This document shows positions 1-44,205 of a stretch of 44,205 nt of DNA, piece by piece (position 1 is the first letter of the stretch; every line of letters begins with the position of its first letter). This DNA is from Propionivibrio limicola (GTDB taxonomy: Bacteria; Pseudomonadota; Gammaproteobacteria; Burkholderiales; Rhodocyclaceae), in assembly GCF_009469695.1 (NCBI RefSeq), contig NZ_SSSR01000025.1:1-44205 (forward strand), in the 5' to 3' direction. The position numbers and the translations under genes are program-made. Below the pieces are notes generated by a model. It saw only the letters and a program-made list of their open reading frames with translations, made no database searches and had not been told where the DNA came from.

Positions 1-60
1 CGAAAAGACCTCCGTCAGCGAGACTCGTTGATTTGCCGTAGCCGCTTTCTCCGTCTCCAT
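1..60 (-). CDS. 5' end of an unidentified divergent gene (partial)
   Basis: An ATG at 60 on the minus strand opens a frame that stays open for 20 codons to the window edge, beginning METEKAATANQ. A GGGTGG run lies just upstream as a possible ribosome binding site. The reading is divergent from the DUF971-ubiE genes, leaving about 200 bp of shared upstream region. Twenty residues are too few to name a family. The alternative is that this is chance open frame. Confidence 0.35.
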   Translation of the reverse strand, partial: METEKAATANQRVSLTEVFS

Positions 61-100
61 ACGCCACCCAAAAAGACAGAAAACTACACAAATCAACGCC

Positions 101-157
101 CTGTGAACAGCCCCTTTGTAACTGATTGATTGTGAACGGCTATTTTGGCATGTTCAC
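101..157. promoter_or_regulatory. Cluster of GTGAAC half-sites in a divergent upstream region
   Basis: The region between the two divergent genes carries GTGAAC at 103-108 (inside the small palindrome CTGTGAACAG, 101-110), GTGAAC at 132-137, and its inverse GTTCAC at 152-157. The last two form an inverted repeat with a 14-base spacer. A TATGAT hexamer at 230-235 could be a -10 element for the DUF971 gene, but I see no good -35 element. Binding of a regulator is inference only. Confidence 0.3.
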
Positions 158-263
158 GACGGTGGCATTTCGGGTTTGGTGCGATTGCCCTGCAAACGGC
201 CGCCTCAGGCCGGAGAGAACAGTTTGCGCTATGATAGCGCGTCCGTTTTTCACGAAGAGCATC

Positions 264-692
264 ATGGCCGGCCTGAGTCCCAACACCCCCGTTCCCACCG
301 AAATCAAACTGCATCAGCAGTCCCGCCTGCTTGAGCTGACGTTCGACAACGGCGATCATTTTGAACTCAGTTACGAGTTCCTGCGCGTCTTTAGCCCGTC
401 CGCCGAAGCGCTGGGCCACGGACCGGGACAGGAAGTGCTGCAGATCGGCAAACGCGACGTGAACATCGAGCGCATCGAGCCGGTCGGCAACTACGCCATC
501 AAGCCGGTTTTTTCCGACGGCCACGACAGCGGCCTTTATTCCTGGGATCTCCTGCACTGGTTCGGCGCCAACCGCGACCAGCTGTGGCAGGGCTACCTCG
601 ACCGTCTGGAAGCCGAAGGGGCCAGCCGCGATCCGGAAAAATGCCCGCCACCGCCGCCCAAGCCAACGCCCAAGTGCGGCATCAAGCGCTGA
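264..692 (+). CDS. DUF971 domain protein (gamma-butyrobetaine hydroxylase N-terminal-like)
   Basis: A 142-residue protein of the DUF971 family, a small beta-rich fold also found at the N-terminus of gamma-butyrobetaine hydroxylase and fused to Mrp/HCF101-type Fe-S carrier proteins. The core is clear: L[12 protein letters not shown], then Y-E-F-L-R-V, and a C-terminal S-x-Y-S-W-D-L-L-H. The tail is proline rich ([16 protein letters not shown]) with two cysteines. I start at ATG 264 because the family begins near [11 protein letters not shown] and GAAGAG lies just upstream; the frame is open further back, but that part is unlike the family. It sits 37 bp before ubiE, an order common in Betaproteobacteria. 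Its function is unknown. A link to quinone or Fe-S metabolism is inference from context and fusions. Confidence 0.85.
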
Positions 693-729
693 ACGTCCCA
701 CCTCATTCCCTTACCGGCTTACCCGTGCC

Positions 730-1470
730 ATGAATTCGCAAAACACGACCCATTTCGGCTTCGAACAGATCGCCGAAGCCGAAAAAGCCCGCCGCGTTGC
801 CGGCGTCTTCGACTCCGTCGCCAACCGTTACGATGTGATGAACGACCTCATGTCGGGCGGCCTGCACCGTCTCTGGAAAGCCTTCACCATCGACCGCAGC
901 GGCGTGCGCGAAGGTTCGCGCGTGCTCGACGTCGCCGGTGGCACGGGCGACCTGTCGCACGCCTTCGCCAAGCGCGTCGGCAAGCGTGGCGAAGTCTGGC
1001 TGACCGACATCAACAATGCCATGCTGACCAACGGCCGCGACCGGCTGTGCAACAAGGGATACCTGATCCCTGCCGTGCAGTGCGACGCCGAAAAACTGCC
1101 GTTCCCGGACGACTATTTCGATTGCGTCACCGTCGCTTTCGGCCTGCGCAACATGACGCACAAGGACAAAGCGCTGGCTGAAATGTACCGCGTGCTGCGC
1201 CCGGGTGGCCGCCTGCTGGTGCTTGAGTTTTCGCACGTCTGGAAACCGCTGGCTCCGCTGTACGACTTCTATTCGTTCAAGGTCATCCCGCGCATCGGCG
1301 AGATCATCACCAAGGACGAGGCCAGTTACCGCTACCTCGCCGAATCGATCCGCATGCACCCGGATCAGGAAACGCTCAAGAACATGATGGAGTCGGTCGG
1401 CTTCGAGAATGTGGATTACTTCAACCTGACGCTCGGCGTCGTCGCGCTGCATCGCGGGTTCAAGTTCTGA
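730..1470 (+). CDS. ubiE: Ubiquinone/menaquinone biosynthesis C-methyltransferase UbiE
   Basis: A class I SAM-dependent methyltransferase of 246 residues. UbiE C-methylates the quinone ring: 2-methoxy-6-polyprenyl-benzoquinol in the ubiquinone pathway, and demethylmenaquinol where menaquinone is made. The SAM motif I is [11 protein letters not shown] (about residues 66-76). Family signatures [15 protein letters not shown] near the N-terminus and [13 protein letters not shown] in the middle are intact. The C-terminal [14 protein letters not shown] is typical. It lies between the DUF971 gene and ubiJ, 15 bp before ubiJ, so co-transcription is likely. Presence of UbiE alone does not show whether menaquinone is made. 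Confidence 0.97.
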
Positions 1471-1485
1471 CGGTAGCGAGTCCGA

Positions 1486-2085
1486 ATGTTGCTCAAGCTG
1501 GCCCTCGCCGGCCTCAATCACCTGCTGGCCAACGAGGAGTGGGCGCGTAACCGGCTCAAGCCCTTTGCCGGGCAGACGGCGTGTCTGAAGCTGGGGGCGC
1601 TCGCCTTCCCGTTCAGCATCAGCGCCGAGGGGCGACTGCAAGCCACCGACGTCACGGCCGCCAGCGTGACCATCCAGCTCCCGGCCGACGCCCCGGTACG
1701 GATGCTGCTCGACCGCAACTCGCTGTTCTCGGCGGCTCACATCAGCGGTCCGGCCGAATTCGCCGAGAATCTCGGTTTCGTTTTCCGCCATTTGCGTTGG
1801 GATATCGAGGCCGACCTTGCCGACTTCACCGGTGACATAGTGGCCCGCCGTCTCGTTAAAAGCGGCCGTCAGCTTGCCAACTGGCAGGCGCGCTCGACGG
1901 AAAACCTCGCACGCAACGTGGCCGAATACGTCGCGCAGGAAAACCGGCAAGTGGCCACGAAACAACAACTCACTGAATTCAGTGAAGGCGTGCAGGCGAT
2001 CGCCAGCCACCTGGAACAGCTAGAACGCCGCATCGCGGCCGTCGAACTCCGCGCCGCCTCACGCAGGACAAACACCCCTACTTAG
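1486..2085 (+). CDS. ubiJ: Ubiquinone biosynthesis accessory factor UbiJ (SCP2 domain)
   Basis: A 199-residue SCP2-type lipid-binding protein. In E. coli, UbiJ works with UbiK and organises the soluble Ubi enzyme complex, binding the hydrophobic quinone intermediates. The N-terminal MLLKLALAGLNHLLANEEWA matches the family, followed by the SCP2 sheet region (about residues 30-110) and a C-terminal heptad-rich helix (about residues 160-190, LEQLERRIAAVELRAA) suited to coiled-coil pairing with UbiK. It directly follows ubiE. Its last 8 bases overlap tail to tail with the small secreted protein on the other strand. In many relatives ubiB follows directly; here ubiB is 18 kb away. Confidence 0.92.
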   Translation: MLLKLALAGLNHLLANEEWARNRLKPFAGQTACLKLGALAFPFSISAEGRLQATDVTAASVTIQLPADAPVRMLLDRNSLFSAAHISGPAEFAENLGFVFRHLRWDIEADLADFTGDIVARRLVKSGRQLANWQARSTENLARNVAEYVAQENRQVATKQQLTEFSEGVQAIASHLEQLERRIAAVELRAASRRTNTPT

Positions 2086-2425
2086 CAATAGCCTCGTTGC
2101 GCCCGGAGAAGCGGTCCGTCATGCGCAGTGCCGCCTCGCCAAAGTCGCCCTGCGGCATCTCGGTGCAATAGCGGTCGACGAAATTTTCCACGGTGCTGTT
2201 CGACACGGCCGATACCTGCTGGCTTTGCCGGGCGTAGTTGTGCCCGGTCAGCACACCGCGAACCCAGGCCACAAACATCCGCCGTTGCTCCGGGTCGCCC
2301 TTTGACGCCTTCCAGGCGCCGCACGTCATGTCGTCAAAGCCGACCATCTTGACCGGCGCCGCAGACGCGGAGGACGACACAGCGAGAAAGAACATAACGA
2401 AGATCAGCGGTTTTCTCATGGACAT
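2078..2425 (-). CDS. Small secreted HdeA/Rap1a-like protein
   Basis: A protein of about 115 residues with a clear signal peptide: MRKPLIFVMFFLAVSSSASA, then probable cleavage before APVKM. The mature part has two cysteines (MTCGAW and RYCTEMP), about 60 residues apart, likely disulfide-bonded in the periplasm. The pattern of a cysteine near the start, a W-x-x-G-x-L-x-G helix and a cysteine near the end recalls HdeA/HdeB acid chaperones and Rap1a-type small periplasmic proteins; I cannot decide between them. The start could be 2425 or 2419, and neither has a strong ribosome binding site. It is a monocistronic gene facing ubiJ. Confidence 0.7.
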   Translation of the reverse strand: MSMRKPLIFVMFFLAVSSSASAAPVKMVGFDDMTCGAWKASKGDPEQRRMFVAWVRGVLTGHNYARQSQQVSAVSNSTVENFVDRYCTEMPQGDFGEAALRMTDRFSGRNEAIAK

Positions 2426-2551
2426 CGCCCGATAGAGACTATTCACAGTGCAGTGGAAGATCAGCCCCATTCTCTGCTTAACGCCAGACGTCGTCTACCG
2501 TGCCTATTCACGGGTAAAATCCTGTCCCCGCCATCACGCGAGTTCGCCATC

Positions 2552-3160
2552 ATGACCGGTCATCTCTACATCGTCGCCGCCCCCTCCGGAGCCGGGAAAA
2601 CGACGCTGGTTCGCCTCCTGCTGGAGAAAGACAGACAAATCCGGCTTTCGATCTCCAGCACCACGCGTGCGCCGCGCGCCGGAGAAGTCGATGGGCGCGA
2701 ATATCACTTCGTCGACGTCCCGCACTTTCTCGACATGATCCACCACAACGAGTTCCTCGAGTGGGCTGAAGTCCACGGCAACTATTACGGAACGTCCCGA
2801 CGCTGGATTGAAGACGCGCTGACCGCGGGCAACGACGTCCTGCTCGAAATCGACTGGCAAGGGGCACAACAGGTGCGGCGGATATTCCCGCAAGCCATCG
2901 GAGTCTTCATCCTGCCGCCCTCAATGGAGGCGCTGGAAGCACGGCTCGACGGTCGCGGCACCGATTCGGCCGAAACGATCGCCCGCCGCATTGCCGCCGC
3001 ACGAGACGAGATGCGGCATGTAGGCGAATTTGACTATGTTATTATTAACGACGATCTGCAACAGGCTTTAGGCGACCTGCAATCCGTAGTCAGCGCCTCC
3101 CGCCTCCGCTATGCGACCCAGCGCGAACGACACGCAACCCTGTTCGACGCGCTGCTTTAA
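2552..3160 (+). CDS. gmk: Guanylate kinase
   Basis: This 202-residue enzyme phosphorylates GMP to GDP with ATP in the cytoplasm. The P-loop APSGAGKTTLV is at residues 8-18. The GMP-binding section follows: STTRAPRAGEVDGREYHF, then the E-F-L-E-W-A-E-V-H-G-N-Y-Y-G-T lid region. I start at ATG 2552 because homologues begin just before the P-loop strand (MTGHLYIVAAPSG); the upstream open frame is not family-like. It is followed 21 bp later by rpoZ and then spoT, the widely conserved gmk-rpoZ-spoT order that links GTP supply, RNA polymerase and (p)ppGpp. A TAAAAT at 2515-2520 may be a -10 element. Confidence 0.97.
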   Translation: MTGHLYIVAAPSGAGKTTLVRLLLEKDRQIRLSISSTTRAPRAGEVDGREYHFVDVPHFLDMIHHNEFLEWAEVHGNYYGTSRRWIEDALTAGNDVLLEIDWQGAQQVRRIFPQAIGVFILPPSMEALEARLDGRGTDSAETIARRIAAARDEMRHVGEFDYVIINDDLQQALGDLQSVVSASRLRYATQRERHATLFDALL

Positions 3161-3181
3161 CCGATTTTATGGAACACCACA

Positions 3182-3388
3182 ATGGCACGAGTAACCGTCG
3201 ACGACTGCATGAATAACATCGAGAACCGCTTCCAGATGACACTGGCTGCGACCTATCGCGCCCGCCAACTTACGGCCGGCGCTTCGCCGATGGTCGAACC
3301 GGGACGTGACAAGCCGACGGTCATCGCCCTGCGCGAGTTGGCCGAAGGGTTATACGGCCTTGAAGTGCTCAACCGCGGCCAAGCCTGA
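3182..3388 (+). CDS. rpoZ: RNA polymerase omega subunit
   Basis: A 68-residue omega subunit, somewhat shorter than the 91-residue E. coli protein but normal for Betaproteobacteria. It folds with beta-prime and forms part of ppGpp site 1 on RNA polymerase. [20 protein letters not shown] and the A-x-Y-R-A-R-Q-L segment are diagnostic; the E. coli Ala-Arg-Val-Thr N-terminus for ppGpp contact is conserved. It sits between gmk and spoT, 40 bp before the latter. Confidence 0.96.
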
Positions 3389-3428
3389 CCCGGCAGAACT
3401 CCACGCCATGGCTGAGCGGTGAGACAAC

Positions 3429-5648
3429 GTGGACGCAAACGCCCCGGCCAGCATTCCCGATGCCCCTTCCGGCGCGGGGCCTTCGCCTGAAAAGCGAGAA
3501 AGCGGCCTCTCCACCCCGGCTTATCTGAGTGAAGATCCGGCGTACCGGGTTTTCATCGATTCTCTGGACTATCTGAGTCCGGAAGATATCGAGCACATCC
3601 AGGAAGCCTACCGCTTCAGCGACGAAGCCCACCGGGGACAGACGCGGCTCTCCGGTGAGCCGTATATCACCCATCCGCTGGCTGTCGCCGGCGCTCTCGC
3701 CGAATGGCACATGGATGCGCCGGCGATCATTGCCGCGCTGCTTCATGACGTGATGGAGGACACCTCCGTCACCAAGGCCGAAATCACCGATCATTTCGGC
3801 AAGCAGGTAGCCGACCTTGTCGACGGTCTGTCGAAACTCGACAAGATCGAGTTCCAGTCCTACCAGGAAGCGCAAGCCGAAAATTTCCGCAAGATGCTCA
3901 TGGCCATGGCGCGCGATCTGCGCGTCGTCATGGTGAAGCTCGCCGACCGGCGTCACAACCTGCAAACGATGGGGCCAATCCGGCTGGACAAGCGCCGCCG
4001 GATTGCTCGTGAAACGCTCGAAATCTACGTGCCGATTGCCACGCGGCTCGGCCTCAACAACATCTCGCGGCAGCTGCAGGATCTGTCGTTCCGGCACATT
4101 TACCCGATGCGATTCCAGGTGCTTTCGCGCGCCGTACAGGCCGCGCGGGGAAACCGCCGCGAATTGCTGACGAAGATTCTCGATGGCATCCGGAACAAGC
4201 TGAACGAGGCTCACATCGAGGGCGGCGTTTTCGGGCGCGAAAAAAGCCTGTACTCGATTTACCACAAGATGGTCGAAAAGCATTTGAGCTTCTCGCAAGT
4301 GCTCGACATCTATGGCTTTCGCATCATCGTGCACGACATTCCCACCTGCTATCTGGCGCTGGGCGCGCTGCACGCCAGGTACAAGCCGGTCCCCGGCAAA
4401 TTCAAGGACTACATCGCCATCCCCAAGGAAAACGGCTACCAGTCCCTGCACACGACGCTGATCGGGCCGTACGGAACACCGATCGAAATCCAGATTCGTA
4501 CCGAGGCGATGCACCGACTGGCCGAGGAAGGCATCGCTTCGCACTGGCTGTACAAGGATAGCGATACCGGCGGCGGCGACCTGCAAATCAAGATGCACCA
4601 ATGGCTGCAGTCACTGCTCGAACTGCAGAGCGCGGCCGGCGATTCGTCGGAGTTCCTTGAGCACGTCAAGGTCGATCTCTTCCCGAACGAAGTTTATGTA
4701 TTCACCCCCAAGGGCAAAATCCTGTCGCTGCCGCGCGGCGCGACCGTCATTGATTTCGCCTATGCCGTGCATACCGACATCGGCCACCGCTGCATCGCGG
4801 CACGCATCGACCATGAATTGATCCCGCTTTCGGCCGAACTGGAAAGCGGCAACCAGGTCGAGATCGTCACCGCACCACACGCAACGCCCAACCCGGCCTG
4901 GCTATCCTACGTAAAGACCAGCCGGGCACGCAGCAAGATCCGCCAGTTCCTCCGCACCATCCAGCAAGACAGTTCGAGTGCACTGGGTGAAAACATGCTC
5001 AATCAGGAGCTGCGCGCCATCGGCGTCATCCCGGCCGCCATCCCCGAGGCCGTCTGGGAACGGGAACTGCGCCACGCCGGCAAGAAAACAAAGCGCGATC
5101 TTTTCGCCGATATCGGCCTTGGCTATTGTGCCGCCCCCGTCGTCGCGCGACGCCTCGCCGACCAGGACGATGTACCCCACGGAGAAGAAGGCTTCGCCAC
5201 GCCGCTCGTCATTCGCGGCACGGAAGGCACCGCCATCGAGCTGGCGCCGTGCTGCCGCCCGATTCCCGGCGACCCCATCATCGGGGTACTGCGCAAGGAC
5301 CACGGGCTTGTCATCCACACCCATTCGTGCAGGACGATCCGGCGCCTTGGCAGCATCGAGCCGCAAAACTGGATTCATGTCGACTGGCAGCCGGATCCCG
5401 GTCAATTTTTCGACGTCCGCATCCGCGTCACGGTCAAGAATATCCGGGGGGTTCTTGGCCGTGTGGCGTCCAGCATCGCCCAGTCGGGCGCCAATATCGA
5501 CCATGTCAACATGGATCAGGAAAGGCCGGGGCTTTTCACCGAGTTGCACTTCCTGATCCAGGTTTCAGGGCGTCCGCACCTGGCCGTACTCATGCGCGGT
5601 CTGCGGCGGATCCCCGAAGTTGTCCGCATCATTCGTGAACAGGAGTAG
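3429..5648 (+). CDS. spoT: Bifunctional (p)ppGpp synthetase/hydrolase SpoT
   Basis: A 739-residue RelA/SpoT homologue that makes and degrades (p)ppGpp. The hydrolase HD domain (about residues 55-200) has its metal motif intact: HDVMED with His106-Asp107, so hydrolysis should be active. The synthetase domain (about 240-370) has E-K-S-L-Y-S-I-Y, Y-G-F-R-I-I-V and the G-Y-Q-S-L-H-T segment. TGS (about 410-470, VYVFTPKGKILSLPRGAT) and a C-terminal ACT domain (about 660-735) follow. The start is GTG 3429; the first 30 residues are low complexity and may not all be translated. It is third in gmk-rpoZ-spoT. Its last codons (CAG GAG TAG) supply the ribosome binding site of dadA. Confidence 0.95.
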   Translation: MDANAPASIPDAPSGAGPSPEKRESGLSTPAYLSEDPAYRVFIDSLDYLSPEDIEHIQEAYRFSDEAHRGQTRLSGEPYITHPLAVAGALAEWHMDAPAIIAALLHDVMEDTSVTKAEITDHFGKQVADLVDGLSKLDKIEFQSYQEAQAENFRKMLMAMARDLRVVMVKLADRRHNLQTMGPIRLDKRRRIARETLEIYVPIATRLGLNNISRQLQDLSFRHIYPMRFQVLSRAVQAARGNRRELLTKILDGIRNKLNEAHIEGGVFGREKSLYSIYHKMVEKHLSFSQVLDIYGFRIIVHDIPTCYLALGALHARYKPVPGKFKDYIAIPKENGYQSLHTTLIGPYGTPIEIQIRTEAMHRLAEEGIASHWLYKDSDTGGGDLQIKMHQWLQSLLELQSAAGDSSEFLEHVKVDLFPNEVYVFTPKGKILSLPRGATVIDFAYAVHTDIGHRCIAARIDHELIPLSAELESGNQVEIVTAPHATPNPAWLSYVKTSRARSKIRQFLRTIQQDSSSALGENMLNQELRAIGVIPAAIPEAVWERELRHAGKKTKRDLFADIGLGYCAAPVVARRLADQDDVPHGEEGFATPLVIRGTEGTAIELAPCCRPIPGDPIIGVLRKDHGLVIHTHSCRTIRRLGSIEPQNWIHVDWQPDPGQFFDVRIRVTVKNIRGVLGRVASSIAQSGANIDHVNMDQERPGLFTELHFLIQVSGRPHLAVLMRGLRRIPEVVRIIREQE

Positions 5649-5650
5649 TT

Positions 5651-6901
5651 TTGAAAATCTTGATTCTTGGCGCCGGCGTTGTTGGCGTCAGCAGTGCTTG
5701 GTATCTCGCCAAGGCAGGTCATGAAGTCACCGTCGTAGACCGTCAGCCCGCCCCCGCTCTCGAAACCAGTTTTGCCAACGGCGGCCAGATTTCCGTCTCC
5801 CACGCCGAACCGTGGTCAAACCCGCATGCTCCGATGCGCGCCCTCTCCTGGATGGGGCGCGAAGATGCGCCGCTGCTCTTCCGGCTGCGCCCGACCGATT
5901 TCGCCCTGCTCGACTGGAGCTGGCGCTTCCTGCGCGAATGCACGCCGGGGCGGACGCGCACGAACATCCGCGACATCGTCCTGCTGGCCCTGTACAGCCG
6001 GAACAAGCTGAAAGAGCTGCGCGACGAAACGGCCATCGAGTACGACCACCTCGAACGCGGCATCCTGCACGTGTATACCGACGAAAAGGAGTTCGCGGCA
6101 GCCGTCGAAGCTTCCAAAACCCTGCGCGAGTTCGGTTGCGACCGGCGTACCGTGGACGCCGACAAATGCGTGGAAATCGAACCCGCCCTCAAGGCGACGC
6201 GGCCGATTCTGGTCGGCGGCGATTACACGGCCGAGGATGAATCGGGAGACGCGCAAAAATTCACGTACAACCTGTCGACCCTCTGCCGCGAACGTGGTGT
6301 GACCTTCCGCTACGACACCACCGTCGAACGCCTCAGCTCTGCCGGCGGAAAGATCACCGGTGCCGTCGTCAAGACCGCCGAAGGCCAGGAAGAACTCAAG
6401 GCCGACGCTTACGTCGTCGCGCTCGGCAGCTACACGCCGCTCATGCTGCGCCCGGTCGGAATCCACCTCCCCGTCTATCCGGCCAAAGGCTACTCGGCAA
6501 CGATCCCGCTCTCCGATGAAAGCGTCGCCCCCTCCGTCGCCATGACCGACGATGGCCACAAATTGGTATTTTCCCGGCTTGGACAGCGGCTCCGCATCGC
6601 CGGCACCGCTGAGTTCAACGGCTACAACCTTGAGCTGAACAAGATCCGCTGCCAGGCGCTGATCCGTCGCACCCACCAGCTGTTCCCGGAACTTCGCCCG
6701 GCGGGCGAACCGGAATTCTGGTGCGGCCTGCGCCCCTCGACGCCTTCGAACGTCCCCTTCATCGGCCAGTCGAAACTGTCCAATCTGTATCTCAACACCG
6801 GGCACGGCACGCTCGGCTGGACGATGGCGTGCGGGTCCGGCGCGGCGCTCGCCGACATTATGGCCGGCCGGAAACCCGAGGTCAGCCTGCGCAGCCGCTA
6901 A
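5651..6901 (+). CDS. dadA: D-amino acid dehydrogenase, small (catalytic) subunit DadA
   Basis: A 416-residue FAD enzyme of the DAO/DadA family that oxidises D-amino acids, chiefly D-alanine, to keto acids and passes electrons to the membrane quinone pool. The N-terminal Rossmann motif ILGAGVVGVSSAWYLAKAG (residues 4-22) with the following VVDRQ binds FAD. The family SFANGGQISVSHAEPWSNP stretch and the C-terminal H-G-T-L-G-W-T-M-A-C-G-S-G are clear. The start is TTG 5651, chosen because AGGAG (5641-5645) is optimally placed and the Rossmann strand begins at once. It starts 2 bp after the spoT stop, so it is probably translationally coupled. No alanine racemase gene is adjacent. Confidence 0.9.
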   Translation: MKILILGAGVVGVSSAWYLAKAGHEVTVVDRQPAPALETSFANGGQISVSHAEPWSNPHAPMRALSWMGREDAPLLFRLRPTDFALLDWSWRFLRECTPGRTRTNIRDIVLLALYSRNKLKELRDETAIEYDHLERGILHVYTDEKEFAAAVEASKTLREFGCDRRTVDADKCVEIEPALKATRPILVGGDYTAEDESGDAQKFTYNLSTLCRERGVTFRYDTTVERLSSAGGKITGAVVKTAEGQEELKADAYVVALGSYTPLMLRPVGIHLPVYPAKGYSATIPLSDESVAPSVAMTDDGHKLVFSRLGQRLRIAGTAEFNGYNLELNKIRCQALIRRTHQLFPELRPAGEPEFWCGLRPSTPSNVPFIGQSKLSNLYLNTGHGTLGWTMACGSGAALADIMAGRKPEVSLRSR

Positions 6902-6917
6902 TCAAGCGCTTGGCATT

Positions 6918-6953
6918 CTCCCTGAGCAGGTGTTACAAACCTTTCTCAGGGAG
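6918..6953 (+). terminator. Nested stem-loop after dadA
   Basis: CTCCCTGAG (6918-6926) pairs perfectly with CTCAGGGAG (6945-6953), and the loop contains an inner AGGT/ACCT pair. It lies 16 bp after the dadA stop. There is no T run behind it, so it is either a factor-dependent terminator, a 3' end stabiliser, or a regulatory structure for the following gene. Structure is seen; function is inferred. Confidence 0.5.
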
Positions 6954-7002
6954 CGCCCGGCCAACGCAGTGAGTATGCTGGCCCGACTCCATTGCGCGGA
7001 GC

Positions 7003-7788
7003 ATGCAAATGCTGATCGACACTCACTGCCACCTTGATGCACCCGAATTCGACACCGACCGCGACACCGTATTACACAGCGCACAACACGCCGGCGTCAG
7101 CGCGATCATCATCCCGGCCGTCGCCCCGACCAATTTCGCCGCCGTGCGCGATTGTTGCCAACGCTACCCCGGCTGCTATCCGGCCTATGGAATTCATCCG
7201 CTTTACGTTGCCCAAGCCGGCGCGAACGGACTGATTCACACACGCGAATGGTTGCGGGATGAATTGGCGAGCCCCACCCCCCCGCTCGCCGTCGGCGAAA
7301 TCGGGCTCGATTTTTACGTCCCCGGTACGGATGCCGCATCCCAGGAACTGTTTTTCGTTGAGCAGCTGAAAATTGCCCGCGAATTTGATTTGCCGGTGTT
7401 ACTGCACGTGCGTCGCGCCGTCGACCACGTGCTGAAATGCCTGCGCAAAACTGGACTGCGCCGGGGTATCGCCCACGCTTTCAACGGTAGCCGTCAGCAG
7501 GCTGACGAATTCATCCGCCTTGGTTTCAAACTTGGCTTCGGCGGCGCCATGACCTTTCCAGGCTCCACCCGTATCCGGCGGCTTGCCGCCGAGCTGCCGA
7601 TTGAATCCATCGTACTTGAGACCGACGCGCCAGACATGCCCCCCTGCTGGCTCGACAGGCAGCGAAATTCGCCCGTGGAACTTGCGAAAATTGCCGAGAC
7701 GCTTGCCGAACTACGCCAGACCTCGCTCAGCGAGATTGCCGAGGCCACGTCTCGCACTTCGCGCACGCTGTTCGGCATTTCTGCGTGA
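7003..7788 (+). CDS. TatD-family metal-dependent DNase/hydrolase
   Basis: A 261-residue TIM-barrel hydrolase of the TatD family (YjjV/YcfH-like), probably a metal-dependent 3'-5' exonuclease or nuclease in DNA repair. Metal ligands are visible: DTHCHLD at residues 6-12 (H-x-H), the glutamate of AVGEIGLDFY, histidine in LPVLLHVR, histidine in GIAHAFNGS, and the aspartate of VLETDAPDMPP. The start could be ATG 7003 or ATG 7009 (MLIDTHCHLD). It is separated from dadA by a hairpin, so it may have its own promoter. The exact substrate cannot be read from sequence. Confidence 0.88.
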   Translation: MQMLIDTHCHLDAPEFDTDRDTVLHSAQHAGVSAIIIPAVAPTNFAAVRDCCQRYPGCYPAYGIHPLYVAQAGANGLIHTREWLRDELASPTPPLAVGEIGLDFYVPGTDAASQELFFVEQLKIAREFDLPVLLHVRRAVDHVLKCLRKTGLRRGIAHAFNGSRQQADEFIRLGFKLGFGGAMTFPGSTRIRRLAAELPIESIVLETDAPDMPPCWLDRQRNSPVELAKIAETLAELRQTSLSEIAEATSRTSRTLFGISA

Positions 7789-7881
7789 CTGGCGACTCAA
7801 GATTACACACCGGCCTATTTACCGACTGCTCCGCAAACCCTTACCAAACAACCATAAAAAGACAGCAAGATGCGCCTAAAG

Positions 7882-7910
7882 TTGCTGGCCTGTGAAAAAA
7901 AAGCCATAAT
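7882..7910 (+). promoter_or_regulatory. Sigma70-type promoter for frdABCD
   Basis: TTGCTG (7882-7887), a 17-base spacer with an A8 run, and CATAAT (7905-7910). The predicted start near 7917 leaves a leader of about 90 bases before the frdA GTG. An ATCAA half-site (7928-7932) lies downstream, but I find no complete FNR palindrome at an activating position. The 220 bp between the TatD gene and frdA contain no other recognisable feature. Confidence 0.55.
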
Positions 7911-8008
7911 CGCCAGCTGTTTTTAGCATCAAGCACCGGTATGTTTTCTCCGGGGTTTAAGTTGCGCTGATCGTAGCAAACTTCGCGTTAAGCGAGAAAG
8001 GATTAGGC

Positions 8009-9808
8009 GTGGAAATTTACAAGGCAGACGTAGTAATCGTGGGCGGTGGTGGAGGCGGTTTGCGTGCAGCAATCGCTGTCGCCGAAGCTGACCCTTCACT
8101 GAAAATCGCACTGGTATCCAAAGTCTACCCGATGCGCAGCCACACCGTGGCGGCAGAAGGTGGCGCAGCCGGCGTCAAGAAGCCGACCGACAGCTTCGAC
8201 TACCACTTCCATGACACGGTAGGTGGCGGTGACTGGCTCGTCGAGCAGGACGTCGTCGAATACTTCGTACAGAATGCGCCGAAAGAGCTGATCCAGCTTG
8301 AGCACTGGGGTTGCCCGTGGAGCCGTACGCAAGACGGTCACGTCAACGTGCGCGCTTTCGGCGGCATGAAGATCGAGCGGACTTGGTTCGCTGCCGACAA
8401 GACTGGCTTCCATATCCTGCACACCCTTTTCCAGACCTCGATCAAGTATCCATCGATCGAGCGCTTCGACGAATATTTCTGCGTTGACCTCGTCGAGGAA
8501 GACGGCCGCGTTCAAGGCGTTGTCGCGGTTGAAATGGCCACCGGCGAATTCACGCTGATCGAAGGCAAATCGGTCATCATCGCTACCGGCGGTGCCGGCC
8601 GCGTGTTCCGCGAAAGCACCCTCGGCGGGATCGTTACCGGCGACGGCATGGCACTGGCCTACCGTCACGGCGTCGCCCTGCGCGACCTCGAATTCGTCCA
8701 GTATCACCCGACCTGCATGCCGGTCACCGGCTTGCTGTTCAGCGAAGCCTGTCGCGGCGAAGGCGGTTATCTCGTAAACAAGGACGGCTACCGCTACCTG
8801 CAGGACTATGGTCTCGGACCGCTGCAGGACAAGCCGAAGAACAAGTACATGGAGCTCGGCCCACGCGACCGCGTGTCGCAGGCCTTCTGGTACGAGCAGC
8901 AAAAAGGTCGCACCATTGAAGGTCCGCTCGGCTCCGTCGTGCACCTCGACCTGCGTCACCTCGGCGAAGCCTATCTGCACGAGCGCCTGCCGCTGATCTA
9001 TGAAATGGCGCAAACCTTCATGGGTCTCGATCCGGCCAAGGATCCGATTCCGGTTCGCCCGGGCGTCCACTACACGATGGGCGGTATCCAGACTAACGGC
9101 AAGGGCGCCACGTCACTCGCCGGCCTGTACGCCGTCGGCGAATGCGCCAGCGTCGGTATCCACGGGGCGAACCGTCTCGGCTCGAACTCGCTGACCGAAC
9201 TGCTCGTCTTTGGTCGCGCTGCCGGCGAAGATGCCGTCAACTACATCCGCAACGTCACCCCGGGCAATTCGGCCAACCTGCTCAAGCAGGCCCAGGAAGT
9301 TGAAGCCCGCATGTGCGCGTTGAAGAACAAGACCGGCGGCACCGAGCGCATCTCCACCATCCGCAAGGAAATGGCCCAGGCCATGGAAGAAGGCTGCGGC
9401 ATCTTCCGCGTTGAAGAAACCATGCAGAAAACCTGCGACAAGATCGCCGAGCTGCGTGAGCGCTTCAAGAACATCACCATCGACGACAAGGGTTCGGTCT
9501 GGAACACCGACTGGCTGTCCGCCATCGAGCTCGACTACCAGCTCGACGTTGCTCAGGCCATGGCGCACTCCGCCGTCAACCGTAAGGAATCGCGTGGCGC
9601 CCACCAGCGTCTCGACGGCCCGAACGGTGCCTACAAGGAACGCGACGACGTCAACTTCCTCAAGCACTCGGACGCTTTCTACGTTCCGGGCTGCGCGCCG
9701 AAGATCACCTACGGCGATGTGAAGATCACCAAGTCCCCACCCGCAGCGCGCGTGTATGGCGCGGCCGGTGAACAAGCAGACCAGGAAAGGAAAGCATCCA
9801 ATGTCTGA
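8009..9808 (+). CDS. frdA: Fumarate reductase flavoprotein subunit FrdA
   Basis: A 599-residue catalytic subunit with covalent FAD, reducing fumarate to succinate on the cytoplasmic face of the membrane. The dinucleotide motif [14 protein letters not shown] starts at residue 8. His45 in [13 protein letters not shown] is the flavin attachment site. The substrate region H-x-T-M-G-G (HYTMGG) and the [13 protein letters not shown] segment are present. Similarity is to the E. coli quinol:fumarate reductase rather than SdhA: WGCPWSR and [19 protein letters not shown] are typical of FrdA. The start is GTG 8009 with AAAGGA upstream. It is first in a tightly overlapping four-gene operon. The enzyme family can also run as a succinate dehydrogenase in vivo. 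Confidence 0.95.
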
Positions 9809-10556
9809 CACCCAGAAAATCATCGAAATCGAGGTTCTGCGGTATAACCCCGAATCCGATCAGGAGCCGCACTCGCAGGTTTACAAGGTTCCCTTTACCG
9901 ACGACATGTCGGTTCTGCAGGGCGCCCAGTACATCAAGGACAACTTCGACGGCTCGTTGACGTACCGCTGGTCATGCCGGATGGCGATCTGCGGTAGCTG
10001 CGGCATGATGATCAACGGCGTACCGAAGCTGTCATGCGAAACCTTCCTGCGTGACTACTATCCGAACCGGATTCGTATCGAAGCGATGGCACACTTCCCG
10101 ATCGAAAAGGATCTGGTCGTTGACCTGTCAGGCTTCATGGAAAAGCTCGAAGCCATCCAGCCGTACATCATCCCGAAAGAGCCGCGTACGCTCGAGCAGG
10201 GCGAGTACATTCAAACGCCGTCGCAGTTCGCCGAGTTTATCCAGTACACGTCCTGCATCAACTGCACGCTCTGCTATGCCGCCTGTCCGCAAGTCGGCCT
10301 CAACCCCGACTTCATCGGCCCGGCCGCCATCGCGCTCGCCCACCGCTACAACATGGATTCCCGTGACGGTGGTCAGGCACAGCGGATGGAACTGCTTGCC
10401 TCCGAAGACGGTGTCTACAACTGCAGCGCCGTCGGCTACTGCTCCGAAGTCTGTCCGAAGCACGTTGATCCGGGCAATGCCGTCAACGTCAACAAAATCC
10501 ATGCAGCGAAGGACTACTTCCTGCGCTTCCTGTCGCCAAAAGGGGGTTCCAAGTGA
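9801..10556 (+). CDS. frdB: Fumarate reductase iron-sulfur subunit FrdB
   Basis: A 251-residue electron-transfer subunit connecting quinol to FrdA. The plant-type [2Fe-2S] ligands are C59, C64, C67 and C79 ([11 protein letters not shown]...LSC). The ferredoxin-like part has [12 protein letters not shown] and [17 protein letters not shown] for the [4Fe-4S] and [3Fe-4S] clusters, closely following E. coli FrdB. ATG 9801 is chosen because AGGAAAGG (9782-9789) precedes it and homologues start here. It overlaps the frdA stop by 8 bases. Confidence 0.96.
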
Positions 10557-10951
10557 GCAAGCGTCGTCCTTACGTTCGTTCGATGGACGGGTGGTGGAAA
10601 AAAAACCCCCACTTCGTCGAGTACATGATTCATGAAGGCACCGCCGTTTTCGTTGCTGCTTACGCGCTGACGCTGCTGTGCGGCCTCGTCCGTCTTGGGC
10701 AGGGCGAAGCCGCCTGGAACGCCTGGCTCGAAGCACTCAAGAGCCCGTTCTCGCTGGTGGCGCACGTCGTCTTCCTGGCGGCGATTGCTTACCACGCCTT
10801 CACGTGGTTCAAGCTCTTCCCGCTGACCATGCCGCCGATGGTCGTTAACGGCAAGAAGGTTGCTCCGGAGGTCATGGTCAACACCGGTCTGGCAGCTGCG
10901 GTTGCTGCCGCACTGGCCCTGCTTGGTTTCGTTTGGAGGATCGCAGCATGA
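10553..10951 (+). CDS. frdC: Fumarate reductase membrane anchor FrdC
   Basis: A 132-residue hydrophobic subunit with three predicted membrane helices (about residues 27-50, 65-88, 105-128). With FrdD it forms the heme-free quinol-binding anchor of the E. coli-type (class D) enzyme. [19 protein letters not shown] and the [12 protein letters not shown] segment are characteristic. The GTG start shares GTGA with the frdB stop, and the ribosome binding site is AGGGGG at 10541. Confidence 0.93.
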
Positions 10952-11316
10952 AGAACACCAAGATTCGCAAACGTTCGAACGCGCCAATCTTCTGGGGCCT
11001 GTTTGGTGGCGGCGGCATGCTTGCCGCTTTGTTCGGCCCGATGCTGGTTTTCATCACCGGCCTCGCCATTCCGCTCGGCCTGCTGCTCCCGGCCGACACG
11101 ATGAGCTACGCGAAGATGCTGGCTTTTGCTCAGAACATCCTGGGCAAGGGTTTCATCTTTGCAGTTATCGCGCTCTTCATGTGGCACGCCGCGCACCGCA
11201 TCTTCCACTCGCTGCACGAGTTCGGCGTTCACGCCGGCACCGGCTGCAAGCTGCTGACCTATGGCGTAGCCTTTGTCAGCACGATCGTGGCGGCTGTCAT
11301 CCTGCTCGGTCTCTAA
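10948..11316 (+). CDS. frdD: Fumarate reductase membrane anchor FrdD
   Basis: A 122-residue hydrophobic anchor with three predicted membrane helices. The segment W-H-A-A-H-R-I-F-H-S-L-H-E-F-G-V-H-A-G (about residues 79-97) is the FrdD signature at the membrane border. The ATG start overlaps the frdC stop as ATGA. It is the last gene of frdABCD and is followed 20 bp later by a strong terminator. Confidence 0.93.
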   Translation: MKNTKIRKRSNAPIFWGLFGGGGMLAALFGPMLVFITGLAIPLGLLLPADTMSYAKMLAFAQNILGKGFIFAVIALFMWHAAHRIFHSLHEFGVHAGTGCKLLTYGVAFVSTIVAAVILLGL

Positions 11317-11336
11317 CAGACAGACTGCGCACCAGC

Positions 11337-11370
11337 AAAAAAATAGGCAGCTTCGGCTGCCTATTTTTTT
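11337..11370. terminator. Bidirectional intrinsic terminator between frdD and ubiT
   Basis: A7 (11337-11343), then TAGGCAGC, the stable loop TTCG, GCTGCCTA, and T7 (11364-11370). The hairpin has A and T tracts on both sides and so works for both strands. It ends frdABCD on the plus strand and the ubiUVT operon on the minus strand. Confidence 0.92.
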
Positions 11371-11409
11371 ATCTCGTCACGGTTAAACCAATCGGCCTTT
11401 TCCCCTGCT

Positions 11410-11895
11410 TCAATATGAGCGCCCGCCCCGGATGAAAGGGCCAAGCGCCGGCCACTCGATCGCGTCCAGCATGTTCTTCACGATCAACCCAAGCTCGGTA
11501 TCCCCCTCGATCGAGAGCGCCCGATTGAAAAACAGCGTATCAGGATCTTCTTGCCGCACGGCCAACTGAAGGAAGGCGGACAGATTGGCGCGGAAGGCCA
11601 AATCCGGGGCATCCGGCGCCGAGAACAGCGGACGGAAATAACCGCCGCGATAGGCAAAGCAGGCGACGCCCCCCGTATCGAGCACTTCGATCAGAAAAGT
11701 GCGGCCTTCGAGCAATTCCAGACTGTCGGCTGGCAACACTTTCATGCGGGTAGCCGCATTAAGCGCGGCGGTCAGCGCCACGGCGTGCGGCCATTGCGGA
11801 AGCCGGCGCCCGATGCGCGAAACGAGTGCCGGCAACCGGAAACTCGGAATGGAGAAGTTCGTCACCAGCAACGAGGGGGAAAGACTTTCGGACAT
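11410..11895 (-). CDS. ubiT: Anaerobic ubiquinone biosynthesis accessory factor UbiT (SCP2 domain)
   Basis: A 161-residue SCP2 lipid-carrier protein (YhbT type). In E. coli, UbiT replaces UbiJ when ubiquinone is made without oxygen and is thought to hold the prenylated intermediates. The core ends with FFNRALSIEGDTELGLIVKN, the family signature. The ATG at 11895 is chosen because AGGAG stands seven bases upstream; an upstream ATG at 11919 lacks this. It follows ubiV by 23 bp and is the last gene of the minus-strand ubiU-ubiV-ubiT operon. Confidence 0.93.
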   Translation of the reverse strand: MSESLSPSLLVTNFSIPSFRLPALVSRIGRRLPQWPHAVALTAALNAATRMKVLPADSLELLEGRTFLIEVLDTGGVACFAYRGGYFRPLFSAPDAPDLAFRANLSAFLQLAVRQEDPDTLFFNRALSIEGDTELGLIVKNMLDAIEWPALGPFIRGGRSY

Positions 11896-11918
11896 ACTCA
11901 AACTCCTTGCAAATCTCA

Positions 11919-12812
11919 TCAATCGGCTTGCTGCCGGGCAATATGCGACGCGATGCCCGGCTCGCCATGCCAGTAACCATCCACCATGCCGTTCTCGGCC
12001 CAGCCCGCCATGTCGGGAAGTTTCGACTCACCATGCCGGGCCGCATCAAACGCGGCGATGATTTCCGGCGTATGCACCGGTTGCGGACTGATACGCGCAA
12101 TATCGATGCCCATCTTCAGCATATCCGGTACCGCCGCGAGCAGATTGCACGTGTGCGCCGACATCGTCTGGATGCCGTTAATCGCCAGAAACGGCTGGCC
12201 TTCGCGGGTTTTCAGCGTAATGGCTTCCGGATGCAGCAGACACTTGAACTGGCAGTCATCCTTGACCAGATTATAGTGGCGCGCCGTAAAGCAACGTGCG
12301 GAGAACGCCAACGGCAGCTTCCCGAAAACGAAAACCTCGGTCTCCACACCATCCGGCCGCGCCGCGTGCAGCGCTGCAATCATTTCCCGACTGGCCTCCA
12401 GCGGAGGCACCCAGCGTTGCGCGCCATAACGATGGTAGGTGGCCAAGGTCGCGGCGTTATAGATGTTCAGGTGCGACCCGGCTACGAACGGCCGGCCGGC
12501 GGCCAGATTGACCGCCCCGAGATCGTTGGCCTCGATCCGGCATCCGGCCTCGTCGACAAGACGGCGCAACGCCTTGAGGTCACTTTCCGACTGCAACAAC
12601 GCTTGTGCAGAGACGACGACTTCTTTCCCGGCATCGGCAAGCTGGCGTGCCAGAGCGATCCAGTCGGCCACGCGCAATTCCTGACGCCGCGAGCAAACGA
12701 CCTCGCCGACGTAAATGATGTCGAGGGCGTCCAACTGCGCCATCTCGGCATAGAAATCAAGAACCTTTTGTTTCGGCCAGAAAAAGAGGAGGGGGCCAAG
12801 AGCTAGTTTCAT
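11919..12812 (-). CDS. ubiV: O2-independent ubiquinone hydroxylation protein UbiV (U32 family)
   Basis: A 297-residue U32 peptidase-family protein that, with UbiU, binds a [4Fe-4S] cluster and supports ring hydroxylation in ubiquinone synthesis without O2. The four cysteine ligands are visible: C40 (GEVVCSRR) and C174, C187, C191 (ARCFTARH...DDCQFKC), matching the C-x12-C-x3-C spacing of E. coli UbiV. I start at ATG 12812 (MKLALGPLL); the ribosome binding site is weak. It is 57 bp after ubiU. Confidence 0.95.
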
Positions 12813-12869
12813 AAAGCGACTTACCAAAAAGCGGAGAACGGGCGGCGAGCAGGCCGCCCCGAGGATTGA

Positions 12870-13883
12870 TTATCGCCAAGGCCGGTTGTAGGCGCCAAGC
12901 GTCGCCTGCACACCTTCGGAGACCTTGCCGAGTTCTGTTTGCCAGGCCGGCTTAACCTTGAAATGGTCGAAATCGCGGGCCAGTTCGTCCAGCGCCGCGC
13001 GCAGCGTGCGCGTCACCTGTGTGACATAGGCCGGGCTGCGCTGGCGCCCTTCCACCTTGATGGCCGAAGCACCGATCTTCACGATCTCCGGCAGAATCTC
13101 CAGCACATTCAGGCTCGTCGGTTCTTCCAGCGCATAATAGGTCGCACCATTGACTTCGAACCGTCCCTTGCAGAGCGTCGGGTAGCCCGCCGCCTCATTG
13201 TCGCCGTAGCGGTCGATCAGAATGCCGTTCAACCGCGTCGACATCTGGCCCGGCGCCTTCTCCCACTTGACGTACTTGGCCGGCGAACAGGCCCCGACGG
13301 TATTCGGCGACTCGCCGGTCGCGTAGGACGACAGCCAGCAGCGCCCCTCGTTCATCACGCACAGGCTGCCAAAACCAAACACCTCGATTTCGATCGACGT
13401 GTTTTTGATCACCTGTTCGACCTGTGCCAGCGTCAAGACACGCGGCAACACCGCGCGCCGGATGCCAAACTCGCGCTGCGCAAAATTGACCGCCTCGTAA
13501 CTCGTCGCCGAGCCCTGTACCGAGAGGTGCAAGCGCAGATCGGGATGGCGCCGGCTGGCGTAGTCGAGCAGCCCGATGTCGGCCAGGATCACGGCATCGA
13601 CGCCGAGATCGGCCGCACCATCGACGGCCGCATGCCAATCGGCCTCGCGCCCCGGTTGCGGGAAGGTATTGATCGCCATCAACACGTGCTTGCCACGTGC
13701 GTGCGCGTAGTTGATGCCCTCCATCATCGCCTTGCGGTCGAAATTGAGGCCGGCGAAATTACGGGCGTTGGTGTCGTTCTTGTAGCCGATATAGACGGTA
13801 TCGGCGCCGCTATCGATGGCGGCCTTGAGCGCCGGTAAACTGCCGGCCGGACAAACCAGTTCGGGAATTTTCTGCTGCTGCAT
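12870..13883 (-). CDS. ubiU: O2-independent ubiquinone hydroxylation protein UbiU (U32 family)
   Basis: A 337-residue U32-family partner of UbiV. The cluster-binding cysteines are C175, C182, C199 and C238 (GSLCVMNEGRCWLSS, GACSP, PTLCKG). Their spacing is identical to E. coli UbiU (169, 176, 193, 232). The N-terminal ELVCPAGSLPALKAAIDSGAD is typical of U32 proteins. ATG 13883 is chosen over an upstream frame extension because the family begins here. It is the first gene of ubiU-ubiV-ubiT and has a -10 element and an FNR-type box upstream, suggesting anaerobic induction. Confidence 0.95.
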   Translation of the reverse strand: MQQQKIPELVCPAGSLPALKAAIDSGADTVYIGYKNDTNARNFAGLNFDRKAMMEGINYAHARGKHVLMAINTFPQPGREADWHAAVDGAADLGVDAVILADIGLLDYASRRHPDLRLHLSVQGSATSYEAVNFAQREFGIRRAVLPRVLTLAQVEQVIKNTSIEIEVFGFGSLCVMNEGRCWLSSYATGESPNTVGACSPAKYVKWEKAPGQMSTRLNGILIDRYGDNEAAGYPTLCKGRFEVNGATYYALEEPTSLNVLEILPEIVKIGASAIKVEGRQRSPAYVTQVTRTLRAALDELARDFDHFKVKPAWQTELGKVSEGVQATLGAYNRPWR

Positions 13884-13909
13884 GGTGAATCTCGCAAAAC
13901 GAAGCTGCA

Positions 13910-13915
13910 AGTATA
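13910..13915 (-). promoter_or_regulatory. -10 element of the ubiUVT promoter
   Basis: TATACT on the minus strand, giving a predicted start near 13903 and a leader of about 20 bases before the ubiU ATG. There is no good -35 hexamer at 16-18 bp, which is usual for a promoter that depends on an activator. Confidence 0.6.
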
Positions 13916-13936
13916 GCGAGCGGCCGTCAAAACCGC

Positions 13937-13950
13937 ATGATTTTCATCAC
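13937..13950 (-). promoter_or_regulatory. FNR/ANR-type binding site upstream of ubiU
   Basis: Read on the minus strand the site is GTGAT-GAAA-ATCAT, against the FNR consensus TTGAT-N4-ATCAA: four of five bases match in each half and the core TGAT/ATCA is perfect. The centre (13943.5) is about 40-41 bp upstream of the start predicted from TATACT, the class II activator position. E. coli ubiUVT is known to be used anaerobically, which fits. Confidence 0.65.
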
Positions 13951-13993
13951 TATTCTGCTCTTGTCGCGGGGCGACACCCCCACTCCCGGCGGC

Positions 13994-14791
13994 TCAAAAA
14001 TCAGGACTTCGGGGCTTGCGCGGGGCGTTGGCGAACAGGCGGTCGTAAATGGCATTGGGCAGCAGGCGCAGCAGTTTGGCAACGACCCCCATCTGCCAGG
14101 GAATGACGGCATAGCTGCTTCCACGGTCGATGACCCGCGCGAAGCGGCGGGCGGCCTCATCGGCCGCCAGCATGAACGGCATCGGATAGGGATTGATCTC
14201 GGTCATCGGCGTCGCAATATAGCCCGGCGCAATGGTCACGACCGGAATGCCATACCGGCGCATCTCCAGGCGCAGACTTTCGAGATAGGCGATAGCCGCC
14301 GCTTTCGAGGCGCTGTAGGCCTCTGCCCCCGGCAAGCCGCGAATACCGGCGACAGACGCAATGCCGACCAGCCGGCAAGGGACTCCCGTAGCAGCCGCCG
14401 CCTTCATGGCCGCGATGAATGGCGAAAACGTAGCCGCCAAGCCGAAAACATTGACATCGAGGATGCGCCGAATGGTATCGAGATCCTCGCGGCATTCGGT
14501 CAGCGTACCGCTCGATACACCGGCATTGGCAATGACGATCGCCGGAACGCCGTGGCGGGCAATAAAGTCACCGGCAGACTGCTGTAGCGCGGGAGCATCC
14601 GCGACATCAAGCCCGTAACAGGAGACTCCTGCGGCACCCGTCTGGACAAGCTCTGCCGCAAACGCTGCCAGCACATCCTTGCGCCGGGCAGCCAGACCGA
14701 GGACCGCCCCCTGCCGTGCATAGTACCGGGCCAGCGCCTGTCCGATACCCGAGGAGGCACCGGTAATGAAAACTCGAAGAGGCGCCTGCAC
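13994..14791 (-). CDS. Short-chain dehydrogenase/reductase (SDR)
   Basis: A 265-residue classical SDR. The cofactor motif is TGASSGIGQALA (about residues 10-21), with NAG near residue 92, the catalytic serine in IASVAG and the Y-S-A-S-K pair (Tyr-x3-Lys). Arg residues after the second strand (AARRK) suggest NADP(H). It resembles the betaproteobacterial SDR often found after dsbA at the end of the argS-SPOR-dsbA cluster. The substrate is unknown. It ends 110 bp before ubiU, with only a weak GTCGC-CCC-GCGAC hairpin between, so some read-through into ubiU is possible. Confidence 0.85.
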   Translation of the reverse strand: MQAPLRVFITGASSGIGQALARYYARQGAVLGLAARRKDVLAAFAAELVQTGAAGVSCYGLDVADAPALQQSAGDFIARHGVPAIVIANAGVSSGTLTECREDLDTIRRILDVNVFGLAATFSPFIAAMKAAAATGVPCRLVGIASVAGIRGLPGAEAYSASKAAAIAYLESLRLEMRRYGIPVVTIAPGYIATPMTEINPYPMPFMLAADEAARRFARVIDRGSSYAVIPWQMGVVAKLLRLLPNAIYDRLFANAPRKPRSPDF

Positions 14792-14821
14792 GGTCGGGAC
14801 GGAAGTGGGATGAAATGAAGC

Positions 14822-15481
14822 TTACTTTTTCTTGAGCTTGCGTTCGGCACGCGCCTTGTCGATGACCTTGTCGGCCAGCGCCAGCAACTCGGCATGCGAT
14901 TTCACGCCTTGCCCGACCACCAGATAGCGACCATCGATGACCAGCGACGGCACACCGCGGATCTTGGCGGCCTGCGCCAGTTGATCGCCGCGCCTGGCCT
15001 TGCTGACGACGCCAAAGGAATTGAAAGCTTCACTGAATTTCCGCGCGTCGACACCCTGTGCCTTCACCCACTCTGTGACGCTCTTCTCGTCGACCAGTCT
15101 CAGGCCCTTGACTTGGATAGCATGAAATACCGCATCATCAAGCCGCATGAGTTCGCCGATCGCCTCAAGCGAGTAATAAAGGCGCGCCATGAGCTGGTAA
15201 TACGGATTACCGAAACCGACCGGAACACGGCGGAACGCCACATCGGCGGGTTGCTTGGCGGCCCACTTGACGAGCAATGGGTGCAATTCGCTGCAATGCG
15301 GACAACCGTAAGAGAAGAATTCGAGCACTTCGATCCGCGACGGATCATCCGTGGTCAGCGCCGGCTCGATTGCGGCATAGTCGCGCCCGACCGCCAGTTG
15401 TTGCGCCTGAGCGGACAATGCCATCCCAAACAGGGCCAGAGTAACAGCGGCCAGCCAGCCGATCACGGTGTTCTTCATCAT
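14822..15481 (-). CDS. dsbA: Periplasmic thiol:disulfide interchange protein DsbA
   Basis: A 219-residue periplasmic oxidase that introduces disulfide bonds into exported proteins. The signal peptide ends in SAQA with cleavage before QQLAVG. The active site is C-P-H-C in FFSYGCPHCSELHP (about residues 56-69) and the cis-proline loop is RGVPSLVIDG. The C-terminus is very lysine rich. Two consecutive ATGs (15481, 15478) can serve as start; GAGG upstream suits either. It follows the SPOR gene by 6 bp. Confidence 0.93.
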   Translation of the reverse strand: MMKNTVIGWLAAVTLALFGMALSAQAQQLAVGRDYAAIEPALTTDDPSRIEVLEFFSYGCPHCSELHPLLVKWAAKQPADVAFRRVPVGFGNPYYQLMARLYYSLEAIGELMRLDDAVFHAIQVKGLRLVDEKSVTEWVKAQGVDARKFSEAFNSFGVVSKARRGDQLAQAAKIRGVPSLVIDGRYLVVGQGVKSHAELLALADKVIDKARAERKLKKK

Positions 15482-15487
15482 GCGTCC

Positions 15488-16135
15488 TCAGTCCTTTTTC
15501 ACGATATTCGCTTCGACCCCTTGTTTGGCCAGATCGGAGCGGAGATTATTGACTTCATCCAGCTTCTTGAACGGTCCGAGACGGACGCGGTACCAGACCT
15601 TGTCCTGCAGCATGACCTGCTGCACCGAAGCCTCGACCCCCATCAGTGCCAATCGGGCCTTTTGGTTGTCGGCGTCGGCCGCGCTCTGAAAAGAACCCGC
15701 CTGCAGGAAAACCGGCTCCTTGAGCGCGCTGTCCTTCTTCGCGTCCTTCTCGGATTTCTCGTCCTTGGCGTTGGACTGCTCCGACGCTTTTGGTTCAATC
15801 GACTTGCCCTGCTCGCCAGACGACGGATCCGGAATGGCGTCCGCGTCGCCAGGCAGGATCTTGTAGAAGTCGAAACGCGGCTTGTCGTCCTCTTTCGGCA
15901 CCGGATCGCCGGGCTTGCCCGGCAGCGCCAGCGGCGCCTGCCCGGCCGGCGTACTGGGTATCGCATGTCCGTTGGTGGTAAACGGCATCGGCGCCTTCTG
16001 GATATACCAGACGACGCCCGCCGCGCAGACGACGCCGAGCACGAGGCCGACAAAAAGACCGACCAGGGTGCCGCCCCCCGATTTCTTCTTGGGCGCGGCG
16101 GCAGGACGACGGTGGTGTTTCAGATCACGACTCAT
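15488..16135 (-). CDS. SPOR-domain inner-membrane protein (FtsN-like)
   Basis: A 215-residue bitopic membrane protein. A short basic cytoplasmic tail is followed by one membrane helix (about residues 22-45, GGGTLVGLFVGLVLGVVCAA), a proline- and charge-rich linker, and a C-terminal SPOR domain (about 138-213) containing LQAGSFQSAADADNQKARL and WYRVRLGPF. SPOR domains bind denuded septal glycan, so a cell-division role is likely. It lies between argS and dsbA, an order conserved in Betaproteobacteria. It is shorter than E. coli FtsN and lacks an obvious FtsN essential helix, so I do not assign ftsN. Confidence 0.88.
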   Translation of the reverse strand: MSRDLKHHRRPAAAPKKKSGGGTLVGLFVGLVLGVVCAAGVVWYIQKAPMPFTTNGHAIPSTPAGQAPLALPGKPGDPVPKEDDKPRFDFYKILPGDADAIPDPSSGEQGKSIEPKASEQSNAKDEKSEKDAKKDSALKEPVFLQAGSFQSAADADNQKARLALMGVEASVQQVMLQDKVWYRVRLGPFKKLDEVNNLRSDLAKQGVEANIVKKD

Positions 16136-16167
16136 GGTTGTCTCTTGTCTTGGATAAGGTGCGCAAC

Positions 16168-17931
16168 CTACATCGTTTGCGGGCAGCTGACACCGAGGAT
16201 CGCCATCCCGTTGCGGATAACCTGACGGACGGCGGCGGCCAGCGCGACGCGGGCGTTCTTCAGCGCCACGTCTTCAACCAGCATGCGCTCGGCATTGTAG
16301 TAACTATGGAACGCAGCGGCCAGGTCCTTGAGGTAGAAGGCGATCATGTGCGGGGCCAGATCGCGCGCCGCCGCTTCGACGACCTCGGCAAACTCGCTCA
16401 GCTTGGCGGCGACGGCCAGCTCGTACGGATTGTCGAGCAGCGCAAGATCGGCCGCGCACAGCACCGCTTCGTCGCCGTCCCATTGCGCCAGCACCGAGCA
16501 GACGCGGGCATGGGCATACTGGATGTAATACACCGGGTTCTCGTTCGTCTGGCTCTTGGCGAGGTCAAGGTCGAAGTCGAGATGCTGGTCGGACTTGCGC
16601 AACACATAGAAGAAGCGGCAAGCGTCGTTGCCGACTTCGGCACGCAGCGTGCGCAGCGTGACGAATTCGCCCGAACGCGTCGACATCGAGGCTTTCTGGC
16701 CGTTGCGATAGAGCACGGCAAACTGGACGAGCGCAACGTGCAGCACCTCCGGATCGAGCTCCAGCGCCTGCAGGGCGCCTTTGACGCGCGGGATGTAGCC
16801 GTGGTGGTCAGCGCCCCAGATATTGATGACGCGATCGAAGCCGCGTTCGTACTTGTTCAGGTGGTAAGCGATGTCCGATGCAAAGTACGTGTACAAGCCG
16901 TTCTCGCGCTGGACGACGCGATCCTTCTCATCGCCGAATTCCGTCGACTTGAACCACAGTGCGCCGTTCTGCTCGTAAAGGTGACCGGCCTTATTCAGGC
17001 GGTCGACGCAGCGGGCCACCAGGCCGGTGTCGAACAGCGATTTCTCGGAAAACCAGACGTCGAAATGGACGCCGAACTCTTCGAGGTCGTTGCGGCAGTC
17101 TTCCAGCTGTTCGGTCAGCACATGGTTGTGCACGTAGGCCCATTCTTCGCCGAGCAGCTTCTTGGCGGCGGCGATCAGGGCATCGAGGTGCGCCTCGCGC
17201 TGCGCCTTGGCTTCGTCGTCGGCCCGGTCGGCCTCGGGCAGGCCCGGCGTGTTTTCCAGCACGGTGCTCGCCGGATGAACGAACTTGTCGCCATGCGCAG
17301 CTTTCATCTGCTGCGCCATGTCGCGCACGTAGTCGCCCTGATAGCCGTTGGGCGGGAACGGCACCGTCTGACCAAAGAGGTCGAGATAGCGCAACCAGCC
17401 GGAAACGGCCAAGATATCCATCTGCCGGCCGGCATCATTCACATAGTATTCGCGGGTCACGTCCCAGCCGGCATAGGCCAGCAGGCTCGACAGCGAAGCG
17501 CCATAGGCCGCGCCGCGGCCATGACCGACGTGCAGCGGCCCGGTCGGGTTGGCCGAAACGAATTCGACCTGCACCTTCTTCTTGCCGCCCATGTTCGAGC
17601 GTCCGAACGCTTCGCCCTGCTCAAGCACGCCGCGTACAACCTGCAGCTTGGCCGAGGGTTCAAGGTGGAAGTTGATGAATCCCGCCCCGGCGATTTCTGT
17701 CTTGGCCACGAACGGCGATTTCGGGATCTCCGAAAGAAGCAGTTGCGCCAATTCGCGCGGATTGCGCTTTAGCGCGCGGGCCAACTGCATGGCGAGGTTG
17801 CAGGCGAAATCGCCGTGCGAAGCCTGTTTCGGACGTTCGAGAATGATCGGCGTCTCCACCTGCTCGGGCACGACGCTCGTCAGAGCGGTGCGCATCAGGT
17901 CGGCGAGGTGGGTTTTGATATCGTGGGTCAT
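16168..17931 (-). CDS. argS: Arginyl-tRNA synthetase
   Basis: A 587-residue class I synthetase charging tRNA-Arg. The N-terminal additional domain is followed by the HIGH-type motif in SANPTGPLHVGHGRGAAYG (about residues 120-138). The ArgRS version of the second motif, KASMSTRSGEFVTL, comes later, and the anticodon-binding DALR domain ends in ...VRQVIRNGMAILGVSCPQTM. I start at ATG 17931 (MTHDIKTHLADLM); the frame runs further up, but across a promoter. SPOR and dsbA follow at short distance. Confidence 0.97.
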   Translation of the reverse strand: MTHDIKTHLADLMRTALTSVVPEQVETPIILERPKQASHGDFACNLAMQLARALKRNPRELAQLLLSEIPKSPFVAKTEIAGAGFINFHLEPSAKLQVVRGVLEQGEAFGRSNMGGKKKVQVEFVSANPTGPLHVGHGRGAAYGASLSSLLAYAGWDVTREYYVNDAGRQMDILAVSGWLRYLDLFGQTVPFPPNGYQGDYVRDMAQQMKAAHGDKFVHPASTVLENTPGLPEADRADDEAKAQREAHLDALIAAAKKLLGEEWAYVHNHVLTEQLEDCRNDLEEFGVHFDVWFSEKSLFDTGLVARCVDRLNKAGHLYEQNGALWFKSTEFGDEKDRVVQRENGLYTYFASDIAYHLNKYERGFDRVINIWGADHHGYIPRVKGALQALELDPEVLHVALVQFAVLYRNGQKASMSTRSGEFVTLRTLRAEVGNDACRFFYVLRKSDQHLDFDLDLAKSQTNENPVYYIQYAHARVCSVLAQWDGDEAVLCAADLALLDNPYELAVAAKLSEFAEVVEAAARDLAPHMIAFYLKDLAAAFHSYYNAERMLVEDVALKNARVALAAAVRQVIRNGMAILGVSCPQTM

Positions 17932-17974
17932 TGCAATGCTTGGCGGATAAGGTGGAAAAATAACTAAGAGGCGG

Positions 17975-18002
17975 ATTATACGATGCCCGCCTAGGTGAAC
18001 AA
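17975..18002 (-). promoter_or_regulatory. argS promoter inside the end of the DUF554 gene
   Basis: On the minus strand: TTGTTC (18002-17997), a 16-base spacer, and a perfect TATAAT (17980-17975). The -35 element overlaps the last codons of the DUF554 gene. The leader to the argS ATG is about 37 bases. Confidence 0.7.
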
Positions 18003-18707
18003 CTGCGACCACAGCGCTGAAACGGGCATGATGAGCAGCAACGCCGGCAGCATATTGACGATCGGAAAGATCTTGATGCCGCAGATGCGCAGCCCGGTCG
18101 CCAGCATGATCAGCCCGCCACAGGCGGAAAAGTCGCCGAGCATGGCGGGCGTGGCGAGCGGAATCAGGAGGTAGGCACTAAAGTAGAGGCCGGCTTGAAT
18201 GGCGATCTGCGGCAGGGCAATCAGGGCCACGGCAAAACCTAGCTCGGTGGCAAAAACCATCGCGGTAAACAGATCGAGTACCGACTTGGCAAGCAGGATG
18301 TTCGGTTCGCCGGTCATGCCCTCGTGCGTGGCACCAAAAACACCCATGCCGCTCGCGCAGAACAGCACCATGATCGTCACGAAGCGGACGACGAAATCGT
18401 CGACGCGCTTGTTGCCGCGCTCGGCCGGGAACGCCCGCTCGACACGCTTGCGCGCCCAGCCCACGGCCAGCTCCAGGCCGCGCTCAAGGAAAAACAACTC
18501 GCCGAGCAGGGCGCCGAGAATCAGGGCCAGGGCGACGGCCGGCAACGTCTGCACCTTATTGACGAGCACCACGCCGACGCCCATCGAAATAACGCCGCAA
18601 GTGAGCGGCAACGCCTCCTTGACCCGGCGCGGCACCAGCCGGCCAAGCAGCGCGCCGGAAACGCCGCCGACGATCAGCGCCGCACTATTCACGAGTGGAC
18701 CCAGCAT
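17991..18707 (-). CDS. DUF554 family membrane protein
   Basis: A 238-residue integral membrane protein of the DUF554 (YdfK/YqgA) family, with about six or seven hydrophobic helices. The N-terminal G-P-L-V-N-S-A-A-L-I-V-G-G and the F-C-A-S-G-M-G-V-F-G segment (about residues 115-124) are the conserved family features. Transport is often suggested for the family, but no substrate is established. It lies 60 bp upstream of argS on the same strand; the argS promoter lies at its 3' end. Confidence 0.85.
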   Translation of the reverse strand: MLGPLVNSAALIVGGVSGALLGRLVPRRVKEALPLTCGVISMGVGVVLVNKVQTLPAVALALILGALLGELFFLERGLELAVGWARKRVERAFPAERGNKRVDDFVVRFVTIMVLFCASGMGVFGATHEGMTGEPNILLAKSVLDLFTAMVFATELGFAVALIALPQIAIQAGLYFSAYLLIPLATPAMLGDFSACGGLIMLATGLRICGIKIFPIVNMLPALLLIMPVSALWSQLFT

Positions 18708-18923
18708 GCGAGACCTCCAAAAGAGTGAGCCGGATCACTGCGCAGACAGCGCCGGGGGAACGGTAAAACCGGGATCGAACCAGAGGGAGCACCTATACCG
18801 ACACACCCGCCGGCACACCCGGCCGGCTCCGGCACAAAGAGGAGAAGGCTATGTCACTCCGTGCCCGTTGTCTATACTTCATGCGGCAGCAGGGATCCGG
18901 CAACCCGCCGGCAAGGACCCACG

Positions 18924-19844
18924 ATGAACGATTACGCCGTACTGACCGCAGGGGTTGCTTGCGCCGCCATGGGCGGAGAGCTTTTCGTGCGCGGCGCGAT
19001 TGGCCTGGCCTTCTGTCTTGGCATCTCGCCGGGCATCGTCGGCGCGACCGTTGCCGCATTCGCCACCTCCAGCCCCGAACTCTCCGTGTCCATCAGCGCC
19101 TCATTGGCCGGCCGGCCGCAGATTACGCTGGGCGACGTGCTCGGCAGCAATGTAGTGAACGTCGCCCTGGTTCTGGCGCTGGCCTTGCTCATCGCCGGCA
19201 TCCACTGCGAGCGCGGCAGCATCAAGCGGGATTTTCCGGTCGCCCTGCTGACGCCGGTCGCGACCGCGATTCTGCTACTGGATGGCGAACTCTCACGGCT
19301 CGATGGCGGAATCATGCTGCTGCTGTTCCTGGCCTGGCTTATCGCAGCGATGGCCGAGGCGCGACAACAGCGAAACGAGGCCGGTACCGCGGTCGGCGCG
19401 CACCAACTTTGGCAGGTAGCGCTGATCCTTGCCGTCGGGCTCGCCTTCCTGATCGCCGCCGGCCGTCTCATCGTCAGCGGCGCAACGGGCATCGCGCTTT
19501 CGTTCGGCGTCTCCGAGTTTGTCATCGGCGCCATCATCGTGGCCGTCGGCACTTCGGTCCCAGAACTAGCGACAACCGTGATTTCGACTCTGCGCGGACA
19601 CGAGGAAGTCGGGCTCGGAACCGTGCTGGGCAGCAACATTTTCAACGGCTTCTTCATCATGGCGGTCACCGCGCTGATCCACCCCTTTAGCGTCGCCGGG
19701 CAGGAGGTTGCCTTCGCGCTGGGACTAGGCGTGCTGGCGCTTGTTTTCGCCTACCCGGACCGGCACGGTTTGATCAGCCGGACGAGGGGAGTTCTGCTAC
19801 TGTTGTTGTATGCAACCTATGTCACGGTCTTGCTGCAACGTTAA
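18924..19844 (+). CDS. Calcium/sodium:proton antiporter, CaCA family (YrbG-like)
   Basis: A 306-residue inner-membrane cation exchanger with about ten helices and the two inverted alpha repeats of the CaCA family. Alpha-1 has F-A-T-S-S-P-E-L and later LGSNVVNVALV; alpha-2 has VGTSVPELATT and LGSNIFNGFFIM. The acidic residue in each S-x-P-E-L binds cation. ATG 18924 is chosen with AAGGA seven bases upstream. TATACT at 18873-18878 may be its -10 element. A universal stress protein gene follows 86 bp later. Whether Na+ or H+ is the counter-ion cannot be told. Confidence 0.88.
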   Translation: MNDYAVLTAGVACAAMGGELFVRGAIGLAFCLGISPGIVGATVAAFATSSPELSVSISASLAGRPQITLGDVLGSNVVNVALVLALALLIAGIHCERGSIKRDFPVALLTPVATAILLLDGELSRLDGGIMLLLFLAWLIAAMAEARQQRNEAGTAVGAHQLWQVALILAVGLAFLIAAGRLIVSGATGIALSFGVSEFVIGAIIVAVGTSVPELATTVISTLRGHEEVGLGTVLGSNIFNGFFIMAVTALIHPFSVAGQEVAFALGLGVLALVFAYPDRHGLISRTRGVLLLLLYATYVTVLLQR

Positions 19845-19930
19845 GTACCAAAGCAGAGATTGCCGCACAAAAAGTCTTCCACGCCAACAGGCGGGATCAT
19901 CAACCACGAAAACTGAGGAGGAGAGCAACC

Positions 19931-20359
19931 ATGACCATGCGCAAGATTCTGATATCCGTGGATGGCTCCGAGCATTCGGATCAGGCCGCCCGTTTTGCGG
20001 CAGACTTCGCCAAGGAGCACGGCCCGGTGGAAATTCACCTGGTCAACGTGGAACCCAAACCCATCCCCTGGCAGACGCGCGGAATGGAACCGGAAGCGAT
20101 CCACGCGCACCTGAAGTCGCTGTGCCATCAGACGATGACATCGGCGCACGACATCCTCAAAGCCGCCGGCGTGCCTTGCCACACCCACGCCAAAATCGGG
20201 GATGTCGCCGAAGAAGTCGTAGCCCTTGCCGACAAGCTCGGCTGCGACAGCATCGTCATAGGCACGCGCGGTCTGGGCGCCGTCTCCGGCCTTGCGCTCG
20301 GGTCGATCACTCGCAAGGTTCTGCATCTGTCCCAAGTGCCGGTCATCTGCGTGAAGTAA
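19931..20359 (+). CDS. Universal stress protein (UspA family)
   Basis: A 142-residue single-domain Usp. The first strand MRKILISVDGSEHSDQA and the nucleotide-binding G-x2-G-x9-G-S pattern (GTRGLGAVSGLALGS, about residues 112-126) are intact, so it should bind ATP. Members of this family are induced by starvation, anaerobiosis or other stress. The start has GAGGAGAG upstream. It may be co-transcribed with the antiporter. Confidence 0.93.
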   Translation: MTMRKILISVDGSEHSDQAARFAADFAKEHGPVEIHLVNVEPKPIPWQTRGMEPEAIHAHLKSLCHQTMTSAHDILKAAGVPCHTHAKIGDVAEEVVALADKLGCDSIVIGTRGLGAVSGLALGSITRKVLHLSQVPVICVK

Positions 20360-20385
20360 CCGGCCTCGCCGGCGCCTTGCCGGCT

Positions 20386-20415
20386 TCGCAGCGCGACCGT
20401 AGCGTCGTGCTGCGA
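20386..20415 (+). terminator. Strong stem-loop between usp and ubiB
   Basis: TCGCAGCGCGAC (20386-20397) pairs with GTCGTGCTGCGA (20404-20415), twelve pairs including one G-U, around a six-base loop. It is 26 bp after the usp stop. A TTTTT run comes only 11 bases later, so termination is plausible but not canonical. Confidence 0.5.
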
Positions 20416-20507
20416 GGTCGTGTCCGTTTTTCGCTCGGGCGGGTGATCGCGGATTCGGGATAAACTCTCGCTTTTGCCTTCTCCCGGCGCCCCGCCACCA
20501 TTCCTCC

Positions 20508-22040
20508 ATGCACCTTTTTCGTCTGGCCAAAATCCTGAGCGTCGCCCACCGGTTCGGCATCGACGCGATGATCCTCGAACATGAGCCAAGCGGCCGACTG
20601 GCAACGGCATGCCGCTGCACGCATCTCTGGCGCAAGTTCGACGAGCCGCGCGCCGTGCGTTTGCGGCGGTTTCTGGAGGAACTGGGGCCGATCTTCGTCA
20701 AGTTCGGTCAAGTGCTGTCGACACGCCGTGATCTGCTGCCGCTCGACATCGCCGACGAGTTGGCGAAATTGCAGGATCGCGTGCCGCCGTTCGCGACCGA
20801 ACTCGTGCACGCGCAGATCGAAGCCGCTTACGGCCGCCCGGCGAGCGAGGTCTTCGCCGAGTTCGACGAAACACCGGTGGCCAGCGCGTCGGTGGCCCAG
20901 GTTCACTTTGCCAGGTTGCGCCCGGAGGACGGCGGCCATGAGGTCGCGGTCAAGATCCTGCGCCCGAACATGGAAGGGATCATCGCCCACGACATCGCCT
21001 TGCTCGAAACGCTGGCGGGATTGCTCGAGAAACTGTGGTCGGACGGCAAGCGCCTAAAGCCGCGCGAAGTCGTCGCCGAATTTGCCAAGTATCTCTACGA
21101 CGAGCTCGACCTGATGCGCGAAGCCGCCAACTGTTCGCAGTTGCGGCGCAATTTCAAGGACTCGAAACTGCTGCTGGTGCCGGAAGTCTATTGGGATCAA
21201 TGCACGACGACGGTGATGGTCATGGAGCGCATGCACGGCGTCCCGATCAGCCAGAACGAGGCACTGGTGGCGGCCGGCATCGATCTGACCGAACTATCGC
21301 GCGCCGGGGTCGAAATCTTCTTCACCCAGGTATTCCGCGACGGCTTCTTTCACGCCGACATGCACCCGGGCAACATCTTCGTGGCCATCGAAGGCGAGCA
21401 CAAGGGCAAGTACATCGCCCTCGATTTCGGCATCGTCGGCACGCTGACCGATACCGACAAGAACTATCTGGCGCAGAACTTTCTCGCCTTCTTCCAGCGC
21501 GACTACAAGCGCGTCGCGACGGCGCACGTCGAAGCCGGCTGGGCGCCCGCCGATACGCGCATCGACGAGTTCGAGGCGGCGATCCGCGCCGTCTGCGAAC
21601 CGATCTTCGACCGGCCGCTGGCCGAAATATCGTTCGGCAAGGTGCTGCTGCGCCTGTTCCAGACCTCGCGCCGCTTCAACGTCGAGATCCAGCCGCAGCT
21701 GGTGATGCTGCAAAAGACGCTGCTCAATATCGAAGGACTCGGCCGCCAGCTCGATCCGAACCTCGACCTGTGGAAAACGGCCAAGCCGTTCCTCGAACGC
21801 TGGATGAACGAACAACTCGGCTGGCGCGCCTTCGTGCGCGGCGTGAAACAGGAATCCCCGAACTGGCCGCGCACGCTGCCGCAACTGCCGCGTCTCGTGC
21901 ATCAAGTTCTGGCGCGCGAAAAGTCGGCGCAGCTGGCCCCGATCCTCGCCGATCTCGCGGCCACGCAGCGCTGGCAGAATCGTCTGCTCGGCCTTATAGT
22001 CGCATTGCTGCTGGCCCTGCTCGCCGCTCCGTATTTCTGA
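20508..22040 (+). CDS. ubiB: Ubiquinone biosynthesis regulatory ATPase/kinase-like protein UbiB
   Basis: A 510-residue ABC1/ADCK-family protein. UbiB is an atypical kinase-like ATPase required for ubiquinone synthesis, probably helping to move lipophilic intermediates out of the membrane. The K-x-G-Q motif is in [16 protein letters not shown] (about residues 63-78). The A-S-V-A-Q-V-H loop, the VAVKILRP lysine, [10 protein letters not shown] and LDFGIVG (DFG) follow. The C-terminus has a membrane helix ([15 protein letters not shown]). Despite separation from ubiE-ubiJ it is the only ubiB in the window. No good ribosome binding site precedes ATG 20508. Confidence 0.94.
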
Positions 22041-22101
22041 CCCGTATTGCCCTGAGGACGTGCCGAATCGCGGCGCGTCCTCGTCGTTTCTGGTATCCAA
22101 G

Positions 22102-24096
22102 ATGTCCGCTTTACTCAATCCCCCGCAGCGCGAAGCCATCCGCTATCTCGACGGCCCGCTGCTCGTACTGGCCGGTGCCGGCTCCGGCAAGACGCGCGTC
22201 ATCACGCAAAAGATCGCCTATCTGATCGAACAGTGCGGCCTCAAGCCGTCGAACATCGCCGCCATCACCTTCACCAACAAGGCGGCGCGCGAAATGCAGG
22301 AGCGCGTCGGTTCGTTGCTCAAGGACAAGCCGGTCGGTCTGACCATTTCGACCTTCCACTCGCTCGGCGTGCGCATCCTGCGCGAGGAAGCGAAGGCGCT
22401 CGGCTACAAGCCGCAGTTCTCGATCTTCGACTCGACCGACTGCTACGGCATCATTTCCGACCTCGCCAGCAGCGTGGACAAGGCGACGATCCGCCGCCTG
22501 CAGTCGCTGATCTCCAACTGGAAGAACGCGCTCGTCACGCCCGACCAGGCCATGCTGAACGCCGAGAACGACACCGAAACGCTCGCCGCGCGCGCCTATG
22601 CGAGCTACGCCGCGACGTTGAAAGCGTATCAGGCGGTCGATTTCGACGATCTCATTTCGCTGCCCGTCGAGCTGTTCTCCCGGCATCCGGAAGTGCTCGA
22701 AAAATGGCAGAACCGCCTGCGCTACCTGCTGATCGACGAATACCAGGACACCAACGCCTGCCAGTACCAGATGCTGAAGCTCATCGCCGGGCCGCGCGCC
22801 GCGTTCACCGCCGTCGGCGACGACGACCAGGCGATCTACGGCTGGCGCGGCGCCGACGTCGAAAACCTGCGCGGCTTGCCGCGCGATTACCCGAACCTGA
22901 AGCTGATCAAGCTCGAACAGAATTACCGCTCGACCGTGCGCATCCTGAAAGCCGCCAACGCGGTGATCGCGCACAATGAAAAGCTGTTCGAAAAGAAGCT
23001 GTGGTCCGACCTCGGCATGGGCGACCCGATCACCGTCACCGCCTGCAAGGACAACGAGAAGGAAGCCGAACAGGTCGTCATGAAGCTGCAGGCGCACAAG
23101 TTCGAGCACCGCACGAAGTTTTCCGACTACGCCATCCTCTATCGCGGCAACTTCCAGGCACGGGCGCTGGAACAGCACCTGCGCGATCAGAAAGTGCCCT
23201 ATCTGCTCTCCGGCGGCCAGTCGTTCTTCGACAAGGCCGAGATCAAGGACATCCTCTGCTACCTGCGCCTGCTCGCCAACAGCGACGACGATCCCGCTTT
23301 CATCCGTGCCGTGACGACGCCGAAGCGCGGCGTCGGCGGCGCGACGCTCGAGGCGCTCGGCACCTACGCCGGCCAGCGCCACATCTCGCTTTTTGCCGCC
23401 GCCTTCGAGGAAGGCTTCGCGCACCGGGTGCAACCGCGCCAGCTCGCACCGCTGCTCGAATTCTGCGAGTTCATCAACCGCTTTGAATACCGCGCCGCCA
23501 AGGAACCGGTCGGACAGGTCATGGAAGACCTGCTCGCGGCCATCGGCTACGAAGCCTGGCTGTTCAACGAGGAAGAGCGGCGCGCCGCACAGACGCGCTG
23601 GGGCAACGTGCAGGAACTCGTCAAATGGCTGACGACGAAGGGCGAGGAAGACAAGAAGACGCTGCTCGAACTCACGCAGATGATCGCGCTGATCAACATG
23701 CTCGACAAACAGGCGGACGGCAACGCGCCCGACGCCGTCCAGCTATCGACACTGCACGCCGCCAAGGGACTGGAGTTCAAGCACGTGTTCCTGATCGGCG
23801 TCGAGGAGGGCGTGCTGCCGCACCGCGAGTCGATGGACCCCGTCAAGCTCGAGGAGGAACGCCGCCTGATGTACGTCGGCATCACGCGCGCGCAGCGCTC
23901 ACTGCACGTCAGCTACAGCGAAAAGCGCAAGCAGGGCAAGGAACTGATCCCCTGCGAGCCGTCGCGCTTCATCAACGAGATGGGCAAGGACGACCTGCGC
24001 TTCTCCGGCGGCAAGGCCGACAGCGTCCCGGACAAGGCCAGCGCTTCGGCCAGATTGGCTGCCATGAAAGCCATGCTGTCGGGAAACTCAGGCTAA
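22102..24096 (+). CDS. rep: ATP-dependent DNA helicase Rep
   Basis: A 664-residue superfamily 1A 3'-5' helicase (UvrD/Rep). Motif I is LAGAGSGKTRVIT (about residues 22-34), Ia is ITFTNKAAREM, motif II is LLIDEYQDTN, motif III is VGDDDQAIYGWRGA, and motifs V-VI are STLHAAKGLEF and RRLMYVGITRAQ. Rep removes protein roadblocks ahead of replication forks. ATG 22102 is chosen because homologues begin MxxLNPPQxxA; a GTG at 22060 is possible but poorly spaced from its GAGG. It follows ubiB by 61 bp. Confidence 0.93.
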   Translation: MSALLNPPQREAIRYLDGPLLVLAGAGSGKTRVITQKIAYLIEQCGLKPSNIAAITFTNKAAREMQERVGSLLKDKPVGLTISTFHSLGVRILREEAKALGYKPQFSIFDSTDCYGIISDLASSVDKATIRRLQSLISNWKNALVTPDQAMLNAENDTETLAARAYASYAATLKAYQAVDFDDLISLPVELFSRHPEVLEKWQNRLRYLLIDEYQDTNACQYQMLKLIAGPRAAFTAVGDDDQAIYGWRGADVENLRGLPRDYPNLKLIKLEQNYRSTVRILKAANAVIAHNEKLFEKKLWSDLGMGDPITVTACKDNEKEAEQVVMKLQAHKFEHRTKFSDYAILYRGNFQARALEQHLRDQKVPYLLSGGQSFFDKAEIKDILCYLRLLANSDDDPAFIRAVTTPKRGVGGATLEALGTYAGQRHISLFAAAFEEGFAHRVQPRQLAPLLEFCEFINRFEYRAAKEPVGQVMEDLLAAIGYEAWLFNEEERRAAQTRWGNVQELVKWLTTKGEEDKKTLLELTQMIALINMLDKQADGNAPDAVQLSTLHAAKGLEFKHVFLIGVEEGVLPHRESMDPVKLEEERRLMYVGITRAQRSLHVSYSEKRKQGKELIPCEPSRFINEMGKDDLRFSGGKADSVPDKASASARLAAMKAMLSGNSG

Positions 24097-24203
24097 GGGG
24101 AAACACGGATTGCAGAATTTCTGTCCGCTCAAGCTCAAAAAATAACCAAACGGCTGGCAAATTGGTGTAGTGTGCGCGTTTTTTGGATTGCGCGAAATTT
24201 TCA

Positions 24204-25064
24204 ATGTACCTGGACACAGTTGACAAGTTTGCGGAACTGGCTGCAAAGAAAGTCAAGTATCAAAAGAAATCCCCCGGCGCCTTCTTCGTTGGCGCCATGA
24301 TGGCCGGTGCGTATGTCGGCCTCGCCATCATCCTGATCTTCACCCTTGGCAACGACGTCGATCCCGCCTCGCGGCGCCTGGTGATGGGCACCAGTTTCGG
24401 CATCGCGCTCACCCTCGTGATCTTCGCCGGTTCGGAGCTTTTCACCGGCTACACCATGTACATGTCGATCGGCTGGCTGCGCGGTCGCACAACGCTCGCC
24501 GACCTCTTCCGCCTCTGTTCGATGACCTGGCTCGGCAACCTCGCCGGCGCTCTGCTCGTCTCATCCCTCTTTATCGTATCCGGCGGCGGGAACCTTATTC
24601 ACGGTTCGGTGCTCTACGACATTGTCGGACACAAAATGCATCCGCCAGCCATCGAAATTTTCGCCAAGGGCATGCTCTGCAACTGGCTGGTTTGTCTGGC
24701 GGTGTGGACGACGTCGCGCACAACGAATGATGCGGCTAAATGCTTGCTGATCTTCTGGTGTCTGTTTGCGTTCATCGCCAGTGGATACGAACACAGCGTT
24801 GCCAACATGACCGGGCTGACCATTGGAGTTCTCGGTGGAGGCGACTCGACCGTGAATCTGGCCGGTTGGGGTCACAACCTGTTGTGGTCTACGCTGGGCA
24901 ATGCCACCAGCGGCATCCTGTTCATGGGCGTTGGTTACTGGTACGCCTCACGGCCGTCGATCGACGAATCCGAAGAGGCCGGCAACGGCCAGGACAAAAC
25001 AGCCGCGCTGGGCATATCCGCCCAGCCGGTTGGCAAAAAGGTTTTTGAAGAAGGCAGCAGCTAA
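24204..25064 (+). CDS. focA: Formate channel FocA (FNT family)
   Basis: A 286-residue inner-membrane pentameric channel of the formate/nitrite transporter family with six membrane helices. FNT signatures [13 protein letters not shown] (helix 2 loop) and [10 protein letters not shown] with the pore histidine are present. The position directly before pflB strongly supports formate rather than nitrite as substrate: it would release formate made by pyruvate formate-lyase. ATG 24204 starts the family N-terminus. The upstream 107 bp carry a CAGAA-T-TTCTG palindrome at 24113-24123 but no FNR box that I can see. pflB starts 49 bp later. Confidence 0.92.
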
Positions 25065-25113
25065 GCGGCACGTCGTGTGCCGGATTTTCTCAACAGAAGG
25101 AGGTAACAAAAGA

Positions 25114-27447
25114 ATGGCCAAGGTTGATACAACGACTGGCAAAGCTAAGGTGTCACCAACACCCGATGCGAATTCTGCTACCGCCCCCACGACCGTGCGC
25201 GAAAACGCTTGGGAAGGGTTTGAGGCGGGTATCTGGACGAAAGAAATCAACGTCCGCGACTTCATCCAGCGCAACTACACGCTTTACACGGGCGACAGTT
25301 CATTCCTGACGCCGGCTACCGAACGGACGTCGAAGGTCTGGCAGAAGGTGCTCGACCTCTACAAGCAAGAGCGTGATAACGGCGGGGTACTCGACGCCGA
25401 TACCAAGATTGTCAGCAACATCGCGACACACGCTGCCGGCTACATCGACCGCGATCTGGAAAAGATCGTCGGCGTGCAAACCGACAAGCCGCTCAAGCGC
25501 TCCCTCATGCCTTACGGCGGCATCCGCATGGCCGCCAACGCGCTGGAATCCTACGGCTACAAGATCGACCCCGAAGTTGAGAAGTTCTTCCACGAAAATC
25601 GCCGCACGCATAACGACGGCGTATTCGACGCTTACACCGACGAAATGCTGCGCGCCCGCAGTTCCGGGATCATCACCGGCCTGCCCGACGCCTATGGCCG
25701 CGGCCGCATCATCGGCGACTACCGCCGCGTCGCCCTGTACGGCCTCGATCACCTTGTCGCCGACAAGAAAACGCAGAAAACCGAGCTGCGCCTGGACGTC
25801 ATCGACGGCGACGCCATCCGTCTGCGCGAAGAGTTGTCGCAGCAAATCGCTGCGCTCGAAGAGTTGCGCCAGATGGCACTGAGCTACGGTTTCGACATCT
25901 CGAAACCGGCCACGACCGCTCAGGAAGCGATCCAGTGGACCTACCTCGCGTACCTCGCCGCGATCAAGGAACAGAACGGCGCCGCCATGTCGATCGGCCG
26001 CGTCAGCACCTTCCTCGACATCTACATCGAGCGCGACATGCGCGAAGGCCTGCTCAGCGAAGAGGAAGCGCAAGAGCTGATGGACGACCTCGTCATCAAG
26101 CTGCGCATGGTCCGCTTCCTGCGTCCGCCCGAGTACAACGAGCTGTTCTCCGGCGATCCGGTATGGGTCACCGAGGCAATCGGCGGCGTTGGCATCGACG
26201 GCCGTCCGCTCGTCACCAAGAGCAGCTTCCGCGTCCTGCACACGCTGACCAACCTCGGCCCGGCACCGGAACCGAACCTGACCGTTCTCTGGTCGCAACA
26301 ATTGCCGCAAGGCTTCAAGGACTACTGCGCCTCGCAGTCGATCGAAACCAGCGCCATCCAGTACGAAAGCGACGATCTGATGCGTCCGTACTGGGGCGAT
26401 GACTACGCCATCGCCTGTTGCGTGTCGGCGATGCGTGTCGGCAAGCAGATGCAGTTCTTCGGCGCCCGCGTCAATCTGGCCAAGGCTCTGCTGTACGCGA
26501 TCAACGGCGGCCGCGATGAAAAGAGCGGCAAGCAAATTGCCCCGGCCTTTGCCCCGATCACGTCGGACGTTCTCGACTACAACGAAGTCTTGGGCCGCTA
26601 CGAGATCATGCTCGACTGGCTGGCCAGAACGTATGTCAACGCGCTCAACGTCATCCACTACATGCATGACCGCTACGCCTATGAGCGTATCGAAATGGCG
26701 CTGCACGACACGAACATCCTGCGCACGATGGCCTGCGGCATCGCCGGTCTCTCGGTCGTCGCCGATTCGCTGTCGGCGATCAAGCACGCCAAGGTCCATG
26801 TCATCCGCGACGAAAGCGGCCTGGCCGTCGATTACCGGATCGAAGGCGAATATCCGGCGTTCGGCAACGACGACGACCGCGTCGACGATATCGCCACCTC
26901 GCTGGTCAAGAACTTCATGGAGAAGTTGCGCCACCATCCGACCTACCGCAACGCGATGCATACCCAGTCCGTGCTGACCATCACCTCGAACGTGGTATAC
27001 GGCCAGAAGACCGGCAACACGCCGGACGGCCGCAAGGCCGGCGAGCCGTTCGCACCGGGTGCCAACCCGATGCACGGCCGCGACAAGAAGGGAGCGCTCG
27101 CTTCCATGCGTTCGGTCGCCAAGATCAACTACGAGCATGCTCAGGACGGTGTTTCCTACACCTTCTCGATCGTGCCGAAGGCACTTGGCAAGACGCCGGA
27201 AGAACGCGTCACCAACATGGTCGGCATGCTCGACGGCTACTTCGGCGACGGCGGCCAGCACATCAACGTGAACGTATTCACGCGTGAAACGCTGCTCAAG
27301 GCCATGGCGCATCCGGAGGAGTATCCGCAACTGACCGTGCGCGTCTCCGGCTACGCCGTCAACTTCATCAAGCTGACGCGCGAGCAACAGCTGGACGTCA
27401 TCAACCGCACCTTCCACGAAAAGATCTGCGGCAGCACCCTTTCGTAA
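25114..27447 (+). CDS. pflB: Pyruvate formate-lyase (formate C-acetyltransferase)
   Basis: This 777-residue glycyl-radical enzyme splits pyruvate with CoA into acetyl-CoA and formate, anaerobically. The catalytic cysteine pair C435-C436 is in AIACCVSAM, and the radical glycine is Gly746 in RVSGYAVNF, close to the C-terminus as expected. It is slightly longer than E. coli PflB (760) because of a low-complexity N-terminal 30 residues rich in Ala, Thr and Pro. The Cys pair, unlike the single Cys motif of choline or glycerol lyases, supports the PFL assignment. ATG 25114 has a perfect AAGGAGGT (25097-25104). focA is upstream and the activase downstream, beyond a hairpin. Confidence 0.97.
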
Positions 27448-27465
27448 GCGTTTGAGAAGTCCGTA

Positions 27466-27522
27466 AAAGGCGGACCGGAACCGGCAACAGACCATGCCGC
27501 GACCGGTCCGCCTTTCTTTTTT
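27466..27522 (+). terminator. Terminator/attenuator between pflB and pflA
   Basis: AAAGGCGGACCGG (27466-27478) and CCGGTCCGCCTTT (27503-27515) form a 13-bp perfect stem, followed by CTTTTTT. The loop is long (24 bases). It lies 18 bp after the pflB stop and 20 bp before pflA, so it would cut down expression of the activase relative to the lyase. Confidence 0.8.
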
Positions 27523-27542
27523 GCAGAGACCGGAGTACTCCC

Positions 27543-28304
27543 ATGAAAATTCAGTCCCGTCCGCGCCAAGCGGCGTCTGTGGACGGCTACATCCATTCTG
27601 TCGAAACGCTGGGGACCGTCGACGGCCCCGGCGTCCGCTACGTCGTTTTCACGCAGGGCTGCCCGCTGCGCTGTCTTTACTGCCACAACCCCGACAGCCT
27701 GAAGATGAAGAACGGGCGCCTCGTCAGTTCGCATGCACTCCTCGACGACATCCAGAAAACCGCCGATTTCCTGAAACGCGCCAACGGAGGCGTCACCATC
27801 AGCGGCGGCGAGCCGCTCGTTCAGCCCGAATTCGTCGCCGCCATCCTGCGCGGCTGCAAGGAAATGGGGCTGCATACGGCGCTCGACACGAGCGGCTATC
27901 TCGGCTCACGGGCCACCGACGAGATGCTCGCCGACACCGATCTCGTGCTGCTCGACATCAAGTCTTTCGATCCGGCCACCTACCGCCGCGTCACCGGCGT
28001 CGATTTGCAGCCGACGCTCGATTTCGCCAAACGCCTGGAAAGTCTCGGCCGCAAGATGTGGATCCGCTTTGTGCTGGTACCGGGGCTCACCGACGCCCCG
28101 GCCAACGTCGAAGGCTTGGCCGATTTCGTCGCCTCGCTCAAAGGGGTGGAACGCGTCGAAGTCGCCCCGTTCCACAAGCTCGGCGAATTCAAGTGGAAGG
28201 AACTGCAAATGCGCTACGAGCTGTCCGACACCAAGCCGCCGACACCGGAAGCCATCGAACGCGTCCATCGCATCTTTGCCTCGCGCGGCCTGACCGTCGT
28301 CTGA
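27543..28304 (+). CDS. pflA: Pyruvate formate-lyase activating enzyme
   Basis: A 253-residue radical SAM enzyme that installs the glycyl radical on PflB. The cluster motif C-x3-C-x2-C is in CPLRCLYCHNPD (about residues 37-48); the preceding GTVDGPGVRYVVFTQGCP is the PflA signature. The SAM-binding ISGGEPLVQPEF segment follows. The length matches the family (246 in E. coli). The ATG has GGAG upstream. It is separated from pflB by a terminator hairpin. Confidence 0.96.
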   Translation: MKIQSRPRQAASVDGYIHSVETLGTVDGPGVRYVVFTQGCPLRCLYCHNPDSLKMKNGRLVSSHALLDDIQKTADFLKRANGGVTISGGEPLVQPEFVAAILRGCKEMGLHTALDTSGYLGSRATDEMLADTDLVLLDIKSFDPATYRRVTGVDLQPTLDFAKRLESLGRKMWIRFVLVPGLTDAPANVEGLADFVASLKGVERVEVAPFHKLGEFKWKELQMRYELSDTKPPTPEAIERVHRIFASRGLTVV

Positions 28305-28321
28305 GCGCCGGCCCGGCTCAA

Positions 28322-28855
28322 TCAGGCGGCGTCGAGACGACGATAACGCCCTTGATGAAAAACGAGCGGCGCTTCCGCCTCACCGAGCGAAAAACGCTCA
28401 ACGCGTCCGACGAAGATGAGGTGGTCGCCGCCCGGATAATGCGCTTCGCTGACGCACTCGAACCAGGCACAACAGCCTGCGAATAGCGGTGCGCCGCTCA
28501 GGCCGGGATTCCAAGGTAGGTCGTCAAAGCGCTTTTCGCGACGCGAGGCGAAACGGTCCGACAAGGGCTGCTGGTCGGCTGCCAGCACATTGACAGCGTA
28601 ATGGCGGGCACCTCGAAAGGCCTCCAGATTCGGCGAATTGACGTCGAGGCTCCAGAGAATCAGCGGTGGATCGAGCGAAACGGAATTGAACGAACTGATC
28701 GTCACGCCGATCGGCTGTCCGCCATCATCCAGCGCGGTAAGCACGGTAACGCCCGTGGCAAACGCCCCCAGCGCGGCGCGAAACTCGCGACGCAAAGCGT
28801 CCTTGTTTTCCTGCTCATTGCTCTGGCTGTTCTGGTGTTTTCCGTTGCTGTCCAT
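28322..28855 (-). CDS. Flavin reductase-like FMN-binding protein
   Basis: A 177-residue protein of the flavin reductase-like domain family (HpaC/RutF type), which use NAD(P)H to reduce free FMN or FAD, often for a partner monooxygenase. Visible features are the FATGVTVLTALDDGG opening, IGVTISSFNSVSLDPPLILWSL, and the G-G-D-H-x-I-F-V-G-R-V-E strand. A charged, Gln/Asn-rich 20-residue N-terminus precedes the domain. No oxygenase gene is adjacent, so the partner is unknown. It ends 17 bp from pflA on the opposite strand. Confidence 0.82.
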   Translation of the reverse strand: MDSNGKHQNSQSNEQENKDALRREFRAALGAFATGVTVLTALDDGGQPIGVTISSFNSVSLDPPLILWSLDVNSPNLEAFRGARHYAVNVLAADQQPLSDRFASRREKRFDDLPWNPGLSGAPLFAGCCAWFECVSEAHYPGGDHLIFVGRVERFSLGEAEAPLVFHQGRYRRLDAA

Positions 28856-29009
28856 GACGATTCGTTCCAGTGAGGTTGTAAGAGATACGTGAGGCAAAAA
28901 GGCCGGGCAAGCCGAAAAGGCCGATAAGATCGATTCGCCCCCGGGAAGTTCAGAAACGGAGAAAATTGTGCGCGAAAAGCAGACTGCGATGAAAGAGCAA
29001 GGCATACAA

Positions 29010-30131
29010 ATGATGACCGAACGAGATTCGGGAGCGCCAACAGCGCGCCCTCGCAGTTTTGCAGAACAGATCATCGACTGGCAACGCCATCTCGGCCGCC
29101 ATGATCTACCCTGGCAAAACACGCGCGACGCCTACCGCATCTGGCTCTCCGAAATCATGCTGCAGCAGACGCAGGTCGCTACCGCCATCCCCTACTACAC
29201 CCGCTTTCTCGAACGCTTTCCCGATGTCGGAGCTCTCGCCGCCGCGCCTGTCAACACCGTCCTCGAACACTGGGCCGGCCTCGGTTACTACGCCCGGGCG
29301 CGCAACCTGCACCGCTGCGCGCAGACCATCGTCTACGAACATGGCGGCCGATTCCCGGTCGATCCGACCAGGCTGGCCGCACTGCCGGGCATCGGCCGCT
29401 CGACCGCAGCGGCGATCAGCGCCTTTGCCTACGGCACGCGCGCCGCCATTCTCGACGGCAACGTCAAGCGCGTGCTCGCCCGCTGTTTCGGCATCGATGG
29501 TTTTCCGGGCACCGCGAAGATCGAAAAAGAGATGTGGGCACTTGCCGAATCGCTGCTGCCAGCGACGCGCATCGAAGCCTATACGCAAGGGCTGATGGAC
29601 CTCGGCGCCTCGGTCTGCTCGCGCACCAAGCCGGCCTGCACCATTTGCCCGCTGGCCGGAGGCTGTATCGCCTGCCGCGACGGCCGCCAGCAGGAATTGC
29701 CCACGCCGAAGCCGAAAAAGCTTTTGCCCGAACGCGAAACGCACGTGTTCATTCTCTCCGACGGGCAACATGTCCTGCTCGAACGCCGCCCACCGCTCGG
29801 CATCTGGGGCGGCTTGCTGGCCCTGCCCGAAATCGGCCACGACCGCCCGCCGGAATCACTCAGCGCCTGGAACGAAGCGGCCGCCGCGTTCGCCGGTCGC
29901 CACAATGCACAACTGCTTCGTACGCGCGAACTGCCGCCGCTGCGCCACACCTTCTCGCATTTTCATCTGACCATCCGGGCGCTCTATTGCGCGATCGAGC
30001 GGCAAATGCCGTCAGCCGCCGAGTCCGGCCGGGAATGGCTACCCTGCGACGCCATCGGCACGGCCGCGCTGCCCCCACCGCTGCGCCGCCTACTGCAAGC
30101 CGCACTGACACCCGACAACAGCCCGAACTAG
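29010..30131 (+). CDS. mutY: Adenine DNA glycosylase MutY
   Basis: A 373-residue base-excision repair enzyme removing adenine opposite 8-oxoguanine. The HhH-GPD domain has the catalytic glutamate in SEIMLQQTQVATAIPYY and the aspartate in ILDGNVKRVL. The [4Fe-4S] ligands C-x6-C-x2-C-x5-C are in VCSRTKPACTICPLAGGC. A C-terminal NUDIX-like domain for 8-oxoG recognition follows (about 230-365). Several starts are possible (28968 GTG, 28989, 29010, 29013); I chose 29010 for the AAGG upstream. It overlaps the receiver-TPR gene tail to tail by 4 bases. Confidence 0.95.
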   Translation: MMTERDSGAPTARPRSFAEQIIDWQRHLGRHDLPWQNTRDAYRIWLSEIMLQQTQVATAIPYYTRFLERFPDVGALAAAPVNTVLEHWAGLGYYARARNLHRCAQTIVYEHGGRFPVDPTRLAALPGIGRSTAAAISAFAYGTRAAILDGNVKRVLARCFGIDGFPGTAKIEKEMWALAESLLPATRIEAYTQGLMDLGASVCSRTKPACTICPLAGGCIACRDGRQQELPTPKPKKLLPERETHVFILSDGQHVLLERRPPLGIWGGLLALPEIGHDRPPESLSAWNEAAAAFAGRHNAQLLRTRELPPLRHTFSHFHLTIRALYCAIERQMPSAAESGREWLPCDAIGTAALPPPLRRLLQAALTPDNSPN

Positions 30132-31855
30132 GTCGTCTTCGGTTCGGCCGCACCGCGCCCGCCGCCCGGCACCACCTCGATGCCGTACTTGCGGGCCACC
30201 TGGAAGTAGAGCTCGCGCGCCGAGATGATCTTCGGGTTGCGCTCTTCCTTGGCCTGCGCCAGCTGCAGGTAACGCAGGCCACGCAGGGCGAGTTCCTCGT
30301 TCCAGCCCTTGCGCGCCAGGAGCGTGAAGATGGCCTTCGCGGCATTGACCAGGAATTGCACGTTGGGCACCCGCTCGGCCGCTTCGATCAGCATCTGCAC
30401 CGACGCCTCGATGTCGCCGCTGCGCGCCGCGAGCACGCCGCGGTTGTTGAGCGCGACGATCTCGCGCCCGACCTTGGCCAACAAAGCTTGCCCGGCCTCC
30501 TCGTTGCCGGTCTTGGCAAAGACGCCCTGAATCTGGGCGATCATGCCGCGGTCTTCGTGATTCTCCGCTGCCACCTGGCTCAGAATCTCCTGCGCCCTGG
30601 CCTCCTCGCCAACGGCCAGACAGGCATGCGCCAGATCGACGGAGATCTTCTGCGACAGGCTGTCCTGTTTCTCCGGCGAGTCCTGCAGCGTCTTGTGCAG
30701 CGCCAGCGCTTTTTCCAGCGCCTGCTTCGCCTTCGCCGGTTCACCCTCCTGTTCGCAACACAGGCTGTCCATGACCAGCGCCGCCAGTTCGCCTTGCGCG
30801 TTACCACGCCACTCTCGGCGCAATTCCTGCGTCACCATGCGCGCCCCTTCCGCGCGCCCCTTGTCGAGCAGCACGCGCGTCAGATTGGTGTAGTCGTCCA
30901 CGGCGCGCAGCGACGAGCCGCGATGGCGCTCGAGCACCTTGCCGTAGGCGCGCTCGGCGGCATCGAGATCCTCGTTGCGCACGGCAAAGTCACCCACCAT
31001 GCGCTGGCGCAGCGAATTGTTGGGCGAAATCTCGGCCGCTTTCTGCAGCACCTCCTGCGCCTCCTGCAGCTTGCCCATCTCCTCGCGCACGCTGGCGACA
31101 AAATCGTACGCCGCCAGAAATTCGGGGAAATCCTCGATCAGCGCATTGCCGAGCAACTCCGCCTCGGCCAGCTCGTCCTGACCGCGCAGCGCGATGGCCA
31201 GCCCCATGCGCGCCCAGGGCACCATCGCCTTTTCGAGCACCTCCTGATAAACCGCTTGCGCCTCGACATAGCGGCCCAGCGAATTGAGAATCTCACCCTT
31301 GAAACGCAAGGTGTCGTAATAGAACTGCTCATCGCGACCGAGCAGCGCCTCGCAGGCCGCCAGCGCATCGGTGAAAGCGCCATTGTCGAGATGGGCGAAC
31401 ACCCGTTCGAAAAAGCGTTTCTTGTACAAGGCGCGCAACAGGCGCGTTTGCAGCTGGTCGGCCGTAAACGGCTTGATCAGGTAGTCATCCGGCGCCAGTT
31501 CGGCGACGGAAACGACATTGCGGTACGCGCGCTCGGCGGTAATCACCATGTAGACCGTCGACAGCGAGATCATGCGCTTTTGCCGCAACTCCTCCAGCAA
31601 CTGCTGGCCGTCGCGCCCGTCGTCGAGAATGTAGTCGGCAAAGATGACATCGAACGAAAACGCCTTGACCTGGCGGATTACCTCGGCCGACGAGCCGGCG
31701 TTGTGGATCGCCGTGATGCCGAGCGTCGACAGGATGATGCGCAGCGAATGGCGGGCGCTGTTGTGCCGGTCGACGAGCAGCACCCGCAAGCGCGGCAGCT
31801 CCTTGTTCAGGCGCTTCATCAGTTCCGAAGAGTCGTTAATGTTGGCGATTCCCAT
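30128..31855 (-). CDS. Response-regulator receiver protein with TPR repeats
   Basis: A protein of about 575 residues. An N-terminal receiver domain (about residues 22-140) has the phospho-acceptor Asp74 (VIFADYIL), Thr106 (MVITAE) and Lys128 (YLIKPF). The usual second acidic residue after strand 1 is missing: the motif is LLVDRHN, with only Asp29. The rest (about 150-560) is helical TPR-like repeats, for example YVEAQAVYQEVLEKA and EAQEVLQKAAEISPNN. There is no DNA-binding or enzymatic output domain, so it probably acts by protein contacts. No histidine kinase is adjacent. The start is uncertain: ATG 31855 lies directly at the predicted transcript start, and ATG 31819 is the alternative. Confidence 0.88.
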   Translation of the reverse strand: MGIANINDSSELMKRLNKELPRLRVLLVDRHNSARHSLRIILSTLGITAIHNAGSSAEVIRQVKAFSFDVIFADYILDDGRDGQQLLEELRQKRMISLSTVYMVITAERAYRNVVSVAELAPDDYLIKPFTADQLQTRLLRALYKKRFFERVFAHLDNGAFTDALAACEALLGRDEQFYYDTLRFKGEILNSLGRYVEAQAVYQEVLEKAMVPWARMGLAIALRGQDELAEAELLGNALIEDFPEFLAAYDFVASVREEMGKLQEAQEVLQKAAEISPNNSLRQRMVGDFAVRNEDLDAAERAYGKVLERHRGSSLRAVDDYTNLTRVLLDKGRAEGARMVTQELRREWRGNAQGELAALVMDSLCCEQEGEPAKAKQALEKALALHKTLQDSPEKQDSLSQKISVDLAHACLAVGEEARAQEILSQVAAENHEDRGMIAQIQGVFAKTGNEEAGQALLAKVGREIVALNNRGVLAARSGDIEASVQMLIEAAERVPNVQFLVNAAKAIFTLLARKGWNEELALRGLRYLQLAQAKEERNPKIISARELYFQVARKYGIEVVPGGGRGAAEPKTT

Positions 31856-31862
31856 GAACCGC

Positions 31863-31891
31863 ACATTACGCGACAGCGCTTTGCCGATCAA
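31863..31891 (-). promoter_or_regulatory. Promoter of the receiver-TPR gene
   Basis: On the minus strand: TTGATC (31891-31886), a 17-base spacer, and TAATGT (31868-31863). The predicted start is at or next to the A of ATG 31855, implying a leaderless message or use of the internal ATG at 31819. Confidence 0.5.
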
Positions 31892-31980
31892 GGTAAAACG
31901 GGCCGGCGTCGAGCACCGTCAACGCCCGCCACAAAGCCGCCAAAGCGGCTTGAAACATGTTATTTTTCATGGAATTGGCG

Positions 31981-31986
31981 TAGAAT
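31981..31986 (+). promoter_or_regulatory. Possible -10 element for mnmG
   Basis: TAGAAT 45 bp upstream of the mnmG ATG. No convincing -35 hexamer stands at 16-18 bp. The 170 bp between the divergent receiver-TPR and mnmG genes hold no DnaA-box cluster. Confidence 0.35.
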
Positions 31987-32025
31987 CCGCATCCCTTCAG
32001 CACCTCCGTACGAGACCCCAACCCC

Positions 32026-33933
32026 ATGCAGTATCCCGACCGTTTTGACGTCATCGTCGTCGGTGGCGGCCATGCCGGTACCGAAGCCGCACTTGCCAGC
32101 GCGCGCATGGGCGCGAAAACGCTGCTGCTCACGCACAACCTCGACACGCTCGGCGCGATGAGCTGCAACCCATCGATCGGCGGCATCGGCAAGGGGCATC
32201 TGGTCAAGGAGGTCGATGCGCTGGACGGCGCAATGGCCGCTGCAACCGACGAGGCCGGCATCCAGTTCCGCATCCTCAATTCCTCCAAGGGGCCGGCGGT
32301 GCGTGCAACACGCGCGCAGGCCGACCGCGTGCTCTACCGGCAGGCGATCCGCACCCGGCTTGAGAACCAGCCGAATCTCACGCTGTTCGCGCTGCCCTGC
32401 GATGACCTGATCGTCGATGGCGACCGCGTCGTCGGCGCCGTCGCGCAGCATGGCATCCGCTTTTCGGCCGGCGCCGTCGTGCTGACTGCCGGTACGTTCC
32501 TGAACGGCAAGATTCACGTCGGCCTGTCGCAATCGACCGGCGGCCGCATGGGTGACATGCCGTCGGTCGCGCTGGCCGCACGTCTGCGCGATCTTGGTCT
32601 GCCGATCGGCCGCCTGAAAACGGGAACACCAGCACGCCTCGACGGCAAGACGATCGATTTTTCCGTACTCGAAGAGCAGCATTCCGATGACCCGCTGCCA
32701 GTGTTCTCCTTCCTCGGCCACGCCAGCCAGCATCCGCGCCAGTTGCCGTGCTGGGTGACGAACACAAACGAGCGCACGCACGAACTGATCCGCAACAACC
32801 TCGACCGTTCGCCGATGTACACCGGCGTCATCGAAGGCGTCGGGCCTCGCTACTGCCCGTCGATCGAAGACAAGATTCACCGTTTCGCGGCAAAAAACAG
32901 CCACAACGTCTTCCTCGAACCGGAAGGCCTGACGACGCACGAAATCTACCCGAACGGCATCTCAACAAGTCTGCCGTTCGACGTTCAGCTTGGCATCGTG
33001 CGCTCGATGAAGGGACTGGAAAACTGCCACATCCTGCGCCCCGGCTACGCCATCGAATACGACTACCTCGACCCGACCGGCCTGCACGCCTCGCTCGAAA
33101 GCAAGGCGCTCAAAGGCCTGTTCTTCGCAGGCCAGATCAACGGCACCACAGGTTATGAAGAAGCCGCCGCGCAGGGCCTGCTCGCCGGCGCCAACGCCGC
33201 GCTACAGGTGCAAGGCAAGGAAGCCTGGTCGCCACGCCGCGACGAGGCCTACATCGGCGTCATGGTCGATGACCTGATCACGCGCGGCGTCTCCGAGCCG
33301 TACCGGATGTTCACGAGCCGCGCCGAATACCGCCTGAGTCTGCGCGAGGACAACGCCGACATGCGCCTGACCGAGCAGGGCCGCCAGATCGGCCTCGTCG
33401 GCGACACCCGTTGGGCGGCTTTCTGCGAGAAGCGCGAAGCGATCGCCCGCGAGCAGGAGCGACTGAAATCGACCTGGGTTCATCCGGCCAAGGTCAACAT
33501 GGACGACGTGACGCGCGTGCTCGGCAAGCCGATCGAGCGCGAGTACTCGCTGTACGACCTGCTGCGCCGGCCGGGCGTGAGCTACGCCAGCCTGACGACA
33601 TTGCAGGTTGGCGAGGAGACCGCCAACGTTGCCATAACCGACCCGCTCGTCGTCGAGCAGATCGAGATTCAGGCCAAATATCAGGGCTACATCGACCGCC
33701 AGCTCGAAGAGGTCGAAAAAAGCCGCGCCTACGAGGACACACGTCTGCCCGAGTCGATGGACTACAGCCAGATCAGCGGCCTGTCGAACGAAATCCGGCA
33801 AAAGCTCAGCCATCACCAGCCGGAAACGATCGGCCAGGCATCGCGCATTCAGGGCATGACGCCGGCGGCGATTTCGATCCTGCTCGTTCATCTCAAGCGT
33901 AAAGCGCTCGAAGCGGCGCCTGGCAACCCATGA
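32026..33933 (+). CDS. mnmG: tRNA uridine-5-carboxymethylaminomethyl modification enzyme MnmG (GidA)
   Basis: A 635-residue FAD protein that with MnmE modifies U34 of several tRNAs. The FAD motif [19 protein letters not shown] starts at residue 12. The [31 protein letters not shown] and PGYAIEYDY segments, and the C-terminal helical MnmE-binding region, are typical. It heads the mnmG-rsmG-parA-parB cluster, an order found near the replication origin in many bacteria. It overlaps rsmG by ATGA. Confidence 0.97.
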
Positions 33934-34577
33934 CGCAAGCCGAACAACTCGATCAGGGGCTAGCCGCCATGGGCGTGAATTTGCCGGCAGAGGCCAAGGA
34001 AAAACTGCTCGCCTACGTGGCGCTGCTCTACAAGTGGAACAAGACCTTCAGCCTCACGGCGATGCGCGAACAGGAAAAGGCCGTCAGCCACCATCTGCTC
34101 GACTCGCTGGCCATCCTGCCTTACGTCCCGACGGGCAGCCTGCTCGACGTCGGCAGCGGCGGCGGCATGCCGGGGATTCCGCTGGCGATTGTCCGGCCGG
34201 AACTCAAGGTCACGCTCATCGACAGCAATTCGAAGAAGACGGCCTTTCTGCAGCAGGCGGCCATCGAGCTCGGCTTGAAGAATGTCAGCGTCCATAGCGG
34301 GCGGGTCGAGCAGTACCAGCCCGCCGTCGGCTTTGCCGCGATCACCTCGCGCGCCTTTTCGGAATTGTCCGATTTTGTCACGCTGTCGCATCATTTGCTG
34401 GCGGCGGATGGCGTCTGGCTGGCGATGAAGGGCGTCTGGCCGCATGACGAAATTGCGCGCCTGCCAGCCGATGTGCAAGTCGAGGCGGTGCACGCGCTGG
34501 CCGTGCCGGGCGTCGACGGCGAGCGCCATCTCGTCGTCCTGAAAAAAGCCGGTGCAGAAGAAACCACGGAGAGTTGA
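33930..34577 (+). CDS. rsmG: 16S rRNA (guanine527-N7)-methyltransferase RsmG (GidB)
   Basis: A 215-residue SAM-dependent methyltransferase acting on G527 of 16S rRNA; its loss gives low-level streptomycin resistance in other bacteria. The motif [17 protein letters not shown] (about residues 70-86) binds SAM, preceded by [11 protein letters not shown] and HHLLDSLAI, all family signatures. The ATG overlaps the mnmG stop by four bases, and the stop is one base from the parA start. Confidence 0.96.
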
Positions 34578-34578
34578 G

Positions 34579-35375
<797 letters not shown>

Positions 35376-35379
<4 letters not shown>

Positions 35380-36227
35380 AAAAACTCAAAGGGCTTGGCC
35401 GCGGCCTCGACGCCCTGCTGGCCGGCAACGATTCGCAGAACAAGGATCAGCAGCGCAGCCTGTCGGTGACTAGCCTGCAACCGGGCAAATATCAGCCGCG
35501 CACGCAGATGGACCTCGGCTCGCTTGAGGAACTGGCGGCATCGATTCGCGCCCAGGGGCTGATGCAACCCGTCCTCGTACGCCCCTTGGGAGACGGCCTG
35601 GGCGAGGACCGCTACGAAATCATCGCCGGCGAACGCCGCTGGCGGGCTGCGCAAATGACCGGCCTGACCGAAGTGCCCGCCCTGATCCGCGAGATTCCCG
35701 ACGAATCGGCGCTCGCCATGGCGCTGATCGAAAACATCCAGCGCGAAAACCTCAATCCGCTGGAAGAGGCCCAAGGGCTGCAACGTCTGATCGACGAATT
35801 CTCGATGACGCACCAGCAAGCCGCCGATGCCGTCGGGCGCTCGCGTCCGGCTGCCTCCAACCTGCTGCGCCTGCTGCAATTGGCCCCGCCGGTGCAGGAA
35901 CTCCTGATGCGCGGCGCCATCGACATGGGCCACGCCCGCGCCCTGCTGCCGCTCGCCGTGCCGCTGCAGGTTCAGCTGGCCCAGCACATCGCCGACAAGG
36001 GGCTCTCGGTACGCGAAGCCGAACGCCTGGCCCAGCAAGCCTTGAAGCCGCCGAAACCACAGGAAGCGAAAAAACCTGACCGCGACGTTCTTCGCCTGCA
36101 GGAAGAGTTGTCAGACTTGCTGGGCGCTACGGTTGAAATCCGGACGAACAAGCGCGGATCGGGCAAGATCGCGATCGAATTCGGCAATCTCGATCAACTG
36201 GAAGGCATTCTCCAGCGCTTCCGCTGA
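35376..36227 (+). CDS. parB: Chromosome partitioning protein ParB (Spo0J)
   Basis: A 283-residue CTP-dependent clamp that binds parS and partners ParA. The N-terminal KGLGRGLDALLAG is the ParA-stimulating peptide. The ParB/Srx domain has GERRWRAAQMTG and IENIQRENLNPLEEAQ, followed by the helix-turn-helix TMTHQQAADAVGRSR-type region (SMTHQQAADAVGRS) and a C-terminal dimerisation part. I see no parS 16-mer (centre CACGTG with GTT/AAC flanks) in the window. Confidence 0.96.
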
Positions 36228-36253
36228 CCGCTCGGATCACACCATTCCCCAAG

Positions 36254-36285
36254 GCCCGGCAACAGGAATGTCGCCGGGCTTTTTT
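36254..36285 (+). terminator. Intrinsic terminator after parB
   Basis: GCCCGGC (36254-36260) and GCCGGGC (36273-36279) around a 12-base loop, followed by T6 (36280-36285). It ends the mnmG-rsmG-parA-parB unit 26 bp after the parB stop and separates it from the atp operon. Confidence 0.85.
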
Positions 36286-36377
36286 CCGCCCGGCCGCCAA
36301 CAACCCATTGACATATCGCGGGCAAATACGGCGCGACCAAAACAGAGGGGTGCGAATTGCGGCCTGAAAATTCATTT

Positions 36378-36415
36378 ATTGCGTAGCGCAATGCAAAAAA
36401 CGATGACTTTATAAA
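36378..36415 (+). promoter_or_regulatory. AT-rich atp operon upstream region with palindrome and TATAAA
   Basis: ATTGCG-TAG-CGCAAT (36378-36392) is a perfect palindrome with 6-bp arms. TATAAA at 36410-36415 could be a -10 element, which would put the palindrome's right arm over the -35 position. The 249-bp gap before atpI (36228-36476) is clearly more AT-rich than its surroundings and otherwise holds only the parB terminator and a TTGACA (36308-36313) without a matching -10. Confidence 0.4.
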
Positions 36416-36476
36416 AATTGGCAAAAAACACACAATCAGCCCTTCCTGCTGAATTTTTTTTCATTGCGGTGCCTAA

Positions 36477-36818
36477 ATGCTCAGAGCTATTCTGTTTCAA
36501 GTTGTTGCAACAATAATTGCAGCGGCAGTGGCCGGACTCCTTAAAGGAGCGCCCGGCGCGATCTCGGCGATAGTAGGTGGAATGTGCTGCGTTCTTCCCA
36601 ATGGACTATTCGCGCTGCGCCTGAGATCGATCAACACTCGCCCGGGGGCGTCTTATCCCCTGAATTTTTTTCTTGGTGAAATCATCAAGATTGTTGCGAC
36701 AGTTTCGCTGCTTTATCTGGTGGGTAAGAATTTTGCCGATCTGCATTGGCCTTCCATGCTGATCGGCCTGGGGCTTGCTTTGCAAGCGGGATTTCTGGCT
36801 TTCTTGAAAAAATCTTGA
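36477..36818 (+). CDS. atpI: ATP synthase accessory protein AtpI
   Basis: A 113-residue membrane protein with four hydrophobic helices, of the AtpI/UncI type. It is thought to help c-ring assembly or Mg2+ supply for the F0F1 complex. The G-x-L-x-x-x-P-N (CCVLPNGLFALR) and EIIKIVATVSLLYL segments match the family. It is the first gene of the atp operon and ends two bases before atpB. Confidence 0.9.
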   Translation: MLRAILFQVVATIIAAAVAGLLKGAPGAISAIVGGMCCVLPNGLFALRLRSINTRPGASYPLNFFLGEIIKIVATVSLLYLVGKNFADLHWPSMLIGLGLALQAGFLAFLKKS

Positions 36819-36820
36819 AT

Positions 36821-37687
36821 ATGGCTACAGGTCACGAGGCAGCAACAAACGCTCCAAACGCCGGCGAATACGTCGTGCACCATCTGACCCAGTTGAACAC
36901 GACCGGGCATGCGCAATCATCGATTGTGGATTTCAGTGTCCTCAACGTGGACACGATATTTTTCTCGATCCTGACCGGCATCGTCGGCTTGTATTTCATG
37001 TGGCGCATCGCCCGAGGGGCCACCTCCGGCGTTCCCGGACGCGCCCAGGCCGCCCTCGAAATCCTGCTCGAAATGGTCGCCAACCAGGCCAAGTCGATTG
37101 TTCACAGCGAACAATCCCGGCGTTACGTCGCCCCCTTGGCGCTGACGGTCTTCGTCTGGGTCTTCCTGATGAACTCGATGGACTTCCTGCCCGTCGATCT
37201 GCTGCCGATGATCTGGCAGAAAATCACCGGCAATCCGCACGCCTTCCTGCGCGTTGTGCCAACCGCCGACCTCAACGGCACGCTCGGCATGTCGCTTGGC
37301 GTATTGCTGCTCTGCTTCTGGTACAACGTCAAGGTCAAGGGCTTCGGCGGCTGGGTGCATGAGCTGTTCACTGCACCGTTCGGCAACCACCCGTTGCTCT
37401 ATCTGCCGAATTTCCTGATGCAGGTCATCGAGTTCATCGCCAAGACCGTCTCGCACGGCATGCGGCTGTTCGGCAACATGTACGCCGGCGAACTCGTCTT
37501 CCTGCTGATCGCCCTGATGGGGGCCGCTTTCGGCGGCTCCGCGCTGGCCGGCCCGTTGCTGTGGATCGGCCACGTCGTCGCCGGCACGGGCTGGGCGCTT
37601 TTCCACATCTTCATCGTCACCTTGCAGGCCTTCATTTTCATGATGCTGACGCTGGTCTATATCGGCCAGGCGCACGAAGGGCACTAA
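36821..37687 (+). CDS. atpB: ATP synthase F0 subunit a
   Basis: A 288-residue membrane subunit that forms the proton half-channels with the c-ring. The essential arginine is in SHGMRLFGNMYAGELVF near residue 220. The N-terminal 40 residues are a betaproteobacterial-type extension (HHLTQLNTTGHAQ). ATG 36821 was chosen over the frame that overlaps atpI. An 84-bp gap to atpE follows. Confidence 0.96.
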   Translation: MATGHEAATNAPNAGEYVVHHLTQLNTTGHAQSSIVDFSVLNVDTIFFSILTGIVGLYFMWRIARGATSGVPGRAQAALEILLEMVANQAKSIVHSEQSRRYVAPLALTVFVWVFLMNSMDFLPVDLLPMIWQKITGNPHAFLRVVPTADLNGTLGMSLGVLLLCFWYNVKVKGFGGWVHELFTAPFGNHPLLYLPNFLMQVIEFIAKTVSHGMRLFGNMYAGELVFLLIALMGAAFGGSALAGPLLWIGHVVAGTGWALFHIFIVTLQAFIFMMLTLVYIGQAHEGH

Positions 37688-37720
37688 ACCGATTTATTCG
37701 ATTTCACGCTTTGTAGTTCG

Positions 37721-38020
<300 letters not shown>

Positions 38021-38066
38021 TCGCTGACTGGCATTTCGTACACCCACACGCAGAGGGAAGATAACC

Positions 38067-38537
38067 GTGAATCTGAACTCAACACTGGTTGCCCAGCTCG
38101 TTGTGTTCTTCATTCTGGCGTGGTTCACGATGAAATTCGTGTGGCCACCCATCATGAAGGCACTCGACGAGCGGGCCGCCAAAATTGCCGAAGGTCTTGC
38201 TGCAGCCGAGCGCGGCAGGCAAGACCTCGATCTGGCCTCCAAGCGTTCGGCGGACGTACTGCGCGATGGCAAGACCAAGGCATCCGAAATCGTCCTGCAG
38301 GCCGAAAAGCGGGCACATCAAATCATCGATGAAGCCAAGGCACAGGCGCGGATCGAAGCCGAAAAGGTGATCGCCGAAGCGAAGGTCGACATCGAGCACG
38401 AAGCCATGCGCGCCAAGGAAGCCTTGCGCGAACGCGTGGCCGAGCTGGCGGTAGCCGGCGCGGAAAGAATTCTGCGCCGCGAAATCGATGCCAAGGTTCA
38501 TGCCGATCTGCTGGCAACGATCAAACAGGACCTGTAA
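38067..38537 (+). CDS. atpF: ATP synthase F0 subunit b
   Basis: A 156-residue peripheral stalk subunit: one N-terminal membrane helix (residues 5-27, [20 protein letters not shown]) and a long charged right-handed coiled coil. The start is GTG 38067 with AGAGGGAAG upstream. It ends five bases before atpH. Confidence 0.96.
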
Positions 38538-38542
38538 CGCTT

Positions 38543-39079
38543 ATGTCCGACTTCATCACCACCGCCCGACCCTATGCGCAGGCGCTCTTCCGCCTCGCGC
38601 AGGAGAACCAGACGCAGGAGCTCTGGCAAAAGCGTCTGCAGCGGCTGGCGCTGATTGCGGAGGACAAGGAGATTGCAGGACTTCTTGGCAATCCGGGAAT
38701 TTCAGCCAGCCAGCTTGCTGAACTGTTTCTTTCATTGACCGACGAGCCGGACGACAAGGAACTCGCCACGTTCATCTCCTTGCTGGCCGAGAATGAGCGT
38801 TTCGACTCCCTGCCGGAAATGCTGAAGGTCTATGAGCGCCTGAAGCGCATCGAAGAAGGTGTCAGGCGCGTGGTCATCGCGACCGCCTTTCCGCTCGAAC
38901 AAAAGCAACTTGACGACCTGCTGGCCCAGCTCGAATCGCATTTCGGCCACAAGCTCCAGCCCACCATCGAGGTGGATCCTGAACTGATTGGCGGGATCAA
39001 GGTGTCGTTCACCGACCGCGTGATCGACATTTCCGTGCGCAGCAAACTCGATGCAATGGCCGCGGCGCTCAAGAATTAG
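38543..39079 (+). CDS. atpH: ATP synthase F1 subunit delta
   Basis: A 178-residue OSCP/delta subunit connecting F1 to the b-stalk. N-terminal TARPYAQALFRLAQ and C-terminal GGIKVSFTDRVIDISVRSKL are the family's hallmarks. It ends nine bases before atpA, with AGGAG between. Confidence 0.97.
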   Translation: MSDFITTARPYAQALFRLAQENQTQELWQKRLQRLALIAEDKEIAGLLGNPGISASQLAELFLSLTDEPDDKELATFISLLAENERFDSLPEMLKVYERLKRIEEGVRRVVIATAFPLEQKQLDDLLAQLESHFGHKLQPTIEVDPELIGGIKVSFTDRVIDISVRSKLDAMAAALKN

Positions 39080-39088
39080 GAGAAATAA

Positions 39089-40627
<1,539 letters not shown>

Positions 40628-40644
40628 GCGACCGGGAGATCGAG

Positions 40645-41517
40645 ATGGCGAGCGGCAAGGAAATTCGCAACAAGATCAAGAGCGTCGAAAGCACGCGCAA
40701 GATCACCAAGGCCATGGAGATGGTGGCCGCATCGAAAATGCGCAAGGCGCAGGATCGGATGCGTGCGGCGCGTCCCTATGGTGACAAGATTCGGCGCGTG
40801 GCGGGAAACCTCTCGCACGCCCTGACCGACTACTCGCACCCGTTCATGGAAGTCCGTCCGGAGCAGAAATCGGTGGGTCTGATCGTCGTCACCTCCGACA
40901 AGGGCTTGTGCGGCGGCCTCAACACCAACATCCTGCGTCTGGCCCTGAACCGGATGAAGGAATGGGATGCCGAAGGCAAGAAGCTGCAGGTCACCGCCAT
41001 CGGCAGCAAGGGTTTCAGCTTCATGGCCCGGGCGGGTGCGACCATCGTTTCGCACCTGAGCGGAAGCGGACTCGGTGACACGCCGCGCATGGACAAACTG
41101 ATCGGCCCGGCAAAGGTGCAGATCGATGCCTACCTCAACGGCGAGATCGACGTTCTGTACATCGCCTACACCCGCTTCATCAATACCATGAAGCAGGAAC
41201 CGGTCATCGAACAGCTCCTGCCGCTTTCCGGCGATCTGGTGGGAAGCACCACCGCCAACCGCTGGGATTACGTCTACGAACCGGACGCCAAATCGGTCAT
41301 CGATGATCTGCTGCTGCGCTACGTTGAAGCCGTGCTCTACCAGTCGGTCGCCGAAAACATGGCGTCCGAGCAAAGCGCGCGCATGGTGGCCATGAAATCG
41401 GCTTCGGATAACGCCAAGAACGTGATTGGTGAACTGAAGCTGATCTACAACAAGGCCCGTCAGGCCACGATCACCAAGGAACTTTCGGAAATTGTCGGCG
41501 GCGCCGCAGCTGTCTGA
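40645..41517 (+). CDS. atpG: ATP synthase F1 subunit gamma
   Basis: A 290-residue central rotor shaft. The N-terminal helix [20 protein letters not shown] and the C-terminal helix [20 protein letters not shown] form the coiled coil inside the alpha3beta3 ring. The [11 protein letters not shown] segment is conserved. Confidence 0.98.
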
Positions 41518-42954
<1,437 letters not shown>

Positions 42955-42966
42955 TCAGGAACGGAC

Positions 42967-43389
42967 ATGCCACTTAGAGTTCATGTTGATGTCGTCAGCG
43001 CCGAGGAACTGATCTTCTCCGGTGAGGCGGAATTTGCCGTGTTCCCCGGTGAAGCCGGCGAACTCGGCATTTACCCGCGCCACACGCCACTGCTGACCCG
43101 CGTCAAGCCGGGCGCCATCCGGCTAAAAATACCCGACCGCAACGAATACGAGCTCGTTTATGTGTCGGGCGGCATCCTTGAAGTTCAGCCCACGCTGATT
43201 ACATTGCTCGCCGACACGGCGATTCGCGCCAAGAGTCTGGACGAAGCCGAAGCGCTCAAGGCCAAACAACAGGCCGAAGAAGCCGCCAAGCTGCAGCAAA
43301 CCGACGTCAATTACGCAGCGGCCGAAGCGGAACTCGCCAAATCGATCGCGCAGTTGCAGACCATCAAGAAGGGCCGGGGAGGCCACTAG
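42967..43389 (+). CDS. atpC: ATP synthase F1 subunit epsilon
   Basis: A 140-residue rotor subunit that inhibits ATP hydrolysis. The N-terminal beta-barrel contains [19 protein letters not shown] and the C-terminal helical pair is rich in Ala, Lys and Gln. It is the last gene of atpIBEFHAGDC and is followed by a terminator. Confidence 0.97.
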
Positions 43390-43405
43390 CTTTTCTCTCA
43401 CCCGC

Positions 43406-43444
43406 AGCGAAAAAGCCGCCTTCCCAGGCGGCTTTTTCGCTTTT
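43406..43444 (+). terminator. Intrinsic terminator of the atp operon
   Basis: AGCGAAAAAGCCGCC (43406-43420) and GGCGGCTTTTTCGCT (43427-43441) make a 15-bp perfect stem with a TTCCCA loop and a T4 tail. It starts 16 bp after the atpC stop. Confidence 0.93.
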
Positions 43445-43537
43445 GAGGCATTCAGAAGCGCGAGGCATTGACACGTTTCGGCGTTGTATCCAAACCACGC
43501 CAAAAGTGACAAAAGCATCACTATTCGCCTTCGTCAT

Positions 43538-43617
43538 TTCCATAATGGATAACAATTCCATAAAATCGTGCGGTTTCGGCACCATGCATCTTCTGATCCC
43601 GAATGGAGCCCCCCCCC
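43538..43617 (+). promoter_or_regulatory. Upstream region of the lipoprotein gene: palindrome, TAAAAT, C9 tract
   Basis: The gap 43445-43642 is AT-rich for this genome. TCCAT-A-ATGGA (43538-43548) is a perfect palindrome, TAAAAT (43561-43566) is a possible -10 element, and a run of nine C (43609-43617) stands 25 bp before the ATG. None is proven functional. Confidence 0.35.
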
Positions 43618-43642
43618 TTTCCCTAACCTGATTCCGGACACC

Positions 43643-44149
43643 ATGAATCAAAAAATCCTAACCGCGACGCTTTTGTCCGCTTCAATCCTCGCTGGCTGCG
43701 CCGGCAATCCGATGCGCCAATACGACGGTGAGTTGAAGGAGACCGTCTCGCTCGTTAAGACTGGTTCAGTTAAACAAGCGGTCAACGTACTGGACAAGAA
43801 CAATGAGCCCGGCCTGATCACCAAGGACAAGGACATTCTTTATTACCTTGAGAAAGGCCAGCTGCTCACCCTCGACAGTCAGTATGCCGGGGCTCGCGAC
43901 TCCTGGCTCAAGGCCGATGAGGTCGTGCGCGAATGGGAAGAAAGCGTGAAGACGGACCCGGCGAAGGTCATCGGCGACATCGGCAGCTTCCTGATCAATG
44001 ACAAGACGCGCCGTTACGACGGACAGGATTACGAGAAGGTCATGCTGTCGACCGACCTGACCCTTGTCAACGGCGATTCAAAACTGATACAGATTTTTGT
44101 TGGGCAGCGATTCAAAACTGACACACCCCGGACACTTCATTTGCGCTGA
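43643..44149 (+). pseudogene. COG3014-like lipoprotein, C-terminus lost to an insertion element
   Basis: The frame begins with a lipoprotein signal, MNQKILTATLLSASILAGCAG, with lipobox L-A-G-C and Cys19 as the predicted lipidated residue. Then comes a helical, TPR-like region: LLTLDSQYAGARDSWLKAD and YDGQDYEKVMLST. This resembles the N-terminal part of the COG3014 family of outer-membrane-associated lipoproteins of over 400 residues, where DYEKVM is followed by more helices. Here similarity stops near residue 140, where an insertion-element end begins, and the last 28 codons come from that element. The product is probably non-functional unless the truncated form has a role. Confidence 0.7.
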
Positions 44150-44205
44150 TCGCGTTGCCGAGAGGGAGGGGCGAAGGCCCGACCGGAAGGCGGCGCGATC
44201 AGCGC
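44065..44205. mobile_element. Terminal end of an IS21-like insertion element (runs off the window)
   Basis: The sequence changes character at TGTCAACGGCG (44065). Two near-identical 19-mers, GCGATTCAAAACTGAtACA (44073-44091) and the same with c (44107-44125), lie 34 bp apart. Repeated transposase-binding motifs next to a TGT terminus are typical of IS21-family ends. No istA or istB coding sequence is reached in the window. The exact boundary within a few bases and the family name are inferred. Confidence 0.65.
44143..44205 (+). repeat. 12-bp inverted repeat in the element's leader
   Basis: GCGCTGATCGCG (44143-44154) and CGCGATCAGCGC (44194-44205) are perfect inverse copies separated by 39 bases rich in G and A. 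The second arm ends at the window edge, so the stem may be longer. It probably lies in the untranslated leader between the IS end and its first gene. Confidence 0.6.

Follow-up and report, generated by a model that had tools for sequence, protein, structure and literature searches.

The window, meaning the whole stretch of DNA analysed here, is the 44,205-nucleotide contig NZ_SSSR01000025.1 of Propionivibrio limicola. On one strand it carries ubiU, ubiV and ubiT together, an operon for the oxygen-independent ubiquinone pathway whose three products all score above their curated cut-offs. The genes and the elements preceding them are the following.

11410..11922, minus strand: ubiT (NF047962, 130.3 bits, cut-off 46.9)
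11919..12812, minus strand: ubiV (NF047965, 381.4 bits, cut-off 275)
12870..13883, minus strand: ubiU (NF047963, 549.8 bits, cut-off 440), its ATG at 13883 agreeing with the start of its orthologues
13884..13903, minus strand: predicted transcription start (about 13903) and short 5' leader, placed from the position of the -10 element
13910..13915, minus strand: -10 element TATACT, letters read directly, 21 nt past the box
13937..13950, minus strand: FNR-type box GTGATGAAAATCAT, an operator at a class II position, letters read directly, kept in 15 of 25 readable genomes of the genus

The listed frame of ubiT opens at a TTG codon, and an ATG at 11919 overlaps the stop codon of ubiV. The ubiU start codon (13883-13881, minus strand) lies downstream of both the box and TATACT. 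The initial annotation had proposed a minus-strand FNR-type box before ubiUVT, and this is borne out by GTGATGAAAATCAT at 13950-13937, which agrees with TTGATN4ATCAA in 8 of 10 letters and has a perfect TGATN4ATCA core, with TGA-N6-TCA intact. The centre of the box is at 13943.5, and the gap to TATACT is exactly 21 nt. With transcription predicted to begin seven bases past the -10 element (about 13903), the box would be centred at -40.5, and with eight bases at -41.5, in agreement with the 40-41 bp from the TATACT-predicted start given in that annotation. Its remark that a -35 element is absent also holds: a scan of 13000-15000 yielded no sigma-70-type -35/-10 pair, and the TTGACG at 13930-13925 is separated from TATACT by only 9 nt. 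The region thus has the makings of a class II promoter, with its site near -41.5 from the predicted start and a -10 element, and without a convincing -35. In E. coli, 19 of the 23 directly FNR-activated promoters of known start are reported to have their site at -41.5 +/- 4 (PMC3688515).

A second ubiU-ubiV pair is found elsewhere in the P. limicola genome (L255 7893-9878; G000:C11, about 68.4-70.4 kb), where it follows a nitrite/sulfite-reductase-like gene and one for an aromatic amino acid transaminase. Both products exceed the cut-off (UbiU 533.9 bits, UbiV 361.7 bits), and this UbiU is 66% identical to that of the window. No box was found in the 160 nt upstream of the pair, and no second full-length UbiU of more than 36% identity was found in the other genomes of the genus.

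Taken by itself, the motif is weak evidence: with up to two mismatches allowed, the window contains 17 matches against a mean of 10.2 after shuffling, and 6 of 100 shuffles reached 17. Such frequent loose matches are what speaks for the palindrome before ubiU being a chance match. We nevertheless regard that explanation as scarcely credible, because letters and spacing are conserved across genomes, which already contradicts chance. Of 2000 shuffles of the 110-nt gap before ubiU, 4 contained the TGATN4ATCA core, and none of 100 shuffles of the whole window held a box with a -10 element at 20-22 nt. A perfect TTGATN4ATCAA at 13669-13682 was also considered as a site and rejected; it lies inside the ubiU codons for a conserved LMAIN, only 16 of the 121 loci have it exactly, and it was therefore taken as a coincidence of codons.

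Conservation was followed in a set of 28 Propionivibrio-like genomes, hereafter the genus, of which 25 have a readable region upstream of ubiU; the three left out of this comparison are G010 (orthologue not found) and, because of contig ends, G020 and G023. The check suggested in the initial annotation, conservation of the palindrome at the same distance in relatives, came out in its favour. The box is present in 15 of the 25, with a gap to TATACT of exactly 21 nt in all 15. Mean pairwise identity is 0.96 over the ten defined letters of the box, 0.59 over the N4, 0.59 over part of the spacer, and 0.34 over the left flank (28 nt). Two genomes (G002 and G027) have the right half of the box only, and eight of the 25 have no box. 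Identical upstream sequences equate G003 with Propionivibrio soli, G002 with P. dicarboxylicus, and G001 with Ca. P. aalborgensis. The box of the window departs from the form in the other 14 box-bearing genomes at one letter (T to G, position 1).

Outside the genus, loci were taken by named search, from the best 80 of 248 relatives; 78 of these loci extend 120 nt or more upstream, and 18 of the 78 repeat genomes of the genus. Among the remaining 60 loci, 51 have a comparable site, with a score of at least 8/10 (an event that arises in 4.4% of shuffles), and nine score below 8. Thirty-six of the 51 sites read TTGAC..ATCAA. When the sequence 18-25 nt downstream was scanned, every one of the 51 was followed by TANNNT, at 21 nt (34), 22 nt (15), or 23 nt (2). 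Thirty chosen genomes from outside the genus were searched for ubiU. Twenty of them encode FNR and have a ubiU upstream region, and there the best score is 8-10 in 17 (with the site at -134 in G095 and at -100 in G064) and 7 in three. Both FNR-less outside genomes in which the region is readable (G144, G160) are without a box before ubiU; it could not be read in G085 (contig end) or in G038, G069, and G113 (ubiU orthologue not found). The change of motif from TTGAC..ATCAA in most other genera to TTGAT..ATCAT in this one was considered as a possible mark of a new regulator and set aside: the boxes at ccoN in the genus keep TCAA, so that only the ubiU promoter shows the shift. In a scan of the genus for TTGATN4ATCATG, the minority of places that were inspected were mostly matches in coding regions, and no second promoter common to several genomes was seen among them.

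The initial annotation called the promoter FNR/ANR-activated. The class II geometry and the conservation of the box stand, but the named activator is doubtful, as none of the 28 genus genomes yielded a canonical FNR/ANR. No match to the NCBIfam FNR model reached its cut-off of 228 bits in these 28, the best scoring 51 bits, and the count is likewise 0 of 17 among the genomes with completeness of at least 90% and contamination of no more than 5%. With the FNR protein of a relative as query, no match in the genus that covered most of the query exceeded 28% identity, although shorter stretches reach 30-42%. For P. limicola itself, searches by HTH_Crp_2, by cNMP-binding domain, by FNR model, and by FNR protein all failed to find a canonical FNR/ANR. 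Its genome encodes six HTH_Crp_2 proteins above cut-off, in none of which was an N-terminal cysteine cluster visible by eye, three long cNMP-binding frames (446, 625, and 738 aa) being left aside. By comparison, in a sample of 150 genomes of the family (five of this genus, 145 of other genera), an FNR match at E <= 5.3e-60 occurs in 139 of the 145 and is lacking in six (G038, G069, G085, G113, G144, and G160), and 20 of 20 strong FNR loci fit the pattern for the cysteine cluster and recognition helix. FNR seems to have been lost in this bacterium and in the close relatives examined, and "FNR/ANR-activated" is probably not right for P. limicola. Its assembly, in 56 contigs, is 97.94% complete, with about 2% missing, and a canonical FNR might sit in the unassembled part, in which case the annotation would be right as it was stated; the failure to find the gene in any of the 28 genomes, the 17 of high quality included, makes this very improbable. 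We saw no report of FNR loss in Propionivibrio in the open-licence PMC literature, covered mostly at the level of listings; in PMC4930944, fnr occurs once, within a cited title.

Oxygen-dependent ubiquinone hydroxylases (TIGR01988) are found above cut-off in 17 of the 28 genus genomes, P. limicola having two. Their distribution over the 25 readable genomes follows that of the box: 14 have both, eight have neither, two have hydroxylases only, and one has the box only. The two with hydroxylases only are the half-box genomes, and the one with the box only is G025, which is 78% complete. The box is therefore kept in 14 of 16 genomes with hydroxylases and absent in eight of nine without (Fisher p = 3.4e-4, a value that ignores kinship and reflects few independent events). 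In a UbiU tree, whose bootstrap had not settled, the eight box-less genomes require at least two changes, on well-supported branches in two places.

The promoter of ccoN (cbb3 oxidase) carries the same type of palindrome. Among 16 ccoN loci of the genus, it matches 10/10 at seven, 9/10 at six, and 8/10 or less at three (G005, G006, and G012); in a shuffled comparison, 9/10 occurred in 1.9% and 10/10 in 0 of 640. The gene is present in 11 of the 17 high-quality genus genomes, and no match to it was found in P. limicola.

With FNR seemingly lost, another regulator must read the box, or the box is a leftover. Only two of the six HTH_Crp_2 proteins of P. limicola have the E-x-x-S-R recognition motif: L005 (G000:C43), with helix VREIVSR, which forms a cluster in the genus, and L006 (G000:C56), with helix ARETVSR, which clusters with none. 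Comparison with solved structures identified both as general Crp/Fnr relatives only. The neighbours of L005 resemble, as we judge them, genes of sulfur metabolism, which rather disfavours L005 as an oxygen sensor. An R-E-x-x-S-R helix like that of CRP might accommodate the G at position 1 of the box, a guess from CRP chemistry on our part. Another Crp/Fnr protein of this genome, L001 (G000:C22:9100-9324), presumably resembles the CO sensor CooA.

An inventory of HTH_Crp_2 proteins was made for the 18 genus genomes that are at least 90% complete, with 60 stretches examined (L227 and L228 without a match to the reference proteins); the clusters formed from it leave out some weaker or fragmentary matches, a few of them above cut-off. 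Other clusters with E-x-x-S-R have helices that are IETASR-like, with N-terminal cysteines (cluster 3), QEHFSR, or SREMVSR. In G004 and G013 the gene of cluster 3 neighbours ccoN and is divergent from it, as is probably the case in G014. Seven of the 18 genomes encode a cysteine-rich FNR-like family (CTAWR...CLACDG...ETASR; L217, L218, L220-L223, and L226), whose genes in G004 and G013 are divergent from ccoN and which is possibly a substitute oxygen sensor. A replacement regulator shared by the whole genus was sought and dismissed: no Crp/Fnr cluster is common to the 11 high-quality genomes that bear the box, so the reader may vary by species.

A nitric-oxide-responsive, DNR-type regulator might read the box instead, in which case the signal would be nitrogen oxides and not oxygen. 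The cluster with helix QEHFSR, which we take to be DNR-like, occurs in nine genus genomes, and the motifs of DNR and FNR are described as closely alike (PMC8510549). This cluster was not found, however, in P. limicola or in G004, G006, and G008, which keep the box, and P. limicola lacks members of both cluster 2 and cluster 6, so that no DNR-type regulator was found encoded there; we think this explanation improbable. The main and serious rival is that the box is a relic: with FNR and its regulon gone, the left half-site would be decaying, and ubiUVT would have a low constitutive expression, either driven by TATACT or due to upstream read-through. In its favour are the failure to find FNR in P. 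limicola or the 28 genomes, the changed letter at position 1, the missing ccoN, and the two genomes that hold half a box. The same may be said of the search for further promoters of this geometry in the P. limicola genome, which, with a home-made gene caller, found none among the 28 places inspected of 34 distinct ones that match KTGATN4ATCAW. Against it, box and spacing are constrained throughout the genus despite the absence of FNR, the TGATN4ATCA core of P. limicola is intact, and this genome retains two oxygen-dependent hydroxylases, so that a switch would be useful. We consider the relic unlikely, though deserving of more weight than the other alternatives.

To the observed site, spacing, conservation, lack of a detected FNR, and association with hydroxylases we fit the following mechanism, for which we infer binding, an oxygen response, and present use of the site in P. 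limicola. A class II promoter of the Crp/Fnr family would drive ubiUVT. A dimer on TGATN4ATCA, overlapping the place of the absent -35 element, would recruit RNA polymerase to TATACT at low oxygen and so turn on the oxygen-independent route to ubiquinone. The operator would descend from ancestors in which canonical FNR read TGATN4ATCA. It would still be under selection after the genus lost FNR, and is likely to be read by another protein of the Crp/Fnr family with an E-x-x-S-R recognition helix. That the genus retains box and spacing under constraint without FNR is evident, the left flank having diverged. That the box before ubiUVT is an anaerobic switch now read by another Crp/Fnr-family protein, FNR having been lost, is the reading we favour, with modest confidence. 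The 9/10 or 10/10 boxes at 13 of 16 ccoN loci speak for it too; the lack of a Crp/Fnr cluster common to the 11 high-quality box-bearing genomes, the changed letter, the missing ccoN, the failure to see a further promoter of this geometry among the 28 places inspected in P. limicola, and the missing 2% of its genome speak against it. More tentatively, the genus may have lost FNR, kept selected operators at both ubiUVT and ccoN, and passed them to different Crp/Fnr paralogs according to species, the cysteine-rich FNR-like protein beside ccoN in some and an R-E-x-x-S-R protein in the species of the window.

FNR-type sites before ubiUVT are taken across the Pseudomonadota as a sign of control by FNR. 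A genus with such sites and without a detectable FNR means that predicting the site does not name the regulator. The genus also offers a natural experiment, in which the operator is mainly retained alongside the aerobic ubiquinone route and, at two places in the tree, is absent together with that route, as is expected if the job of the operator is to choose between the two routes.

FNR sites before ubiU and ubiT have already been published across the Pseudomonadota, and the FNR-less genus is the added twist. A survey (PMC11707229; ISME J 2024) reports candidate FNR sites for 1362 of 1566 ubiTUV sets; where the three genes share one strand, the site mostly precedes the first of them. The genes and motif are like those here, but the survey attributes the sites to FNR, whereas no canonical FNR was found in the present genus; measured here in addition are the gap of exactly 21 nt and the association with oxygen-dependent hydroxylases. 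In the related organism Ca. Accumulibacter, respiratory operons, cco among them, are preceded by an FNR motif and show expression linked to oxygen, although there, unlike here, an FNR gene is present; the word ubiquinone is absent from the main text of that report (PMC6446978). The ubiUVT operon of P. aeruginosa, with the three genes that the window also has, is transcribed under Anr, an oxygen sensor of the FNR family, but that species possesses Anr, and the small RNA SicX adds control of translation in it (PMC10247376). In E. coli, ubiUV is under Fnr control through an Fnr-type site, F1, which like the box described here is near the start, and mutation of which abolishes anaerobic UbiV; E. 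coli differs in having FNR, in a divergent ubiT with its own site F2, and in the poor right half of F1 (TTGATTTAAGGCAG) (PMC10470549).
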